Notes under the pieces: model-generated | What the model saw: only the letters and a program-made list of their open reading frames with translations | What the model was told of the DNA's origin: nothing | Database searches by the model: none | Assembly: GCA_947571115.1 (NCBI GenBank) | Contig: CANOWW010000002.1 | Span: 1 to 64,000, forward strand | From: an uncultured Clostridium sp. | GTDB taxonomy: Bacteria > Bacillota > Clostridia > TANB77 > CAG-508 | Direction of reading: 5' to 3' | DNA length: 64,000 bases | Made by a program: the position numbers and the translations under genes | In this document: positions 1-64,000 of the stretch, one piece after another | Numbering within the stretch: position 1 is the first letter of the stretch | Layout: each line of letters starts with the position of its first letter

Positions 1-1228
1 TTTGCTTTTTGCTTCTGTTCTTCCACCATGTTTTTATTTTATCTTTTAATTTTAGTTTTATATATTTTCAATTTTATTTTTTCTAATATTATTTTTTTAA
101 ATTGTTCTTCAAAAACAATATCATGTTTCAAATTTTAATTTTACCATATTTTTCACATTTAAATAAGTATATTATAATTTTTACATATTTATTTTATATT
201 TTTTTATTTATCTTCTCTAAAGTTATTTTTCTCATCAATATTTGTTTTGCTTTAAATTTCAATTTTTACGATCTTTTCAATATCCACACCCTATATATTT
301 TTAGATTTTATGTTTGTAATTGTTGAACTCTATTTCTTTTACTTCAGCACTAATTTTCAATAAAAATTTCTCTATTTTCTAATCTTTTTTTGTAATATTT
401 ATCTATAATTTTACTAAAATATGGTAACAAAATTTACTAATATATTTTTTATTTTTACTCTTCTATTTCAATTATTATTCAATGCAGCTTTATTATTAGC
501 TGTCTTTTAGACAATATTTGCTTCAATTTTATGTTTACTGTTTTAAGTTTTCTAAATTTTCTTCTTTCTGCGTATTTCCCATAATAATTTTTTCTTATTA
601 ATTTAATATTAACCAATTAAAACTCTCTTACTTGTCAGCATTATGTAATCTTGTGTTTTTATCATAAATCTTATGAACTTTCTCTATTTTCAAAATATTT
701 TTTATATTTTTTCGCTTTACTTTATAAGAAGTTTTGTGCTTTGAAACTTCTACTTTCCTGTCTTAATCTCTTTATTATTTTTCATATTAACTTTCTTGCA
801 TTTTTATATTACTTGAAAGACATTTTTACCTAATTTTTAACAAGAATTTGCTATCCATATATCGTTTTTTCTCGATATTCTATTTTCTCAAAAACTATAA
901 CTTTTTTTTATTTCTTATTATTTTTCTATATTTTTAATTTTTACATTTCATTTCCTTTTTTTATTCCTATATTCTTTTGATTGTTTCTATTGTTATTTTT
1001 TATTAATTTATTTTACACTAAAATGTTTTTTTAATTTTTTATTTTTTCTTTATGTTTTACTAAATATTATATTAAAAATTATTTATTTGTATTTTTAGTA
1101 ATAAATTAATTTTATATTTATTGAGTAAAAAATTAATTTAATTGATTTAATATTAAAATAAATAATATTTTAATTATTTATTATTTAAAAAATATAATTT
1201 ATTTTTAATAAAAATAAATATAAAAAAA
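1..1228. other. AT-rich stretch with no recognisable gene
   Basis: I see no supportable gene. Short frames at 102-326 and 651-833 lack a good ribosome binding site and encode only Phe/Ile/Leu/Tyr-rich low-complexity peptides, as expected from T-rich DNA. Composition is far more AT-rich than the genes to the right, with T runs up to about position 1000 and mixed A/T runs from 1040 to 1230. Confidence 0.7.
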
Positions 1229-1229
1229 T

Positions 1230-1264
1230 AATGCCTATTTATTATTAAATAATAAATAAGCATT
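1230..1264 (-). terminator. Terminator of the tRNA-Ser pair
   Basis: A long A/T hairpin (arms ATGCCTATTTATTATT and AATAATAAATAAGCAT on the plus strand) lies directly after the tRNA-Ser(GCU) 3' end and is followed, on the minus strand, by a T run. Confidence 0.75.
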
Positions 1265-1265
1265 C

Positions 1266-1357
1266 TGGCGCAAGGTGAGAGATTCGAACTCTCGCGGCCC
1301 TTAACGAACCCTAACTGTTTAGCAAACAGTCCCCTTCAGCCTCTTGGGTAACCCTGC
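1266..1357 (-). tRNA. tRNA-Ser (anticodon GCU)
   Basis: The minus strand folds into a class II tRNA. The acceptor arms GCAGGGT and ACCTTGC pair with one G-T wobble, followed by discriminator G and an encoded CCA end (plus-strand TGG at 1266-1268). The anticodon stem ACTGT/ACAGT encloses the loop TTGCTAA, giving anticodon GCT. A long variable arm, typical of tRNA-Ser, precedes the T arm with GTTCGAATC. It lies 29 bases downstream of a second tRNA-Ser and should be co-transcribed with it. Confidence 0.95.
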
Positions 1358-1386
1358 ATAAACTGAATTTATTTTTATATAAAAAA

Positions 1387-1478
1387 TGGCGGAGAGGGTG
1401 GGATTCGAACCCACGGAACGCTACAAACGCTCGCCAATTTTCAAGACTGGTGCCATAAACCAACTCGACCACCTCTCC
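1387..1478 (-). tRNA. tRNA-Ser (anticodon UGA)
   Basis: The minus strand gives acceptor arms GGAGAGG/CCTCTCC, discriminator G and an encoded CCA (plus-strand TGG at 1387-1389). The anticodon stem CCAGT/ATTGG carries the loop CTTGAAA, anticodon TGA, which reads UCN serine codons. The long variable arm is the class II signature. It is the first gene of the two-tRNA transcript. Confidence 0.95.
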
Positions 1479-1510
1479 ACGCATATTGCTTCTTCCGAAA
1501 CAACACTTAT

Positions 1511-1540
1511 ATTTTAGCACATCTTCTACCTTTTTGTCAA
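1511..1540 (-). promoter_or_regulatory. Promoter of the tRNA-Ser pair
   Basis: On the minus strand TTGACA (1535-1540) is followed after 18 bases by TAAAAT (1511-1516), which puts the transcription start about 25-30 bases before tRNA-Ser(UGA). Confidence 0.75.
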
Positions 1541-1605
1541 TAGATTTTTCGATTTTTATCAAATTATCTCACTTCCTATTCTTCCTATTATTTTACTATC
1601 TATAC

Positions 1606-1648
1606 AAAAAAGCAAAAAGCCGTCTCACAACAAGACAGCCCCTTGCTT
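1606..1648 (-). terminator. Terminator of the 101-residue unknown gene
   Basis: On the minus strand the stem GCAAGGGGCTGTCT pairs imperfectly with AGACGGCTTTTTGC around the loop TGTTGTG, followed by a T run. Confidence 0.7.
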
Positions 1649-1673
1649 CTTTCTTACCAAAAAACATTACCTG

Positions 1674-1979
1674 TTACTCTTCTTCTTTGGTAAAATCATC
1701 ATACACTGGTTCAAAATATTTGAAAAAGCACTCATAATCTAAGCATTCTGCGCTCCACTTTTCTTCTCCCTTCTTATTCTCGCGCCAAATACAGAGACCA
1801 CCATATGGTCCCTTTTTCACATAATAAATCTTTTGTTTCTTTACAAGCTCCTCCTCCAATATGGGCGCCATATCTGGTAACTCAATTTTCGACCGCACTT
1901 TAACTTCTCCTGCAGTATCTAAATGCTTCAGGAATTCAAACTTTTCGATGTTTTCTCTTATCTTTTCAGTAAAATGCAT
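1674..1979 (-). CDS. Hypothetical protein, 101 residues
   Basis: I do not recognise this protein. It is small, soluble and charged, without a signal peptide or membrane segment. The first ~60 residues look helical; the middle has aromatic and glycine residues (KKGPYGGLCIW) and the C-terminus is acidic. It stands alone as a single-gene unit: its own promoter of the conserved spacer-palindrome family lies at 2059-2087 and its own terminator at 1606-1648. GC content appears higher than that of neighbouring housekeeping genes. It resembles in layout the other small unknown units at 9.1-10.5, 35.1 and 54.2 kb, but I see no clear sequence similarity among them. Confidence 0.75.
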   Translation of the reverse strand: MHFTEKIRENIEKFEFLKHLDTAGEVKVRSKIELPDMAPILEEELVKKQKIYYVKKGPYGGLCIWRENKKGEEKWSAECLDYECFFKYFEPVYDDFTKEEE

Positions 1980-2058
1980 TATTATTGCTCCACATACTTT
2001 AAACTCTGCAATTGTGCACTCTCTTCTCTACGTCTCCTTTCCGAGTATTCCTACTTAT

Positions 2059-2087
2059 ATTATAGCATATTTTACATAAAATGTTAA
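2059..2087 (-). promoter_or_regulatory. Promoter with conserved spacer palindrome
   Basis: The minus strand reads TTAACA, a 17-base spacer containing ATTTTATGTAAAAT, then TATAAT. The spacer is nearly identical to those at 9376, 14484, 35499 and 60540. It points at the 101-residue gene. Confidence 0.85.
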
Positions 2088-2095
2088 ATTTCCCC

Positions 2096-2136
2096 CAAAA
2101 AAAACTGCTTAAAACTTATCCACAATTCAAGCAGCT
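2096..2136 (-). terminator. Terminator of the parA-parB-DUF4446 transcript
   Basis: CTGCTT (2105-2110, plus strand) pairs with AAGCAG (2129-2134), followed on the minus strand by eight T. The loop holds an exact DnaA box, TTATCCACA at 2116-2124. Confidence 0.75.
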
Positions 2137-2145
2137 CTTTTTTCA

Positions 2146-2631
2146 CTATTTCCTATTTTTCGCCATAAAATTCTTTGTCTGTTCCGCAATCTCCAACGCA
2201 TATTCTTCCTCCTGCGCCAACTGATACGTCGATTTCTTATTTTTAATCGGTTTTGCATAAATATTGGAACTCTCCGAACCATACAAACCATTCAAAACAA
2301 CGCCGTTATCATTCCCGTCCAGCAACGCCACCGCAAAACTCAAATCGCTTCCCACATCTTTAAACGCATTATAACGCACCAAACCGACCTTCTGAATGCA
2401 TGAAGCCAAATCTTGGTCAAGCTTCGTATAATAATGCTTAATCTCCAAATTATCCTTTTTAATGTCCTCAACCCCCGCAATGTATTCGCGTAGCAAGCCA
2501 TCCAGATTATTCCCATTTCCCAGCCTTTTCATAAAAGAAATGTATTTCCTCTGCATCAGTACCAGCAACACTGTTTCCACAATCACAGCAATCAACAACA
2601 CAATTAAAATAATCTCATTCACATTTTCCAT
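2146..2631 (-). CDS. DUF4446 family membrane-anchored protein
   Basis: This 161-residue protein has one N-terminal membrane helix (about residues 7-26), a charged linker, and a soluble domain containing VRYNAFKDVGSDLSFAVALL, the hallmark of DUF4446. That family is typically encoded next to parAB in Clostridia; its function is unknown. It follows parB by 45 bases and probably shares its transcript. Unusually, an exact DnaA box (2635-2643) lies between the ribosome binding site AAAGGA and the start codon. Confidence 0.85.
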   Translation of the reverse strand: MENVNEIILIVLLIAVIVETVLLVLMQRKYISFMKRLGNGNNLDGLLREYIAGVEDIKKDNLEIKHYYTKLDQDLASCIQKVGLVRYNAFKDVGSDLSFAVALLDGNDNGVVLNGLYGSESSNIYAKPIKNKKSTYQLAQEEEYALEIAEQTKNFMAKNRK

Positions 2632-2676
2632 TATTTATCCACATCCTTTTCCACATATTATGAACAATTTTGTGCA

Positions 2677-3531
2677 TTATTTAATCAGCTCCAAAATTCT
2701 TTCCAAATCATCATTTGAATTATATTGAATAATGATTTTTCCCTTTTTCGCCCCCGCATCCAACTTTACTTTGGTTCCAAAAAATCCCTGAAAGGTATTC
2801 TCAATGTCCTGATAAATCGGTGTATAGCGATTATCCTTCTTTGGCACCTTCTTCACATTTCGCATCTTGCGCTCCGCCTCTCTTACGGAATCCCCAGCCT
2901 CAATGATATACAACGCCATCTGGTACTGCTTTTCCGGATCATCCACAGACATCAGCGACTTACAATGCCCTTCCGTTAGTTTACCCTCTAACGCTAAATT
3001 TAATACACGTTCGTCCAAATTTAAAATACGAACCGTATTCGCAATACTGCTCCTGCTTTTCCCCAAAATATCCGCCACTTTTTGCTGCGTCAAATCGTAC
3101 TCCTCCATCAACTGCTTAATTCCTCGCGCCTTCTCAATTGGGTTCAAATCCTCCCTTTGAATATTCTCAATCAATGAAATTTCCTGATTACGCTTATCGT
3201 CATCTTCCCTAATAATTACCGGAATCTCGTCCAAGCCCGCCTTCTTTGAAGCACGCCAGCGCCTTTCTCCTGCAATAATTTCGTAATATTTCGGTTTCTT
3301 ACTCACAATAATCGGCTGAATTACGCCATATTCCTTAATCGAACTTGCCAATTCCTCAATCGACTCCTCATCGAAAATCTTTCTCGCCTGATTGATATTT
3401 GGTTCAACTTCATTAATCTTTAGCTTCACAATCCCATTATCCACAGCTTGTGGATAAGTCTGTGTATTTTCTTCCACAGGTACTGAAAACAACGCTTCTA
3501 GACCTTTTCCTAATCCCGTTTTCTTAGCCAT
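2677..3531 (-). CDS. parB: Chromosome partitioning protein ParB (Spo0J)
   Basis: ParB is the CTPase clamp that loads at parS and recruits condensin for origin segregation. This 284-residue protein has the N-terminal KKTGLGKGLEALF motif, the ParB/Sulfiredoxin CTP-binding fold with GERRWRASKKAGLDEIPVI (about residues 92-110), the following helix region (NPIEKARGIKQLM), a helix-turn-helix that recognises parS (LTQQKVADILGKSRSSIANT) and a C-terminal dimerisation region. Length is normal. It is 15 bases downstream of parA in one operon. Two exact DnaA boxes (3437 and 3449) lie inside its 5' coding part. Confidence 0.97.
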   Translation of the reverse strand: MAKKTGLGKGLEALFSVPVEENTQTYPQAVDNGIVKLKINEVEPNINQARKIFDEESIEELASSIKEYGVIQPIIVSKKPKYYEIIAGERRWRASKKAGLDEIPVIIREDDDKRNQEISLIENIQREDLNPIEKARGIKQLMEEYDLTQQKVADILGKSRSSIANTVRILNLDERVLNLALEGKLTEGHCKSLMSVDDPEKQYQMALYIIEAGDSVREAERKMRNVKKVPKKDNRYTPIYQDIENTFQGFFGTKVKLDAGAKKGKIIIQYNSNDDLERILELIK

Positions 3532-3546
3532 TTTATATCATCCTTT

Positions 3547-4329
3547 CTATTCTTCTTCTTTTTCACGCTCTGCTTCTGCTTTCAAAAGCTCTTTCGTCAG
3601 CTTATCATAGCATCGCGCCCCTTTTGACTTCTCATCATATAGAATAATCGGCATCCCATAACTTGGCGCCTCGCTCAGCTTAATATTCCTAGGGATTACC
3701 GTCTTATACACCTTATCCCCAAAATATTTCTTCACTTCCTTCACCACTTCATTTGAAAGGTTTGTCCTCATATCATACATCGTCAAAACCGCCCCTTCAA
3801 TCTCCAAACCCTTATTCAAATGCTTTTTCACAAGATTAATCGTATTGAGCAACTGCCCCAAGCCTTCTAGCGCAAAATATTCACACTGCACAGGAATTAA
3901 AACAGAATTCGCTGCTGTAAAAGCGTTCAAAGTCACTAATCCCAAGGATGGCGGGCAATCAATCAAAATAAAATCATACTCTTCTTTGACTTCTTCCAAT
4001 GCAGCCTTCATGCGCTGTTCCCTTGACATTTGATTAACCAATTCCACCTCAGCCCCCGCCAAATTCACATTAGCAGGACATATTTTCAAGGTTTTTACGC
4101 AAGTATCTTGTAATGTTTGTTTTATGTCAACATCATTAATCAAAACATCATATAATGAATATTCGCCGTCTTTTTCAATGCCAAGCCCACTTGTCGCATT
4201 TCCCTGTGGGTCGCAGTCAATCAGCATGACTTTTTTCCCTTTTTTTGCAAGAATAGAACCCACATTCACTGCGGTTGTAGTCTTTCCGACACCCCCTTTT
4301 TGATTTGCAATTGCGATAATTCTGCTCAT
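3547..4329 (-). CDS. parA: Chromosome partitioning ATPase ParA (Soj)
   Basis: This is a deviant-Walker P-loop ATPase that works with ParB in origin segregation and, in Bacillus, modulates DnaA. The protein (260 residues) opens with the signature QKGGVGKTTT (the deviant Walker A), followed by LIDCDPQGN (Walker A') and DFILIDCPPSLG (Walker B). An upstream GTG at 4338 is in frame, but GGAG lies eight bases before the ATG at 4329, so the ATG is preferred. It is first in the parA-parB-DUF4446 unit. Confidence 0.97.
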   Translation of the reverse strand: MSRIIAIANQKGGVGKTTTAVNVGSILAKKGKKVMLIDCDPQGNATSGLGIEKDGEYSLYDVLINDVDIKQTLQDTCVKTLKICPANVNLAGAEVELVNQMSREQRMKAALEEVKEEYDFILIDCPPSLGLVTLNAFTAANSVLIPVQCEYFALEGLGQLLNTINLVKKHLNKGLEIEGAVLTMYDMRTNLSNEVVKEVKKYFGDKVYKTVIPRNIKLSEAPSYGMPIILYDEKSKGARCYDKLTKELLKAEAEREKEEE

Positions 4330-4429
4330 CCTTCTCACTCCTTTTTACTATCATATAAAATTTTTGAATAGATGTCAATAAAATTACAACATTTTTTCCA
4401 TTTTTACACAAAAAAACAATTTTTATAAA

Positions 4430-4542
4430 TGTCTATTGTTATATTTTTTCATTTTCCCCATTTAAGAAAATGTAAATCGCTTTTCGCTCAAACATTTTCT
4501 AAAATGGTCCCCACAAATCATTACAAAATATAACAACAGACA
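4430..4542 (-). repeat. Intergenic hairpin element, copy 1
   Basis: The outer arms TGTCTATTGTTATATTTT (4430-4447) and AAAATATAACAACAGACA (4525-4542) pair at 17 of 18 positions. Read on the minus strand, the inside holds GTGGGGACC, then a second stem (ATTTTAGAAAATGT with ACATTTTCTTAAAT), then TGGGGA. The same order of motifs with different arm sequences is seen at 7376-7490. Confidence 0.75.
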
Positions 4543-4561
4543 TCTTCCGTATTTGGTAAAA

Positions 4562-4597
4562 ACAAAAAAGAGCAACTCACTATTTGCCCTTTTGCCA
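4562..4597 (-). terminator. Terminator of rsmG
   Basis: Directly after the rsmG stop codon, the minus strand shows AAAAGGGCAA pairing imperfectly with TTGCTCTTTT, followed by T residues. Confidence 0.6.
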
Positions 4598-5317
4598 TTA
4601 TTGAATTGGCTCTTTTGCAGGTTTCCCTTGCCCTCGCGGATATTTTTCTTCCGTTTTCTTAATCTTCTTAATCACAATCACATTTCTTTCAAACTCATTA
4701 TTAATACACATTTTTTCCACATTTTCAATTTCTCCGCCCAATTTTAAAATCGCTGTTTTCGCCTCCAAAATCTCTTGCTCCGCATTTGGGCCCTTCATAC
4801 AAATCGCCCTTCCGCCTATTTCCGTAAAAGGCAACATATATTCCACAATTGTGGATAACTTAGAAACAGCTCTTGTCACAACAACGCCAAATTGCTCTCT
4901 ATAACTGCAATTTCGTGCCAAATCTTCTGCGCGAATATGTAATGCTTCAATTGTGGATAACCCTAATTTCTCAATAATATCATTTACAACTGTCACTTTC
5001 TTATTCACAGAATCAATCAATGTAAATTCTTTCTCTGGATAATATATTTTAAGAGGAATCCCAGGAAAACCTCCCCCAGTTCCAATATCTAATACATTTT
5101 TGGCATCTCCCAACAAATCCCCTATTAGCAATGAATCCATAAAATGTTTCACGATAAACTCTTTCTCATCCTTAATTGCTGTCACATTAATTTTCTCATT
5201 CCATTCCAAAATCAAATTCATAAAGCAAAATAATAATTCTGCTTTTTCTTTATTAAATTTTATACCATTTTTCTGGCAATTTCCCTCAAAAATTCCTAGA
5301 AATTCTCTTAAATCCAT
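4598..5317 (-). CDS. rsmG: 16S rRNA (guanine-527-N7)-methyltransferase RsmG (GidB)
   Basis: RsmG methylates G527 of 16S rRNA using S-adenosylmethionine; its loss gives low-level streptomycin resistance in several bacteria. The 239-residue protein shows the SAM-binding loop VLDIGTGGGFPGIPLKI, the acidic FTLIDSVNKK and the family segment VVTRAVSKL. An in-frame ATG at 5335 exists, but AGGAG is placed seven bases before the ATG at 5317. It sits between mnmG and parA, as in Bacillus. Two exact DnaA boxes (4850 and 4952) fall in the coding sequence. Confidence 0.96.
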   Translation of the reverse strand: MDLREFLGIFEGNCQKNGIKFNKEKAELLFCFMNLILEWNEKINVTAIKDEKEFIVKHFMDSLLIGDLLGDAKNVLDIGTGGGFPGIPLKIYYPEKEFTLIDSVNKKVTVVNDIIEKLGLSTIEALHIRAEDLARNCSYREQFGVVVTRAVSKLSTIVEYMLPFTEIGGRAICMKGPNAEQEILEAKTAILKLGGEIENVEKMCINNEFERNVIVIKKIKKTEEKYPRGQGKPAKEPIQ

Positions 5318-5337
5318 CGCTTTTCTCCTATCCATAT

Positions 5338-5396
5338 AATATGAAATTTATGAATTTTAGAACGGGGATAACGGAAAACTTCATAAATTTCATATT
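5338..5396 (+). repeat. Intergenic hairpin element, copy 3 (short form)
   Basis: Perfect 17-bp arms (AATATGAAATTTATGAA at 5338-5354 and its complement at 5380-5396) enclose TTTTAGAACGGGGATAACGG. The core matches the right half of the element at 7376-7490, while the GTGGGGACC motif and the inner stem are missing. It fills the mnmG-rsmG gap and touches the mnmG stop codon. Confidence 0.65.
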
Positions 5397-7277
5397 TTAA
5401 TGTTTGTTATATTTTAACTGCTCTAAATAAATTAATAGTACCGAAATATCCGCCGGCGACACCCCCGATATTCTCGACGCCTGCCCAATCGAATAAGGCT
5501 TGATTTTGTTCAATTTCTGCCTTGCCTCCAATCTCAATCCCTTAATTTCTTCATAATCAATACCTTCAGGCAACACTTTTGCTTCCATTTTCTTAAAACT
5601 TTCCACCTGCTTTTTTTGCATCTCAATATAACCTTCGTATTTTACCATAATCTCAACTTCTTCCCAAACTTGTCGCTCCAAATCTGGTCGATTTACATCA
5701 ATTTCTTTCAAACTTTCATACGTCAACTCCGTCCTTTTCAACAAATCAGACATTTTTGTTCCAGTCGAAATCGGAGCTGTTCCACGTGTAACAAGAACAC
5801 GATTATTTTCCTCATTTGGCTTGATACTCGTGCTTTTCAGGCGTTCCACTTCAGCCTCAATTTTTGCTTTCTTCTTCAAAAAATTCGCATATCTCTCCTT
5901 AGAAATCAGCCCAACTTCATGACCAATTTCCATCAATCTCAAATCCGCATTATCTTGCCTCAACAGTAACCTATATTCTGCCCTAGAAGTCATCATTCGA
6001 TACGGTTCCATTGTGCTTTTCGTCACAATATCATCAATCAAAACCCCAATATATGCCTGTGAACGGTCCAAAATAACCGGCGGCTTCCCTTTCAATTTCT
6101 GCGCACAATTAATTCCTGCCATAATTCCTTGCGCCGCTGCCTCCTCATAACCAGAAGTTCCGTTAATTTGTCCTGCAAAAAACATGCCACTTATCTTCTT
6201 CAATTCCAACGAACTTTTCAACTGTGAAGGTTCAATGCAATCATACTCAATCGCATAGGCTGGCCTCGTAAACTCGGCATTTTCCAAGCCCGGAAGTGTA
6301 CGATACATCGCAATTTGCACATCTTCTGGAAGCGACGAACTCATTCCTTGAATGTACATTTCATCTGTATCCTTGCCAATTGGTTCCACAAAAATTTGGT
6401 GCCTTTCCTTATCCGCAAAACGCACCACTTTATCTTCTATCGAAGGACAATATCGCGGTCCTGTCCCTTCAATCATGCCCGCATACAATGGCGACCTATG
6501 CAAATTCTGTCGAATAATGTCATGCGTTCTCTCATTCGTATAAGTTAGCCAACAAGGAATTTGTTCCACGTCTGACAATTCATCCTCAAACGAAAATGGA
6601 ACAATGTCTGTATCTCCTTCTTGTATTTCCATTTTTGAAAAATCAATACTTTTTTTGTTAATTCTAGCAGGCGTTCCTGTCTTAAATCGCTGTATTTCAA
6701 TCCCTAATTTTTTCAAACATTCCGACAATTGATTGGCTGGAAATACGCCATCTGGGCCACTTTCAAAGGAATTTTCTCCAATAAATATTTTTCCTTTTAA
6801 ATACGTCCCTGTCGCAAAAATCACGCAATCCACCTCATATTCAGCTCCCAAATTTGTAACAACTGATTTTACTTTATTATCTTCAACTTTTACTTCCACA
6901 ATCTCAGCTTGTTTCAAATACAAATTTTCTTGCTGTTCTAACGTATGTTTCATTTCCATTTGATATCTTTTGCGATCCGCCTGCGCCCTCAAAGCATGAA
7001 CAGCAGGCCCTTTAGAAGTATTTAACATACGCAATTGAATCAATGTTTTATCAATATTTTTTCCCATTTCTCCACCAAGACTATCAATTTCACGCACTAA
7101 ATGTCCCTTTGAAGAACCGCCTATATGCGGATTACATGGCATATTCGCAACACATTCCAAACTAATTGAAAAAATCAATGTTTTCATTCCCAATCTTGCT
7201 GCAGCAAGCGCCGCCTCACAACCAGCATGTCCCGCGCCAATCACGGCCACATCATATTTTCCAGCCTGATACCCCAT
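5397..7277 (-). CDS. mnmG: tRNA uridine-34 5-carboxymethylaminomethyl synthesis enzyme MnmG (GidA)
   Basis: MnmG is the FAD-dependent partner of MnmE that installs cmnm5U at the wobble position of certain tRNAs. The 626-residue protein has the N-terminal FAD-binding [17 protein letters not shown] (about residues 11-27), the family motifs [20 protein letters not shown] and [13 protein letters not shown], and the C-terminal helical domain ending near [20 protein letters not shown]. Length is standard. A ribosome binding site AAGGAG precedes the ATG. A perfect parS-like site lies inside the gene (5778-5793). Confidence 0.97.
5778..5793. promoter_or_regulatory. parS: parS centromere site
   Basis: TGTTCCACGTGTAACA fits the ParB target consensus TGTTNCACGTGNAACA at every fixed position. 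It lies within mnmG, about 9 kb from oriC, where parS sites are expected in Bacillota. Confidence 0.85.
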
Positions 7278-7375
7278 TTCATACTCCTTTATTCTACATT
7301 ATTTTACAAATTTCGACACATTTTGACTTATTTAGACCAAAAACGTCATATTTTAAGTTTTATTATTCTAAATAA

Positions 7376-7490
7376 TTTGAAATATATAACTTTTAAGTGA
7401 ATTGTGGGGACCGTTCAAAATTTCTCAAAACTTGAAGAGTTTTGCCAGAAATTTTAGAATGGGGATACGCAAAAAGTTATATATTTCAAA
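7376..7490 (+). repeat. Intergenic hairpin element, copy 2
   Basis: Perfect 19-bp arms (TTTGAAATATATAACTTTT at 7376-7394; complement at 7472-7490) enclose GTGAATTGTGGGGACC, an inner stem (TTCAAAATTTCT with AGAAATTTTAGAA) whose loop carries CAAAACT/AGTTTTG, and TGGGGATA before the right arm. The motif order equals that of copy 1 on the other strand, although neither pair of arms is similar. Confidence 0.8.
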
Positions 7491-7521
7491 ATTATGCTTA
7501 AATTTAAAACATTTTATTATG

Positions 7522-7550
7522 TAGTTAATATTTTTTACAAAAATATTAAC
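7522..7550 (-). repeat. Inverted repeat GTTAATATTTTT, possible mnmE terminator
   Basis: GTTAATATTTTT (7524-7535) pairs perfectly with AAAAATATTAAC (7539-7550) 39 bases after the mnmE stop. The same arm sequence recurs at 39900-39929 in front of the TetR gene. Confidence 0.55.
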
Positions 7551-7588
7551 AAAGTTATCTGTAATTCGCTTCGCTCAAACATCTAACT

Positions 7589-8947
7589 TTATTTTCCTAG
7601 GCAAAATTTCGCAAAAATCTCATTAATAACATCTTCTGTAACGCTCTCCCCCGTAATCTTTCCAACTTCCTCAATAATCTCCTTCAAATACGAAGAAATA
7701 ATGTCAATTGGCAGATTATGAGCCATAATCTCTTGCGCTTTCTTCACACAATCGTGACTATTACGAATCAAACTTTTGTGACGCTGATTACTCACAATTA
7801 ATTCGCCATCCACCGCAATTTCACTCAGTTTCAAGGTATCCGAAATTGCCTTATATAAGTTATCCACACCCCATTTATTTTTTGCAGAAATTTCGACAAT
7901 TTTCTTGCCCAACCTCTCTATCTCCGCCATATCAATACGTTTTTCCAAATCCATTTTATTAAGCAAAATAATCGCATTTTTATCTTTGACTAAATCCAAA
8001 ATTTTGCCATCTTCCTCATCCATCTCTTGAGAAGCATCCAAAATCACAAGCGCAATATCGCTATCTTGCAACATTCTCAACGACTTTTCCACACCAATTT
8101 TCTCAACTTCATCCTTCGCATTACGAATACCCGCCGTATCAATTATTTTCAAAGGCACACCGTCAACATTAGCAAATTCCTCAATCGTATCTCTCGTCGT
8201 CCCCTCAATATCTGTCACAATCGCGCGTTCTTCATTCAAAATCAAATTTAGCAACGACGATTTCCCAGCGTTCGGCTTCCCTATTATAGCGACTTTCACG
8301 CCCTCACGCAAAATTTTGCCATTTAAGAAGCTTTTTTCGAGATTGCCTAGTAATTTATCGATTTTTTTCAAAACGTCGCTTATTTTAGCTCCTGTGACTT
8401 CCTCCACGTCATACTCCGGATAATCAATGGTTACCTCGATATCAGCAAGCAGAGAAACCACTTCTTTTCGGATTTCCCTTAATTTTTGTGACAAATTTCC
8501 CTCCAATTGGTCCATTGCCACCTTGCTTTCCTTCTCCGTTTTAGAATGAATCACATCAATCACAGCTTCTGCTTGCGACAAATCCATTCTGCCATTCAAA
8601 AAAGCTCTTTTCGTAAATTCCCCCGGTTCGGCCAAAACTGCACCATTTTTCAAGCAAAGCTCCAAAATTTGGTTCATAACCACAATGCCACCATGGGAAT
8701 TAATTTCGCACATATTTTCTGTTGTATAACTTTTGGGTGCCATAAAAAAGGAAACGAGCACCTCGTCCACAATTTTACCAGAGTTATCCACAATTTTGCC
8801 ATATTTTAGTGTATAACTTTTCGGCTTCGTTTTATTTTTTGGCACAAAAAAACAATTTAAGATGTCAAAACAATCCTCCCCACTCATTCGTATAATGCCA
8901 ATTCCGCCAATTCCGGGCGAAGTCGCTATCGCGGCAATGGTACTCAT
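7589..8947 (-). CDS. mnmE: tRNA modification GTPase MnmE (TrmE)
   Basis: MnmE is the GTP-hydrolysing, tetrahydrofolate-binding partner of MnmG in wobble-uridine modification. The 452-residue protein has the N-terminal folate domain (AIATSPGIGGIGIIRMSG), a helical domain, an inserted G domain with GKPNAGKSSLLN (G1), DTAGIR (G3) and LNKMD (G4), and ends with the conserved FCLGK, whose Cys is a family hallmark. AAAGGAG precedes the ATG. In many relatives jag is directly upstream; here four small unknown genes intervene. Two exact DnaA boxes (7860 and 8784) fall in the coding sequence. Confidence 0.97.
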   Translation of the reverse strand: MSTIAAIATSPGIGGIGIIRMSGEDCFDILNCFFVPKNKTKPKSYTLKYGKIVDNSGKIVDEVLVSFFMAPKSYTTENMCEINSHGGIVVMNQILELCLKNGAVLAEPGEFTKRAFLNGRMDLSQAEAVIDVIHSKTEKESKVAMDQLEGNLSQKLREIRKEVVSLLADIEVTIDYPEYDVEEVTGAKISDVLKKIDKLLGNLEKSFLNGKILREGVKVAIIGKPNAGKSSLLNLILNEERAIVTDIEGTTRDTIEEFANVDGVPLKIIDTAGIRNAKDEVEKIGVEKSLRMLQDSDIALVILDASQEMDEEDGKILDLVKDKNAIILLNKMDLEKRIDMAEIERLGKKIVEISAKNKWGVDNLYKAISDTLKLSEIAVDGELIVSNQRHKSLIRNSHDCVKKAQEIMAHNLPIDIISSYLKEIIEEVGKITGESVTEDVINEIFAKFCLGK

Positions 8948-9048
8948 AATCCTCTCCTTTTATCTTATTTCACATTTAAATTATATCACAGTAAACTACG
9001 CCACGCAAGCCCAAAAATAGCTTTTTTTATATTTTTATCCACAGAAAA

Positions 9049-9079
9049 TGTCCCCTCACTTTTCACAAGCTTGGGGACA
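9049..9079 (-). terminator. Terminator of the 70-residue unknown gene
   Basis: TGTCCCC (9049-9055) pairs with GGGGACA (9073-9079), followed on the minus strand by TTTTC and then an exact DnaA box at 9035-9043. Confidence 0.7.
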
Positions 9080-9119
9080 CAAAAGATAAGTTCTTTAGAA
9101 AAAAACAGAAATTAGAATT

Positions 9120-9332
9120 TTAATCATCCGCCAGTTCTACATCCTTAACACCGCCTCCAACATGTTCAATGTTGACATGTACCTGCTTTCCATCTTTAGA
9201 AATAACTTTGCATATTGGCTCAGTGCTAAATGTTCGATCATCAAATGGAGACAATTTTAAAATTTGCTTCGCTTCCTTTTCAGTGATTTCAATACCTTCA
9301 TCACCTAATATCCGCATTAACTTTTTTTCCAT
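9120..9332 (-). CDS. Hypothetical protein, 70 residues
   Basis: I do not recognise this protein. The frame is open up to 9434, but the promoter (-35/-10 at 9404-9376) lies inside that longer frame, so the first usable start is the ATG at 9332, which follows AGGAAAGAAGAGAA. The protein begins MEKKLMRILGDEGIEITEKE, is soluble and acidic at the C-terminus, and has a short glycine-rich turn (VGGGVKD). It is a single-gene unit with its own promoter and terminator, one of a run of similar small units between mnmE and jag. Confidence 0.75.
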   Translation of the reverse strand: MEKKLMRILGDEGIEITEKEAKQILKLSPFDDRTFSTEPICKVISKDGKQVHVNIEHVGGGVKDVELADD

Positions 9333-9375
9333 TTCTCTTCTTTCCTTTCTTTCTGCTAAATTTTTCAACATATTT

Positions 9376-9404
9376 ATTATAGCATATTTTACATAAAATG
9401 TCAA
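9376..9404 (-). promoter_or_regulatory. Promoter with conserved spacer palindrome
   Basis: The minus strand reads TTGACA, the 17-base spacer TTTTATGTAAAATATGC, then TATAAT. An exact DnaA box (9422-9430) lies 18 bases upstream of the -35. Confidence 0.9.
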
Positions 9405-9430
9405 TATACCACCGCCGTTATTTATCCACA

Positions 9431-9471
9431 GCAAAAAGGCAGGTGGCTCACTTGCTCCGCCTGCCCTTTGC
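9431..9471 (-). terminator. Terminator of the 64-residue unknown gene
   Basis: The minus strand reads GCAAAGGGCAGGCGG, then a loop containing GAGCAAGTGAG, then CCACCTGCCTTTTTGC. Its inner sequence TCACTTGCTCC is shared with the terminator at 9787-9829. Confidence 0.75.
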
Positions 9472-9496
9472 TATTCATTACATGAAAAATCATCAC

Positions 9497-9691
9497 TTAA
9501 CGCGTCTGAATTGTGAGTTCTCCCTTTTTATTCTTCCAAATATAATATCTTTTTTTCAGCTGAATAAAATAGAGATTTTCGCCCTCTACCTGCCTTACAT
9601 ACTGGATTTTTTGCTCTAATTCTTCTTTAGTAACCTCCTCCTTTTCCTCCTGCATCCGTTTGAAAATAACTTCCAATTGTTCTTCGTTCAT
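9497..9691 (-). CDS. Hypothetical protein, 64 residues
   Basis: I do not recognise this protein. The start is set by AAGGAGG seven bases before the ATG at 9691; the frame is also open to 9706. It is highly charged: a Glu/Lys-rich helix (MNEEQLEVIFKRMQEEKEEV) followed by an aromatic, probably beta-stranded half (ENLYFIQLKKRYYIWKNKKG). It carries no signal or membrane segment. It forms a single-gene unit with its own promoter (9739-9767) and terminator. Confidence 0.75.
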   Translation of the reverse strand: MNEEQLEVIFKRMQEEKEEVTKEELEQKIQYVRQVEGENLYFIQLKKRYYIWKNKKGELTIQTR

Positions 9692-9738
9692 TTTGTCCTC
9701 CTTCATGATGAAATATTTTCTATAACAATAACTTATAT

Positions 9739-9767
9739 ATTATATAATAATTTCCATAATATGTCAA
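9739..9767 (-). promoter_or_regulatory. Promoter, variant of the spacer-palindrome family
   Basis: The minus strand reads TTGACA, the spacer TATTATGGAAATTATTA and TATAAT. The spacer has the same A/T palindromic layout but differs at several positions from the main type. An exact DnaA box (9776-9784) lies nine bases upstream of the -35. Confidence 0.85.
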
Positions 9768-9786
9768 TTATTTTTTTATCCACATA

Positions 9787-9829
9787 GCAAAAGAGCAAGT
9801 GTCTCACTTGCTCCCTCCTGCCCTTTTGC
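9787..9829 (-). terminator. Terminator of the 148/79-residue gene pair
   Basis: The minus strand shows GCAAAAGGGCAGGAGGGAGC closing onto CACTTGCTCTTTTGC, with the inner stem GAGCAAGTG/CACTTGCTC. It is directly followed by an exact DnaA box. Confidence 0.7.
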
Positions 9830-10069
9830 CTAATGTCTTTTTATTACTTGCACATGCACCACTTCTTCAGTATCTCTGTCTATCCAAGCATAAAAAGACA
9901 CTTCATCGATTTTCGCATAAAACTTCCCCTTTTCAGTAACCTCTTTTAATTCCATTTCTTCAATTTTTTCCAATGGAACCCGCGGATGTCTTATGCCCTG
10001 CCTGACAAGTTCTTTTTTTAAAAGAAGTCTCACTTCTTTTTTTTGACTTGGCGTCATATCATTCTTCAT
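9830..10069 (-). CDS. Hypothetical protein, 79 residues
   Basis: I do not recognise this protein. It is basic at the N-terminus (SQKKEVRLLLKKELVRQG) with a beta-rich C-terminal half (KFYAKIDEVSFYAWIDRDTEEVVHVQVI), reminiscent of short alpha/beta modules. It overlaps the 148-residue gene by 11 bases, so the two are translationally coupled. The pair shares the promoter at 10562-10590 (and possibly the one at 10673-10701) and the terminator at 9787-9829. Confidence 0.75.
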   Translation of the reverse strand: MKNDMTPSQKKEVRLLLKKELVRQGIRHPRVPLEKIEEMELKEVTEKGKFYAKIDEVSFYAWIDRDTEEVVHVQVIKRH

Positions 10070-10505
10070 GTTCAGTCTCTCCTTTCAAAAAAGGCGAAGC
10101 AACAACATCTCCTTCCAGAAGTGGGTACCAGCGTCCGTCGCAAGCTTTCACAGCCCGTCTCCAGCCAAATCGTTGCATATTTTTCTGAATGAACCCTAAA
10201 AACTTAAAAGAGGAACACTCTGCATCATCTTCTTCATCTTCAAAAATACTTTCTTTCTTTGGCTCTTGCGGCAATAATTCTTGAGCTTTCTTGAAAAGTT
10301 CACACACCTCCAAAAAAGAATACTCCTGTCCGAAATATGTCCAGCCAGTATAATTTTGGCCAAACTTCATCTTGTTATCGGTATCAAAAAATCGATACGC
10401 GATCATGTTCGCAGGGAAAATTATCGATTTCCGTTCAGCAATCTCAATTTCCACAGTCGAACTCTTCATCGGATATGAAATCATTACTTCAATAAAATGT
10501 CTCAT
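10059..10505 (-). CDS. Hypothetical protein, 148 residues
   Basis: I do not recognise this protein. The N-terminal 55 residues alternate hydrophobic residues as beta strands (FIEVMISYPMKSSTVEIEIA), then comes a helix (YSFLEVCELFKKAQELL), an acidic stretch (FEDEEDDAE) and a C-terminal part with FGWRRAVKACDGRWYPL. No signal or membrane segment is visible. GC content is about 42% by hand count over most of the gene, well above neighbouring housekeeping genes. It is followed by an overlapping small gene in the same operon. Confidence 0.75.
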   Translation of the reverse strand: MRHFIEVMISYPMKSSTVEIEIAERKSIIFPANMIAYRFFDTDNKMKFGQNYTGWTYFGQEYSFLEVCELFKKAQELLPQEPKKESIFEDEEDDAECSSFKFLGFIQKNMQRFGWRRAVKACDGRWYPLLEGDVVASPFLKGETEHEE

Positions 10506-10561
10506 AATCTCTCTCCTTCCTTAAGCAGCATCTTATTCATTTCTAAAATTTTTATAGCGTG

Positions 10562-10590
10562 ATTATATCATAATTTACATAAAATGTCAA
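10562..10590 (-). promoter_or_regulatory. Promoter with conserved spacer palindrome
   Basis: The minus strand reads TTGACA, spacer TTTTATGTAAATTATGA (17), TATAAT. A near-match DnaA box (one mismatch, TAATCCACA) begins next to the -35. Confidence 0.85.
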
Positions 10591-10672
10591 TAATCCACAG
10601 CCATTATTTTCAACTTTTTTGCATGCCACGTGTCCTCTCTCTTCAACAAAAGTTTATAACTTGAATATAAAT

Positions 10673-10701
10673 ATTATATCACACTTTGCATAAAACGTCA
10701 A
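10673..10701 (-). promoter_or_regulatory. Second upstream promoter of the same family
   Basis: The minus strand reads TTGACG, spacer TTTTATGCAAAGTGTGA (17), TATAAT. It lies 83-111 bases upstream of the promoter at 10562 with no gene between, so it either adds to expression of the same pair or is a remnant of a lost unit. Confidence 0.7.
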
Positions 10702-10724
10702 TTATTCTTCCATTTCGCTCAAAA

Positions 10725-10748
10725 AAATAAAGGCTTCTGCCTTTATTT
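10725..10748 (-). terminator. Terminator of the rnpA-yidD-yidC-jag transcript
   Basis: AAATAAAGGC pairs perfectly with GCCTTTATTT across a four-base loop, followed by a T run on the minus strand. It overlaps the jag stop codon. Confidence 0.8.
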
Positions 10749-11411
10749 CAAACTTACTACTACTTTTCGATATGGTTCTCTTCCTATACTATGTGTTGTC
10801 ACTTGTTCATGATTTTGTAAAACACTATGAACCACTTTTCGATCAAATGCACTCATTGGCTCCAACGTCACAGATTTTCTCGTCTTTACTACAGATTCTG
10901 CAATTCGTTTCGACAAATTCGTCAAATCCTTTTCCCTCTTTTCGCGATAATTACTAATATTTAGCAAAACACGCACTTTTTCTTGCTTATCATTACTTGC
11001 AACATTCGACAAAATATTTTGTAAACTATTCAGTGTTTCGCCCCTATAACCAATCAAAAAAGCCGCCCTTTCATCATGAATATCAATTTTTATCAAACTT
11101 TCCTCTTTTTTAATGGTATATGCCAAATCCTTAATTGGCAATTTCGCCATAAAATCATGGACGAACTTTTCTAACTCCTGTATTACTTGTTCCATCTCTT
11201 TGGTCTCTTTAGGTTTTGTTTTCATGCCTTCTTTCCATTTCATTTCAACCTTCACAACTTTCGGTGCCAAAATACTAAAAAATGTTTTTTTATCTTCTTC
11301 CTCAAGCACTTTAATTTCTACTTTATTTTTCGTTGTTTTCAACTCTCTTAATCCTTTTTCAATTGCTTCATTTGTGGTTTTTCCTTCAAAAATGTACGTT
11401 TTTTCTTCCAT
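10743..11411 (-). CDS. jag: Jag/KhpB RNA-binding protein (SpoIIIJ-associated)
   Basis: This 222-residue protein has the three-part Jag architecture: an N-terminal Jag-N domain (YIFEGKTTNEAIEKGLRELK, residues ~5-50), a linker, a KH domain with the loop FLIGYRGETLNSLQNIL (~140-156), and a C-terminal R3H domain ending in RKSVTLEPMSAFDRKVVHSV and RKVVVSL. KhpB-type proteins bind RNA and influence cell elongation and division. It follows yidC by two bases, the usual arrangement. GGAGG precedes the ATG. Confidence 0.95.
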   Translation of the reverse strand: MEEKTYIFEGKTTNEAIEKGLRELKTTKNKVEIKVLEEEDKKTFFSILAPKVVKVEMKWKEGMKTKPKETKEMEQVIQELEKFVHDFMAKLPIKDLAYTIKKEESLIKIDIHDERAAFLIGYRGETLNSLQNILSNVASNDKQEKVRVLLNISNYREKREKDLTNLSKRIAESVVKTRKSVTLEPMSAFDRKVVHSVLQNHEQVTTHSIGREPYRKVVVSLK

Positions 11412-11413
11412 TT

Positions 11414-12274
11414 TTATTCCTCCTCAGACTTAAAAAATTTATTTAGCAGCAACCTTTCCATTAACATAAACAAATTATTTACCAACCAATATAGTGCTAA
11501 ACCAAGCGGAGCAATAATCGCAATTGAAACTGTCATCAGTGGCATCATAATCATCATGTTTTTATTCATTTCAGCCATCATGTCAATTTCTTCTTCTTCC
11601 TTTTTTACCAAATCCTTACTATCCGCATCGGCAGGTGCTTCCTCTTTCTTTTTCTTCGTTGTATTCAAATTTGTTGTTACTTTTGTTGAAATAAATGAAG
11701 TAATCACATATAAAACTGGAATAATAAACACTTTCCAGTCTTTATAATTTTGCGAAGGCACCGCGCTCAAATTCAGCCCCAAGAAATCCATATTCAAATG
11801 AACTCGCTCATCTTCCCCAGACTTCAAACGAATAATTCCAATCTCCTGATAATTTGTTGCGCCTTCTGTTTGCTGCAATTCTTGGGCATATTGATTAATT
11901 AAATCTGGTTCCACATGTTTCATATACGTCAGTGGTCTACTCACTAAATAAAACATCGAAATCACTAAAATAATTTGCAAAATAGAACTAAGGCAACCAC
12001 TAAATGGGCTCATATTTTCTTTCTTATATAAATCCATCACCTCTTGGTTCATTCTCGTCGGATCATTTTTATATTTGCTCTGGATTTCCCTTACTTGCTC
12101 TTGAAGCCTCGTCGATTTTTTCAATGTTTTTTGCTGCTTTATCGAAATCGGCAACATAATCAATTTTAGCAAAATTGTAAATAAAATAATGGACACACCA
12201 TAATTATTCACAATGCCATAAATAAAATTTAACACATAACCAAATATATTGGCAAAAAATTTAAACAAATTCAT
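11414..12274 (-). CDS. yidC: Membrane protein insertase YidC/OxaA (SpoIIIJ type)
   Basis: YidC inserts and folds membrane proteins, alone or with SecYEG. The 286-residue protein has five predicted membrane segments: residues ~8-45, the central pair flanking MSPFSGCLSSILQIILVISMF, and the two C-terminal helices ending in GLALYWLVNNLFML. Between them is a basic loop (IKQQKTLKKSTRLQEQ) typical of the family. I see no lipoprotein Cys at the N-terminus. The ATG at 12274 is only a base or two after GGAGG; an in-frame TTG at 12268 has better spacing and may be the real start. Confidence 0.95.
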   Translation of the reverse strand: MNLFKFFANIFGYVLNFIYGIVNNYGVSIILFTILLKLIMLPISIKQQKTLKKSTRLQEQVREIQSKYKNDPTRMNQEVMDLYKKENMSPFSGCLSSILQIILVISMFYLVSRPLTYMKHVEPDLINQYAQELQQTEGATNYQEIGIIRLKSGEDERVHLNMDFLGLNLSAVPSQNYKDWKVFIIPVLYVITSFISTKVTTNLNTTKKKKEEAPADADSKDLVKKEEEEIDMMAEMNKNMMIMMPLMTVSIAIIAPLGLALYWLVNNLFMLMERLLLNKFFKSEEE

Positions 12275-12281
12275 TCCTCCT

Positions 12282-12503
12282 TTATTTTAACGGATCATAG
12301 CCTCCTTTTGAAAAAGGATTACATCTTAAAATCCTTTTCAAACTTTTCCATGTTCCACGTAAAACACCATATTTTTCTATCGCTTGTTTTGCATATTCTG
12401 AGCAAGTTGGTTCAAATTTACAATGAATGTTCCACATCTGTGATAAATAAGAAGAAATATATTTTTGATAGAATTTAATTATTTTCAATAACAATTTCTT
12501 CAT
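12282..12503 (-). CDS. yidD: Membrane protein insertion efficiency factor YidD
   Basis: YidD is a small peripheral membrane protein that assists insertion of YidC substrates. This 73-residue protein has an amphipathic N-terminus ([16 protein letters not shown]) and the family signature [15 protein letters not shown], followed by [13 protein letters not shown]. Its ATG at 12503 overlaps the rnpA stop codon (ATGA), so translation is coupled; the longer frame to 12518 has no better site. A parS-like sequence lies within the gene. Confidence 0.93.
12351..12366. promoter_or_regulatory. Near-consensus parS site
   Basis: TGTTCCACGTAAAACA matches the ParB consensus TGTTNCACGTGNAACA at all but one fixed position (A for G). 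It lies inside yidD, 2.3 kb from dnaA. Confidence 0.5.
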
Positions 12504-12850
12504 ATTTTTTCTACCCATAATTCTGATTTTTTAAACAATTTTTCTATGTCTTTCTTCACATCATAAAAATCAATATTTCTGACATCACTTTTTTTATTCA
12601 CAGAAATTAAAATATAGTATCCACATTTTAAGTTGTCTTCCAAAAGCTTGTAATTTTCACGAATGAGACGTTTCATGTGATTTCTATCCACAGCTCTTCC
12701 ACTTTTTTTCCCCACAGCAATCCCCAATTTATTGCACGAAAATTTGTTCTTTAAAATATACAAAACAAGATTTGTTCCATAAGAAATCTTACCTTTTGAA
12801 AACAACATTTTAAATTCATATCTTCTTTTTATCATGACTGTTTTTTTCAT
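12500..12850 (-). CDS. rnpA: Ribonuclease P protein component RnpA
   Basis: RnpA is the protein subunit of RNase P that binds the tRNA 5' leader. The 116-residue protein contains the family RNR-type motif ([20 protein letters not shown], with NHMKR in place of NRVKR) and the N-terminal [13 protein letters not shown]. Length is typical. It lies between rpmH and yidD in the conserved origin-proximal cluster. Confidence 0.95.
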
Positions 12851-12875
12851 AATTTCTCGCTTCGCTTACACTTAA

Positions 12876-12902
12876 AAAAGGAGCACAAAACGCCCCTATT
12901 TT
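12876..12902 (-). terminator. Terminator or attenuator after rpmH
   Basis: The minus strand reads AGGGGC, a seven-base loop, GCTCCT and a T run, between rpmH and rnpA. It probably adjusts the ratio of L34 to RnpA expression. Confidence 0.65.
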
Positions 12903-12907
12903 AGTTA

Positions 12908-13042
12908 TTAAGCACTAAGTTTTTTTCTTCCTTTATTTCTTCTAGCTTTTAATACATTTCTTCCTGCTCTTGTTTGCATTCTTTTTCTGAACCCATGAAC
13001 TTTATTTCTTTGACGTTTTTTTGGTTGATAAGTTCTTTTCAT
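12908..13042 (-). CDS. rpmH: 50S ribosomal protein L34
   Basis: Read directly from the minus strand, this 44-residue basic protein starts [20 protein letters not shown] and ends KGRKKLSA, matching L34 throughout its length. The ribosome binding site AGGAGG lies six bases before the ATG. It is the first gene of the rpmH-rnpA-yidD-yidC-jag cluster, facing away from dnaA. Confidence 0.97.
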
Positions 13043-13146
13043 TTTGCACCTCCTATATCTATTTCTAAAAAACTTTTCTTACAAGTAAATGTATTATACT
13101 ACAAAAGCAAGTAAAAAGTCAAGTCTATCTACAAAATAAATCAAAT

Positions 13147-14451
13147 TTATAACCAATTAAAATATTCTTCGTCAATCTCTTTGTCAGTCCATCCCTCTTT
13201 TTGCTTTTCTCTCACTTCTCTCGGATTTGTTGGTTTCTTTAATTTTCTAAGTGTTCCGTCTTTGTTCACTATTGTTAATACGCCATCCACATCAATATAT
13301 GAGCCACTTCGGAAAATTTTATTGCCTTTCGCTGCTCTAAGAAGACTTGAGCTCACATGAATTGGCGAATTTAAATCACTCGCTATATAAAAAGCATTTG
13401 ATCCTACATTTTTTAAAAAAGGCATCTCTCCAATATCTCTTATTGAAGTTCCCTCAAAACAACTCCACTCTATTTCCTCTATATTTTTTCCAAATCGAAC
13501 TTTTTTCAAATTTCTACAACAAAAAAAAGCAGAGTCTCTTATTTTTTTTAAATTATCCCCAAATTCTACTTCTTCCAAGTTATACATCCATCCAAATGAT
13601 TCTCTTCCAATCTCTTCTACATCATCTGAAAAAATAACTTTTTTTATTTTTTCTGCAACCTCTGATCTTCCTACTACTTTATTCACATTTCTTCCCAATA
13701 TTAACTCCTGTAAATTAGGTAACCTTTCAATATATTGCATATTCACTTTTTTTACATCGTTAATTTCTAGCCCAATACAATCCTCCATTTTTCTTTTCGG
13801 CGGATAGGCATGATATTCCTCTCGAATAGGCACCCATTCTTGCTTTTCTTCATCAAACTTTCCAATGACATATTTGCTTGTCCCTTTTCCCAATAATATT
13901 TTTCTCAAAAATGGTGTTTTTTGTGGCAAACTTTTAGCTGGAACCTGCTTGTCTTGAATTTCAAGCTTTGAGTCAATTTTTTCAAAAAGACTAAACGCTT
14001 TCCATATCTTATTGTTTTCTAAATTCTCCTCACTAATTTCCATGCTCATTTTTAAAACATCATAAGCCACACTTTTATCAATTTCCTCCATTTTTTCCGC
14101 AAACTGAACAAACTGATTTTGGATTTCCGAAGCAAACGCTTTTGGCGTTGTTACCTCTTCTACTGTTTCAAAATCAATTGGTTTCTCATTTTTAGCCTGC
14201 TCCTTAAAAATAAGCAACAAAGCCTTTGCCATATATTCCTCAAACTTTGCTAATAACTCTGGCTCTAATCCTAAACTTCGTACTTCTTGCGTGGTTGTTT
14301 TCAAATCCTGTAAAAGCTCTTCAAAATTGTCTCCCACTGCACAAAAATGACTTTTATATTTGGTAACGAACTCAGAAACGACTTTATTAAGGGTTTCCTC
14401 TTTTTCATTTTTTCGGGAACCTTCTTCAAAATTTTCTATTTCCAAATCCAT
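13147..14451 (-). CDS. Cytoplasmic leucine-rich-repeat protein (BspA-like repeats)
   Basis: The 434-residue protein has an N-terminal helical half (about residues 1-200) of unknown identity and a C-terminal half with about five irregular leucine-rich repeats of the BspA/LRR_5 type (for example LQELILGRNVNKVVG, LEEVEFGDNLKKI, LKKVRFGKNIEEIEW). No signal peptide, anchor or membrane helix is visible, which is unusual for BspA-type proteins, normally secreted. The start is set by GGAG seven bases before the ATG at 14451. It is separated from rpmH and driven by its own spacer-palindrome promoter at 14484-14512. Function unknown; protein binding is likely. Confidence 0.8.
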   Translation of the reverse strand: MDLEIENFEEGSRKNEKEETLNKVVSEFVTKYKSHFCAVGDNFEELLQDLKTTTQEVRSLGLEPELLAKFEEYMAKALLLIFKEQAKNEKPIDFETVEEVTTPKAFASEIQNQFVQFAEKMEEIDKSVAYDVLKMSMEISEENLENNKIWKAFSLFEKIDSKLEIQDKQVPAKSLPQKTPFLRKILLGKGTSKYVIGKFDEEKQEWVPIREEYHAYPPKRKMEDCIGLEINDVKKVNMQYIERLPNLQELILGRNVNKVVGRSEVAEKIKKVIFSDDVEEIGRESFGWMYNLEEVEFGDNLKKIRDSAFFCCRNLKKVRFGKNIEEIEWSCFEGTSIRDIGEMPFLKNVGSNAFYIASDLNSPIHVSSSLLRAAKGNKIFRSGSYIDVDGVLTIVNKDGTLRKLKKPTNPREVREKQKEGWTDKEIDEEYFNWL

Positions 14452-14483
14452 CCACAAACTCCTTTTTCCAATTTCTTACTATT

Positions 14484-14512
14484 ATTATATTATATTTTAC
14501 ATAAAATGTCAA
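14484..14512 (-). promoter_or_regulatory. Promoter with conserved spacer palindrome
   Basis: The minus strand reads TTGACA, spacer TTTTATGTAAAATATAA (17), TATAAT. An exact DnaA box (14524-14532) lies 12 bases upstream of the -35, in the region shared with the dnaA upstream sequence. Confidence 0.9.
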
Positions 14513-14664
14513 TTTTCGGTTATTTATCCACAGGCAATTTCTAAAAAATTATTTCAAATTTGTCTTGCTATTTTTTTTTTTTTTTGATATTATTAAATAT
14601 ATATTTTCGCTTACGGAAATTACACTTTCAAAAAATAGAAAAATACACAGAAAGGAAGAATTTA

Positions 14665-16020
14665 ATGTATTCAGGAAAAAACGATTTACTTACTAAAGCT
14701 AAAGACCTTTTAAAACAAGAATTAACAAGCATTTCCTACTCAACTTGGATTAACTCATTAGAAATCAAGTCTGTGAATGATAATAAAATTGTTTTAATTG
14801 CGCAATCTACCTTTCAAAAAGAGGCAATCGAATCACGCTATGCTGAATTAATTGTGAATACATTTAATTTTATTACCAATAAAAACTGCGAAGTCACTGT
14901 GATTGAGCAGGATGAGTTGGCAAATGAAACGCCAGATGAGTCTGATTTTCAAGAAACGCCAAGTTATACAGATTCCGAAGCTTATGAGCAAACTTTTTTG
15001 AACCCCAAATACACATTTGATAGATTTGTGGTTGGGGATAATAATAAGTTCGCAAATGCTGCGGCTTTGGCGGTTGCAGAGGCTCCTGCTTCGTCGTATA
15101 ATCCTTTATATATTTATGGCGGCGTTGGGCTTGGAAAAACGCACTTAATGCACGCTATTGGTAATAAAATATTGCAAAATAATCCAAATACAAAGATTTT
15201 ATATGTCACATCCGAAGATTTTATCAATGAACTGGTTAATTATATTCAAAATCCAAGCATGAAAACGCAATTATTTCGCGACAAATATAGAAATATTGAT
15301 GTTTTGCTGATTGATGATATTGAATTTATTGCGGGAAAAGAACGTGGTCAAGAGGAGTTTTTCCACACCTTTAATCACTTGCACCAAAATGGAAAACAGG
15401 TCATTATTTCAAGCGATAAACCACCACGTGATATTCCTTTATTAGAAGAAAGATTGAAAACAAGGCTGGAATGGGGCTTGATTGCTGATGTTTCGATGCC
15501 AGATTATGAAACGCGTTTGGCGATTTTGCGAAATAAAGTGCAATCCGAACATATTATTATTGATGATTATATTTTGACTGTCATTGCTACAAAAATCAAT
15601 ACTAATATTCGTGAATTGGAAGGCACGCTTAATAAAATTGTTGCTTACGCCGCTCTTACACATAGCCAAATTACGATTGAATTAGCGGAAAAGTCCATTA
15701 ATGAAATTGTTTTGCAAAAAGAAAAAGTGGTTTCTGCTTCTTACATACAAGATGTGGTTTCAAAATATTTTAATTTGGAAAAAAAGGACTTGCTTTCTAG
15801 TAAAAAATCGAATGACATTGTTTATCCAAGACAAATTGCGATGTATTTATGTCGAAGTCAAGCCAACATCTCCTATCCGCAAATCGCTAGGGAATTCGGC
15901 AAAAAGGACCACACGACTGTTATGCACGCCTGCGAAAAAATTGAAAAAGAAATCAAACAAAACACAAATACAAAATTAATTGTGGATAGTTTGCGAAATT
16001 TAATTAGGGACAATCAATAA
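14665..16020 (+). CDS. dnaA: Chromosomal replication initiator DnaA
   Basis: DnaA binds DnaA boxes, melts oriC and loads the replicative helicase. The 451-residue protein has domain I (to ~75), a variable acidic linker (~80-112), the AAA+ core with YIYGGVGLGKTHLM (Walker A, ~150-163) and VLLIDDIEFIAGKERGQEEF (Walker B), and the C-terminal DNA-binding helix-turn-helix containing GKKDHTTVMHACEKI. The frame is open back to 14560, but only the ATG at 14665 has a ribosome binding site (AAAGGAAG) and matches DnaA N-termini. Confidence 0.98.
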   Translation: MYSGKNDLLTKAKDLLKQELTSISYSTWINSLEIKSVNDNKIVLIAQSTFQKEAIESRYAELIVNTFNFITNKNCEVTVIEQDELANETPDESDFQETPSYTDSEAYEQTFLNPKYTFDRFVVGDNNKFANAAALAVAEAPASSYNPLYIYGGVGLGKTHLMHAIGNKILQNNPNTKILYVTSEDFINELVNYIQNPSMKTQLFRDKYRNIDVLLIDDIEFIAGKERGQEEFFHTFNHLHQNGKQVIISSDKPPRDIPLLEERLKTRLEWGLIADVSMPDYETRLAILRNKVQSEHIIIDDYILTVIATKINTNIRELEGTLNKIVAYAALTHSQITIELAEKSINEIVLQKEKVVSASYIQDVVSKYFNLEKKDLLSSKKSNDIVYPRQIAMYLCRSQANISYPQIAREFGKKDHTTVMHACEKIEKEIKQNTNTKLIVDSLRNLIRDNQ

Positions 16021-16123
16021 TAGATTTTTCTAAATCAAATTAAATTTTAGCGAGAACATTATTTTACAAAACAAATTTTTACAAAAGAAACTTGAAAATA
16101 TTTATAATACTGATTTTTAAGAG

Positions 16124-16292
16124 TTATTCACAGACCAACTGTTAAAAACCTGTATATAAAATGTTGATAACTGGTAATTCACAAATGATTGTGGTAAGTG
16201 TGGAAAAACACAAAAATTATTCACATAGTTATACACGTTAGCAAACCCTAGGGAAATCTATCTTTGAATGACTTTTCCACAATTTACACAAG
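16124..16292. other. oriC: Replication origin oriC (dnaA-dnaN intergenic)
   Basis: The 324-base dnaA-dnaN gap contains a dense set of DnaA-box-like 9-mers on both strands: TTATTCACA at 16124 and 16217, TGTTGATAA at 16162, TAATTCACA at 16175, TGTGGTAAG at 16190, TGTGGAAAA at 16199, TTATACACG at 16229 and TTTTCCACA at 16273. Interestingly these are degenerate, while exact boxes are found outside the gap. AT-rich DNA at 16290-16330 could serve as the unwinding element. Confidence 0.8.
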
Positions 16293-16344
16293 CTCTAATA
16301 CTAATACTACTAATAATATCTATTATTATAAAAAGGAGAAAAGA

Positions 16345-17457
16345 ATGAAATTTGTTTGTGAAAAAGAAAAAATATTAAAAGGAATTAATTCGGTCATCAA
16401 TGGAGTAGCAAATAAAACAACTAAACCTATTTTAGAAGGAATACTAATTCAAACCAATGACCATGAATTGAAACTAACTTCTTATGATTTGGAAATCGGA
16501 ATTGAATATATTTTAGAAGCAAATGTTACGGAACAAGGAAATACAGTGGTTAATGCAGTCATGTTTAGTGAGATTATTCGTAAATTGCCAAATGCAGAAA
16601 TTCAAATTAGAATTAATGAAAATAATTTATTGGAAATTGAATGTGAAGGTTCCTTGTATAAATTGGCTACAATGGACCCAGAGGAATTTCCAGAACTACC
16701 AAGAATTAATATTGATAATTCTATTAAGTTAGAACAGTCTACTTTGAAAAATATGATTCGAAAAACCATTTTTGCGGTTAGTACAGAAGAAAATAGGCCT
16801 ATTTTTACAGGAAGTTTATTTGAAGTGATGGACGGAAAGTTGAATGTGGTTGCTGTGGATGGTTACAGACTTGCGATTAAGAATAAGGAAGTCGAAGAAA
16901 GTAATCAATTTAGTTGCGTTATTCCGGGAAAAACACTAAATGAAGTGAACAAAATTATTTCGGATTCATTTGATGTTATCACAGTGGGAATTGAGAAAAA
17001 TCAGGCATTGTTTGAAATGGAAAATTGCAAAATCGTAACTCGATTGCTAGATGGCGAGTTTTTGAAATATTCAAATACCATTCCACAAACGTGGGAAACC
17101 AGGATAAAAGTAAATAAAAGCAATATTCAAAATTGTTTTGAAAGAATTTTGCTGATTTCTGCTTCGTCGATTGAAAAGGAAAAGAAATATCCGGTAAAAG
17201 TCAATATTGAGGTGGGCAAAGTGACGATTTCTTGTTCCAATCAGACTGGTGATGCAAAAGAGGAAATTTTGGTGGATACTGAAGGCAAGGACCTTGAAAT
17301 TGGTTTTAATCCAAGATTTTTCTTAGATGCGCTAAAGGCGATTGATGATGAAGAAGTTTATATTGAGTTTGGCACTAACCGTTCTCCTTGTATTATTAGA
17401 CCGATTGATGAGGGCGACTATGTTTACATGATTTTGCCAATCAAAATGAAGGATTAG
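16345..17457 (+). CDS. dnaN: DNA polymerase III sliding clamp (beta subunit)
   Basis: DnaN forms the ring that tethers polymerase III to DNA. The 370-residue protein shows three clamp-type repeats, beginning MKFVCEKEKILKGINSVING, containing VAVDGYRLAI in the middle domain and ending YVYMILPIKMKD, the canonical C-terminus. The frame extends upstream to 16264, but AAGGAG at 16334 sets the ATG at 16345. It is followed by recF after 36 bases. Confidence 0.97.
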   Translation: MKFVCEKEKILKGINSVINGVANKTTKPILEGILIQTNDHELKLTSYDLEIGIEYILEANVTEQGNTVVNAVMFSEIIRKLPNAEIQIRINENNLLEIECEGSLYKLATMDPEEFPELPRINIDNSIKLEQSTLKNMIRKTIFAVSTEENRPIFTGSLFEVMDGKLNVVAVDGYRLAIKNKEVEESNQFSCVIPGKTLNEVNKIISDSFDVITVGIEKNQALFEMENCKIVTRLLDGEFLKYSNTIPQTWETRIKVNKSNIQNCFERILLISASSIEKEKKYPVKVNIEVGKVTISCSNQTGDAKEEILVDTEGKDLEIGFNPRFFLDALKAIDDEEVYIEFGTNRSPCIIRPIDEGDYVYMILPIKMKD

Positions 17458-17493
17458 TTTTCCACATTTTATGAATAGAATGGGGATAAGTCA

Positions 17494-18582
17494 ATGTACA
17501 TAACAGAAATTAATTTGAAGAATTTTAGAAATTATCAGCAGCAAAAAGTTCAGCTAGACAGTGGAATTAATATATTTTATGGCGATAATGCACAAGGCAA
17601 AACAAATTTGATTGAAGCAGTTTTTTTGTGTAGTATGGGCAAGTCGTTTCGCGCCAAGAAAGAAAAAGAATTAATTCGATTTAATGAGTTATCCACAGCT
17701 GTGCAAATCGATTATGAAAGACAAGACAGAAATGGCACTATTAAGGCGCAAATCGGCGAAAAAAAAGAATTTTTTATCAATGGTGTGAAGCAAACGAAAA
17801 TCAGTAATGTAGTTGGAAAAATCAATATTGTGACTTTTTCGCCAGATGATATAAAAATGATAAAAGGTGGACCAGATGGTAGGCGCAAGTTTATGGATAT
17901 GATGATTAGTTCTCTAAAACCGAATTATTTGTATTTGCTCAATCACTACAATCGTGTGCTTGACCAGAGAAATAGCTACTTAAAGCAGATTGTAAAAGAT
18001 AAAAAAAGTGAGCAATTTTTGGAAGTTTTGGATGAGCAATTAGCGGATTTGTCTTACCAGATTTATGAATATCGCAGTCGATATTTTGATAAATTTGCGC
18101 AAATCATTCAAGAAACCCACAATATTATTACACAAAATACAAAAACAGAGGAAAGTATCAAAATTAAATATTTATCGAACAGCAAGAAAAAGCAGGAGTT
18201 TTTGCAGAATTTAAAGCAAAATCGCGCACTTGATTTGGCTCGAGGCTACACAAGTACAGGTATCCACAGGGATGATTTTCTGATTTATATTAATAAAAAA
18301 GCGGTTTCTGTATATGGTTCGCAAGGTCAACAACGAACGACTACTTTGACTTTAAAACTATGTGAATTGCGCGTTGTGACAGAGGAAATTGGAGAAAGTC
18401 CCATTTTGTTGCTAGACGATTTTATGTCAGAACTAGATGAAAATAGGCGTAAGAGTTTTTTGGAAAATTTGCAAAATAATCAAGTTATTATAACTTGTAC
18501 AGATAATATTGAATTAGAGAAAGAGCATATTAAAAGTTTTTATGTGGAAAATGGAACAGTAACAGAAGAAAGAGGGAAATAA
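17494..18582 (+). CDS. recF: DNA replication and repair protein RecF
   Basis: RecF is an SMC-like ATPase that helps load RecA at single-strand gaps. The 362-residue protein has an N-terminal Walker A (GDNAQGKTNLIEAVFL, ~residues 30-45), the RecF segment TFSPDDIKMIKGGPDGRRKFMD, the signature VYGSQGQQRTTTLTLKL and Walker B ILLLDDFMSELD. Length is normal. The start follows GGGGATAAG, a weak ribosome binding site inside an AGAATGGGGATA motif shared with the hairpin elements at 5338 and 7376. Confidence 0.97.
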   Translation: MYITEINLKNFRNYQQQKVQLDSGINIFYGDNAQGKTNLIEAVFLCSMGKSFRAKKEKELIRFNELSTAVQIDYERQDRNGTIKAQIGEKKEFFINGVKQTKISNVVGKINIVTFSPDDIKMIKGGPDGRRKFMDMMISSLKPNYLYLLNHYNRVLDQRNSYLKQIVKDKKSEQFLEVLDEQLADLSYQIYEYRSRYFDKFAQIIQETHNIITQNTKTEESIKIKYLSNSKKKQEFLQNLKQNRALDLARGYTSTGIHRDDFLIYINKKAVSVYGSQGQQRTTTLTLKLCELRVVTEEIGESPILLLDDFMSELDENRRKSFLENLQNNQVIITCTDNIELEKEHIKSFYVENGTVTEERGK

Positions 18583-18584
18583 AT

Positions 18585-18830
18585 ATGTATTTGCATGTGG
18601 GAAGTGGCATAAGTGTAAATGAAAATGATATTATTGCAATATTAAATATTGGTTATATCAAAAATACGAAAGATAATCAAAAGTTCTACGATAAACTTTT
18701 GAAGGAAAACGAGGTTGTGGATATTTCTAATGGCAATGAAAAATCGTTGATTTTGACTAATAGAAAGGAAAAAATTAAGGCTTATATTAGCAATATTAGT
18801 GCAAACACAATCAGTAAGAGAAAACTATAA
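18585..18830 (+). CDS. remB: DUF370 family protein RemB (extracellular matrix regulator)
   Basis: The 81-residue protein starts MYLHVGSGISVNENDIIAIL, typical of the DUF370/RemB (YaaB) family, and lies between recF and gyrB exactly where remB lies in Bacillus. RemA/RemB-type proteins bind DNA and regulate matrix genes in Bacillus subtilis; whether this holds here is inference. It starts two bases after recF, so it is probably translated by coupling. Confidence 0.9.
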   Translation: MYLHVGSGISVNENDIIAILNIGYIKNTKDNQKFYDKLLKENEVVDISNGNEKSLILTNRKEKIKAYISNISANTISKRKL

Positions 18831-18855
18831 AGTGGCATTAAGCCAGCATAAATAG

Positions 18856-20811
<1,956 letters not shown>

Positions 20812-20825
20812 AAAATAATAATATT

Positions 20826-20865
20826 CAATCCACAATTTGTTCAATAATTGTGGATTGTTTTTATT
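20826..20865 (+). terminator. Terminator of gyrB
   Basis: A perfect 12-bp stem, CAATCCACAATT/AATTGTGGATTG, with an eight-base loop is followed by TTTTTATT. Confidence 0.9.
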
Positions 20866-20881
20866 GAGAAAAATAAAATGC

Positions 20882-21663
20882 CTAACCTTTTATTATATCA
20901 TATTTTACATAAGTAGATGTTGTAGTTCCACTATAATTATGTGAATGACTTGCCATTTCTGCTACAGTTAAAGTGTGGTTACTCTCCCCTCCTGTTTGCC
21001 TTGCGTTAAATGTTTGGTCCGAAGTTCCCACTCCAACTAATGTCTTACCAGATGCATAACTTTCCCAATTTCCGCCAAGTTTTTGTACTACCTCATTTGC
21101 AGTTGCTAAATTTGTTGATATGTAAATGCTCCCGACTGGGTAAATATCATCAAGAATTTTTGTTGTATTTTTTAATGTATTTAAATTTATTTTTAAATTA
21201 TTGATTTCTGTTGTGGATTGTGATATTTCTGTTTTCAAATTTTGGATTTCCATAGCTAATTTTGCAACTTCTGATTTATCCACAGTCTCTCCAATACCTG
21301 CATCAGGACTGCTCTCCTCCCCATTTTCGATTTTTGAATAAATTTCTTTTAAGCTAATATTTCCATTTTCGGTTACGATAGTATCTACGTCATCCTGCAA
21401 TTTTCCATATTTTTCAATAATTTCTGATAAAATTTGGGCCCAATTTCTAAGTTACCAGTTGTGATAGCATCCATTTGGGCAGATACCAAATCTAGTTGTA
21501 ATTGCTCCTTTTCGGCTGCTAATGCTGAGAGTTCGACAGCTGTGGATGTCTTTTCTAAAATGCCGTTGCTTCCTGCGATTAAATTAATTGAGCCCCCTGC
21601 TAGAATTAACAAGATGACGATGGTAATAACCAAGGCGACCAGCGAAATTCCTTTGTTTTTTAT
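20882..21663 (-). pseudogene. Broken pilin-like / phage tail-collar protein, copy 1
   Basis: Read on the minus strand, this is a damaged relative of the gene at 24966-25902. It has a type IV pilin-like N-terminus (KGISLVALVITIVILLILAG), a coiled-coil middle and the start of a phage tail-collar domain (DIYPVGSIYIS, GGESNHTLTVAEM, SHSHNYSG). Three lesions are visible: the codon eight bases after GGGGG is ATA instead of ATG; one base is missing near GGGCCC at about 21437; and the C-terminal ~70 residues found in the paralogue are replaced by a short tail that runs into a promoter-family-like sequence at 20892-20914. It is probably non-functional. Confidence 0.75.
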
Positions 21664-21855
21664 ATTTTTTACCCCCTCTCTTTTGTATCTTTATTGTTTC
21701 TAATAATGTGTTCATAATAATTACGTTGCCAAATAATTAAATAGCATTTATAGGTTTTATGGAAAATACGTTTAACACCAGATTTATATAAAACGATTAT
21801 TTATGGAATTGTTATTTTTCCTGTGGGTTGGTTAAGCCCAACCCCTACATTAATT

Positions 21856-24426
21856 TTAATCCTTTAGAATATTTTTACAAAACGGATAATTGGAACAAGC
21901 ATATATAATTCCTTTTTTTGTATTTTTTTCTACAAGGTATCCCCCACATTTTTTGCAATGAATTTGTTTATGTAAGATATTAATATCATGGATGGTAAAT
22001 TCGCAATGCGGATAATTATTACAGCCCAAAAATTCCGCGTCAGTCGCATTGTTTTTTCGTAAAATCAGATATCCTTTTTTGCATTTTGGACATTTTGGTA
22101 AATTTTGAGTATCTACCTTTTTTTCATTTTCAGGATTATGTACGTTTTTATTTGCTATGAGTTCTTCTAAAAAACAAGAATAATGTGTTTGCGGCGCCAC
22201 TAAATAAGTCCTATTTTTTGTACGTGTGATTGACACATAAAATAACCTCCTCTCTTCTGCATATAAATGTTCCTCTTTATTGGCTAAAACGAGTGACAAA
22301 ATTGGATCACTTGAAATACGATTTGGAAATCCTAACATGCTGTTTTGCATATTTAACAGGATAACATTGTCTGCTTCTAGCCCTTTTGACTTGTGGATTG
22401 TTAAAAATGAAATTTTCAAACTGGGGATTTGCTTATATTGAATATTTAAATCATCTTGAATTTCAAATTTATCACTATTTTCAAGCTCATACAAATCATA
22501 CCTCGTTCTGCCTAATAATAGGACCTCCGCATTTTCTCCGAATTCCGAAATAATATCATTAATAGATTTTTCCACAGCTTCAATAATATTTTCGCAATAC
22601 GTGAAAACCTTGATTGGGTGTGCGATGTGCTTATCTGACTTTAAATCCTTTTTTAATTGATTAGGATTTTGCGTTACAAAGTTACTAGCAATGTCAATTA
22701 ATTCCTGAGAATTTCGGTAAGTTTTTTCTATTTTTAGGAATTTAGCTGGTCCAAAATACTTTTCAAAATTACTAAATAAATCAATATCGCTTCCCGAAAA
22801 ACGATAAATTGATTGCCAGTCATCACCAACACAAATTATTTTTGCTCCTGTTTTATTTTGCAAAGCTCGAATTAATTTAAAGCGACTCATTGAAATGTCT
22901 TGAAACTCATCAATAACAATGTATTTGTAAGACTGTGGAAGAAAACCAAGCTGAATAATTTCTGTGGATTTGTTAATCATATCATTGAAATCGATCTGAT
23001 TCGTTGAAAATAGGGCGTTTTCATAAAATTCAAAAAAAATACGAAAAATACTTAAAAATAATTTATTTCTATTTTTTAAAAAAGAATTTTGCAATTTATT
23101 ATTATCCACAAGTAAATTTTGAATATCCGCAAATTGAAAATTGTTAGATTTAAAGAGGCTTAGAAAGCTTTTTATCAATTTTATGAACTCTTCAAACTGT
23201 TTATCCTTCTTAAAAATATAAATTTTTTTAAAAATTTCATTTAAATTTGCTGTTTTTAAGGGGACATTGTTTTGTATTAAAGAATTGCTTAAATTTTCTA
23301 GTAAGCAGTTATTTTTATTGTAGTATGAATAGATTTCAATTAGCTTAGTTTGATGCTCAGCATGTAAGGTTCGTTTTACTTCAATTTCAGCTAAATATTT
23401 TTGTTCTTCATATTCTGTTAAAAATTTAGAATGACCATTTTCATCGATTAAAAAATGCTCTAAATGTAAATCATTATCAGGGAGATAAAAATTAGATTTA
23501 AATTTTCTTTTGAATGAATTTTTGGCTTCATAAGGGTATGGATAGTCATATTTGTAATTAATTTTATGAAAAAATAGAAAATTGGCAATAATTAAGTCAT
23601 CTAAACGACGGACTTTTTGCGGTTCTTTGATTTGACCAATGGCTTGTAAATACTTGCTCTCAACAGTTTCGTAATCAATATTTCTAAAATGGTCAATATA
23701 ATCGCCAAGATTATCAAAACTTGCAATATCTTCAGGAATGTAAAGATAAGCACACATAAATTCAAGAATATTTTTAATTTGTTCTGGGAAATTTAAGATT
23801 TCTTTTTTGAAATAATCTGAAATAATTTGATCTAAAAAGTCGCCAGTTGCAATATTAGGACGTGATTTTCTAAAAGCGGTAATTATTTCAAGACCAAGTT
23901 TATGAAAAGTTTTGGCTTGTACCTCGATGTCTAGTCTTTTGAGACGTTCAGACATCTCTTTGACAGCTTTATCAGTGAAAGAAATCAGTAGAATTTCGTC
24001 AGGTTTAGCTTTTTTAGATTCAATTAAATATTTGACTTTGCCTGAAATTGTTAAGGTTTTGCCACTTCCTGCTCCGGCAATGATTAAATTGTTTTTATCA
24101 TCCGTTAAAACAGCCATTTTTTGTTGATAATCGAGCTGTTTTCCGTCAATATTGTTTAATAAATCTTCATATTCAAGTAATTGATTTTTTAAATAAATAC
24201 TGTTATGCGTTTGAAAATAGGCTTCTAAATTAGAATAAATCTTAAGAAATTTGCGAATTTTATCCGAATTTCCAATGTTTTTAAAATATCGATAGATTGG
24301 TAAATAATTTCGTAGTAATTTTTTTTGTTCTTTTTTAGATATGTAATTTTCATTAAAGTGCTCTAAAATACTAAAGAAATTCTCCATTTTTGTGTAATAT
24401 TTTTGATATTTAGAAAAAAATTTCAT
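21856..24426 (-). CDS. UvrD/Rep-type DNA helicase with C-terminal zinc fingers
   Basis: This superfamily 1A helicase has about 856 residues. Motif I is IIAGAGSGKT (~118), motif II is YIVIDEFQDIS, with GDDWQSIYRFSGSD (motif III), LTIHKSKGLEADNVILL (motif V) and RRLFYVSITRTKNRTYLV (motif VI). The last ~80 residues hold two topoisomerase-type C4 zinc fingers (CPKCKKG...CNNYPHC and CKKCGGY...CSNYPFC), as in helicase IV-like enzymes. It probably acts in recombination or repair. The start at 24426 follows AGGAG; an in-frame TTG at 24435 is less likely. It sits in the accessory block between the two pilin-like paralogues. Confidence 0.88.
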   Translation of the reverse strand: MKFFSKYQKYYTKMENFFSILEHFNENYISKKEQKKLLRNYLPIYRYFKNIGNSDKIRKFLKIYSNLEAYFQTHNSIYLKNQLLEYEDLLNNIDGKQLDYQQKMAVLTDDKNNLIIAGAGSGKTLTISGKVKYLIESKKAKPDEILLISFTDKAVKEMSERLKRLDIEVQAKTFHKLGLEIITAFRKSRPNIATGDFLDQIISDYFKKEILNFPEQIKNILEFMCAYLYIPEDIASFDNLGDYIDHFRNIDYETVESKYLQAIGQIKEPQKVRRLDDLIIANFLFFHKINYKYDYPYPYEAKNSFKRKFKSNFYLPDNDLHLEHFLIDENGHSKFLTEYEEQKYLAEIEVKRTLHAEHQTKLIEIYSYYNKNNCLLENLSNSLIQNNVPLKTANLNEIFKKIYIFKKDKQFEEFIKLIKSFLSLFKSNNFQFADIQNLLVDNNKLQNSFLKNRNKLFLSIFRIFFEFYENALFSTNQIDFNDMINKSTEIIQLGFLPQSYKYIVIDEFQDISMSRFKLIRALQNKTGAKIICVGDDWQSIYRFSGSDIDLFSNFEKYFGPAKFLKIEKTYRNSQELIDIASNFVTQNPNQLKKDLKSDKHIAHPIKVFTYCENIIEAVEKSINDIISEFGENAEVLLLGRTRYDLYELENSDKFEIQDDLNIQYKQIPSLKISFLTIHKSKGLEADNVILLNMQNSMLGFPNRISSDPILSLVLANKEEHLYAEERRLFYVSITRTKNRTYLVAPQTHYSCFLEELIANKNVHNPENEKKVDTQNLPKCPKCKKGYLILRKNNATDAEFLGCNNYPHCEFTIHDINILHKQIHCKKCGGYLVEKNTKKGIIYACSNYPFCKNILKD

Positions 24427-24486
24427 ATGAATCAACTCCTATTTTGAAATAAATTGAAGTTATTTTACAATAGAAAAAGACAAATG

Positions 24487-24819
24487 TCAAGTGCTTTTTT
24501 CATATTTTTTATATTTTTCGTTTAATTCAATAATATCTAATAAATAATCAACGGTAATATCAGAATATTTTATTTTTTTATAAAGTTTTAAAAAGTCTGT
24601 ATTATAATTTTTCGATTTTGTAGAAAAATTTAAAATTACATTTGGTGTAGTATGATAAAGTTTTGCCAATTTTATAATCATTTCTTCCGTTAGATCAGTC
24701 TTGCCTAGTTCGTAGTGATTATAAGTAGCGCGTGGCATATCTAAGTAATTGGCTACATCTAATTGCGTCAAATGATTGTCCTCTCTTAATTTGCGAATTA
24801 TTTTATAAGATTCTCTCAT
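24487..24819 (-). CDS. Xre-family helix-turn-helix regulator
   Basis: The 110-residue protein has an N-terminal Cro/CI-type helix-turn-helix (IIRKLREDNHLTQLDVANYL, recognition helix around MPRATYNHYELGKTDLT) and a helical C-terminal extension (residues ~70-110) that may mediate dimerisation. GAGGTGA precedes the ATG at 24819. It lies just upstream of the helicase and reads in the same direction (60-base gap), so the two may form an operon. Target unknown. Confidence 0.85.
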   Translation of the reverse strand: MRESYKIIRKLREDNHLTQLDVANYLDMPRATYNHYELGKTDLTEEMIIKLAKLYHTTPNVILNFSTKSKNYNTDFLKLYKKIKYSDITVDYLLDIIELNEKYKKYEKST

Positions 24820-24911
24820 TAAAATCACCTCTTAATATATATAATCATATTTTGAACAAGTTGTCAACAAAAAGACAATAAAATTGTCAAAAAACACATA
24901 AAAACAAAATA

Positions 24912-24960
24912 AAGTTGATAAAATAAACTTTTTAAAAATAATTGTTTATTTTATCAACTT
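24912..24960 (-). terminator. Terminator of the pilin-like / tail-collar gene
   Basis: AAGTTGATAAAATAAAC pairs perfectly (17 bp) with GTTTATTTTATCAACTT; the minus-strand copy is followed by TTATTTTG. Confidence 0.85.
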
Positions 24961-24965
24961 AGAAA

Positions 24966-25902
24966 TTAATTAATTCTTTGATACATATAAACAGTAATAT
25001 AGGGCTGCAGATTATTGTGCATTTGATTTCCACCACTTGATTGAATATTAAATGTTCCATATCGAGTTCCAGAAGCAAAACTTGTTGTAGGAGCGAAACC
25101 ACTTAGCGATGTAATTGTTGAGGTATCTGTATTGGGTAAAGAAAATCCCATTTTTTTTCCAAAATCTCCAGCTATATCCATTAGATAATCATGTGAATGA
25201 CTTGGCATTTCAGCTTCTGTTAAGGTGTGATTGCTCTCTCCGCCTATTTGTCCGGCGGTAAAAGTTTGGTCTGAATTACCAACTCCAACCAAGGTTCTTC
25301 CTGACGCATAATTTTCCCAAGTTCCGCCAAGTTTATTTGCTACATCACTTGCTGTTGCTAAATTTGTTGACAGATAAATGCTTCCCACAGGGTAAATATC
25401 GTCAATTGTTTTTGTAACGTTTTTAAGTTTAGTGACTTCTGTTTTCAAAGTTTGCATTTCTGCAAGTAACTTTGAAATATTCTCATTATCAAGAGTTTCA
25501 TTCGTGTTTTTATCTGGTACAAGTCCTTCATTATTACCTAAATTGGGGTAAATTTCTTTCAAACAAATATTTCCATTTTCTGTTATAATGGTGTCCCCAT
25601 CTTCCTGTAATTTACCATATTTTTCAATTATTTCTGTTAGAGTTTTTTGGTCAATTTCTAGTTTTCCGCTTGAAATTGCGTCCATTTGGGCAGAAGCCAA
25701 ATCCAATTGCAATTGTTCTTTTTGAGTTTCTAATTTAGAAACTTTTACAGCTTCTGTTGCCTTTCCCAAAATTCCGTTACTTCCGTGCCACAAGATTAAT
25801 TGACACGCCTGCTAAAATTAATAGTACAATAATCGTAACAACTAAGGCTACCAGCGTTATTCCATAAGTGTTTTTTCTTATGTTTTTGTTTTGATTTTTC
25901 AT
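24966..25902 (-). pseudogene. Pilin-like / phage tail-collar protein, copy 2, with one frameshift
   Basis: With one base removed, the minus strand encodes about 311 residues. The start at 25902 follows AGGAGG. The N-terminus (YGITLVALVVTIIVLLILAG) looks like a type IV pilin or pseudopilin leader, with Gly before a hydrophobic helix. The middle is coiled coil, and the C-terminal half resembles phage tail-collar/microcystin-dependent proteins (DIYPVGSIYLSTN, GGESNHTLTEAEMPSHSHDY, ending in LQPYITVYMYQRIN). An extra plus-strand G at 25785 shifts the frame just after the membrane helix; downstream the frame is intact for 275 codons, so recent mutation, programmed slippage or an assembly error are all possible. 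Its promoter overlaps a candidate Xre operator. Confidence 0.75.
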
Positions 25903-25936
25903 TTAATTTCCTCCTCATATTTTTAATAATAAATAA

Positions 25937-25965
25937 ATTATAAAACATATTGTTTTAAAAGTCAA
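25937..25965 (-). promoter_or_regulatory. Promoter of the pilin-like gene with operator AACATATTGTTTT
   Basis: The minus strand reads TTGACT, 17 bases, TATAAT. The spacer contains AACATATTGTTTT (plus strand 25945-25957). The related AACATTTTGTTTT follows at 25970-25982, in front of the divergent Xre gene. Confidence 0.7.
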
Positions 25966-26013
25966 TATAACATTTTGTTTTAATTTATAATTTTTATAAG
26001 AAAGGTGGAAAAT

Positions 26014-26244
26014 ATGAAAACTCGTATTAGAAATTTAAGGGAAGACAATGATTTAACGCAAACACAAATGAGTAAGCTTCTTAATATTACTCAAGTTGCG
26101 TATTCGTATTATGAAATTGATAAAAGGAGTATTCCGTTGGAATTGCTCACGAAAATTGCCGATTTTTACAATACAAGCGTGGATTATCTTTTGTATAGAA
26201 CGGATGAAATGGCCCCCTATCCAAAATCTCAAAATAAAAATTAA
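26014..26244 (+). CDS. Xre-family helix-turn-helix regulator
   Basis: The 76-residue protein is almost entirely a Cro/CI-type helix-turn-helix (RIRNLREDNDLTQTQMSKLL; recognition helix ITQVAYSYYEIDKRSIP; then LLTKIADFYNTSVDYLLYRTD). The ATG at 26014 follows AAGGTGG; an in-frame GTG at 26005 is less likely. It is divergent from the pilin-like gene and upstream of two secreted-protein genes; AACAT-type repeats occur in all three promoter regions, which suggests it represses this group and itself. Confidence 0.88.
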   Translation: MKTRIRNLREDNDLTQTQMSKLLNITQVAYSYYEIDKRSIPLELLTKIADFYNTSVDYLLYRTDEMAPYPKSQNKN

Positions 26245-26251
26245 AAAATGC

Positions 26252-26280
26252 TTGACAAATATAAAATGTTGTGATATAGA
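26252..26280 (+). promoter_or_regulatory. Promoter of the secreted-protein pair
   Basis: TTGACA, a 17-base spacer and TATAGA. The spacer contains AAAATGTT, the complement of the AACATTTT half-site upstream of the Xre gene. Confidence 0.7.
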
Positions 26281-26365
26281 TAAGATGTCTTTTATGAAAA
26301 TAATTATTTCAGGGTAAATTCTACCAAATTTTCACAGAGATTTAAAATTGATGAGAGGAGGAAAA

Positions 26366-26845
26366 ATGAGTACAAAATTAAATAAAATAATGGCGATTAC
26401 CATGGCTTTTTTGCTTTTAAATAGCTCTGTTTTCGTTTATTCTCAATACCAAATAAATTTTCAAGGATGTGGAAATTTACAAGTGGCGCAAGCAAAAATT
26501 CGTCTTATTTCAAATTCTACGTATCTTGAAGTATTAGATAAAAATACATATTTTGAGGAATTTCAGGTTGTCAATTACGATGAAAATGAGCAAATTACGA
26601 AGGTTCCTGTTGCTTACAAAATCATTGTAAAAACAAATGATAATGATGCGCCACTTAATTTTGAGTTATATCAGGTACAAGCGGATGGTAGTAAAATAAA
26701 AACAGATTTTGCAAAGGAATTTGTTTTGCGAGCAAATGAGAAACAGGAAAATTTGTATCAATTAGCAGTTTCTTATAATTTTTCAGATAAGCCGCTAGAC
26801 GATGATACAGAAGTTTTTGTGGCACTAGAAGCATGGCAAATTTAA
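26366..26845 (+). CDS. Secreted protein of unknown function, 159 residues
   Basis: The start at 26366 follows GAGGAGG. The N-terminus has a basic stretch and a hydrophobic core (MAITMAFLLLNSSVFVYSQY), a likely secretion signal with cleavage not certain. The mature part is beta-rich (FQVVNYDENEQITKVPVAYK, YQLAVSYNFSDKPLDDDTEV) and looks like a small immunoglobulin-like or TasA/camelysin-like domain, which I cannot confirm. It is followed ten bases later by a second secreted-protein gene and preceded by the Xre gene. Confidence 0.75.
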   Translation: MSTKLNKIMAITMAFLLLNSSVFVYSQYQINFQGCGNLQVAQAKIRLISNSTYLEVLDKNTYFEEFQVVNYDENEQITKVPVAYKIIVKTNDNDAPLNFELYQVQADGSKIKTDFAKEFVLRANEKQENLYQLAVSYNFSDKPLDDDTEVFVALEAWQI

Positions 26846-26855
26846 AGGAGGAAAA

Positions 26856-27461
26856 ATGAAAAAAATTTATTTATTATTAATAATATTGGTTTTAATTTTG
26901 TGTGGTGCGACCAATTCGTATGCAAAATATACGCTAAATTGCTCTGCGAAGGTTTTGCATATTGAATATTTTGATGAAAATCCGTTAGAAAGCAAACCAG
27001 CTACGCTTTCTGGCAAAATTTTAACAGAAAATCTGCAGGGGCATTATTCTTTAGTTACGCTTTATAGAAGTTCTGATACTAATCATGAGCAGCCTGTTTT
27101 GCAATTAGAGACCAATCAGGATGGAAGTTTTTGCTTTGAAAATGTGGAAAAAGGAGTGTATGATATTGTTGTTTCTAAGGAAATATATTTGAATTATACA
27201 GTGCTTGCCATTAAGCTGCGTCCGGGAAGAAATGTCGTTTTGGATGATTATTTATTGATTGCAGGGGATTTTGAGGCGCCTTTTGGTAGTATTACGATTT
27301 ATGATTGGAATGCGATTCTCAGAAATAGATACAAACCACTTACGGAAGCTAATAAATTGTTTGATATTAATTGTGATGGACTTATTGATAAGCTAGATAG
27401 TGATATTGTATATAAAAATTATTTGAAAAATGAAGAAGTTATTCAATGGCAAAATAATTGA
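26856..27461 (+). CDS. Secreted protein with CnaB-like and dockerin-like segments
   Basis: The 201-residue protein has a clear signal peptide (KKIYLLLIILVLILCGATNS, cleavage near YAK). Residues ~50-125 resemble a carboxypeptidase-regulatory/CnaB beta-sandwich (LQLETNQDGSFCFENVEKGV, then YDIVV). The C-terminus (~165-195) contains LFDINCDGLIDKLDSDIVY, a calcium-binding loop like those of type I dockerin repeats, though only one full loop is evident. AGGAGG precedes the ATG. It forms an operon with the preceding secreted protein; the two may form a surface complex. Confidence 0.75.
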   Translation: MKKIYLLLIILVLILCGATNSYAKYTLNCSAKVLHIEYFDENPLESKPATLSGKILTENLQGHYSLVTLYRSSDTNHEQPVLQLETNQDGSFCFENVEKGVYDIVVSKEIYLNYTVLAIKLRPGRNVVLDDYLLIAGDFEAPFGSITIYDWNAILRNRYKPLTEANKLFDINCDGLIDKLDSDIVYKNYLKNEEVIQWQNN

Positions 27462-27506
27462 TTTTTTATTAAAAATAAAATATAATACTTAAGTTGAATT
27501 ATACGA

Positions 27507-27568
27507 TACACTTGAATTCGACCAACAAGACTATATATTACAAAGTTTTTGTAATATAATCAAGTGTA
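27507..27568. promoter_or_regulatory. Nested hairpin upstream of an Xre gene
   Basis: Outer arms TACACTTGA (27507-27515) and TCAAGTGTA (27560-27568) enclose an unpaired stretch and an inner perfect hairpin TATATTACAAA/TTTGTAATATA with a three-base loop. It could be an operator, an attenuator or the end of the preceding transcript; it lacks a classical T tail. Confidence 0.5.
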
Positions 27569-27600
27569 GTTTATAATTTTTGTTTTACATAGGAGAAAAA

Positions 27601-27867
27601 ATGATAAGTAGAAAATATAATGGGAAGTCAAATGTGATTGGAGATACGTTAAAGAATTTGAGAAAATCAAAAAAGCTGTCGCGAGCAGGTTTATCAAATA
27701 AATTGATGCTTCTTGGAATAGATATTAATTCCGACGGTATTTATAAAATAGAAAAGGGCAGGCGAATTTTAAAAGATTTTGAATTAACTGCTATTGCAAT
27801 GGTTTTAGAAGTGTCTGAGGCGGAATTATTATCATCATTTCGCAAAGAACTTAAAAATGTAATTTAA
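27601..27867 (+). CDS. Xre-family helix-turn-helix regulator
   Basis: The 88-residue protein contains a Cro/CI-type helix-turn-helix (IGDTLKNLRKSKKLSRAGLS, then LGIDINSDGIYKIEKGRRIL and ELTAIAMVLEVSEAELL). The ATG at 27601 follows AGGAG; a longer frame from 27580 has no ribosome binding site. It stands alone, convergent with spmB. The nested hairpin at 27507-27568 could be its own operator. Confidence 0.85.
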   Translation: MISRKYNGKSNVIGDTLKNLRKSKKLSRAGLSNKLMLLGIDINSDGIYKIEKGRRILKDFELTAIAMVLEVSEAELLSSFRKELKNVI

Positions 27868-27870
27868 TTT

Positions 27871-28401
27871 TCACATAATTCCTATTTTCAAAGTTAAAAT
27901 TGAAAATAAAACACACAAGAAATCTGCAATTAATCCAATTATAATAACTGGTTTGATATTTTTATTTTTCAATTGTGAAGTGTATAAAGCAATGACATAA
28001 ATAGTTGTTTCTGTAGAACCCATAATGCAAGAGGTAAGTAAACCTATATCTGTATCAACGCCATAATTTTTCATGATTTCAATTCCCATAGCAGTTGCCG
28101 TGCTACCTGAAATTGGTCTTAAAAAAATTAATGGAAATATTTCTTTATATAAAAAAATATTTTTTAAAATAAAATATAATTTTTCGACTAAAAAGTCAAT
28201 TATTCCAGAAGATTTTAGCATACCAACTGCAACAAATAATCCGAGCCAAGTTGGAAATAAACTAATAACTAATTTTTCACCTTCTATAACACCTTGCATA
28301 AAAATTTCAAATACATTCTTCTTTTCTAAAATTCCATATAAAATAATAAATCCGATAATAAATATAATGGCAGAATTACTAAAAAAATTAATAAATTTCA
28401 T
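27871..28401 (-). CDS. spmB: Spore maturation protein B
   Basis: The 176-residue membrane protein has four to five hydrophobic segments and the nucleoside-recognition (Gate) features of the SpmB family: FPTWLGLFVAVGML, PLIFLRPISGSTATAMGI, GLLTSCIMGSTETTIYVIAL. SpmA and SpmB are needed for spore core dehydration in Bacillus and Clostridium. Its ATG overlaps the spmA stop codon by four bases, so they are co-translated. Confidence 0.93.
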   Translation of the reverse strand: MKFINFFSNSAIIFIIGFIILYGILEKKNVFEIFMQGVIEGEKLVISLFPTWLGLFVAVGMLKSSGIIDFLVEKLYFILKNIFLYKEIFPLIFLRPISGSTATAMGIEIMKNYGVDTDIGLLTSCIMGSTETTIYVIALYTSQLKNKNIKPVIIIGLIADFLCVLFSILTLKIGIM

Positions 28402-28982
28402 TTAATTCTCCTTAATTTTAAATAAAATTTTGTTAAAAAAATTATAGAAATAAATGTTAAAATACTAGAAAACCAAATTGCTAAAATAATGCCACTTGGA
28501 TTATTAGAATTTAAACTATTTCGGATAGAAATTACATTTGTTGGAAGAATTTGAAGGGATGCAGTATTGATTGCTAAAAACATAATCATTTCATCAGATA
28601 ATTGATCTTTATGGGGATTTATTTTCTCTAATTCATTTATTGCCTTTAGTCCTGAAGGTGTTGCAGCATTCCCGATTCCCAACATGTTGGTTACTAGATT
28701 GACACTAATATGCTCATAAGCTGGAGTTGTTTTATCTAAATTTTTGAATATTTTTTGATTAAGTGGCGAAATTATTTTTTTTAATTTTTGTTGCAAACTT
28801 GTTTGAGAAATTATTTTTATTATGCCACACCAAAAACACATACTTCCAAATAAATTTATAACCATTTGAGTGGTATCATTTATGGAAGAAAATATGCTTT
28901 GATTTACAGTTTCTAAATTTCCATTAATGATTGAAAAAATAATTGAGATTATAATAAAAAAACACCAAATTTTATTGATCAA
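28398..28982 (-). CDS. spmA: Spore maturation protein A
   Basis: The 194-residue membrane protein carries the SpmA-type nucleoside-recognition motif: LVTNMLGIGNAATPSGLKAI, then MIMFLAINTASLQILPTNVI. It starts with a hydrophobic helix and has about four membrane segments. It is first in the spmAB operon. Together with spoIIR this argues that the organism forms endospores. Confidence 0.93.
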   Translation of the reverse strand: MINKIWCFFIIISIIFSIINGNLETVNQSIFSSINDTTQMVINLFGSMCFWCGIIKIISQTSLQQKLKKIISPLNQKIFKNLDKTTPAYEHISVNLVTNMLGIGNAATPSGLKAINELEKINPHKDQLSDEMIMFLAINTASLQILPTNVISIRNSLNSNNPSGIILAIWFSSILTFISIIFLTKFYLKLRRIK

Positions 28983-29134
28983 TTTTTCCCCCTCATTTTA
29001 TTATATAAGGCATCAAAAATAATATGACTTTTTATATAAAAAATAATTTTTTTACAAAAATCTATTTACAATTTTTTCTTTTTATTTTATAATAATTGTA
29101 TGATTTTAATTTTACAAATATAGGAGGTATCGTT

Positions 29135-29482
29135 ATGACGTTGAAAGAAAAATTAGATGCACGTGTATTGAAATTGCAAGAGAAGCAAATGATTGATGGA
29201 GCAAAGAATTTTTGGATTGAATTAAAAAATTTATTTTTGAATACATCAACAGATTTGTTGGCAGAAAATGAAGGATATACTATAGAGATTATTATTAAAA
29301 AAGATAGTAATGGACAAGTTTTATATCAATTACCAGACACTGAAAATTACTATGAATTTAAGACAAGGTGCTCTGCCCAATCGGTAAAATTTGCTGCTGA
29401 TAATTTTGCAAAAACAGAAGGAATTACAGCTAAATTTGAAAAGAAAAACTATTATTCTTTTAAATTTACATATAAATTATAG
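29135..29482 (+). CDS. Hypothetical protein, 115 residues
   Basis: I do not recognise this protein. The start at 29135 follows GGAGGT; the frame is open from 29096 but without a site. The sequence is soluble, with an N-terminal charged helix (TLKEKLDARVLKLQEKQMID), a central beta-rich part (EGYTIEIIIKKDSNGQVLYQ) and a C-terminal FKFTYKL strand. It looks like a compact alpha/beta domain. It is a single-gene unit ending at the hairpin shared with rsmI. Confidence 0.7.
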   Translation: MTLKEKLDARVLKLQEKQMIDGAKNFWIELKNLFLNTSTDLLAENEGYTIEIIIKKDSNGQVLYQLPDTENYYEFKTRCSAQSVKFAADNFAKTEGITAKFEKKNYYSFKFTYKL

Positions 29483-29489
29483 AATATTT

Positions 29490-29530
29490 TTAAGGCGAAG
29501 ATATTTTTAAAATATTTTCGCCTTAATTTT
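29490..29530. terminator. Bidirectional terminator between the 115-residue gene and rsmI
   Basis: AAGGCGAA...ATATTTT pairs with AAATAT...TTCGCCTT around a two-base loop, with T residues after it on the plus strand. It overlaps the rsmI stop codon. Confidence 0.75.
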
Positions 29531-30362
29531 TATTTTTTAAAAAATATTGATAAATTTCGTTTTTATTTGTGTTTTTATTTTTTGCAATTTGTTTAATAAT
29601 TTCTTTTTTTGACATTTTTTTATTTTCATAAAATTCATATTGCTCTTCTAAACTTAATTGGTTTAAGTTTTCTAACTCTAGTAATTTTTTTGATGTTTTA
29701 CTTCCTTCTAGAATTAATACAAATTCTCCTTTTATTTCTTTTATTTTTTCTAAAATATCAGAAATTTTTCCGCGGATAAATTCTTCATGAATTTTTGTAA
29801 GTTCTTTTGCCAAAACAATATTTCTGTCTCCTAAAATTTCTAACATATCTAGAAGTGTTGTTTCTAATTTATGAGGGGCTTCATAAAAAATTAACGTTCG
29901 GGTGTCATATTTAATTTCTTCTAATTTATTTTTTCGTTCTTTTTTTTGTGCAGATAAAAATCCAATAAATTCAAATTCTTTGGTATCCATTCCAGAAGCA
30001 ATTAAACTGTTAATAAAAGCACATGCTCCAGGAATTGGAATTATTTCAATTCCTTCTTTAATTGCAATTTTTACGATTTGTTCGCCAGGATCTGAAATAC
30101 CAGGAGTTCCTGCATCTGAGACAAGAGCAATATTTTTTCCAACCTTTAATTTATCTACAAGTTGTTGACTTCTTGTGAATTCATTTTGTTTATAATAACT
30201 AATCAGCGGTTTTGTAATTTCAAAATGATTTAATAACTTCAAGGTGTGTCTTGTATCTTCAGCTGCGATTAAATCGACAGATTTTAATATTTTTAAAGCA
30301 CGAAGTGTAATATCTTCTAAATTTCCAATAGGGGTTGCTACTAGGTATAATTTTCCAAACAT
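29523..30362 (-). CDS. rsmI: 16S rRNA (cytidine-1402-2'-O)-methyltransferase RsmI
   Basis: RsmI methylates the ribose of C1402 in 16S rRNA. The 279-residue protein is a tetrapyrrole-methylase-fold enzyme with the signature LYLVATPIGNLEDITLRALK, AAEDTRHT, ALVSDAGTPGISDPG and IPGACAFINSLIASG. The C-terminal ~45 residues are Lys-rich with the KKMSKKEIIKQIAK helix seen in the family. Thirteen bases separate it from the upstream thioredoxin gene. Confidence 0.96.
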   Translation of the reverse strand: MFGKLYLVATPIGNLEDITLRALKILKSVDLIAAEDTRHTLKLLNHFEITKPLISYYKQNEFTRSQQLVDKLKVGKNIALVSDAGTPGISDPGEQIVKIAIKEGIEIIPIPGACAFINSLIASGMDTKEFEFIGFLSAQKKERKNKLEEIKYDTRTLIFYEAPHKLETTLLDMLEILGDRNIVLAKELTKIHEEFIRGKISDILEKIKEIKGEFVLILEGSKTSKKLLELENLNQLSLEEQYEFYENKKMSKKEIIKQIAKNKNTNKNEIYQYFLKNKN

Positions 30363-30374
30363 AATTTTTCCTTC

Positions 30375-30800
30375 TTAATTATTTAACATTTCTAAAATGT
30401 CATTTTTAGGTAAAACACCGACTGCGCGATTGATTTCTTTTCCATTTTTGATTACAACTAATGTTGGGATAGACATAACTTGATATTGAATAGCCAAATC
30501 TTGATTAGCATCAATGTTAATTCTACAGACTTTTATGTCGTTATTTTCATTTGCAATTTCATCAATAATTGGGGATAACATTTTGCAGGGACCACACCAA
30601 TCTGCATAAAAATCTACAAGAGCGATTTTATCGCTTTTCAAAACTTCCTCCTCAAATTGATTACTCATAACTTCTAAAACTTTCATATTTTCCTCCTTTA
30701 TATTATTAGGATTTGTTTGGCGGTTTAAAAAATATTGAATTCCAAACAAAATTCCTATAAAAACAATACAAAAAATAATAATTAAAATTTTATTTTTCAA
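30375..30800 (-). CDS. Membrane-anchored thioredoxin-like protein with a possible second start
   Basis: The 141-residue protein begins with a hydrophobic anchor (IIIFCIVFIGILFGIQYFL, residues ~6-24), then a full thioredoxin fold with active site ADWCGPCKML and cis-proline MSIPTLVVI. The TTG start at 30800 follows AGGAG. A perfect AGGAGG lies inside the gene before the ATG at 30686, from which a soluble 103-residue thioredoxin of canonical length would be made. With the ccdA-like gene upstream it could form an extracytoplasmic thiol-disulfide relay, while the short form could serve the cytoplasm. The two-start reading is inference. Confidence 0.9.
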   Translation of the reverse strand: MKNKILIIIFCIVFIGILFGIQYFLNRQTNPNNIKEENMKVLEVMSNQFEEEVLKSDKIALVDFYADWCGPCKMLSPIIDEIANENNDIKVCRINIDANQDLAIQYQVMSIPTLVVIKNGKEINRAVGVLPKNDILEMLNN

Positions 30801-30812
30801 AATTCTTCTCCT

Positions 30813-31448
30813 TTAAAAGAAAATCATATAAATTCCCATGATAATTAAAATAATTCCTGATATTTTTCTGACCATATTAAAATTCTTTTTTATGATATCA
30901 AAAAAGAATTTTAATTTTTCAATTAAAATAGCTGATATAATAAATGGTATTCCTAGTCCGATTGAATAAATTAACATTAATAAAATTCCTTTGAAAAAAT
31001 GTTGTTGTTTTGCCACTAATAATAAAGCTGAACTTAAAAAGGTGCCAATACAAGGTGTCCAAGTGATTGAGAATAATATTCCAAAAAGTATAGATTTAGC
31101 AAAGTTCAAATTTTGAACATTAATTTTAAAAGTGTTCATTTTATTAACAAATCTAAGTTTCAAAATTTCCATATAATTTAATCCCAATAAAATCATGATG
31201 TTTCCAAAAACCCATTTTATATATTGCATAGTATTGTTGATTAATTTACCAAAACCACTTGCAAATATGGCAAGTAATATGAAAATAATTGTAAATCCAA
31301 GGACAAAGCCAATTGCATTTTGCAAAGTTTTTGAAGTTTGTTTTTCGTCTTTTCCTGCAAAATAAGCAAGATAAATTGGTACCATGGGCAGCAAACAGGG
31401 CGATATAAAACTAGCAATTCCTTCTAAAAATGTAAATACATATTCCAT
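30813..31448 (-). CDS. ccdA: CcdA/DsbD-type thiol-disulfide transmembrane protein
   Basis: CcdA-type proteins carry electrons from cytoplasmic thioredoxin across the membrane. The 211-residue protein has six membrane segments and the two conserved cysteines in FISPCLLPMVP (~residue 18) and TWTPCIGTF (~130). Length matches CcdA rather than full DsbD. It lies 12 bases upstream of a membrane-anchored thioredoxin gene, its probable partner. GAGG precedes the ATG. Confidence 0.92.
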   Translation of the reverse strand: MEYVFTFLEGIASFISPCLLPMVPIYLAYFAGKDEKQTSKTLQNAIGFVLGFTIIFILLAIFASGFGKLINNTMQYIKWVFGNIMILLGLNYMEILKLRFVNKMNTFKINVQNLNFAKSILFGILFSITWTPCIGTFLSSALLLVAKQQHFFKGILLMLIYSIGLGIPFIISAILIEKLKFFFDIIKKNFNMVRKISGIILIIMGIYMIFF

Positions 31449-31553
31449 TTTAAATTCCTCTTCATTATTTTTCCGAAAATATAAATTTACATACCAATCT
31501 TATCATATAAATAACAAAATTGCTAGGCTTTTTGTTAAAAAATAAAAAAAGAA

Positions 31554-31582
31554 TTGACATTTTATGTAAATAGTGATAAAAT
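31554..31582 (+). promoter_or_regulatory. Promoter of the spacer-palindrome family
   Basis: TTGACA, spacer TTTTATGTAAATAGTGA (17), TAAAAT. It drives the 67-residue gene. Confidence 0.85.
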
Positions 31583-31610
31583 ATTATTATCAAAAATTTG
31601 GAGGTGAGTT

Positions 31611-31814
31611 ATGCCATATAATGTATTATATCGGAAATTAATAGAAACTTTAAAGAAGTTTAATTTTTCCGAAGATGACATTTTCTATTCTGACTATGTG
31701 GCAGAAAAAAATATGTTCTGTCTGAGTATGCAAAACAGGATATATTTGCCAGAATGGCGAATTATGCACGAATTTTGGTGTAATACTGGATTTAATTTAG
31801 AATTTGTGCATTAA
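31611..31814 (+). CDS. Hypothetical protein, 67 residues
   Basis: I do not recognise this protein. It begins MPYNVLYRKLIETLKKFNFS and has an aromatic-rich C-terminal half (RIYLPEWRIMHEFWCNTGFN). It is soluble, with no signal. GGAGGTGA lies in front of the ATG. It is a single-gene unit with its own spacer-palindrome promoter and a strong terminator shared with the convergent fusion gene, the same layout as the other small unknown units. Confidence 0.75.
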   Translation: MPYNVLYRKLIETLKKFNFSEDDIFYSDYVAEKNMFCLSMQNRIYLPEWRIMHEFWCNTGFNLEFVH

Positions 31815-31837
31815 TGAATTAGCTCATTTGCTGAAGA

Positions 31838-31882
31838 AAAACCCCCGCTATTGCTCATTTGCAAAAGCAGGGGCTTTTTCTT
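31838..31882. terminator. Bidirectional terminator
   Basis: CCCCGCT..TTGC pairs with GCAA..AGCAGGGG; A runs precede and T runs follow it, so it can end both the 67-residue gene and the convergent fusion gene. Confidence 0.8.
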
Positions 31883-31885
31883 TTT

Positions 31886-34853
31886 CTATTTTTCAGCTAA
31901 TTTCAACATATCTTTTTTCAATTTTTTCAATTGATTATCTGCATCTTCCATTGACTTGCCCTTTACGCCCATGTAAAACTTGATTTTTGGCTCTGTTCCA
32001 GAAGGTCTCACACAACACCAAACATCATTTTCCATCGCATAATACAAAACATTTGACATTGGAAGCGTAGATTTTGTTTCTTTACCAGTTTTCGTATCTT
32101 TTATTACACCTGATTTATAATCTCTCACTTCAAGCACTTTGTAGCCACCAAGCGTTTTTGGCGGATTATGACGAATAGTTTCCATAATTTCCTTGATTTT
32201 AACTGCGCCATCAGCGCCTTTTAGCGTAATTGGAACTGTTTCTTCTCTGTAGTACCCATATTTTTTATAAATATTTAACATTTGGTCCCACAAAGTTAAA
32301 CCTTGTTTTTTGTAAAACGCAGCAGCCTCGCAAAGCATCATAACTGCTGTAATTCCGTCCTTGTCGCGCGCATGCGTTCCCACTAAGCAACCATAACTTT
32401 CTTCAAAACCAAACACATAATTATAATTTCCAGTTGTCTCAAAATTGCGAATTTGCTCGCCGATAAACTTAAATCCAGTAAATGTCTCTACAAAATGCAT
32501 ATCGTATTCTTTCGCAATCGCGCCCGCCAAATTAGAAGACACAATTGTTGAAACAAAAGCAGGATTTTCAGGCATCAAGCCCTTCTCTTTTCGCTGTGAC
32601 AACACATATTCTGCTATCAAAAGTGCGGACATATTTCCTGTAAATGTCACATATTCGCCTGTTTTTGTATCTTTTGAAAACACTCCCAAACGGTCTGCAT
32701 CAGGGTCAGTTGCAAGCACGACATCGGCATTGACCTTTCTTGCCAATTTTAGTGCTAAATCAAACGCTTTCACATCCTCTGGGTTTGGATATTCCACAGT
32801 CGGGAAATTGCCATTTGGCAATTCTTGCTCAGGCACAACGTAAACATTTTCAAATCCTAATTCCGTCAAGACCCTTTGTACAGGCTTGTTTCCCGTTCCA
32901 TGCAATGGCGTATAAACAATGTTCAGATCTTTTTGCACTTCACGAATAATTTCTGGATTTAGCACTTGCTTTTTGATGGCATCCAAATACAATTTATCAA
33001 GCGCGCTTCCCACAATGTTATACAAACCAGTATTTTGAGCATCTGCGTAGCTCATGCGTTTTACCAAAGAATAATCGCTCACATTGTTCACTTCTTCAAT
33101 AATTTCCCTATCTTTTGGCGCCACGATTTGCGCCCCGTCGTCCCAATAAACCTTGTAACCATTGTATTCAGGCGGATTATGGCTAGCGGTAATCATTACG
33201 CCCGCAATGCAACCAAGTTCCCTTACCGCAAAAGACAATTCAGGCACTGGACGAATGTCGTCAAAGATGTAAGTTTTGATGCCATTTGCGTTCATGCAAA
33301 GCGCGGTTTCAATTGCGAATTCGCGCGACATTCTGCGTGAGTCATATGAAATCGCAACACCTTTATTTTCGCCGCCTTCACGCAAAATAAAGTTTGCCAA
33401 ACCTTGCGTTGCTTTTGTAACCGTGTACACGTTCATGCGATTGGTTCCATTTCCAATAACGCCACGCAAACCAGCCGTTCCGAACTCTAAATCTTTATAA
33501 AAACGGTCTTTAATTTCCTCTTCGTCGCCAGCCAAAAGCAACAATTCTTGGCGTGTTTCCTCGTCAAACACGGGATTTGTGCACCACTCGCTATATTTTT
33601 TCATATAATTTAATTTTGAGAAAAAGTCTGTGTATAATTTTCTAGCTGTTTCAGGGCTATCAACGCCCTCTGCATTCTTGATTGGCGCAAATTCCTCTTC
33701 CCTTTTCACGCGCAAAGTTAGCACCTTGTCTAGCATTTCAAAAGCGTCAAAAATGAACATTTCAAATTTGTACGCATTTGGCTTATCAGCCACAATCAAT
33801 TTGCCATTTTGGTCAATGTAATTTGCTTTTTTGACAGCAGTGTGATAAGGAAGCGCCAAATTCATAACTTTCTCCAAAGCTTTGATGTTAAACAATTGCA
33901 TAATCACGTTAGAATCGCCATACACAAGAGAGCCATAATCGTCCCTCATATTGGCCATTTCGTCAGAAATTTCGGTATATTCAATGACACCGACTTTGCC
34001 ATTTTTCTTACAAATAACACCAACTTTTTCCTTTGGGTCAATTTTTTCAACGGATTTTACGGCACTATAAACCTTGTTAGAGATAGACATACCAATCAGC
34101 AATGGGTCCACAAGATTTGCCAAAATATTATCCACACCGCTGATGAAAATCCACTCCACGCCATTTTCCTTCATTTCAGAGATGACATTACTGCGTTCCA
34201 TAGATTGAAGCGTGCCGCCGTGACCGTTTGCCGCTTCTTTTACTTTGCCGTTTTCGTTCAGCAAAATTTTCCCGTTCAAATCAAGCATTGGCAATTGACC
34301 TTGTTTAAAGAAATGTACCGCTTCTTTTGGGTAACCAAAATAGTTATGTTCCTCGAAAAAACCGACTGTTTGGTCATTATTTTCTTCACTTGTCATAATA
34401 TACCAAGGAATAATCGTTTCATATTTGAACATCGCTTTTTTGATGCCTTCACATAATAACTCAAAAATTGATTTATGAGAATCTAAACCTAAATCATAAG
34501 TTCCTTTTGGCCCTTTGTGACCAAGCCTTGTTCCCTGTCCGTCCTGCCATGGTAACAACCGCGTATTTGCCTTTTTTGATGGCTTCAATTCCTTTTTGCT
34601 CATACATATTTCTTTCTGCAATTGTCAATTTTGCTTTCTCGACATATTCAGCTGGCTCAATTACAGCATTTTCAAGGTCAATCGGATTTTTAGCATGTTT
34701 GTATAAATTTTGCATTAAATCAAAATCGATGGCTTCGATTTTGTTCAACAAATCTTGTTTTTCATCCTCCCCCATTTTCTCATAATACATAAGCAAATGC
34801 TCTTGCCCATACTTTTTCAAATTTTCTTTTAAGTTTGTAAGTCTATCACTCAT
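31886..34853 (-). pseudogene. UDP-sugar pyrophosphorylase-phosphoglucomutase fusion, one frameshift
   Basis: If one base is removed, the minus strand encodes about 988 residues in two catalytic halves. The first is a eukaryote-like UDPGP/UAP1-type pyrophosphorylase (KGKYAVVTMAG...GQGTRLGHKGPKGTYDLG; SGVDNILANLVDPLLIG; FAPIKNAEGVDSPETAR). The second is an alpha-D-phosphohexomutase (FGTAGLRGVIGNGTNRMN; catalytic-serine loop GVMITASHNPPEYNG; DPDADRLGVF; VRPSGTEPKIKFY). Together they would turn glucose-6-phosphate (or a similar sugar phosphate) into a UDP-sugar. An extra plus-strand G at 34541 splits the pyrophosphorylase nucleotide loop, leaving frames 34853-34494 and 34621-31886. Both halves are otherwise intact, so an assembly error or a very recent mutation is likely. 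Confidence 0.85.
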
Positions 34854-34954
34854 TTTCGGGTTCTCCTTTCCAAAATCCCTAATTCATTCTATCAGATATT
34901 TTACATTCTATACCATTTTATTTTAGAAGTCAACTCCTCTTTACGGCAAAACAA

Positions 34955-34982
34955 AAAAAGCAGGCAAAAAGCCTACTTATTA
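34955..34982 (-). terminator. Terminator of the 116-residue unknown gene
   Basis: The minus strand reads AGTAGGC, loop TTTTT, GCCTGCT and a run of T. Confidence 0.75.
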
Positions 34983-35096
34983 TGCGAAAATTAGCCAAAC
35001 TGTGATTTTTTTGTGTCCTGTTTTTTCTGATAAAATGCATGAAAAAGAAATGAAAGGCTATTACTGCAACATAGCCTTCCACTCTCTACAAAGGTT

Positions 35097-35447
35097 TTAC
35101 GGATCCAGCCGCCATACCCATTTGTCTGCCTCATTCCACCAAATAGTGACGCCTTCGGTGTCCTCGACAAGTTCTGCACCCATGCTTTTTAAGATTTCAT
35201 CTTTGTCTGGATCAAATTTCCAGCGTTTAAAAAACAGTGGCATTTGAGACTCTTTGGAAAGGATTTCCAGAGCCTCTTTCGCAGTTTCTGCATCTTTGCG
35301 AAGGAAGCAAAAAGATAACACACAAATGTTATGATATGTTTCTGTATCTACACTGATATCAAAAGAACCGCAAATTGTTTCTTCTCCCTCTTTCGTTACC
35401 CAAATAATCCACCGTTTGCCGTCAGTATTGTCTGCCTCAAGTCTCAT
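35097..35447 (-). CDS. Hypothetical protein, 116 residues, possibly acetyltransferase-like
   Basis: I do not recognise this protein with confidence. Strands alternate with one helix (KDAETAKEALEILSKES) and the C-terminal part KSMGAELVEDTEGVTIWW recalls the end of GNAT acetyltransferases, but the acetyl-CoA loop is not evident. GC content is about 46% by hand count over half the gene, against about 30% around it, hinting at a foreign origin. AAAGGAGG precedes the ATG. It is a single-gene unit with the spacer-palindrome promoter at 35499-35527 and its own terminator. Confidence 0.75.
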   Translation of the reverse strand: MRLEADNTDGKRWIIWVTKEGEETICGSFDISVDTETYHNICVLSFCFLRKDAETAKEALEILSKESQMPLFFKRWKFDPDKDEILKSMGAELVEDTEGVTIWWNEADKWVWRLDP

Positions 35448-35498
35448 AAAAGATGTCCTCCTTTGCTTTGCTATTTAACGTATTGTTTTATACAAAAT

Positions 35499-35527
35499 AT
35501 TATATAATATTTTACATAATTTGTCAA
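35499..35527 (-). promoter_or_regulatory. Promoter with conserved spacer palindrome
   Basis: The minus strand reads TTGACA, spacer AATTATGTAAAATATTA (17), TATAAT. It drives the 116-residue gene. Confidence 0.9.
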
Positions 35528-35560
35528 CGGTTTTGCACAATATTTGTAATAGGCACAAAA

Positions 35561-35584
35561 AATATGACATTTTCATGTCATATT
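35561..35584. repeat. Palindromic repeat AATATGACAT, copy 1
   Basis: AATATGACAT, loop TTTC, ATGTCATATT. It lies 14 bases after the stop codon of the MMPL-type exporter gene and is followed by T residues on both strands, so it may serve as terminator. Four further copies are at 52681, 53956, 54022 and 56878. Confidence 0.8.
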
Positions 35585-35598
35585 TTTTATCAACAATT

Positions 35599-38500
35599 TT
35601 ATGCTTTTTTATTCTTGATAATGACCCTATCCCAAGCGGCGATGACTGCTGGCAAAAGTAGCAAAATCAAAATAGTGGAGCAAAGTGTTCCTTGTGAAAT
35701 CGTTTTGCAAATCTTTGCCGCAATGGCTGATGCAAAATGCCCCACAATTAATGTCACAATTACCAAAATCGAAGCCGAAGTCAAAATGGTGTGAATAGAC
35801 TGATTATACGATTGAATAATCGATTGCTTGATGTCCATTGTTTTTCGGTGCTCCAAGTAATATGACGTGTACAAAATTGCGTAATCAATGGTCGCACCCA
35901 TTAAAATACTTTGCACAATCAAAAGCGAAATAAAGTAAACTGTTCCGCCAGACAGCGACAAAATTCCCATAGTCAAGTACACGGCGCATTGAATGGTAAG
36001 TACCAAAATAATTGGGATAATAATGGATTTAAACGTAAATGCCACGACTACGAAAATCGCAATCATTGTTAAAACCGTGATAAAATCTAGCTCGCTGCTA
36101 AACGTTTGGCTCATTTCATACGCCATTGGGGAATTTCCGATAATGTACACTTCATCCAAATGTTCTGCAAACAAGTCCTTAACCTTTTGAATGAAAGCAA
36201 ACGTCTCTTCCGACTCTGGCGCAAATTTTGTATTGAGCACAACTCTTGAATAACCGTCGCCGACCAGCAATTTTTTCGCGTCATGAATGGTCGTTTTTGC
36301 GTCTGTAATGCTAGTTCGCATTTCTTCATCCAGAAAATCATCAAATCGGCTGTCATTCAAAATGCTTTCGTTCAAGAAATTCACAAAATCTTGCACTGTC
36401 AAAGTCCAGTTGTTATCGTATTCTTGGTCGCTTCCATAGTACACGTACAACAAATCCACCATATTTTTATCCAGCGAATCCGTCAAAACCGCCAAAATCG
36501 TAAATATTTCGTCTTTGGTATATTTTGTGTTGTTAATGGTGGCATTCATAATTCCCTGAATGGTGTTTAATTTCGTCGTTTTTTCCGCATCAAAACGGTC
36601 CCCATAATCGGGACTTGGCATGACTTCTTTCAAAAGAAAATCCACCAACTCTTGCAGCGAAATCGTTTGGTTACTTTTATGTTTCGAAACATGCAAACCA
36701 TACAGCAAATCCAAGTCCGCCTTGTTAATTCCAAGCAAATTCGACATTTCCAAGCTGCTATATTTTTTGCCGACCTTCACACCGCCCATAACAGACTGAA
36801 CCGTTTGCAAATCGCTGATTTTATCGGCTGACAAACTACCAGAAAGTGCACTGTCATTTCGGTGGGCCAACACAAAATCCACAAATTCGTTTGGCGTCAA
36901 TTGTAAGGTCGTGTGGTTGACTTGATACAAAGTATAAATGCTCTTGACTTTCGCCTCATCAATCCCAATAAATGCCGCCAATTCGCTATAATTATAATTG
37001 GCTCCACTTAAGGTACTTGTCATAATGCTGTTCAATAATTGCAGTTGTGCCATTGTGCTTTCTTGCAAATTAGCTGCCACACTCGGATTGCTGCTATTCG
37101 TCAAAATCAGATTGACCAATTCATTTGGGCTCGCGGTCCAAGTTGTCGTTTCGTTTTGCGAAAAAGCAATCAAGGCGTAAATTTGGCGAGTTTGCACCTC
37201 TGGAATTCCTAAAATCTGAGAAATCTGCTGAGCAGAATATCTCGTTTTATTGGTTTGGATTGAGTCGTCAATAATCAGTTTTAGCAATTTTAGTTTATCT
37301 AATGTTTCTTTATCAACCGAAAATGCACTTGCATCGACACTAGCTTCATTTGCGGTTCCTAGCGTGGTTAGCACAAAATTGATAAATTCTTGTGGCGTCA
37401 TGGTGTAGTCGTCTTTCAAGCCAGTTAGCAAATAAATATTTTCCACAAAATTGGTTCGCACACCATTGAAAATATTTGCCAAAGCCGCTTTGTTCATTTT
37501 TGTGGTGTTCATATTATTGGGATTTTGCGCCAAAATGGCGATTTGTTCCAAATCACTCAAATCCACGCCATCCAAATAATGCGTCGTATCTTTTAGAGTC
37601 ATCACGTGATTGATAAATTCCGTCACAGACAGCGTATTTCCAGTGCCAATTGTGCTATATTTTAGAAGTAACAGCTGTTTTATCAGATTTTCGTCCATGC
37701 CAAATACGTTTGCTAGCTCGGCAGAATTCATTTGTCTATCAATTATTTCGCGATTGCTAAAAGTATTCAAAATGCGAATGTTCTGAATGGTTGCTTCATC
37801 AAAATTGCTGGCGTATTGCGGGTCGTTTAGCATGTCGTTAAGCACAAAATTTGAAAATTCTACAATGCTCATTCGCGTGACAATATCGTTCAAACTCACG
37901 TAATATTTGTATAATTGTTCCATCGAACCAGCGTCCATACCAAACAGCACCGCCATTTCGGCACTCGACTTTTTCGTGTTATTGGTTGTTTGGTTGGTAA
38001 ATTTCAACAAGGTGTTCAGCTGGTCGCGGTTGCTTTGGCTAATTTTGCCCGCATATTCGGGATCTGTCAAAACGTCTTTGTTAATAAAATCAATAAATTC
38101 CGCGACCGTCAATTTTAAATGATTGTGCTTTGAATTATAATAAATCAAAACATCTTCAACGTCTTTGGGTTCCATTTCCAAAATCGTAGCAATTTCGCTT
38201 GCGCTGCGCAATTGTTGCATTGAATTTTGAGTCGTAAATTGTGCCAAACGGTCAATATTCTTGCGACTTTCGGCGTCCAACTCCTCCCCCATTTTCTGGT
38301 TACCATATACTTCGGTTTGAATGAAATTTATGAATTCGTTAAACGTCATTGTGTTATTTTCTTCTTTATTATAATAGTTATAATACAAAATTTTTAGCAA
38401 ATAATCTTCAATATTGACATCAGAGCCCAAGTCGTTTAGTTTTTGCGCCAAGTTGTCATACGTCAGTGGCTGATTAATCGTGTTTCCATAACCTAAAACG

Positions 38501-39744
38501 TCATCCACATTGTCCTGACTTTCCAAGTTTTCTAGTAAACTAGCGATTTTTTCCTCGTCTTCATTTTTATAAATAACCGCCATTTGGTTGTTTTCTGGAA
38601 ACACACTTGAGACTTCGTTGTCTTCTGAATCAGTGTACAAAATGCCCAAGTTTCCTTTCAAAAGAAAACTTAACGCGAAAATTCCAACAAACACAAAAAT
38701 CGAAATTGGTCGAATAAGATAACTAAATTTACCTAGTTTTTCTAAATTAATGTTTGGACTTTGCTTTTTAGTTTTGTTAATCGCGTCATCAAAAATCAAA
38801 ATTAGCGCTGGAAGTACAAAGAAAATGCTGATTAAGCTGAATAATACGCCTTTTGCCAACACAAATCCCAAATCTCGCCCAATGGTAAAACTCATGAAAA
38901 CCAATGCCAAAAGTCCAACAATGGTCGTTACCGAGCTGCTGGCGATTGAGCCAAAAGCATGATACAGTGCCTCTTTCATGGCAGTTACTTTGTCAGGGGC
39001 TTTCTCTTTTTCTTGGTTGTAGCGGTTCATCAACATAATCGAATAATCCATCGACAGTGCTAATTGCAAAATCGCCACAATTGAATCCGTAATATTGGAA
39101 ACGCTTTCAAACATAATATTGGTGCCCTTGTTCAAAAGAACGCCAACCAAAATTGCTCCCAAAAACAAGAATGGTTCCACATAGGAATCGCTCATGACAA
39201 TCAAAATCAGCAAGGCACAAAAGATTGCTAAAACTACAATCCACGTTGGCAACACAGGAATATTTCTATCCGAAATAGCGCCACTTGTATGTAGTTCACG
39301 GTCTTTAAAATGTTCGGTTATTTCGTTGTAAACATTTGTCGCAATTTCGGATTCCTCATCTGCCTCGACATTAACAAGGTACAGAGTGTAATTGTCTTTG
39401 TTAAATTCTTCTGTTTCTTCATAGTCTACGCTTGAAACACCTTTCACATTTTCCAAATAAGTTTTGATGTCTTGCTTTTCTGCTTGGCTTAGGTTTTCAA
39501 GCATCACATTCAAAGAACTACTCTCTGGCGCATCAATTTTGTCATTCATAATGTCCATCCCAATTCTTGTTTCAGACGTACTCGGCAGATATTCCGCCAT
39601 GTCGTAATTTACTTTTACCTGTTTTGAAAAATAAATTGACATAATAGATAGCACGCCAAATACAACAAGAATGAAATATCTTTTGTTAATCATAAAATCT
39701 GTAATTTTTTTCAAAACTTTAATCACCCTTTCTTTTATAGTCAT
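35599..39744 (-). CDS. MMPL/RND-family exporter with a large repeat insertion
   Basis: The 1381-residue protein has the RND/MMPL layout: one N-terminal membrane helix, an outer loop, a block of about five to six helices (~165-370, with LALSMDYSIMLMNRYNQEKE), a second outer loop, and a C-terminal block (~1190-1381, with ATIDYAILYTSYYLEHRK). The two DYxI/L motifs mark the proton-relay helices. The second loop is swollen by about nine repeats of ~80 residues (roughly 470-1150), each with an anchor such as MTPQEFINFV, LTPNEFVDFV or ISLQELVDFL and a helical MNSAELANVFGM-type segment. Such exporters move lipids or hydrophobic compounds; substrate unknown. A TetR gene lies divergently upstream. Confidence 0.88.
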   Translation of the reverse strand: MTIKERVIKVLKKITDFMINKRYFILVVFGVLSIMSIYFSKQVKVNYDMAEYLPSTSETRIGMDIMNDKIDAPESSSLNVMLENLSQAEKQDIKTYLENVKGVSSVDYEETEEFNKDNYTLYLVNVEADEESEIATNVYNEITEHFKDRELHTSGAISDRNIPVLPTWIVVLAIFCALLILIVMSDSYVEPFLFLGAILVGVLLNKGTNIMFESVSNITDSIVAILQLALSMDYSIMLMNRYNQEKEKAPDKVTAMKEALYHAFGSIASSSVTTIVGLLALVFMSFTIGRDLGFVLAKGVLFSLISIFFVLPALILIFDDAINKTKKQSPNINLEKLGKFSYLIRPISIFVFVGIFALSFLLKGNLGILYTDSEDNEVSSVFPENNQMAVIYKNEDEEKIASLLENLESQDNVDDVLGYGNTINQPLTYDNLAQKLNDLGSDVNIEDYLLKILYYNYYNKEENNTMTFNEFINFIQTEVYGNQKMGEELDAESRKNIDRLAQFTTQNSMQQLRSASEIATILEMEPKDVEDVLIYYNSKHNHLKLTVAEFIDFINKDVLTDPEYAGKISQSNRDQLNTLLKFTNQTTNNTKKSSAEMAVLFGMDAGSMEQLYKYYVSLNDIVTRMSIVEFSNFVLNDMLNDPQYASNFDEATIQNIRILNTFSNREIIDRQMNSAELANVFGMDENLIKQLLLLKYSTIGTGNTLSVTEFINHVMTLKDTTHYLDGVDLSDLEQIAILAQNPNNMNTTKMNKAALANIFNGVRTNFVENIYLLTGLKDDYTMTPQEFINFVLTTLGTANEASVDASAFSVDKETLDKLKLLKLIIDDSIQTNKTRYSAQQISQILGIPEVQTRQIYALIAFSQNETTTWTASPNELVNLILTNSSNPSVAANLQESTMAQLQLLNSIMTSTLSGANYNYSELAAFIGIDEAKVKSIYTLYQVNHTTLQLTPNEFVDFVLAHRNDSALSGSLSADKISDLQTVQSVMGGVKVGKKYSSLEMSNLLGINKADLDLLYGLHVSKHKSNQTISLQELVDFLLKEVMPSPDYGDRFDAEKTTKLNTIQGIMNATINNTKYTKDEIFTILAVLTDSLDKNMVDLLYVYYGSDQEYDNNWTLTVQDFVNFLNESILNDSRFDDFLDEEMRTSITDAKTTIHDAKKLLVGDGYSRVVLNTKFAPESEETFAFIQKVKDLFAEHLDEVYIIGNSPMAYEMSQTFSSELDFITVLTMIAIFVVVAFTFKSIIIPIILVLTIQCAVYLTMGILSLSGGTVYFISLLIVQSILMGATIDYAILYTSYYLEHRKTMDIKQSIIQSYNQSIHTILTSASILVIVTLIVGHFASAIAAKICKTISQGTLCSTILILLLLPAVIAAWDRVIIKNKKA

Positions 39745-39946
39745 TTTTCTATTATACGCGCTTTGAAAATGAAAGGAAAGTATAAATTTTGTAAAAGTGT
39801 CTAAATTTTGACACTTTTTATAAAAATGTCTATCTTTTTATTCAAAATTATGATATACTTAAGATAGCCGTTAGCGAAGAATGAGCTTTACGGATATCTT
39901 AGTTAATATTTTTGAAAAAATATTAACTACAAAAGGATGGATAAAA
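39745..39946. promoter_or_regulatory. Divergent control region with palindrome TAGTTAATATTTTT
   Basis: The region between the exporter and tetR genes contains a perfect 14-bp inverted repeat with a two-base gap at 39900-39929 (TAGTTAATATTTTT) just before the tetR ribosome binding site, and imperfect repeats of GTGTC/GACAC around 39798-39815. Either could bind the TetR protein. The 39900 arm recurs at 7522-7535. Confidence 0.55.
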
Positions 39947-40498
39947 ATGAAAGTTCAGGGGTTAAATTCTTCTTCTAAAAAAACGAGAAAATTAATTAAA
40001 AAAACTTTTGCAGAACTAATTCAAGAAAAAAAGGAACTTAGCAAAATTACGGTAACTGAGCTTGTAAAACGTGCCGAGCTTACCAGAAGCACATTTTATA
40101 CACATTATGATGATATTTATGAAGTTGCCAAAGATTATGAATTAGAAACCATTGAACTGCTAACCTGTGATGACAAAGTTTTATATAGCAATCAAGATAT
40201 TTTAAATTATTTTGAGGAAATTATTGCGTGTTTAAAAAAGAACGAAGAAACGTATAAGATGTTACTTTCTTCAAACGAAACACTTTATTTTTTGGAAAAA
40301 TTGCGTAAAATGGCAACCAAAAAAATTTTTTCTGCTCTAAAAAATATTAACACTTTTCCAGATTTAGAGTTAGATGTTGAATTTTTTATTAATGGCGTGG
40401 TGGCAGAATTTTTAAAGTATTTTAGAAACATGAGTGCCTATTCTTTAGACGAATTGTTAGAGCATACAAAAAGATGGTATCAGAAAATATTTGAGTAA
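39947..40498 (+). CDS. TetR/AcrR-family regulator
   Basis: The 183-residue protein has an N-terminal TetR helix-turn-helix (KKTFAELIQEKKELSKITVT, recognition helix AELTRSTFYTHYDDIYEVA) and a helical ligand-binding domain. The frame opens at 39881, but the ATG at 39947 follows AAGGATGG. It is divergent from the MMPL-type exporter and most likely controls it, the usual arrangement for such pairs. Confidence 0.88.
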   Translation: MKVQGLNSSSKKTRKLIKKTFAELIQEKKELSKITVTELVKRAELTRSTFYTHYDDIYEVAKDYELETIELLTCDDKVLYSNQDILNYFEEIIACLKKNEETYKMLLSSNETLYFLEKLRKMATKKIFSALKNINTFPDLELDVEFFINGVVAEFLKYFRNMSAYSLDELLEHTKRWYQKIFE

Positions 40499-40514
40499 TT
40501 TTTTAATATGAAAA

Positions 40515-40556
40515 AATATTGATAGAAACAAATGATTTTCTATCAATATTTAATCT
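40515..40556. terminator. Bidirectional terminator between tetR and the 155-residue gene
   Basis: AATATTGATAGAAA pairs perfectly with TTTCTATCAATATT, with T residues downstream on the plus strand. Confidence 0.75.
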
Positions 40557-40563
40557 GTAAATA

Positions 40564-41031
40564 TTAAGAAATAGCTACTTTTTTGGTGTATCCTGTAAAA
40601 AGTTCCTCAGGATATTTTTCCCCAGCTGTATTGACGACTTTGTCATGTTTGTCTAGAATTTCCTGCAATTTTGAGCTACCCTGCATCATTTCGTAGCAAT
40701 TTAAAATTTCGCAATTTTCATTTTTATTACTTATTATTATATTTGCTTCTTTTATAAATTCATCATTTCCATAAACTAAAATAAGTTTATCTTGCACATT
40801 TATGTTGTACAACTCATCTACTCCCTTATTTTTCCAATCAATTTTCAATAAACTCTCAGACCTTTTCCCGTGTATTCCATTCATCACTTTTTTCACGCTT
40901 TTACTAATATCTGATTCTAATACTGTTATAATTTCAGTGGATTCGTTTATTCTTTCGTTTATATATGGCAAAAGCATTGTAATCAAATGAATATCGTTGA
41001 CGTAAAAACAGCATAACCTTTTCTTATTCAT
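40564..41031 (-). CDS. Hypothetical protein, 155 residues
   Basis: I do not recognise this protein. Its N-terminal half alternates short strands and helices (RLCCFYVNDIHLITMLLPYI; STEIITVLESDISKSVKKVM), suggesting an alpha/beta fold, perhaps receiver- or CheY-like, but no phosphorylatable Asp signature is clear. The C-terminus is Lys-rich (GEKYPEELFTGYTKKVAIS). GGAGG precedes the ATG. It is convergent with tetR and stands alone. Confidence 0.7.
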   Translation of the reverse strand: MNKKRLCCFYVNDIHLITMLLPYINERINESTEIITVLESDISKSVKKVMNGIHGKRSESLLKIDWKNKGVDELYNINVQDKLILVYGNDEFIKEANIIISNKNENCEILNCYEMMQGSSKLQEILDKHDKVVNTAGEKYPEELFTGYTKKVAIS

Positions 41032-41346
41032 ATTATTACCTCCATATATTTCATAATTAGGATTTTAACACTTAATATAAAACAAGTCAAATATTTTTAC
41101 AGTTCCTTTTTTGACAAAAAGTGCTATTTTTAGACATTTTTCAACAATTTGAGTTTCAAAAAACGTGCTAAATCCACATTTTCCGACGTTTTTAGTGATG
41201 CTTCTACTTATTTCAACACGCGAATTTTGTTACATTTTTGTAACAAAATTGTAATGTTTTTGTAATATTGTTTTGCATAAATTTTAAATTTTGGTTAATA
41301 CTGAATTTAATAGAAAAATTTATAAAATTTAGAAAGGAAATCAAAA
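41032..41346. other. Gap upstream of spoIIR
   Basis: This 315-base gap holds no gene. At 41226-41249 TTTTGTTAC and GTAACAAAA form a hairpin, followed by further TTTTGTAA repeats. spoIIR is SigF-dependent in Bacillus; I looked for a SigF-type promoter and did not find a good match. Confidence 0.6.
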
Positions 41347-41976
41347 ATGAGAAAATTTTCTACAAATTTAAAAAATCTTACAATCATTATCATTTTGTTT
41401 ATTGCATTTTTTATTATCAATGCGCATTCCTATGCAATTAATGTGTCAAATGGGCTTTCGAGCAATATTTTCAGGCTGCATATTTTGGCGAATAGCGATT
41501 CAGAGGAAGACCAAGCACTCAAATTGAAGGTGCGTGATGCTATTTTGCAGTACATGGAAACTTTGAATACAGCAAAGCAGGACAAACAGTCTGTGATAGA
41601 GTTATCGAAAGAGCATATTGAAGATTTCAAGATGATTGCGGAAAAAGTAATTCATGAAAACGGGTACGATTACTCGGTTAGTGCCGAAATTGGAAATTTT
41701 TATTTTCCAACCAAATATTATGGAAATATTTCGCTTCCAGCAGGAGATTATGATGCTTTGAAAATTGAAATTGGGGACGCGAAAGGTCAAAATTGGTGGT
41801 GTTCGTTGTTTCCACCGTTGTGCTTTGTAAGTGTTTCTGCGGGTGTTGTGGAAGAAGAAGGCGAAACTTATTTGAAAGAAAATCTTTCCGAAGAGGAATT
41901 TGAAATTGTCTCAGAAACTTCTCCAGAAATTGAATTCAAATTTAAAATTGTTGAATTGATAAATCAAAAGAAATAA
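41347..41976 (+). CDS. spoIIR: Stage II sporulation protein R
   Basis: SpoIIR is secreted from the forespore and triggers SpoIIGA-dependent activation of SigE in the mother cell. The 209-residue protein has an N-terminal membrane or signal segment (IIIILFIAFFIINAHSYA), then the family signature IFRLHILANSDSEEDQALKL with KVRDAI, and the C-terminal NWWCSLFPPLCFV motif. AGAAAGGAAA precedes the ATG. It is a strong sign of endospore formation. Confidence 0.95.
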   Translation: MRKFSTNLKNLTIIIILFIAFFIINAHSYAINVSNGLSSNIFRLHILANSDSEEDQALKLKVRDAILQYMETLNTAKQDKQSVIELSKEHIEDFKMIAEKVIHENGYDYSVSAEIGNFYFPTKYYGNISLPAGDYDALKIEIGDAKGQNWWCSLFPPLCFVSVSAGVVEEEGETYLKENLSEEEFEIVSETSPEIEFKFKIVELINQKK

Positions 41977-41999
41977 TATGTATAATCTAAAAATGAAAA

Positions 42000-42028
42000 C
42001 AGGGGGCTGAATTTTCATTCGCCCCCTG
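42000..42028. terminator. Bidirectional terminator after spoIIR
   Basis: CAGGGGGC and GCCCCCTG form a strong stem between the convergent spoIIR and 125-residue genes; T residues after it are sparse, so termination efficiency is uncertain. Confidence 0.65.
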
Positions 42029-42049
42029 CAAGGTGTTTTGCTGCGCAGA

Positions 42050-42427
42050 TTAATCTAGTAAGGAAATTGAGCGTAAAACATGAAAACCAATGCTTATCAT
42101 AAATTCTTCTCGCTGTTTTTCATCAAAATCGTTGTACAATTTTGTAAGTAGGTCACATAGCTCAGCGCGAGTAGCATCGTGCAATCTAATGCGACGTATT
42201 ACAACTGAAATGTCTCTAATCGATTCAACAAATACATCTTTCTTATACAACTCTCTCATAAGCTCATTTAAGATGTGCAGTTGGAATCTTATCTCTTTTA
42301 ATGTGCTTGCTCTGCGAATTCTCATGTTGGCTACAGCTATACCCTCAAATATTTCGCTAAGTTCTGCCCAAGAATATGTTACTAAGTGGTTGTTTTTGGT
42401 AATTTTATTGTTCATATTCTTTTTCAT
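42050..42427 (-). CDS. Hypothetical protein, 125 residues
   Basis: I do not recognise this protein. The frame is open to 42736, but that would overlap murA and its own promoter (42476-42504); the ATG at 42427 follows AAAGGTGG. It is entirely helical and charged (WAELSEIFEGIAVANMRIRR; LHILNELMRELYKKDV; ATRAELCDLLTKLYNDFDEK). It is a single-gene unit with a promoter of the spacer-palindrome family. Confidence 0.75.
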   Translation of the reverse strand: MKKNMNNKITKNNHLVTYSWAELSEIFEGIAVANMRIRRASTLKEIRFQLHILNELMRELYKKDVFVESIRDISVVIRRIRLHDATRAELCDLLTKLYNDFDEKQREEFMISIGFHVLRSISLLD

Positions 42428-42475
42428 GATGATTTCCACCTTTCCTATTTTTATGATGTTATTACCATTTATATT

Positions 42476-42504
42476 ATTATACCACATTATGTAAAATATG
42501 TCGA
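42476..42504 (-). promoter_or_regulatory. Promoter of the spacer-palindrome family
   Basis: The minus strand reads TCGACA, spacer TATTTTACATAATGTGG (17), TATAAT. The palindrome is present in the opposite orientation (ATTTTACATAAT). Confidence 0.8.
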
Positions 42505-42629
42505 TAATCATTAAAAAGAAACTTAAAATTTTTGCAAATTTGTATTGTAAATGTGAAACTTTTGTGATATAGTTCGATATGAATGTATTTTTATACTTCA
42601 TATAATTACTAAATATGGGAGGAATCGGT

Positions 42630-43889
42630 TTGGAAAAACTAATCATTACAGGTAATACGCCTCTAAAAGGCGATGTCATTATTAGCGGCGCAAAAAACGC
42701 TGCCGTAGCGATTATTCCTGCAACTCTTTTAGTCAACGGTGTGTGTACAATTGAAAATTTACCAAATATTAGTGATGTAAAATTATATTGTGATATATTA
42801 AAAAGTTTAGGTTCTCAAATTACTTGGAATTCTGAGCATGAAGTAACAATAGATAATACCAATATAACTTCCTACAAGGCACCAATGGAGCTTACAAGCA
42901 AATTTAGGGCTTCTTATTATCTCATTGGAGCATTGTTGGGAAGATGCAAAAAAGCGCAAGTTGGACTTCCAGGTGGATGCAATTTAGGGGCAAGACCTGT
43001 AGACCAACATATTAAAGGTTTTGAAGCACTTGGTGCAGATGTTGAGGTTTCCAACGGAAATATTACAGCAAAAGCCAAAAAACTCAATGCAAATTCTATT
43101 TATATGGATGTTGTATCTGTTGGTGCGACGATTAATGTTATGCTTGCAAGTGTTTTGGCAAATGGAACAACTGTTATTGATAATGCTGCAAAAGAACCAC
43201 ATATTGTAGATGTCGCCAATTTTTTGAACACGATGGGAGCCGATATTCGTGGTGCTGGAACGGACATCATCAAAATCAATGGTGTCAAGGAATTAAAAGG
43301 CAATGCTACGTATTCGGTTGTGCCTGACCAAATTGAAGCAGGGACTTTTATGCTTGCAGCAGTGGCTTCAAAAGGAGACATTACCATCAAAAACTGTATT
43401 ACAAAACATTTGGAATCGATTACAGCTAAAATCGTGGAAATTGGCGGAAATGTTGACGCGAATGGTGACCATTTGCGCGTATGGTGCAATACAAGACCAC
43501 AAAAAGCGACCATCAAAACATTGCCATATCCGGGATTTCCGACAGATTTACAGCCACAAATGGGGGTTGTTTTGTCACTCTCTAAAGGGACAAGTATTAT
43601 TAATGAAAGCATTTGGGAATCACGTTTTCAATACACTGCTGAACTCAACAAAATGGGGGCTAAAATTACGGCACAAGGGAAAAGTGCTGTTTTTGAAGGT
43701 GTAGAGAAATTGACAGGTGCGCCAGTTTATGCATGTGATTTACGTGCAGGAGCTGCCTTAATTATTGCAGGAATTGCAGCAAAAGGAAAAACGGAAATTT
43801 ACAACTTAAATTATATTGACCGTGGCTATGAAAATATCGAAGAAAAATTCCGCAAATTAGGTGCAAAAATTGAAAGAGCAGAAGAATAA
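42630..43889 (+). CDS. murA: UDP-N-acetylglucosamine 1-carboxyvinyltransferase MurA
   Basis: MurA performs the first committed step of peptidoglycan synthesis, transferring enolpyruvate to UDP-GlcNAc, and is the target of fosfomycin. The protein (419 residues) has GAKNAAVAIIPATLL near the start, the catalytic-cysteine loop LPGGCNLGARPVDQH, and PYPGFPTDLQPQM and GADIRGAGTDIIKI typical of the family. GGGAGG lies nine bases before the TTG at 42630, which is preferred to the ATG at 42615 (too close to that site). Confidence 0.95.
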   Translation: MEKLIITGNTPLKGDVIISGAKNAAVAIIPATLLVNGVCTIENLPNISDVKLYCDILKSLGSQITWNSEHEVTIDNTNITSYKAPMELTSKFRASYYLIGALLGRCKKAQVGLPGGCNLGARPVDQHIKGFEALGADVEVSNGNITAKAKKLNANSIYMDVVSVGATINVMLASVLANGTTVIDNAAKEPHIVDVANFLNTMGADIRGAGTDIIKINGVKELKGNATYSVVPDQIEAGTFMLAAVASKGDITIKNCITKHLESITAKIVEIGGNVDANGDHLRVWCNTRPQKATIKTLPYPGFPTDLQPQMGVVLSLSKGTSIINESIWESRFQYTAELNKMGAKITAQGKSAVFEGVEKLTGAPVYACDLRAGAALIIAGIAAKGKTEIYNLNYIDRGYENIEEKFRKLGAKIERAEE

Positions 43890-43937
43890 TTATGTAACAA
43901 ACAATTGATAAAATTTTGATAGAAACAGGATAAAATA

Positions 43938-44729
43938 ATGATAAGATTTTGTAGTATCTATAGTGGCAGTTCTGGAAACTGCCTATTTGTTAATTCAAAT
44001 CACACAAAAATATTAATTGATGCAGGTGTTAGTTGCAAAAAAGTTTGCGAAGGTTTAGACTCTGTAGGGGCTTCAATTACTGATATTGATGCTATTTTAG
44101 TGACACACGAACATTCTGACCACGTTCAGGGAATTGGTACTGTTTCACAAAAATATAATATTCCCGTATATGCCAACATAGAAACTTGGAATGCTATGGA
44201 AAAGCAGCGAGACAAAATTGCGGAGGAAAATATTCGTTTTTTTGAAAATGATAAAGATTTCGGGCTAAACGATTTAACTATTCATCCGTTTAGCACACCT
44301 CATGATGCTGCCAATTCTTGCGGTTTTAGCATTCATAATGGGACCAAAAGATTAAGTATTGCAACAGACATTGGTCACATGGATAATCGATTAATTTCGG
44401 AATTATACGACAGTTCTTTTGTTTTTTTAGAGGCAAATTATGACCCTGAGATTTTAAAAGCGTCTAGGTATCCCTATCCGTTAAAGCAACGAATTAGCGG
44501 TCCTCATGGGCATTTATCTAATGATACAGCAGGAAAAACAATTTATAATTTGTTATTAAAAAAGGAATTGAAAGAGGTCATGTTAGGGCATTTGAGTAAA
44601 GAAAATAACTTTCCAGAACTTGCTTACCAAACAGTTGCGAATGAATTAATTGCTCAAAATACAGATTTGAATAACATTGGAATTTCTGTAGCAAATCGCT
44701 ATCAGCCAAGTAAAATCGTTAATCTTTAA
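43938..44729 (+). CDS. walJ: MBL-fold metallo-hydrolase, WalJ (YycJ) type
   Basis: The 263-residue protein has the metallo-beta-lactamase zinc motif VTHEHSDHVQGI, an N-terminal SIYSGSSGNCLFVNSN typical of YycJ/WalJ, then ATDIGHMD and SGPHGHLSN. In Bacillus the homologue lies in the WalRK operon and is linked to cell division and DNA repair; here it follows murA and no walRK genes adjoin. The DNA-exonuclease role is inferred from the family. Confidence 0.9.
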   Translation: MIRFCSIYSGSSGNCLFVNSNHTKILIDAGVSCKKVCEGLDSVGASITDIDAILVTHEHSDHVQGIGTVSQKYNIPVYANIETWNAMEKQRDKIAEENIRFFENDKDFGLNDLTIHPFSTPHDAANSCGFSIHNGTKRLSIATDIGHMDNRLISELYDSSFVFLEANYDPEILKASRYPYPLKQRISGPHGHLSNDTAGKTIYNLLLKKELKEVMLGHLSKENNFPELAYQTVANELIAQNTDLNNIGISVANRYQPSKIVNL

Positions 44730-45026
44730 GAATACTATAAATTTTAAATACTTGTATTTTTAGGGAAAATAAGTAAAATAAATAAAATTCTACTAAGATA
44801 TTTAAAATAAACATAGAATCACAACCTTTCTAGAAAAAAGTTATGATTCTATTTTACACTATTTTTGTCGTTTGTCAAGAGGTTTTGTACAACATTTTTC
44901 GACAAAATTTTTAATATGCACAATTTTCTTGTTTTAGCCTTGACAAGGCGAATATAATATGATATACATAATATATATTTTTTGTAATTTGTAAAAAGTT
45001 GTTTAACATTTTAAGGAGGTCGACAG
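44730..45026. other. Gap with terminator and promoter
   Basis: At 44815-44850 AGAATCACAAC pairs with GTTATGATTCT and is followed by TTTT, a likely walJ terminator. At 44941 TTGACA, a 17-base spacer and TATACA form a promoter for the 410-residue gene. I see no gene in this gap. Confidence 0.65.
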
Positions 45027-46259
45027 ATGGAACGAGAGCCAATGGAAATGCCAACAAAATTTGGTCTTATTGTATTTCAACGAGAAAATCGGGGAAGAAT
45101 TGCAGCTGAAAAATTAGCAACTGTTCTTAGAACTGCTGGAATAATGGTAGCTTTTATGGAAGATCGAGAAAATTATACAGAAATTATAGAAGAGGAAAAT
45201 CTTCTTTATTTAGATTTTATCTTGCTTCCTGAAAATACTTATGCAAGATTACCCAAGCATCTTTCTAAAAGAACAAAAATATGTTATTATTCTGAAAAAG
45301 ATAGTTTATTAGAAACATTGTTAAAAAAGCTTGATCAGGTGGAGGCAAACGAGCTGAGGAAAATTTTGTCAGTATTACAAACTTATGATTTATTTTCATA
45401 TTTAGAAAGTGCCAATATAAACATAATGATGAGCTCTGTACCTGAAAACATATTTAATGATAAATTATCTGATTTTGAAAATGCAATTGCAGAATTAGAT
45501 GCAGATGTTTTCTCAACAATGCATATTGGGTTTGCGGCATTATATTTAAAACATTTTCATAATAAGATTTGCGATATCCTATCTTTCGTGCATGAGTATT
45601 CTCTAATTGAAGAAATTTATGAAGCAATAAAAGAGAAGGAACTAGCTAGATATTTATCACTTTATTACCTTCGGGTTAAAGAGTTAGAAATGGGATGTAT
45701 GACGAAAGTTTATGCACTGGGTGCTTATATGAATATTTTAGAGCTTAAGATAAATCCTTTTATTAAAAATGAATTTATCTTAAATTTTAAACTATATCTT
45801 AAATATAATACACAGCCTATTGAATCAGATAAACTTTCGGAAAAGTATTTTCATAAATTGCCGCCTGGTGCAGAAGTAAGGTACTTTTTTTGTTTCTCAA
45901 TGCTCACACGGTATAGACTTGATAAAGATGGAATAGATGAGGAATTAAGACCACGATTTGAGCGTTATTTAGAAATATACAAAAACGATCTAGAAAATGA
46001 TTTAGAAAATTTTACACCAGTTGAATTGACATATTTTTTTAAAATAAGTGGTAATATTTCTCAATCTTATTTTCATAGTGCAAAAAAAGCAAACAGAAGT
46101 GGCGAAACGATAAATGCAAAAAAGGCGATGGAAGAGGGTAATCCATTTCATAGCGTTTTGATAGAAAAAGCAAAACAATATCATTTAAAAAATCATGACG
46201 ATGGATTAGGAAGAGGTGTAGCTGTCTGTGGCTTTGGATTATATGACTGGACAAAGTAA
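45027..46259 (+). CDS. Hypothetical protein, 410 residues
   Basis: I do not recognise this protein. The first ~95 residues look like an alternating alpha/beta domain (KFGLIVFQRENRGRIAAEKL; FILLPENTYARLPKHLSKRT) that may bind a ligand or nucleotide. Residues ~100-380 are almost all helical, suggesting a helical-repeat scaffold. No signal or membrane segment is visible. AAGGAGG lies six bases before the ATG. It is a single-gene unit with its own promoter and a strong terminator. Confidence 0.75.
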   Translation: MEREPMEMPTKFGLIVFQRENRGRIAAEKLATVLRTAGIMVAFMEDRENYTEIIEEENLLYLDFILLPENTYARLPKHLSKRTKICYYSEKDSLLETLLKKLDQVEANELRKILSVLQTYDLFSYLESANINIMMSSVPENIFNDKLSDFENAIAELDADVFSTMHIGFAALYLKHFHNKICDILSFVHEYSLIEEIYEAIKEKELARYLSLYYLRVKELEMGCMTKVYALGAYMNILELKINPFIKNEFILNFKLYLKYNTQPIESDKLSEKYFHKLPPGAEVRYFFCFSMLTRYRLDKDGIDEELRPRFERYLEIYKNDLENDLENFTPVELTYFFKISGNISQSYFHSAKKANRSGETINAKKAMEEGNPFHSVLIEKAKQYHLKNHDDGLGRGVAVCGFGLYDWTK

Positions 46260-46289
46260 TGCTCTTATAAAGTTCTAGAAAATCAAGAA

Positions 46290-46325
46290 AATGTTGTAGT
46301 AAAAAATTTTACTGCAACATTTTTC
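46290..46325 (+). terminator. Terminator of the 410-residue gene
   Basis: AATGTTGTAGTAAAA pairs with TTTTACTGCAACATT and is followed by TTTC. Confidence 0.85.
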
Positions 46326-46334
46326 TTTATTTTT

Positions 46335-47063
46335 CTACAATCGCTTAAAAACAACGTTACTAAAATCTGTGATTTCAAAGTTTGAAGAACCGTTGGTTAT
46401 CACGTCCTCTGCTGGCAATTGAAGTGAAATGGTACCTTTATAAACCACGTTTTTATTAGTTTCAATCAAAATATCGAAATTGATACCAAACTTTATTTCC
46501 TCGATATTCACGCCTATATTTGTAAGCAAAGTCCCATTATACGTGATTTCTGTTGTTTCATTTGAAATATAAGTTCCCAAGTTGTCCAGCGCCATTCGGC
46601 AAGCAATAACGCCACCTTGATTGCCAATTTCCAGTGTTTTTAAGTCATCCACAGCCGCGCCTGTATAAACTAAACTTTCGTTTAAATAATTTTGTTCGCT
46701 ATGGGTGTATAAATTGTTGAGCTCGCCAGTTGGTCGATAAATCGCCAAATTGCCTTTCTGTGGCGTTTGCGTGACCTGAAAATTTTGCAGTGTAATTTGT
46801 TTTATGGTTTCCTCTGCGCTACTGTTTTTATCTAAATAAAAATACAAGTCATTGACTTGTTTGATGCCAATATTCCAAATATTTTCGCCATCGTCGACTG
46901 GGGTTCCTTCCACAGTGCTAATCACGAAAATTTTTGATAAACGATATGGCAGGGTTTGTTCGCCTTCTACTTCATATTTTAAAATTATTGAAACAACAAT
47001 CATTAAAATAATGATGATACAAAATAGAAAAAGGCATCGTTTTAAAGTTTGTAATTTTTTCAT
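46335..47063 (-). CDS. Membrane-anchored extracellular protein, 242 residues
   Basis: I do not recognise the family. One N-terminal membrane helix (CLFLFCIIIILMIVVSIIL, residues ~10-28) is followed by an extracellular, beta-rich domain (for example KIFVISTVEGTPVDDGENIW; IEEIKFGINFDILIETNKNV). It resembles the short single-helix proteins of Clostridia that are often of unknown function. AGGAG precedes the ATG. It lies 10 bases downstream of tadA on the minus strand and is probably co-transcribed. Confidence 0.75.
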   Translation of the reverse strand: MKKLQTLKRCLFLFCIIIILMIVVSIILKYEVEGEQTLPYRLSKIFVISTVEGTPVDDGENIWNIGIKQVNDLYFYLDKNSSAEETIKQITLQNFQVTQTPQKGNLAIYRPTGELNNLYTHSEQNYLNESLVYTGAAVDDLKTLEIGNQGGVIACRMALDNLGTYISNETTEITYNGTLLTNIGVNIEEIKFGINFDILIETNKNVVYKGTISLQLPAEDVITNGSSNFEITDFSNVVFKRL

Positions 47064-47073
47064 GATTTTCTCC

Positions 47074-47532
47074 TTAAATTTTCTTCTTTTTTGCGCGCAA
47101 TTGCTTGAAAAAATCTTTTAAAATTTTTTCACACTCGTCCTTTAATATATATTTTTCTATTTCGATTTTATGATTAAATTTATATTCTAACAAATTTAAA
47201 ACAGAGCCACAAGCGCCAGTTTTTTCGTCCTGCGTGCCAATATATAATTTTCGCAAACGGCTATTGATAAGGGCGCCTGCACACATAGAACAAGGTTCCA
47301 ATGTTACATACATGTCGCAATCGGTAAGGCGCCAAGCGCCTAGTTTTTTGCATGCTTTTTGAATGGCTAAAATCTCGGCATGACTGGTTGCATCGTGTTT
47401 GGTTTCCTTGATGTTGTGGGCTCTTGCTATAATTTTGTTGTCTTTTACAATCACAGCGCCAACAGGAACTTCTTCTTTTTCAAAGGCTTTGCGAGCTTCC
47501 TTTAGGGCTTCTTTCATAAATTTTTCTTCCAT
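47074..47532 (-). CDS. tadA: tRNA-specific adenosine deaminase TadA
   Basis: TadA converts A34 to inosine in tRNA-Arg(ACG). The 152-residue protein has the zinc-binding catalytic motifs HAEILAIQKA and PCSMCAGALINSRL and the N-terminal FMKEALKEARKAFEKEEVPV. Length is standard. Its upstream region (47538-47570) has a TTGTCA/TATAAA promoter with GCAAAATATG in the spacer, distantly like the spacer-palindrome family. Confidence 0.94.
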   Translation of the reverse strand: MEEKFMKEALKEARKAFEKEEVPVGAVIVKDNKIIARAHNIKETKHDATSHAEILAIQKACKKLGAWRLTDCDMYVTLEPCSMCAGALINSRLRKLYIGTQDEKTGACGSVLNLLEYKFNHKIEIEKYILKDECEKILKDFFKQLRAKKKKI

Positions 47533-47649
47533 ATTTATTTTATATCATATTTTGCAAATTTTGACAAGTCCCTGAAAAATGGGAATTTTAATTGACAATT
47601 TTCGACTTATTTTATATAATAAAATAGAGAAAAAAGGAGGGGGAAACAG

Positions 47650-47991
47650 ATGCAATTAATTATATCAATTATTAGTTTTTTGATTGGTGCTTATATTTCC
47701 TATTATATTTTCAAAAATCATGGGTTTCAAGTGGCTTGGGCAGTAAATGCTGCGTTTCAGTTAGTAAGTGCTATTTTTCAAAATGGTATGAATTATATTT
47801 TTGCAACCATTGTTGGAGTTGCAATAGGCTCATTGATTGGCACAGCAATCGAATATTTTGTCTACCAAAAAACCAATTCATTTTGGGGCTATGTAGGAGG
47901 CATGTTGCTACTTGGGGTTGTGATTGCTATCATTTTGATTGTGATAGGAGTTTGGATAGCAGGTAGCATATCAAATGGAATTTTAGGATAA
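47650..47991 (+). CDS. Small membrane protein, 113 residues
   Basis: I do not recognise the family. Four hydrophobic segments cover nearly the whole length (LIISIISFLIGAYISYYIF; the region of YIFATIVGVAIGSLIG; GYVGGMLLLGVVIAIILIVI; GVWIAGSISNGILG), with glycine-rich turns. GGAGGGGG precedes the ATG, and a TTGACA/TATAAT promoter lies at about 47594-47622. It is immediately upstream of a two-component system and could be part of that operon. Confidence 0.7.
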   Translation: MQLIISIISFLIGAYISYYIFKNHGFQVAWAVNAAFQLVSAIFQNGMNYIFATIVGVAIGSLIGTAIEYFVYQKTNSFWGYVGGMLLLGVVIAIILIVIGVWIAGSISNGILG

Positions 47992-48031
47992 AGGACTATA
48001 AAATTTATGGTATCATAAAGGCGGAGGAAAA

Positions 48032-48715
48032 ATGCAGAAAATTTTAATTGTAGAGGATGACGAAAAATTGCGCAGTGAATTAGAGATTTTTTTGAATAAC
48101 AACGGTTATGATGCGCAATCACTGAAGCGATTTGATAACACCATTCAAGATATTTTAGAAATTAATCCGAATTTGGTTTTATTGGATGTTAATTTGCCGG
48201 GAAGCGATGGGGAATTTGTGTGCAAGGAAATTCGTAAGCAGTCGCAGGTGCCAATTATTATTATTACCAGCCGAGATAGTGAATTAGATGAACTGATTTC
48301 TATTAATTATGGAGCAGACCATTATATTACCAAGCCGTTTAATATTCAGATTTTGCTTGCCAAAATTGCTGCTATTTTGCGAAGAACTAACGCAGAAAGT
48401 TGTCTTCAAGACAAAATAGACTGTAAGGATTTTGTTTTGAATTTATCAAAAAGCACAATTGAGAAGGGAGATGTTGTGATTGAACTGACGCGAAACGAGT
48501 TTAAAATCCTGAAATATTTAGCGCAAAATAGAGACAAAATTGTGTCACGCGAGGATATTATGGAATGTTTATGGGACAGCGAAAGTTTTATTGATGATAA
48601 CACATTAACCGTGAATATCACGCGTTTGCGCGGTAAATTGGGAGAATTAAATTTGAAGGAATTGATAGAGACAAAGCGTGGGCAAGGATATATTTTGAAG
48701 GAACGTGATTTTTAG
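48032..48715 (+). CDS. OmpR-family response regulator
   Basis: The 227-residue protein has an N-terminal receiver domain (acidic pocket ILIVEDDEKL, phospho-acceptor in LVLLDVNLPGSDGEF at about residue 51, Lys in ITKPFNIQIL) and a C-terminal winged helix (VIELTRNEFKILKYLAQNRD; DDNTLTVNITRLRGKL; GQGYIL). GGAGG precedes the ATG. It is paired with the histidine kinase 53 bases downstream. Confidence 0.93.
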   Translation: MQKILIVEDDEKLRSELEIFLNNNGYDAQSLKRFDNTIQDILEINPNLVLLDVNLPGSDGEFVCKEIRKQSQVPIIIITSRDSELDELISINYGADHYITKPFNIQILLAKIAAILRRTNAESCLQDKIDCKDFVLNLSKSTIEKGDVVIELTRNEFKILKYLAQNRDKIVSREDIMECLWDSESFIDDNTLTVNITRLRGKLGELNLKELIETKRGQGYILKERDF

Positions 48716-48745
48716 GCAGCTGAAACTCTTGTTTCAGCTGTTTAT
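48716..48745 (+). terminator. Stem-loop between response regulator and kinase genes
   Basis: AGCTGAAAC and GTTTCAGCT form a stem right after the regulator stop codon. The T run is short (TTTATTATAT), so it may be a partial terminator or an mRNA stabiliser that lowers kinase expression. Confidence 0.55.
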
Positions 48746-48768
48746 TATATAACGAGAGGGAGCACAGA

Positions 48769-49782
48769 ATGAATTTTACAGATTTTTTGAAAGAAAAATT
48801 AATACAATTTTTTTTGCTATTTTTAGGTATTTTGTCAATTGAGATATTTTTGATGATTTATCCAATTGGGAACTTTATAAAAATTTATATTCCAATCGCC
48901 ATTTTGGGGCTATATTTTTTTGGGCTGCTTTTTGAATATTTTCCGAAAAGAAATTTTTATAACTATTTGGCACATATGTTGGAGGAATTAGATGAGAAAT
49001 ATTTAGTCACAGAAATTATAAAAATGCCAGATTTTTTGGAAGGAAAGATTTTGAAAACTTCGTTGGAACAAATTGATAAATCTATGTTAGAGCATGTGAA
49101 TCAGTATAAGTATTGGCAGGAAGATTACAAAGAATATATCGAATTATGGATTCATGAAATAAAATTGCCAATTGCAGTTAGCAAAATGGTTATTGAAAAT
49201 AATAAAAATTCGGTTACGCGTAACATTGATGAGGAGCTGGACAAAATCGAAAATTATATTGAGCAGGCACTGTTTTATGCACGCAGCAATACAGTCGAGA
49301 AGGACTATTATATTAAAAAAAGCACTTTGAAAGAAATCGTCAATGAAAGTATCAAGAAAAACAAAAATTTGTTAATGCAGGAAAAAACAAAGCTAAATTT
49401 GCATGATTTAGAAATAGAAGTAAATACAGATGGCAAATGGATTGTCTTTATTTTAAATCAAATTTTGCAAAACAGTTGCAAATATCGAAAAGAAGAGGGG
49501 TTGGAGATAGAAATTCAGGCGCAAACCGGCAAGGAAAAAGTTATTTTATTAATCAGCGATAATGGAATTGGAATTCCAAAGGGCGAAATTACCCGTGTTT
49601 TTGAAAAGGGGTTTACGGGAACAAATGGCAGAATGTCAAATAAGAAATCTACTGGGATTGGGCTCTATTTATGTAAAAAAATGTGTGACAAATTAGGTAT
49701 TGCCATTGAGTTAAATTCGGTGCAAAAGGAAGGAACCCAAATTAGATTGGTGTTTCCGCAAGGAAGCTATATGAAATTGTAA
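48769..49782 (+). CDS. Sensor histidine kinase, intramembrane-sensing type
   Basis: The 337-residue kinase has two N-terminal membrane helices (about residues 10-32 and 37-58) with almost no outer loop, like BceS-type intramembrane sensors. It has the phosphorylation-site region LWIHEIKLPIAVSKMVIENN, the N box QILQNSCKYRKE, and the G boxes ISDNGIGIPKGEITRVFEKG and STGIGLYLCKKM. BceS kinases usually sense peptide antibiotics together with an ABC transporter; no transporter gene adjoins here, so the signal is unknown. Confidence 0.9.
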   Translation: MNFTDFLKEKLIQFFLLFLGILSIEIFLMIYPIGNFIKIYIPIAILGLYFFGLLFEYFPKRNFYNYLAHMLEELDEKYLVTEIIKMPDFLEGKILKTSLEQIDKSMLEHVNQYKYWQEDYKEYIELWIHEIKLPIAVSKMVIENNKNSVTRNIDEELDKIENYIEQALFYARSNTVEKDYYIKKSTLKEIVNESIKKNKNLLMQEKTKLNLHDLEIEVNTDGKWIVFILNQILQNSCKYRKEEGLEIEIQAQTGKEKVILLISDNGIGIPKGEITRVFEKGFTGTNGRMSNKKSTGIGLYLCKKMCDKLGIAIELNSVQKEGTQIRLVFPQGSYMKL

Positions 49783-49844
49783 AATTGACTTTTCTTACCA
49801 ATATGTTATAATAAGGTTAAGAAAAAAGAAAGAGAGGGCAAAGT

Positions 49845-50045
49845 ATGGATTGGAAATGTGAAAAATGTGGTAATACAGAATTTGAAAAAGACCAATTTCA
49901 AGCCACAGGAGGAAATTTTGCTAAAATATTTGATGTGCAAAATAAAAAATTTATAACAGTAACTTGTACAAAATGTGGATACACGGAATTGTACAAATCT
50001 CAAACATCCGCGGGAATGAATGTTTTGGATTTCTTGATGGATTAG
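49845..50045 (+). CDS. Zinc-ribbon protein, 66 residues
   Basis: Two CxxC pairs (WKCEKCGNTEF and VTCTKCGYTELYK) separated by about 30 residues form a zinc ribbon, matching the small nucleic-acid-binding Zn-ribbon family found widely in Bacillota. A TTGACT/TATAAT promoter precedes it (about 49786-49812), and GAGAGGG precedes the ATG. It is a single-gene unit. Confidence 0.85.
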   Translation: MDWKCEKCGNTEFEKDQFQATGGNFAKIFDVQNKKFITVTCTKCGYTELYKSQTSAGMNVLDFLMD

Positions 50046-50069
50046 AAAAAAATGAATTCATAGAAGTTT

Positions 50070-50102
50070 GAGGGATACTTCAAAAGTATCTCTCATTTTT
50101 TA
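50070..50102 (+). terminator. Terminator of the zinc-ribbon gene
   Basis: GAGGGATACTT pairs with AAGTATCTCTC across three bases, followed by ATTTTTT. Confidence 0.85.
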
Positions 50103-50122
50103 TAAAATTTTTTTGTTTTATA

Positions 50123-50180
50123 TTGACAAAAAAGAAAGAAAGGCATATACTAATTATAGTTGAATAAATATTCAACTATA
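50123..50180 (+). promoter_or_regulatory. Metal-responsive promoter with ArsR/SmtB-type operator
   Basis: TTGACA at 50123, a 17-base spacer and TATACT lead into the palindrome ATAGTTGAATA/TATTCAACTAT (about 50155-50178), which has the TGAA-N6-TTCA core used by CadC/CzrA/SmtB repressors. It overlaps the expected transcription start. Confidence 0.8.
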
Positions 50181-50213
50181 AAAATGAAAATTTTTATTAA
50201 GAAAGGGGGAATT

Positions 50214-50576
50214 ATGGCTAAAAACGAATTTGCATGTGATTGTAATGTCATTCATGAGGAGCTTGTTGAAAAAACACGTGCTAAAATGAAAGACGATGAT
50301 GTCATTTACAAAGTGGCGGAGTTTTTCAAGATTTTGGGGGACATTACACGAGTAAAAATCTTGTTTGCATTGGACCAAAATGAGCTGTGTGTGTGCGATA
50401 TTGCCAATATTTTAAATATGACGAAATCTTCGATATCACATCAGCTAGGAACGCTTCGCAGAAGTGGAATTGTCAAATGCAAAAAAGTCGGAAAAGAAGT
50501 ATTTTACATGTTAGACGACGAACACGTAAAGGAAGTGTTCGAGGTTGGCATGGAACATATTGAACATAAAAAATAA
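50214..50576 (+). CDS. ArsR/SmtB-family metal-responsive repressor
   Basis: The 120-residue protein has a winged helix of the CadC type: VAEFFKILGDITRVKILFAL, ELCVCDIANILNMTKSSISH, QLGTLRRSGIVKCKKVGKEV. ELCVCD is the alpha-3 metal motif, and the N-terminal cysteines (FACDCNVIHEE) match CadC metal ligands for Cd/Pb/Zn. The frame opens at 50160, but the ATG at 50214 follows AAAGGGGG. It leads the efflux operon and should be released from its operator by metal. Confidence 0.93.
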   Translation: MAKNEFACDCNVIHEELVEKTRAKMKDDDVIYKVAEFFKILGDITRVKILFALDQNELCVCDIANILNMTKSSISHQLGTLRRSGIVKCKKVGKEVFYMLDDEHVKEVFEVGMEHIEHKK

Positions 50577-50594
50577 ATAGGGAGGTCATTTATT

Positions 50595-50816
50595 ATGAAA
50601 TATCATTTTGAAATAAAAGGGTTGGACTGCGCAAATTGTGCCGCAGAATTGGAAAGGGCCATTGGAAAAATAGCAGGCATAAAAGAAATAAATATTAATT
50701 TTATGACAGAGAAATTAAGCATCGAATGTGAGGAAGATGACAAATCAGAAATTTTAGAAAAAATGAAAAAAGTCATCCGAAAAGAAGAGCCAGATTGCAC
50801 AATCAAAGAGATTTAA
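50595..50816 (+). CDS. Heavy-metal-associated (HMA) domain protein
   Basis: The 73-residue protein is a single HMA ferredoxin-like domain with the metal-binding GLDCANCAAELERAIGK. In most Zn/Cd ATPases this domain is fused to the N-terminus of the pump; here it is a separate polypeptide ending four bases before the pump gene, so it probably hands metal to it as a chaperone. GGGAGG precedes the ATG. Confidence 0.92.
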   Translation: MKYHFEIKGLDCANCAAELERAIGKIAGIKEININFMTEKLSIECEEDDKSEILEKMKKVIRKEEPDCTIKEI

Positions 50817-50826
50817 GGAGGTGCTT

Positions 50827-52674
50827 ATGAAAAAAAGAACTATCAAAATTATTGTTGCATTGATTTTATTTGGGCTTTCCTTGGCAATTTCTTTCCCGCA
50901 ATTGTGGCTGAACAAGGCTTTGTTTTTGCTAAGTTATCTGTTTGTTGGGCTAGATATTTTGAAAAAAGCGTGGCGCAATCTGTTAAGAGGCAAAATGTTG
51001 GACGAAAATTTTTTGATGTCGGTTGCAACGCTTGGTGCGTTTGGCGTAGGAGAATTTTCAGAAGCCGTTGCAGTAATGTTGTTTTACCAAATAGGGGAAT
51101 TGTTTCAAAGTTATGCAGTGGATAAATCCAGAAAATCCATTGCCAATTTGATGGATATTCGCCCAGATTATGCTAATGTATTACGTGAAGGAGCAGAAGA
51201 AAAAGTCAATCCAAATGAAGTGAAAATGGGGGAAATGATTGTTGTAAAACCCGGCGAAAAAGTGCCTTTGGATGGCGTAATTGTAGAAGGAAATTCTTGT
51301 TTAGATACAAAAGCATTAACTGGAGAAAGTGTGCCCAGAGAAGTTTTTGACGGCGAAGAGGCTTTGAGTGGTTGCATTAACTTAAATGGTTTACTAAAAA
51401 TTAAAGTTACCAAAGAATTTGGCGAATCGACGGTTAGCAAAATTCTGAATTTAGTGGAAAATGCGAGTAGCAGAAAATCCAAATCAGAGAATTTTATTAC
51501 GAAATTTGCCAGAGTTTATACGCCAATCGTAGTTGGAATTGCCGTTGTTTTGGCGATTTTTCCACCATTAGTAATAGCAGATGCGACGTTTGCAGATTGG
51601 GTTTATCGAGCATTGTCATTTTTGGTGGTTTCCTGTCCATGCGCTTTAGTGATTTCAATTCCTTTAAGCTTTTTTGGAGGAATCGGCGGGGCTTCCAAAA
51701 TGGGAATTTTGGTCAAAGGGAGCAATTATTTAGAAGCGCTTTCTCAGGCTGAAATCGTTGTTTTTGACAAAACAGGAACTTTAACCAAAGGAATTTTTGA
51801 AGTGCAAGAAATAAATCCAACCGAAATTGCCAAAGAAGAATTGCTAAAAATAGTGGCGCATGCGGAAAGCTATTCCAATCATCCGATTGCGCAGTCAATT
51901 CAAAGAGCGTATGGCAAAGAAATTGACAAAAACTTGATTGCAAAAGCAGAAGAAATCTCAGGTTTCGGCATTGTTTCTCAAATTGGAAACCAAGAAGTTT
52001 TGGTGGGAAATGAGAAAATGATGCGAGAAAAGCAAATTGAGTTTGCTGTTTGTGATAGTGTTGGAACAGTTCTATATGTGGCAATTGACGGAAAATATGC
52101 AGGCTATATTTTGATTGCAGACGAAATCAAAGACGATGCACAAAATGCAATTAAGAAACTGAAACAAAATCACATCAAAAAAACAGTGATGTTAACTGGC
52201 GATAAAAATCAAGTGGGTGAGAGTGTAGCAGCTAAACTTGGTCTGGATGCGGTTTATACGGAATTATTACCAGACGGAAAAGTGGAAAAAATGGAAGAAT
52301 TTATGCAGCAAAAAAGCGAAAAAGGAAAATTGATTTTTGCAGGAGACGGCATCAATGATGCGCCAGTTCTAGCTTTGGCAGATATCGGAATGGCAATGGG
52401 AGGTTTGGGTGCAGATTCTGCGATTGAGGCGGCAGACGTTGTCATCATGACAGATGAACCTTCTGGCATAGCCAGTGTGATAAAATTGGCGAGAAAAAAT
52501 ATGCGAATTGTGAAGGAAAATATTGTGTTTGCGATTTCAATAAAAGTGCTTGTTTTGGTGCTTAGCGCCTTGGGACTGTCTACCATGTGGGAAGCCGTTT
52601 TTGCCGATGTAGGCGTTGCCGTAATTGCCATTTTGAATGCCTTAAGAATGCTGAAAGTGAAAGCAATAAATTAA
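50827..52674 (+). CDS. Zn/Cd/Pb-translocating P1B-type ATPase
   Basis: The 615-residue pump lacks its own HMA domain. It has the A domain motif LTGESVPRE, the ion-binding SCPCALVISIPLSF in a membrane helix, the phosphorylation site FDKTGTLTKG, MLTGDKNQ, and the hinge FAGDGINDAPVLALADIGMA. CPC with these neighbours indicates the Zn2+/Cd2+/Pb2+ class. AAGGAGG sets the ATG at 50827. It forms an operon with the repressor and the free HMA domain. Confidence 0.95.
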   Translation: MKKRTIKIIVALILFGLSLAISFPQLWLNKALFLLSYLFVGLDILKKAWRNLLRGKMLDENFLMSVATLGAFGVGEFSEAVAVMLFYQIGELFQSYAVDKSRKSIANLMDIRPDYANVLREGAEEKVNPNEVKMGEMIVVKPGEKVPLDGVIVEGNSCLDTKALTGESVPREVFDGEEALSGCINLNGLLKIKVTKEFGESTVSKILNLVENASSRKSKSENFITKFARVYTPIVVGIAVVLAIFPPLVIADATFADWVYRALSFLVVSCPCALVISIPLSFFGGIGGASKMGILVKGSNYLEALSQAEIVVFDKTGTLTKGIFEVQEINPTEIAKEELLKIVAHAESYSNHPIAQSIQRAYGKEIDKNLIAKAEEISGFGIVSQIGNQEVLVGNEKMMREKQIEFAVCDSVGTVLYVAIDGKYAGYILIADEIKDDAQNAIKKLKQNHIKKTVMLTGDKNQVGESVAAKLGLDAVYTELLPDGKVEKMEEFMQQKSEKGKLIFAGDGINDAPVLALADIGMAMGGLGADSAIEAADVVIMTDEPSGIASVIKLARKNMRIVKENIVFAISIKVLVLVLSALGLSTMWEAVFADVGVAVIAILNALRMLKVKAIN

Positions 52675-52680
52675 AAATTA

Positions 52681-52704
52681 AATATGACATAAAAATGTCA
52701 TATT
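52681..52704. repeat. Palindromic repeat AATATGACAT, copy 2
   Basis: AATATGACAT, loop AAAA, ATGTCATATT, six bases after the metal-ATPase stop codon and just before the ribosome binding site of the next gene. Confidence 0.8.
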
Positions 52705-52720
52705 TAATTTGGGAGGAAAA

Positions 52721-53440
52721 ATGTTAAAAAATAAAAGAGTTATTATTTTTGATATGGACGGAACTTTGATTGATTCAATTGATGTTTGGAATGAAATTGA
52801 CAAAAATTTGATACGAAAATTGGGCTATACAGGGGAGTTAAAAAACAGTGAAATTCAAAAGCAGAGAGATAATTTTTTAAGAAATTTTTGTCAAGAAGAA
52901 AATTCATATTTAGCGTATTCTGGAGTATTAGGAGAGAAATATCAATCACATTTAAAACCAGAAGAAATTCTTGCCATGAGATATGAAATCGGGCAGAATT
53001 TTTTCAAAAATGTGATTGATTATAAGCCACGAGCTGACGAATTTTTGCGAAAATTAAAAGAAAAAAATTTTGTGCTTGCAATTGCAAGCACTACCGGAAA
53101 AAATACTGTACAAATTTATCAAACACAAAATCAAAACATGATGAAAAAGGCGGATATTGCTACTTATTTTTCGGTCATTTTCACAAGGGAAGACGTTAAA
53201 GAAATGAAGCCAAATCCAGAAGTTTTTTTGAAAGTTGTGGAAACGTTAAATATAAAAAAAGAACAATGTTTAATTTTTGAAGATTCTTTGATTGGCGTAG
53301 AAGCTGCAAAAAATGCGGGGATTGAAGTAGTTGCAATGTATGATCAATATTCCGATGGGGAGCGTGAAAAAATTAATCGTTTGGCAGATTATAGTTTGAG
53401 AAATTATTCAGAAGCAATCGAAATATTAGAAAAAATGTAG
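52721..53440 (+). CDS. HAD-family hydrolase (phosphatase or phosphoglucomutase-like)
   Basis: The 239-residue protein has HAD motif I IIFDMDGTLIDS, a helical cap, motif II IASTTGKN, the Lys-containing region KEMKPNPEVFL and the acidic motif LIFEDSLIGVEAAKNAGIEV. This places it in the beta-phosphoglucomutase/phosphatase subfamily; substrate unknown. The ATG at 52721 follows GGGAGG. It lies 18 bases before the alkyltransferase gene. Confidence 0.9.
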   Translation: MLKNKRVIIFDMDGTLIDSIDVWNEIDKNLIRKLGYTGELKNSEIQKQRDNFLRNFCQEENSYLAYSGVLGEKYQSHLKPEEILAMRYEIGQNFFKNVIDYKPRADEFLRKLKEKNFVLAIASTTGKNTVQIYQTQNQNMMKKADIATYFSVIFTREDVKEMKPNPEVFLKVVETLNIKKEQCLIFEDSLIGVEAAKNAGIEVVAMYDQYSDGEREKINRLADYSLRNYSEAIEILEKM

Positions 53441-53458
53441 TGATTTGAGGTAATAAAA

Positions 53459-53962
53459 ATGTTGTATGAAATGAATTATGTAGCACCTATAGGAATTTTG
53501 AAAGTAGTGAGCGACGAAAGAAATATTATCGGATTATGGATACAAGGGCAAAAATATTTTGAAAGCACGATTTGTGACGAAGAAATTTCTAGGCAAATAG
53601 TGCCTATTTTGGAACAAGCCAAGCATTGGCTTAATCGATATTTTGCAGGACAAAAACCGTTGCCCAAAGAGTTGCCCTTGAAGCCAAAAGGAAGCGAATT
53701 CAGGCAATTTGTGTGGGAAATTTTGTGCAAAATTCCATATGGAGAAGTAACAACGTATGGGGAAATTGCGAAAGAAGTGGCGCAAAAGCTACACAAGGAG
53801 AAAATGTCGGCGCAAGCAGTTGGTGGAGCAGTTGGGCACAATCCGATTTCGATTATCATACCTTGCCATCGAGTAATTGGTGCCAATGGCGATTTAACAG
53901 GTTATGCAGGCGGAATTGAGTTAAAAAAGAAACTTTTAGATTTTGAGCAAAGTATAATATGA
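53459..53962 (+). CDS. ogt: Methylated-DNA--protein-cysteine S-methyltransferase (Ogt)
   Basis: This suicide enzyme removes alkyl groups from O6-alkylguanine. The 167-residue protein has the active-site IIPCHRVIGANGDLTGYAGG and the helix-turn-helix region IPYGEVTTYGEIAKEVAQKL that enters the DNA minor groove. The N-terminal domain is short, as in Ogt. GAGG lies before the ATG. It is probably co-transcribed with the HAD gene. Confidence 0.94.
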   Translation: MLYEMNYVAPIGILKVVSDERNIIGLWIQGQKYFESTICDEEISRQIVPILEQAKHWLNRYFAGQKPLPKELPLKPKGSEFRQFVWEILCKIPYGEVTTYGEIAKEVAQKLHKEKMSAQAVGGAVGHNPISIIIPCHRVIGANGDLTGYAGGIELKKKLLDFEQSII

Positions 53963-53979
53963 CATTTCAGTGTCATATT
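53956..53979. repeat. Palindromic repeat AATATGACAT, copy 3
   Basis: AATATGACAT, loop TTCA, GTGTCATATT; the outer stem extends with TAT/ATA. It overlaps the ogt stop codon (TGA of ATATGA). Confidence 0.8.
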
Positions 53980-54021
53980 ATAAAATAAAGTTAGAAATAT
54001 CAATAGTTTAATAAGGTTTTA

Positions 54022-54045
54022 AATATGACATTTTTGTATCATATT
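54022..54045. repeat. Palindromic repeat AATATGACAT, copy 4 (diverged)
   Basis: AATATGACAT, loop TTTT, GTATCATATT, two mismatches in the right arm. It lies 43 bases after copy 3, in the ogt-unknown gene gap. Confidence 0.7.
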
Positions 54046-54161
54046 TAAAATTTATAAAAAATAATGAATAAAAATATTGCAAAAATTGACATAATATGAT
54101 ATAATGCACAAGTAACTAAGAAATAGAAATAAGACAATGCATATGTGCAAGGAGGTATTCA

Positions 54162-54980
54162 ATGTTAAGAAATTACAATGGAGCTATCAATCATTCAGTG
54201 TTGCGGGAATTAAAAAAATTGTCCCAAGTGAATGCGGAAAATTTTAAGATTTTATGGGATGAATTCTCCTCCCAAAACAAAGTGTCTGTCTGGACCAATT
54301 TATGTCCAATTACGCACTGTCCAGATGAAATGTCTGGGACCGTTACTCTGAAAAGCAAAGCAGAGATTAAGGATTATCTGAAAAAAGACTTTGAGAGCAG
54401 ATTGGAGAATTATCTTCAGGAAAAGAGACCAAAAACAGATTTCTTGCTGACTGCAGTCATTTCTTTTTTGAAAGAGAACGAAGGGCGATATCCGAACAAA
54501 GAAGAAATGAGACAGCTGGAAATAGCAGCAGAAAATGAGAGGATTGCTTCTGCGCTGCCGGAGACTGAAACAGAACCGCCTGCGATACAGATGCTCTTGA
54601 GAGAAATTTTAGAGCTGGCAGAGGAAATCATGGAAACAAGGCGGGAGACCAAACCGGAGGAAATTCAAACGCATGTTGAGCCATATCCAGACGAGCTATG
54701 CTTGTCAAATGAGAACTGTTCTATCTCTATTGCCTATAGAAGATATTTGGGATATGGAAATAACAGGGATTATAGCTGCGAAATTGGAATAGATGATTAT
54801 CAAATCCACCTTTTCTATTGTAACGATACAGATCCCGATTTATATGTTAGAAATTGGAGTCTCGACAAATGGTTAGTAGATGTTATGATACAGGTTCACC
54901 AGTTCATTGCCCAAGTCGCGCAGCAAGAGGGATTTGAATTTGTAAGTGAAGTCGATTACGAAAAATGCGTAACAGAGTAA
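54162..54980 (+). CDS. Hypothetical protein, 272 residues
   Basis: I do not recognise this protein. It has an N-terminal part with basic and aromatic residues, a charged helical centre (RLENYLQEKRPKTDFLLTAV; LLREILELAEEIMETRRETK) and a C-terminal beta-rich part (NCSISIAYRRYLGYGNNRDY). No signal or membrane segment. Sampled stretches reach about 44% GC, clearly above flanking genes, suggesting foreign origin. AAGGAGG lies before the ATG. A TATAAT at 54100 has a weak TTGCAA -35; TTGACATAATATGATATAAT looks like a shortened relative of the spacer-palindrome promoters. Confidence 0.7.
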   Translation: MLRNYNGAINHSVLRELKKLSQVNAENFKILWDEFSSQNKVSVWTNLCPITHCPDEMSGTVTLKSKAEIKDYLKKDFESRLENYLQEKRPKTDFLLTAVISFLKENEGRYPNKEEMRQLEIAAENERIASALPETETEPPAIQMLLREILELAEEIMETRRETKPEEIQTHVEPYPDELCLSNENCSISIAYRRYLGYGNNRDYSCEIGIDDYQIHLFYCNDTDPDLYVRNWSLDKWLVDVMIQVHQFIAQVAQQEGFEFVSEVDYEKCVTE

Positions 54981-54991
54981 TTTTTGCAAGA

Positions 54992-55026
54992 AACAGCAAC
55001 CTATAATAAGGGGGCTGTTTTTTGTA
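54992..55026 (+). terminator. Terminator of the 272-residue gene
   Basis: ACAGC..CC pairs with GG..GCTGT and is followed by TTTTTTG. Confidence 0.75.
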
Positions 55027-55102
55027 TATAAAAATTTTAAGAAAGTTTTAAGAAATTTTTATTCAAAATAATGCTATAATAAAAATAGACAAGGAGGGAA
55101 TT

Positions 55103-55612
55103 ATGGAGAATAAAAAAAATAAATTAATAACAATTTTATTTGGAATTTATTTAGTTATTTTAATTTGGATAATTTTATTTAAAATGCAAACTGACTTAAA
55201 ATTTTTACCTTATATTCGCTCTGTAAATCTTGTCCCATTTGGACAATCGGTCATTATTAATGGAGAAATAAATTTTAATGAAATGATTAATAATTGTTTA
55301 ATTTTTATTCCTGTGGGAATTTATGCGGAAATGCTAGCAAAAAATCGAAAATTTTATCAAAAAATAATTCTGATATTTTTAATAACGTTATTTTTAGAAA
55401 TTTCGCAATTTATTTTACATATTGGAGCGACTGACATTACGGATGTTATCATGAACACGTTGGGCGGAATGATTGGCATTTTGAGCATTTCTATGTTGTA
55501 TAAAATTTTTAAAAATGGCGAAAAAGTCAATCAAATTTTAAGCATTTTAGCCTTAATTTGTACGGTTATAGTGGCGGCATTTTTGGGAGTTTTAATCGTA
55601 GTAAATTATTAG
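55103..55612 (+). CDS. VanZ-family membrane protein
   Basis: The 169-residue protein has four to five membrane helices and the VanZ pattern: NLVPFGQSV, NCLIFIPVGIYAEML, LEISQFILHIGATDITDVIM with NTLGG. The first VanZ gave low-level teicoplanin resistance in enterococci, but most chromosomal homologues have unknown roles. AAGGAGGG precedes the ATG. It stands alone. Confidence 0.9.
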   Translation: MENKKNKLITILFGIYLVILIWIILFKMQTDLKFLPYIRSVNLVPFGQSVIINGEINFNEMINNCLIFIPVGIYAEMLAKNRKFYQKIILIFLITLFLEISQFILHIGATDITDVIMNTLGGMIGILSISMLYKIFKNGEKVNQILSILALICTVIVAAFLGVLIVVNY

Positions 55613-55631
55613 TTGAATATTTTTAAATGTA

Positions 55632-55740
55632 TTGACAAAAATAAGATTATATATTATAATATATATAACAATTGATTGACTGTAGCCAGTCATACTGTCA
55701 TAAGAATATATGGAGTAAGCAACATATATTCTTTTTTTAT
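55632..55740 (+). ncRNA. Candidate small RNA (about 72 nt)
   Basis: TTGACA (55632), a 17-base spacer and TATAAT (55655) form a consensus promoter; the transcript would begin near 55667. It contains the hairpin TGACTG/CAGTCA and ends at a terminator (AGAATATAT/ATATATTCT plus seven T, to 55738). No open frame with a ribosome binding site fits inside. Confidence 0.55.
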
Positions 55741-55759
55741 TAATTTTTGTTAAATAAAA

Positions 55760-55792
55760 CAGGGGCTAAAGTAAGCATACCCCTGAACTAAT
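55760..55792 (-). terminator. Terminator of the 38-residue gene
   Basis: On the minus strand CAGGGG pairs with CCCCTG and is followed by TTTTATTTAAC. Confidence 0.7.
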
Positions 55793-55800
55793 ATACAAGA

Positions 55801-55917
55801 TTAGTTTTTGTTTCTTGTGTTTTTGCATGATTGCAATTCTAGCTTCAATTTTTCAATTTCAGCTTTCAATCTGTCAATTTCTTGAATTAACAACCATACT
55901 AAACTGTAGCCTGACAT
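55801..55917 (-). CDS. Small coiled-coil protein, 38 residues
   Basis: Read from the minus strand, it begins MSGYSLVWLLIQEIDRLKAE and ends LELQSCKNTRNKN. A perfect AGGAGG lies seven bases before the ATG, and its own terminator follows. The sequence is a short hydrophobic start and a heptad-type helix (IDRLKAEIEKLKLELQ). It looks like a genuine microprotein; function unknown. A possible promoter (TTGCTA, 17 bases, TAATAT) lies about 60-90 bases upstream. Confidence 0.7.
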   Translation of the reverse strand: MSGYSLVWLLIQEIDRLKAEIEKLKLELQSCKNTRNKN

Positions 55918-56026
55918 ATACTGCCACCTCCTCTCCCTCTAGGATTAGAGTAATCTCATAAGAGACTATGACTATATTATCATAGATTTTCTGCAATAGC
56001 AAGATAATTCTGCAAATTGACAGTAT

Positions 56027-56812
56027 TTATAAAATATCATAAAAATTTTTAAAAGAGTAACCAGAAGATTTTAAGTAATCAATTGACTCTTTTAAAACAG
56101 AAGACGAGTCGCTGACGTCTTTTGTATCATGCATTAAAACAACTAGCGTGTTCTTGTCTTTAGCAGTTTTTTTCAAATTGTTCAATAATTGAGCACGATT
56201 ATATTTTTTCATAGAATCGTGGTTCAGGCAATTCCAATCAATATAAGCATAATTCATTTCTTCCAGCAATTTGACAGCCTTTTCTTTTTTGGATTTATAA
56301 TTTGACGAAATGAAACCATTGGGAAATCGAAAAATATGGGAGCAGTAATTTTCTATGCCAACCGCATTTCCAATGGCTAAATCAGTATTTTTTACTTCGT
56401 TGACGAAATTTTTTTCATTTTTATATAAAATATTATTATTGTGGTTGTAGCCATGATTAGCGATAAAATGGCCCTCTTCGTAGGCTCTTTCGACGATTTC
56501 AGGATGTGCATCCACGTTTTTTCCGATAACGAAAAAAGTTGCTTTGATATTTTCCTCTTTTAAAATATCCAGAATTTTGGGTGTAACAGAGGGATTTGGA
56601 CCATCGTCGAAAGTTAAATAAGCAATTTTTTCAGTCTCGTTTGAAAGATTGGCGATTCTGTCTGCTGCGGCCTTGGAAAGCACACTATTTTTAGATAATT
56701 CAATTGCCATAGAAGGCAGAACAGGGGTCATAAAAATAATGGCACCAGTTAAAACAATAAATAAAACAAGACAAATTTTCAGGAATTGTTTGCGAATAAA
56801 AAATATTTTCAA
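56027..56812 (-). CDS. Membrane-anchored polysaccharide deacetylase
   Basis: The 261-residue protein has an N-terminal membrane anchor (CLVLFIVLTGAIIFMTPVL) and a NodB-type catalytic domain: YLTFDDGPNPSVTPKIL (metal and catalytic Asp), ANHGYNHNNN (metal His pair), FRFPNG, and LVVLMHDT near the end. It probably acts on peptidoglycan, like Pda/Pgd enzymes; some clostridial homologues act in spore-cortex formation, which is inference. The start is a TTG after GGTGGTGA. Confidence 0.9.
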   Translation of the reverse strand: MKIFFIRKQFLKICLVLFIVLTGAIIFMTPVLPSMAIELSKNSVLSKAAADRIANLSNETEKIAYLTFDDGPNPSVTPKILDILKEENIKATFFVIGKNVDAHPEIVERAYEEGHFIANHGYNHNNNILYKNEKNFVNEVKNTDLAIGNAVGIENYCSHIFRFPNGFISSNYKSKKEKAVKLLEEMNYAYIDWNCLNHDSMKKYNRAQLLNNLKKTAKDKNTLVVLMHDTKDVSDSSSVLKESIDYLKSSGYSFKNFYDIL

Positions 56813-56877
56813 AAAATCACCACCATTTTATGGTATGCTTAAAATGGTGGAAATAGTCATTTTTAGGTTAAAAATAT

Positions 56878-56901
56878 AATATGACATTTTGATGTCATAT
56901 T
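56878..56901. repeat. Palindromic repeat AATATGACAT, copy 5
   Basis: AATATGACAT, loop TTTG, ATGTCATATT. Unlike the other copies, it lies between two divergent genes, so it cannot be just a terminator. Confidence 0.8.
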
Positions 56902-56921
56902 TAAAAATTTTGTAAAAAGTA

Positions 56922-56961
56922 TTGACATTTGGAATAAAACTGTATATACTGTATATATACA
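56922..56961 (+). promoter_or_regulatory. Promoter and GntR operator of the ABC operon
   Basis: TTGACA (56922), 17 bases, TATACT (56945). The palindrome TGTATATACTGTATATATACA (one extra base in the right arm) covers the -10, in keeping with autorepression by the YtrA-type regulator downstream. Confidence 0.75.
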
Positions 56962-56981
56962 AACAAATATGAGGAGAATAT

Positions 56982-57359
56982 ATGGATATTATCATTAGTA
57001 ATTCAAGTAATATTCCAATTTATGAGCAAATTAAAGACCAAATTAAAAATAAAATTATTGCAAATGAATTAAAGGCTGGCGAGTTGTTGCCTTCGATACG
57101 AAGTTTGGCGAAAGATTTGCGCATTAGTGTGATTACGACGAAAAATGCGTATGAGGCGCTGGAAAAAGAGGGGTATGTTGAAACGGTTGCTGCCAAAGGA
57201 ACGTATGTCTCGGACAAAAATGTGGAATTAATTCGAGAGGAACAATTGCAAAAAGTAGAAAATTTAATCGAGACAGCGGTTTCGATTGCGAAGTTAAGCC
57301 AAATTTCAAAACTGGAAATTCAAGCCATGTTGGATATTATTTATGGGGAGGAAAATTAA
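56982..57359 (+). CDS. GntR-family regulator, YtrA type
   Basis: The 125-residue protein has the winged-helix GntR domain (YEQIKDQIKNKIIANELKAG; LPSIRSLAKDLRISVITTKN; AYEALEKEGYVETVAAKGTYV) and a short C-terminal helical dimerisation arm. YtrA-type regulators repress adjacent ABC transporter operons. AGGAG precedes the ATG, and the stop overlaps the next start (ATGG context), so the operon is tightly coupled. Confidence 0.93.
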   Translation: MDIIISNSSNIPIYEQIKDQIKNKIIANELKAGELLPSIRSLAKDLRISVITTKNAYEALEKEGYVETVAAKGTYVSDKNVELIREEQLQKVENLIETAVSIAKLSQISKLEIQAMLDIIYGEEN

Positions 57360-58216
57360 TGGAAAATGTGTTAGAAATTAAAAATTTGTCAAAAAAATAT
57401 GAAGATTTTGCTTTGAAAAATGTCAATCTTGCATTGCCCAAAGGCATGATTATGGGCTTGATTGGCGAAAACGGAGCCGGCAAAACAACAACCATAAAAT
57501 CGATTTTGAATATTATTCAGGGTGATTCTGGAGAAATTAAAATTTTTGGTTTAGATCATCAAAAAAACGAGAAACAAATCAAGGAAGACATTGGTGTTGT
57601 GCTGGATGACAGCTTTTTGTCTGAATATTTGAATGCGAATGATATGCAAAAAATTATGAGGCAAATTTATCAAGATTGGGACGAAAGTTTGTATTTTGGG
57701 TATATTGAGAAATTTAAATTGCCGAAAAATAAAATAATAAAAGATTTCTCGAGTGGTATGAAAATGAAATTGAAAATTGCCGTGGCACTTTCACATCATC
57801 CGAAATTGTTGGTGTTAGATGAGCCAACTTCTGGTTTGGACCCGGTGGCGCGAAATGAAATTTTGGATATTTTTCAGGATTTTATCCAAGATGAGGAACA
57901 TTCGATTTTGGTTTCAAGCCATATCACTTCTGACTTAGAGCACATTGCGGATTATATTACATTTATTAGCCAAGGGGAAATTGTGCTAACGAAGACACGT
58001 GACGAATTGCTTGAAAATTATGGAATTGTGAAATGTTCGGAGGAAACTTTCCGAAAGATAGAGGCAACAGATTTTGTAAAATACAAGAAAAATCGCTATG
58101 AGTACGATGTTTTGGTGGAAAACAAAAGGGAATTTCAGCAAAAATATCGAAACGTAATTGTTGATAGACCTTCGATTGAGGAGATTATGCTAATTTATAT
58201 AAAGGGGGAAAAATAA
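57359..58216 (+). CDS. ABC transporter ATP-binding protein
   Basis: The 285-residue ATPase has Walker A GLIGENGAGKTTTIKSI, the ABC signature FSSGMKMKLKIAVALSHHP and Walker B LLVLDEPTSGLDPVARNEIL with the H loop VSSHITSDLEHIAD. The C-terminal extension is typical of single-domain exporters of the YtrB/BcrA type. It pairs with the permease two bases downstream and is regulated by the GntR protein in front. Confidence 0.94.
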   Translation: MENVLEIKNLSKKYEDFALKNVNLALPKGMIMGLIGENGAGKTTTIKSILNIIQGDSGEIKIFGLDHQKNEKQIKEDIGVVLDDSFLSEYLNANDMQKIMRQIYQDWDESLYFGYIEKFKLPKNKIIKDFSSGMKMKLKIAVALSHHPKLLVLDEPTSGLDPVARNEILDIFQDFIQDEEHSILVSSHITSDLEHIADYITFISQGEIVLTKTRDELLENYGIVKCSEETFRKIEATDFVKYKKNRYEYDVLVENKREFQQKYRNVIVDRPSIEEIMLIYIKGEK

Positions 58217-58217
58217 A

Positions 58218-58880
58218 ATGAATACGATAAAAGGGTTGATTTTAAAAGATTTAATGAATTTGAAATCCTATAAAACAACGATGCTGTTTATTCTTGTTTT
58301 ATATGTAATTGTTAGTTTGATGAATGAAGAAATGATGATTTCTGTTCCAATTTATATTGTGATTATTTTTGGAATGATAGCCATTGGGAGCTTTAATTAT
58401 GACAGTATGTCAAAGTCTGACAAGTATATTCTTTCTTTTCCAGTGACACGCAAAGAAGTGGTAAAAGCCCGTTATCTTTATGTTTTTTTGTTTACGTTAG
58501 TGGGAGTTCTTTTTTCAATTGGTTTGAATCTGATTTTTCAAATCATAAAAACAGGAAACTTAAATGGTGTTAGTGATGTAATTTCAGTGGCAGTGGGAGG
58601 CTTTTTTGGAATGATACTTTTACAAGTTTTTCAAATTCCAATTATGTATAAGTTTGGGGCAGAGAAAGGCAAAATTATTCAAATGATTATGATATTGGCA
58701 GTAATGCTAGGAATATCAGGGATTACAGTGGGTTTGATGAAAATTTCCAATGTTTCACTGGAGCAATTGGAGATATTTTTGAAAAATTATGGCATATTGC
58801 TTATCGGAATTGTATCTGTCATACTGTATTTTATATCTTATCAAGTATCATTTGCAATTTATAGTAAAAAAGAGGTATAA
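58218..58880 (+). CDS. ABC-2 type transporter permease
   Basis: The 220-residue membrane protein has six hydrophobic segments (for example TMLFILVLYVIVSLM; IYIVIIFGMIAIGSF; GILLIGIVSVILYFISYQV) and the motif SFPVTRKEVVKARYL, typical of ABC2_membrane_5 permeases coupled to YtrB-like ATPases. The substrate is unknown; related systems respond to cell-wall stress. AAGGGGG precedes the ATG. Confidence 0.9.
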   Translation: MNTIKGLILKDLMNLKSYKTTMLFILVLYVIVSLMNEEMMISVPIYIVIIFGMIAIGSFNYDSMSKSDKYILSFPVTRKEVVKARYLYVFLFTLVGVLFSIGLNLIFQIIKTGNLNGVSDVISVAVGGFFGMILLQVFQIPIMYKFGAEKGKIIQMIMILAVMLGISGITVGLMKISNVSLEQLEIFLKNYGILLIGIVSVILYFISYQVSFAIYSKKEV

Positions 58881-58892
58881 TTTTATCAAATG

Positions 58893-58954
58893 CAACCGAA
58901 AGTTGACAAAAAACAACCGAAAATTGGTTGTGTGCAACCAGTAGAAACGGTATA
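58893..58954 (+). promoter_or_regulatory. Promoter with CAACC repeats
   Basis: CAACCGAAA occurs at 58893 and 58914; the second forms a palindrome with GGTTG (58926-58930), and another CAACC lies at 58935. TATAAT at 58949 with TTGTGT 17 bases upstream is the promoter. These repeats are probable sites for the Xre-type protein encoded just downstream. Confidence 0.65.
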
Positions 58955-58981
58955 ATTTTGTCAAGAAGGGAGGAAATTTAG

Positions 58982-60526
58982 ATGAAATTATCTGAAAATT
59001 TAAAAAGAATTCGCAAAGAAAATGATTTGTCGCAAGAACAATTAGCGGAGCAGCTTGGTGTTTCGAGGCAATCTGTTTCTAAATGGGAGTCAGGGCAAAG
59101 CTATCCGGAAATGGATAAAGTTTTGCTGATTTGCAAATTGTACAATTTTAACATGGACGAATTGATGAACGAAAATGTGAAGGAGGTAAATGAGAGCAAA
59201 CAATCTAAAATAAATGTTAACAAATATATTGACGATTTTTTTGAATTTATTACTAAAACAGTTGATATGTTTAGTAGCATGACTTTTAAACAAAAGCTCA
59301 AATGTGTGCTAGAGCAATGTATGATTATCCTACTTTTAGTTTTGGGATTTTTAATCATTGGAGATGTTGGTTCTCTAGCTATTTTTGGGGTTTTAGGAAG
59401 TTTGCCGCCAGGAATTTATCGTTTTGCAAGGAATATTTTGCAATCAGTTTACATTATTTTGGGCATGATTGTTGGAGTTACCGTTTTTTTACACATTTTT
59501 AAAATCCGTTATTTAGATTATTACGAGATTGTGAAAGCAGAGGATTTGCCTGAAAATGACGAACCCGATGACCCAAAAGAAGAAAGGGTACAGGGCGGGG
59601 AAAAGCGAAAGATTTTTCTTGAAAAAAAGCAAGAAAAAGTGATTATTCGAGACCCAGAACATTCGCAGTCCAGATTTTTAAATGGCATTATTCGCATAGT
59701 GTTATGGTTTGTGAAATTTATGGCAGCTTGGATTGGCTTAGGTTTTGCGATTTCGCTAGTTTGCTTTGTGGTTTTGTTGGTACTTAGTTTTCTATTTGTG
59801 AAAACAGGATTGGTATTTTGGGGTGCATTATTAGGTTTGCTTGCTGCCATTAGTATTCATTTGGTAATTCTAGAATTAATTTATAATTTTATGATTAGCA
59901 AAAAATCGAAAAAAGCACGCATGGGAATTTCGTTTGTGGCTGCGCTGATTGTAGGTGGCATTAGTATTGGCATGATGGTAATTGGTGGCACGAAGTTTAA
60001 TATTGTGAAAGATGCTAATTTGAATCATGACCGAGAAGAGGTTTTTGAGGTGCCAATGACGGAAAATTTAATCATAGAACACTACAGGGATATAGAATAT
60101 ATAGAAAGTGATTTGGAGAATGTGAAAATTGTTGTGAAACATTCAAAATTGTATGATGTGAAAATAATGCAAGAAAGTGAAGCAGTTGATTTGTGCTTTA
60201 TGGAAAATGATACGAAAATCATGGAAGTCATTCGAGACGTGATTGATGATATCAACCGTAAAGAAATCCGAAATTATGATCAGCCAGTTATTCAGGTATA
60301 TGCGTCAAAGGAAAATATTGAGAAAATAAAACAAAATATAAAAACGAGAAAAGAAAACTGGCAACAGGAATTGGTGGACGAATTGAATGCTAGGATTGAC
60401 GAGTTAGAAGTCGAAAATATAGATTTGGAGAATCAAGTGTATGAAAAAGAAATTTTGATTGAAGCGCAAGATGCTGAGCTTCAGGAAAAGCAAGATGAAA
60501 TAGAAAGGCTAAATCAAGAAATATAA
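58982..60526 (+). CDS. Xre-type helix-turn-helix protein with membrane and coiled-coil domains
   Basis: The 514-residue protein has an N-terminal helix-turn-helix (LKRIRKENDLSQEQLAEQLG; VSRQSVSKWESGQSYPEMDK), a first membrane pair (~105-165), a charged loop, a second group of helices (~235-340), an extracytoplasmic or cytoplasmic beta part (~350-440) and a C-terminal coiled coil (DELNARIDELEVENIDLENQ). A DNA-binding protein fixed in the membrane suggests direct coupling of an envelope signal to transcription. GGGAGG precedes the ATG. It follows the GntR-ABC operon with its own promoter. Confidence 0.82.
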   Translation: MKLSENLKRIRKENDLSQEQLAEQLGVSRQSVSKWESGQSYPEMDKVLLICKLYNFNMDELMNENVKEVNESKQSKINVNKYIDDFFEFITKTVDMFSSMTFKQKLKCVLEQCMIILLLVLGFLIIGDVGSLAIFGVLGSLPPGIYRFARNILQSVYIILGMIVGVTVFLHIFKIRYLDYYEIVKAEDLPENDEPDDPKEERVQGGEKRKIFLEKKQEKVIIRDPEHSQSRFLNGIIRIVLWFVKFMAAWIGLGFAISLVCFVVLLVLSFLFVKTGLVFWGALLGLLAAISIHLVILELIYNFMISKKSKKARMGISFVAALIVGGISIGMMVIGGTKFNIVKDANLNHDREEVFEVPMTENLIIEHYRDIEYIESDLENVKIVVKHSKLYDVKIMQESEAVDLCFMENDTKIMEVIRDVIDDINRKEIRNYDQPVIQVYASKENIEKIKQNIKTRKENWQQELVDELNARIDELEVENIDLENQVYEKEILIEAQDAELQEKQDEIERLNQEI

Positions 60527-60539
60527 AACTAGGATAATG

Positions 60540-60568
60540 TTGACACTTTATGTAAAATATGTTATAAT
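60540..60568 (+). promoter_or_regulatory. Promoter with conserved spacer palindrome
   Basis: TTGACA, spacer CTTTATGTAAAATATGT (17), TATAAT. It drives the 154-residue membrane protein. Confidence 0.9.
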
Positions 60569-60633
60569 TACGCTAAGATAGGTTTATTGTCTTAGTAAAT
60601 GTTTTGCATGCAGTGGCAGAGAGGAGATTGGCA

Positions 60634-61098
60634 ATGATACAAGAATTAACAAAATGGTTTTATAGGCGGAATCCAAACTTAGCTTCAGCCATGATTGGAT
60701 GGAATTTCTTGGAACTTACCAGAATGTATGTAATTGCACTTATTCCGATTACTTTGAAAAATGTTGGAGTAACGGATATATTACTTATTGAAGGTTTAAT
60801 TGTAGCTTTCTTAATTGACTTTGATAAAAATTTGAAGCAAATGGTGGTTGTTTCTTTAGAACCACAACATTTGAGGATGGTAATTCAGGAAGAATTCAAG
60901 AAGAAACAACAACGGGAATTAGAATTTGCTCAGAAAAAAGTCCCTATGTTCAGTAATATTGTGAAATTTTTCTATTGGATTGGTATTTTTTCAAGTCCCA
61001 GTTTTGAGATGACAGTAAGTCTCACAATATTGTGTTTGATTACTTTTGAATATTTTTTTCTGATAAACACAGAAGCAGATAAACTTTTAAAAAAATAA
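60634..61098 (+). CDS. Hypothetical membrane protein, 154 residues
   Basis: I do not recognise this protein. The ATG at 60634 follows GAGGAGA; a longer frame from 60604 would leave that site inside. Two hydrophobic segments are likely near the N-terminus (YVIALIPITLKNVGVTDILL; LLIEGLIVAFLI) and two near the C-terminus (FYWIGIFSSPSFEMTVSLTI; LITFEYFFLI), with a Lys/Glu-rich stretch in the middle. It is a single-gene unit with a spacer-palindrome promoter and a strong terminator. Confidence 0.75.
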   Translation: MIQELTKWFYRRNPNLASAMIGWNFLELTRMYVIALIPITLKNVGVTDILLIEGLIVAFLIDFDKNLKQMVVVSLEPQHLRMVIQEEFKKKQQRELEFAQKKVPMFSNIVKFFYWIGIFSSPSFEMTVSLTILCLITFEYFFLINTEADKLLKK

Positions 61099-61121
61099 TT
61101 TTTAGTCGCGCATGCAAAACA

Positions 61122-61147
61122 CCCCAGAGAGTTTCTGGGGGTTTTTC
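61122..61147. terminator. Bidirectional terminator
   Basis: CCCCAGA pairs with TCTGGGG, followed by GTTTTTC; it separates two convergent genes. Confidence 0.85.
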
Positions 61148-61150
61148 ATA

Positions 61151-62227
61151 TTATTTCACGTATTCATTAAGTGGTTTAAGTTTTGCTTGTAAGTCGCCCA
61201 TTTGGTCAGTTGGCACATAACCAGCTTCACTATTGATGACGTCAGGCAAGCGGTTCACAATGGTTGCACAAGTAAGTTCTACTGTTGCTGGCTTTTCAAC
61301 CACGATTGTGGTTGTTGGTTCGCCTTCCACAGTCCAAATATTTTTGTCAAACTCATTTGGAGCGTACACTTTTCCAATACATTCTGACTCAATAGTAATT
61401 CCTTCCTGTGTTTGACTTGTTACAACTGCGCTCATTCCAGTGGCATCGCCAGCTTTGACAGTCATGTCTAGCGTGCTAGAAAAAATGTCTTCTGAATGCG
61501 TTTGTGGCACACATTTTTGTGTCTGAGAAGTAATTGTCAAGCCCAGTTTTTCGGCTAGCCAGCCATTGACATTCCACATATAAGAAGGCAAATATTCGCC
61601 TGACTCAATTACTTTTTGCCTTTCTTCGTTGCTGATTTTGTCAGCAGAGGCAATTTCTTTGTCAAAATCCGCCATGTTTAAGCCGGCGCCGTGAGCTTTT
61701 GCCAGAGCGATGCCGTAATCTTCTACGTTATAACTAGAACTTCCTTTAATTTTCGTTATTTTTTGCGTGGAACCTGTAATCGAAGTAATGAGCTGCCCCC
61801 AATAAATGTCTTGGTAGCCGCTTCCAGTAATGGTGCAGCCGTTTTTCTTAGCCAATTCGTCCAACTTTTTCGTTAAATTTGGATTGGAATTCATTGGGAA
61901 AAACGCTTCCTCGCAAGTTGTAATAGCGTTAATGCCAAGTTCTGCACATAACATAAGTGGTTCTTCGACATCGTTTAGTAAACTCATAGTTGTCACAATA
62001 GCAATGTCTGGTTTGGTTTCTTGTAAAACAGTTTTTGCGTTTTTGGCATCGCTTACAATAATGCCTTTTTTTTCGGTGCCCAGGATTTCACCAATATCTT
62101 TGCCGATTACAGCAGGGTTTACATCAACAGCCCCAACGATTTCAGCGCCTTTTTCATAAACATAACGCATGGTATATACTGACATTTTTCCAGTTCCATA
62201 TTGAAATACTTTCAATTTTCTCTCCAT
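61151..62227 (-). CDS. 2,4-diaminopentanoate dehydrogenase-like oxidoreductase
   Basis: The protein (358 residues) has an N-terminal Rossmann fold of the dihydrodipicolinate-reductase type (FQYGTGKMSVYTMRYVYEKG, then AVDVNPAVIGKDIGEILG) and a large C-terminal domain (TGSGYQDIYWGQLITSITGS; VVEKPATVELTCATIVNRLP). It matches the NAD(P)-dependent 2,4-diaminopentanoate dehydrogenase (ord) family of clostridial ornithine fermentation. No other ornithine-pathway genes (ora, orb) are nearby, so the true substrate may differ. AGGAGG sets the ATG at 62227. Confidence 0.85.
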   Translation of the reverse strand: MERKLKVFQYGTGKMSVYTMRYVYEKGAEIVGAVDVNPAVIGKDIGEILGTEKKGIIVSDAKNAKTVLQETKPDIAIVTTMSLLNDVEEPLMLCAELGINAITTCEEAFFPMNSNPNLTKKLDELAKKNGCTITGSGYQDIYWGQLITSITGSTQKITKIKGSSSYNVEDYGIALAKAHGAGLNMADFDKEIASADKISNEERQKVIESGEYLPSYMWNVNGWLAEKLGLTITSQTQKCVPQTHSEDIFSSTLDMTVKAGDATGMSAVVTSQTQEGITIESECIGKVYAPNEFDKNIWTVEGEPTTTIVVEKPATVELTCATIVNRLPDVINSEAGYVPTDQMGDLQAKLKPLNEYVK

Positions 62228-62321
62228 AAAAACCTCCTTCAATATAATAAATAATAGTTTTTACAAAAATTTTAAAATTATGTTGGAAAATAAAAAATTT
62301 GTAAAATATTTACATAAAGTA

Positions 62322-62350
62322 TTGATTTTTGGTTTTTTATGTGGTATAAT
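62322..62350 (+). promoter_or_regulatory. Promoter, weak relative of the spacer-palindrome family
   Basis: TTGATT, spacer TTTGGTTTTTTATGTGG (17), TATAAT. GTAAAATATTTACATAA lies just upstream at about 62301. Confidence 0.65.
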
Positions 62351-62392
62351 ATAATAAAATGGTGTAAAGTATGAATAGGAGGAAAACGTTTT

Positions 62393-62554
62393 ATGGATAA
62401 AATAGAAATTGAGAAATACAAAAGACAATTAGCTGAAATTGAGAGCCAATTAACAGACGAAGACGTGAAGCAAATGTCAAAAGAAGAAGTCAAAGAATAT
62501 GCTGTTTTGGTTGCGAAAATAAAAGCTAGGTTAGATATTTTAGAAAGTTTATAA
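62393..62554 (+). CDS. Small helical protein, 53 residues
   Basis: Read directly: it begins MDKIEIEKYKRQLAEIESQL and ends KIKARLDILESL. AGGAGG lies ten bases before the ATG and a promoter at 62322-62350. It is entirely charged helix, probably coiled coil. I do not recognise it. It precedes the long coiled-coil gene by 72 bases and may be co-expressed with it. Confidence 0.75.
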   Translation: MDKIEIEKYKRQLAEIESQLTDEDVKQMSKEEVKEYAVLVAKIKARLDILESL

Positions 62555-62626
62555 AAATTTTAAAAACCAATGGGAGCATTGGTTGCTTAGGATGTAGAAA
62601 TTTTAAGCGAATGAAAGGAGAAAAAT

Positions 62627-64000
62627 ATGGCAAATTTACAAGGAAGTAAAGATATTCTAGAAAGTATTTTAAAGGATTTAAGTTCAGAAATATCAAGTCA
62701 AGTTAGAGCAAAAAGAGGAAATCAAAAGGCTATTGAAACTTATTTAGAGCAAATTGATGAAACCATTATGTTTGAAATTGGAAACATGGTAAATGCTATT
62801 GAGCAAGCAGATAAAGAAGCAATTCAAACTTGGGTTGAAGAAGCAAATAAAAAGAGTAAAGAAATGTTGAACCGATATAAAGGCAGAAATACTAGTGTAG
62901 ATGCAGCTTTGAAAAGTTCAAACAGAACTTTTGCTAGAAATCAGTCTAATACTGTATTGAAAGAAATGGAAAAAGCTGAAAATGAGGAAGGAGCTTATAA
63001 AAGAGAAGATTTTACGACAAGATATCAAAAAAATGAAGATGCAATCAAAAAAGCTAAAGATATGAAGAAGAAAAGCGAAATTTTTGATGCTATTAAAGGA
63101 AGAAGAAAAAGTTCTCAAATCATGGATGATTTTATACAAGTTGTTGGGAAAGATACAGCATCAGGTGAGGTTTATGGTACATGGAAAGAGAGAATAGAAA
63201 ATTTAGAAGAATTAGTGGATTATGAATTTAGAAATGAAATAAGAACTTTACAAAGAAGATTATTGAATACAACTGATGATAAGATTACACCCGAAGTAGC
63301 AAAGAGTTTTAAAACACTACAAGATAAATTGAGTAAAATTGATTTTGATGCTTCTTATAATAATAGTTTAGATCCTACTACAAAACAAAGATATACAGGA
63401 ATTTTATCTATTGATAAAGATCTTAATGGTGTAAGTAAAGATGATTTGAGAGCAGTAATCGGGACAATTACACCAGACGATATTAATAGGCTGGAAAGAG
63501 ATGTAGGAGAAATTTCAAATCCTGATGGATTGCAAGTGCTTCTTAATGAAGCTTTTATGTTGGAAATTCAAGATAGTGATTTGTTTGAGTTGTTTCAAGA
63601 TGATGTAGATAAAATTGAAGACATTATAAATAGTAAAAAAAGTGTTAGCGAGAAATCTGCTGCTTTGGAAGCAATCTTTAAGGAAGAAAAAGAAACTTTA
63701 AAGGAAGTTTCAAAGACATCAGTAGAAGCTGAAAAAAATAAATTGAAAGAGGCAAAACTTAGAAAAAGAGAATTAGACCAAGAAAGAGCTCAAGCAGAAA
63801 AACATGATACAGCTGAGAAAGAACATAATGATTTTAAAGATATAGAAGAAATGGCTAGAGGAGAATTAGATGAATTATCTGATGAAGTAAACGCTTTGGA
63901 GACTGAAACCAATCAATTAGAGAGTGAAGCAACGAATTTAAATGCTGAAGTAACTAGATTAGAAAATGAATATATGGGTTTAGCAATGGAATTGGCAGAA
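62627..64000 (+). CDS. Long coiled-coil protein, 3' end beyond the window
   Basis: Open without a stop from the ATG at 62627 to the window edge (458 codons seen); AAAGGAG precedes the ATG. The N-terminus is MANLQGSKDILESILKDLSS. Residues 1-380 are helical and charged without clear domains; from about 385 the sequence becomes a continuous heptad coiled coil (for example ELDELSDEVNALETETNQLE). No signal peptide is visible. It resembles structural or SMC-like filamentous proteins, but no ATPase motif is seen in the part present. I do not recognise it. Confidence 0.75.
   Translation, partial: MANLQGSKDILESILKDLSSEISSQVRAKRGNQKAIETYLEQIDETIMFEIGNMVNAIEQADKEAIQTWVEEANKKSKEMLNRYKGRNTSVDAALKSSNRTFARNQSNTVLKEMEKAENEEGAYKREDFTTRYQKNEDAIKKAKDMKKKSEIFDAIKGRRKSSQIMDDFIQVVGKDTASGEVYGTWKERIENLEELVDYEFRNEIRTLQRRLLNTTDDKITPEVAKSFKTLQDKLSKIDFDASYNNSLDPTTKQRYTGILSIDKDLNGVSKDDLRAVIGTITPDDINRLERDVGEISNPDGLQVLLNEAFMLEIQDSDLFELFQDDVDKIEDIINSKKSVSEKSAALEAIFKEEKETLKEVSKTSVEAEKNKLKEAKLRKRELDQERAQAEKHDTAEKEHNDFKDIEEMARGELDELSDEVNALETETNQLESEATNLNAEVTRLENEYMGLAMELAE

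Follow-up and report, generated by a model that had tools for sequence, protein, structure and literature searches.

Small gene units under one shared promoter as candidate moron-like accessory genes in the chromosome of an uncultured Clostridium sp.

The window (the whole 64,000-nucleotide stretch of DNA that was analysed) belongs to contig C2 of a metagenome-assembled genome (1.93 Mb, 44 contigs), and the closest named records to this genome are uncultured Clostridia from metagenome assemblies. It spans the origin region with parA, parB, rsmG, mnmG, mnmE, jag, yidC, rnpA, rpmH and dnaA, core genes that we take to be correctly named from their translations and general knowledge. An earlier note, made from the letters alone, had placed four small genes in three units between jag (10743..11411) and mnmE (7589..8947), and this arrangement was confirmed, with both conserved flanks and all four genes on the minus strand. 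The first unit contains u4 (10059..10505, 148 aa) and the orphan gene u3 (9830..10069, 79 aa), which overlaps the end of u4 and uses its promoter. The second and third units contain one orphan gene each, u2 (9497..9691, 64 aa) and u1 (9120..9332, 70 aa), the latter at the position that a different unit, family 2, occupies in the relative G038 and others. None of the four proteins had a Pfam match above the curated cut-off.

Each unit possesses its own expression signals, as the note had described. The promoter fits the sigma-A consensus, the ribosome binding site is strong and the terminator is a hairpin. The promoters of u4-u3 (10562..10590, TTGACATTTTATGTAAATTATGATATAAT), u2 (9739..9767, TTGACATATTATGGAAATTATTATATAAT, with a weaker spacer motif) and u1 (9376..9404, TTGACATTTTATGTAAAATATGCTATAAT), all on the minus strand, match 12 of 12 hexamer bases, with perfect TTGACA and TATAAT sequences 17 bases apart. 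A fourth minus-strand promoter (10673..10701) matches 11 of 12 hexamer bases and has no gene of its own; it is probably the relic of a lost first unit whose 69 aa gene is intact in G039 (L137) and disrupted in G067 (L380). Minus-strand hairpins after u3 (9784..9834, -19.5 kcal/mol), u2 (9421..9478, -26.4 kcal/mol) and u1 (9029..9085, -18.7 kcal/mol) were found by folding and had been missed by a simple terminator scan. The hairpins after u3 and u2 both contain TCACTTGCTCC, the sequence said to be common to two terminators, which occurs twice in the window and not at all in shuffles. Within 290 kb of sequence from this genome, the GGAGCAAGTG hairpin was found only between jag and mnmE, and 3' ends and terminators differ from locus to locus, where no common attC-like site was seen. 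The higher GC content suspected for some units was not borne out, as these genes have 29-42% GC vs. 32-41% in the adjacent core genes. The DnaA box TGTGGATAA was considered as a junction repeat between units and rejected; its copies are taken to be origin DnaA boxes because they cluster at 2-24 kb, around the origin, and also lie away from the units. Sixteen of the 22 TTATCCACA boxes of the 170 kb contig sit around the origin (window 2116-23102), where about 2.6 would be expected in all.

The same promoter precedes genes elsewhere in the window. Isolated units listed in the earlier note at 1674, 31611, 35097 and 60634 have it, the one at 42050 has a variant only and the one at 54162 has none. 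The genes with the promoter encode proteins of 101 aa (1674..1979, minus strand; promoter 2087-2059), 67 aa (31611..31814, plus strand; promoter 31554-31582), 116 aa (35097..35447, minus strand; promoter 35527-35499) and 154 aa (60634..61098, plus strand; promoter 60540-60568), the last shortened to 70 aa in G038. The variant promoter of the 42050 gene (42476..42504, minus strand, counted by hand) has its spacer centre reversed (TCGACATATTTTACATAATGTGGTATAAT, TTTACATAA). A gene for a 434 aa leucine-rich-repeat protein (13147..14451, minus strand; promoter 14512-14484), absent from that list, also belongs to the class. When the block from 1.7 to 20.8 kb was compared with G006, G023 and G012, all six genes missing from these relatives (1674, 9120, 9497, 9830, 10059, and 13147) were of the promoter class vs. 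none of 13 conserved genes (Fisher p = 4e-5), with u1 added from other comparisons, u3 counted through the u4 promoter and gene 18585, present in two of the three relatives, excluded.

The unit promoter has the form TTGACA-TTTTATGTAAAATATGN-TATAAT and a spacer that contains a near-palindrome; beyond these 29 bases the sites have little in common except a slight A/T preference. The pattern TTGACATTTTATGTAAAATATGATATAAT, with up to three mismatches allowed, had 34 matches in this genome and its reversed control had none. The pattern was rare in the rest of the genus sample (0-4 per genome) vs. 6-30 matches in each of twelve subclade relatives (G005, 21; G006, 17; G014, 25; G021, 17; G007, 6; G038, 13; G039, 21; G040, 19; G041, 24; G042, 17; G043, 16; G067, 30). 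In the 290 kb of its own sequence, element-bearing promoters sit before orphan genes and not before housekeeping genes, and the consensus promoters of rpmH, parA and a ferredoxin-like gene are without the TTATGTAAA element. The idea that the element is a general promoter feature of the group was rejected, since housekeeping promoters in the 290 kb do not have it; the exception is mnmE, which in many relatives is itself preceded by a related promoter with the element, so the element is not confined to accessory genes. In the literature, no description of a gene class marked in this way was found, which is weak evidence. An exact promoter copy, with one base left free, precedes a leader and a 265 aa gene on three related phage contigs (L417, L418, and L419).

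At the centre of the spacer element stands TG or, in fewer promoters, the reverse complement CA with the register unchanged, an alternation that fits a two-fold symmetric binding site. We infer that the symmetric element of the TTTTATGTAAAA promoter may act as an operator, bound by a dimeric regulator that governs all units together, and the presence of this operator-like element in the promoters of many genes is what a regulon would display. The units could be a transcription factor's regulon, in which unrelated genes recruited the promoter in place and exchange is a side effect of gaps that tolerate accessory genes. Conservation of the element where the promoter surroundings differ, and its occurrence at mnmE of many relatives, are in keeping with such a regulon. 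However, no regulator was identified, and recruitment in place does not explain the constant leader and terminator found around different coding sequences (see below). Recruitment is the likeliest of the alternatives, at odds that we place well short of even.

The comparison of relatives that had been suggested as a check gave the pattern expected of exchange: the flanks are conserved and the number and identity of the units vary. At most of the roughly 80 jag-mnmE loci the gap is empty (56-400 bp), and units are present within the subclade. Identical genes in all relatives, which would have made the units ordinary core genes, were not found, as the u4-u3-u2 set was seen only in this genome, G067, G038 and G039. 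G038 has u4, u3 and u2 followed by family 2, a 74 aa unit; G039 has the 69 aa unit, an in-frame u4-u3 fusion, u2 and the decayed remains of family 2; in G067 the 69 aa gene is disrupted, and u4, u3, u2, and u1 follow. In the present genome the first unit is gone and a promoter, at 10701, is left in its place. Other subclade members contain an IrrE-like protein (so named by eye) along with family 2 (G041 and G042), family 2 (G005 and G006, the latter with one additional unit), no unit (G007), or two family 2 genes that flank a filamentous-phage-like element (G014). The G014 locus (L097; G014:C3, about 228.8-235.7 kb) encodes a Zot-type ATPase, a replication protein of the CRI type, an rve transposase and a coat-like protein of 58 aa. 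In two more distant genomes outside the subclade (L149 and L154), a gene that by eye resembles malQ (4-alpha-glucanotransferase) lies in reverse orientation between jag and mnmE. Because every genome compared was assembled from a metagenome, isolated cases of replacement could be assembly errors; the patterns recur across separate assemblies.

Two histories can be distinguished within the interval. The four carriers of u4-u3-u2 form one clade in the mnmE tree (support 100/98). Between this genome and G038, dS is 0.21-0.73 for u2, u3 and u4 and 0.23-0.88 for the flanks, and omega is 0.36 for u2, 0.30 for u3 and 0.53 for u4 vs. 0.02-0.08 for yidC, jag, mnmG and mnmE. Synonymous divergence resembles that of the flanks, and u2, u3 and u4 behave as genuine, fast-evolving genes that have been inherited vertically since the four-species ancestor. 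The alignment with G038 continues through the u2 terminator, is followed by unrelated units and resumes upstream of mnmE. A homolog of u1 was detected only in G067 (59% amino acid identity) among 53 genus genomes, and u1 is probably a newcomer at the former place of family 2 because the outgroups carry family 2.

Known families were found for a minority of the 123 unit proteins. These include helix-turn-helix regulators, leucine-rich-repeat, patatin, TerF-like vWA, RelA/SpoT and JAB proteins and RpoD-like sigma factors, with matches to Pfam, PHROGs and PADLOC thinly spread and no family having more than three members. The domains suggest functions in regulation, defence and at the cell surface. 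Additional RpoD-like sigma factors (297-327 aa; L261, L286, L307, L364, and L325) under the same promoter class were seen in G005, G006, G014, G041 and G021; two unit proteins, both RpoD-like sigma factors, match MzaA of the MZA anti-phage system, and the upstream flank of the patatin unit of this genome (C2:141172) reads as rpoD. Relatives of u4 were found on five phage contigs (29-31% identity; 28% to the L415 protein), near a YqaJ-type recombinase gene where examined; the structure model of u4 was poor (pLDDT 53). The predicted fold of u2 (pLDDT 87.9) combines a pair of helices with a four-stranded sheet and had no significant structural match in the PDB or among viral models. Profile comparison points to a probable distant relationship between u2 and family 2, as the G039 copy of u2 had a profile match to that family (E 2e-5), yet the profile-profile probability was low. 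One fold common to all units was considered and rejected; u3 and u1 were not placed.

Replacement is seen at C2:104522, where six species have four unrelated proteins. In this genome, G067 and G038, the flank, promoter, leader, ribosome binding site and terminator are almost base-for-base identical, and the proteins between them (83, 99, and 123 aa, respectively) are no more similar than shuffles. No relative of the 83 aa protein was found in the genus sample; the G006 and G041 proteins are related to that of G038 (117-123 aa for the three), and the 75 aa protein of G007 was grouped by eye with family 2, elsewhere a family of the jag-mnmE interval. Since one promoter sometimes drives different genes in related species, the chromosome seems to carry fixed sockets where genes come, go or are exchanged. 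At two other loci, the sequences as read differ by a coding sequence that is present or absent behind an unchanged leader: at C1:48459, a JAB-domain gene lies between the leader and a conserved second gene in this genome and G038 and is absent from G067, and at L062 an additional coding sequence is present in G067 and absent from this genome.

How general such changes are was surveyed over 217 promoter-gene sites in 13 genomes, which provided 31 loci comparable between species. A single protein family was present at 21 of these, so exchange is not universal, and 10 were flagged as containing more than one unrelated protein. Inspection of the 10 left clean replacement only at C2:104522 and jag-mnmE, together with two insertions of coding sequences; the others were unresolved or artefacts. 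The 30 survey pairs scored as unrelated are an upper bound that includes coding sequence insertions (C1:48459 and L062), artefacts from adjacent units and doubtful short open reading frames. The survey covers promoter-detected loci, and empty sockets and units under other promoters are undersampled because loci were located by their promoter. At one socket (L260, L284, L312, and L328), RelA/SpoT-domain proteins are strongly diverged among four species; they are possible toxin-like alarmone synthetases. Over 1.7 kb that include a BlaI-like regulator (L216 vs. L066), this genome and G038 are 99% identical, where other matched stretches are about 78-93% identical, which possibly reflects a recent transfer.

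RelA/SpoT-like proteins at one locus were first scored as unrelated and were grouped by a more sensitive search, an example of how divergence past recognition can pass for replacement. All units might be vertically inherited, fast-evolving orphan genes that happen to use the strongest sigma-A promoter of the group, a description that suits u2, u3 and u4 with their synteny in four species, flank-like dS and omega of 0.30-0.53. It does not suit C2:104522, where proteins no more similar than shuffles lie between near-identical flanks and leaders, nor u1, which differs from the family 2 unit of G038 in its promoter surroundings and terminator as well, and the absence of the spacer element from housekeeping promoters is not what the strongest promoter of the group would predict. 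As an account of the whole class, divergence is unlikely and ranks behind the regulon.

The interpretation that we favour, with a probability of roughly 60%, is that the units are moron-like accessory genes, which form a genome-wide class at fixed sockets and are exchanged by recombination. Each has a near-identical sigma-A promoter, whose 17-base spacer includes TTTTAYRTAAAA, then a strong ribosome binding site, one or two coding sequences that are short and mostly orphans, and a hairpin terminator; some units would be of phage origin. The contents of one place differ between species where units have decayed, where a coding sequence has been gained or lost right behind the leader or where a whole unit has been replaced, and at one locus the coding sequence alone was replaced inside a constant frame of promoter, leader and terminator. 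Homologous recombination in the conserved flanks, once DNA from related strains has been taken up or transferred, could bring about these changes, and the shared promoter, as the sole sequence common to the loci, may be a further anchor. Of what the earlier note had proposed, frequently exchanged units with a common expression signal are upheld, and mobility is not supported, as neither a recombinase nor terminal repeats nor homology between loci beyond the promoter was noticed.

A more specific mechanism takes the promoter-leader and the terminator as the fixed socket at many places in the chromosome, with nonhomologous coding sequences swapped from start codon to terminator and the promoter acting as both common regulatory switch and homology anchor; this seems doubtful to us. 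Self-moving cassettes of the integron or transposon type, moved by a site-specific recombinase acting on the promoter or terminator, are improbable: boundaries at leader and terminator are precise and neighbouring units share TCACTTGCTCC hairpins, but between loci essentially the promoter alone is common, terminators differ, the GGAGCAAGTG hairpin is confined to jag-mnmE in the 290 kb, and no recombinase, terminal repeats or array structure were noticed on reading the loci.

The likeness of the units to morons has limits. Phage morons are independently expressed genes inserted in phage operons (PMC2629481). The units resemble them in having their own promoter and terminator, in lying between conserved genes, in varying among relatives with rapid flux and in the phage relatives of u4. 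They differ in that they reside in a bacterial chromosome, flanked by the core genes jag and mnmE and outside any phage or prophage operon, and in that some 35 of them are under one promoter with a spacer element, with a coding sequence exchanged within an otherwise constant frame. Morons often have an atypical base composition; the units do not, and their GC content is close to that of core genes. Chromosomal integration hotspots, where accessory genes are inserted between core genes, likewise have conserved flanks and variable contents, but the units share an expression signal wherever they are placed and comprise a single short gene or a pair, in most cases with no mobility genes. Integron cassettes are also small, exchangeable orphan genes; in contrast, the units are dispersed, each has its own promoter, and they are without a visible attC-like 3' site. 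Promoters borne on MITEs or other repeats supply many genes as well, whereas here the repeat is the 29-base promoter alone and no inverted ends or target duplications were noticed.

Most bacterial orphan genes lack a context that tells by which route they arrived or when they are expressed. In this lineage a single recognisable promoter marks many orphan genes throughout the genome, and for this reason the accessory class can be listed by a pattern search. Conserved sockets display the gain and replacement of coding sequences directly, and the turnover of orphan genes would be measurable locus by locus. The arrangement suggests that new genes can be expressed at once after landing behind a ready promoter.
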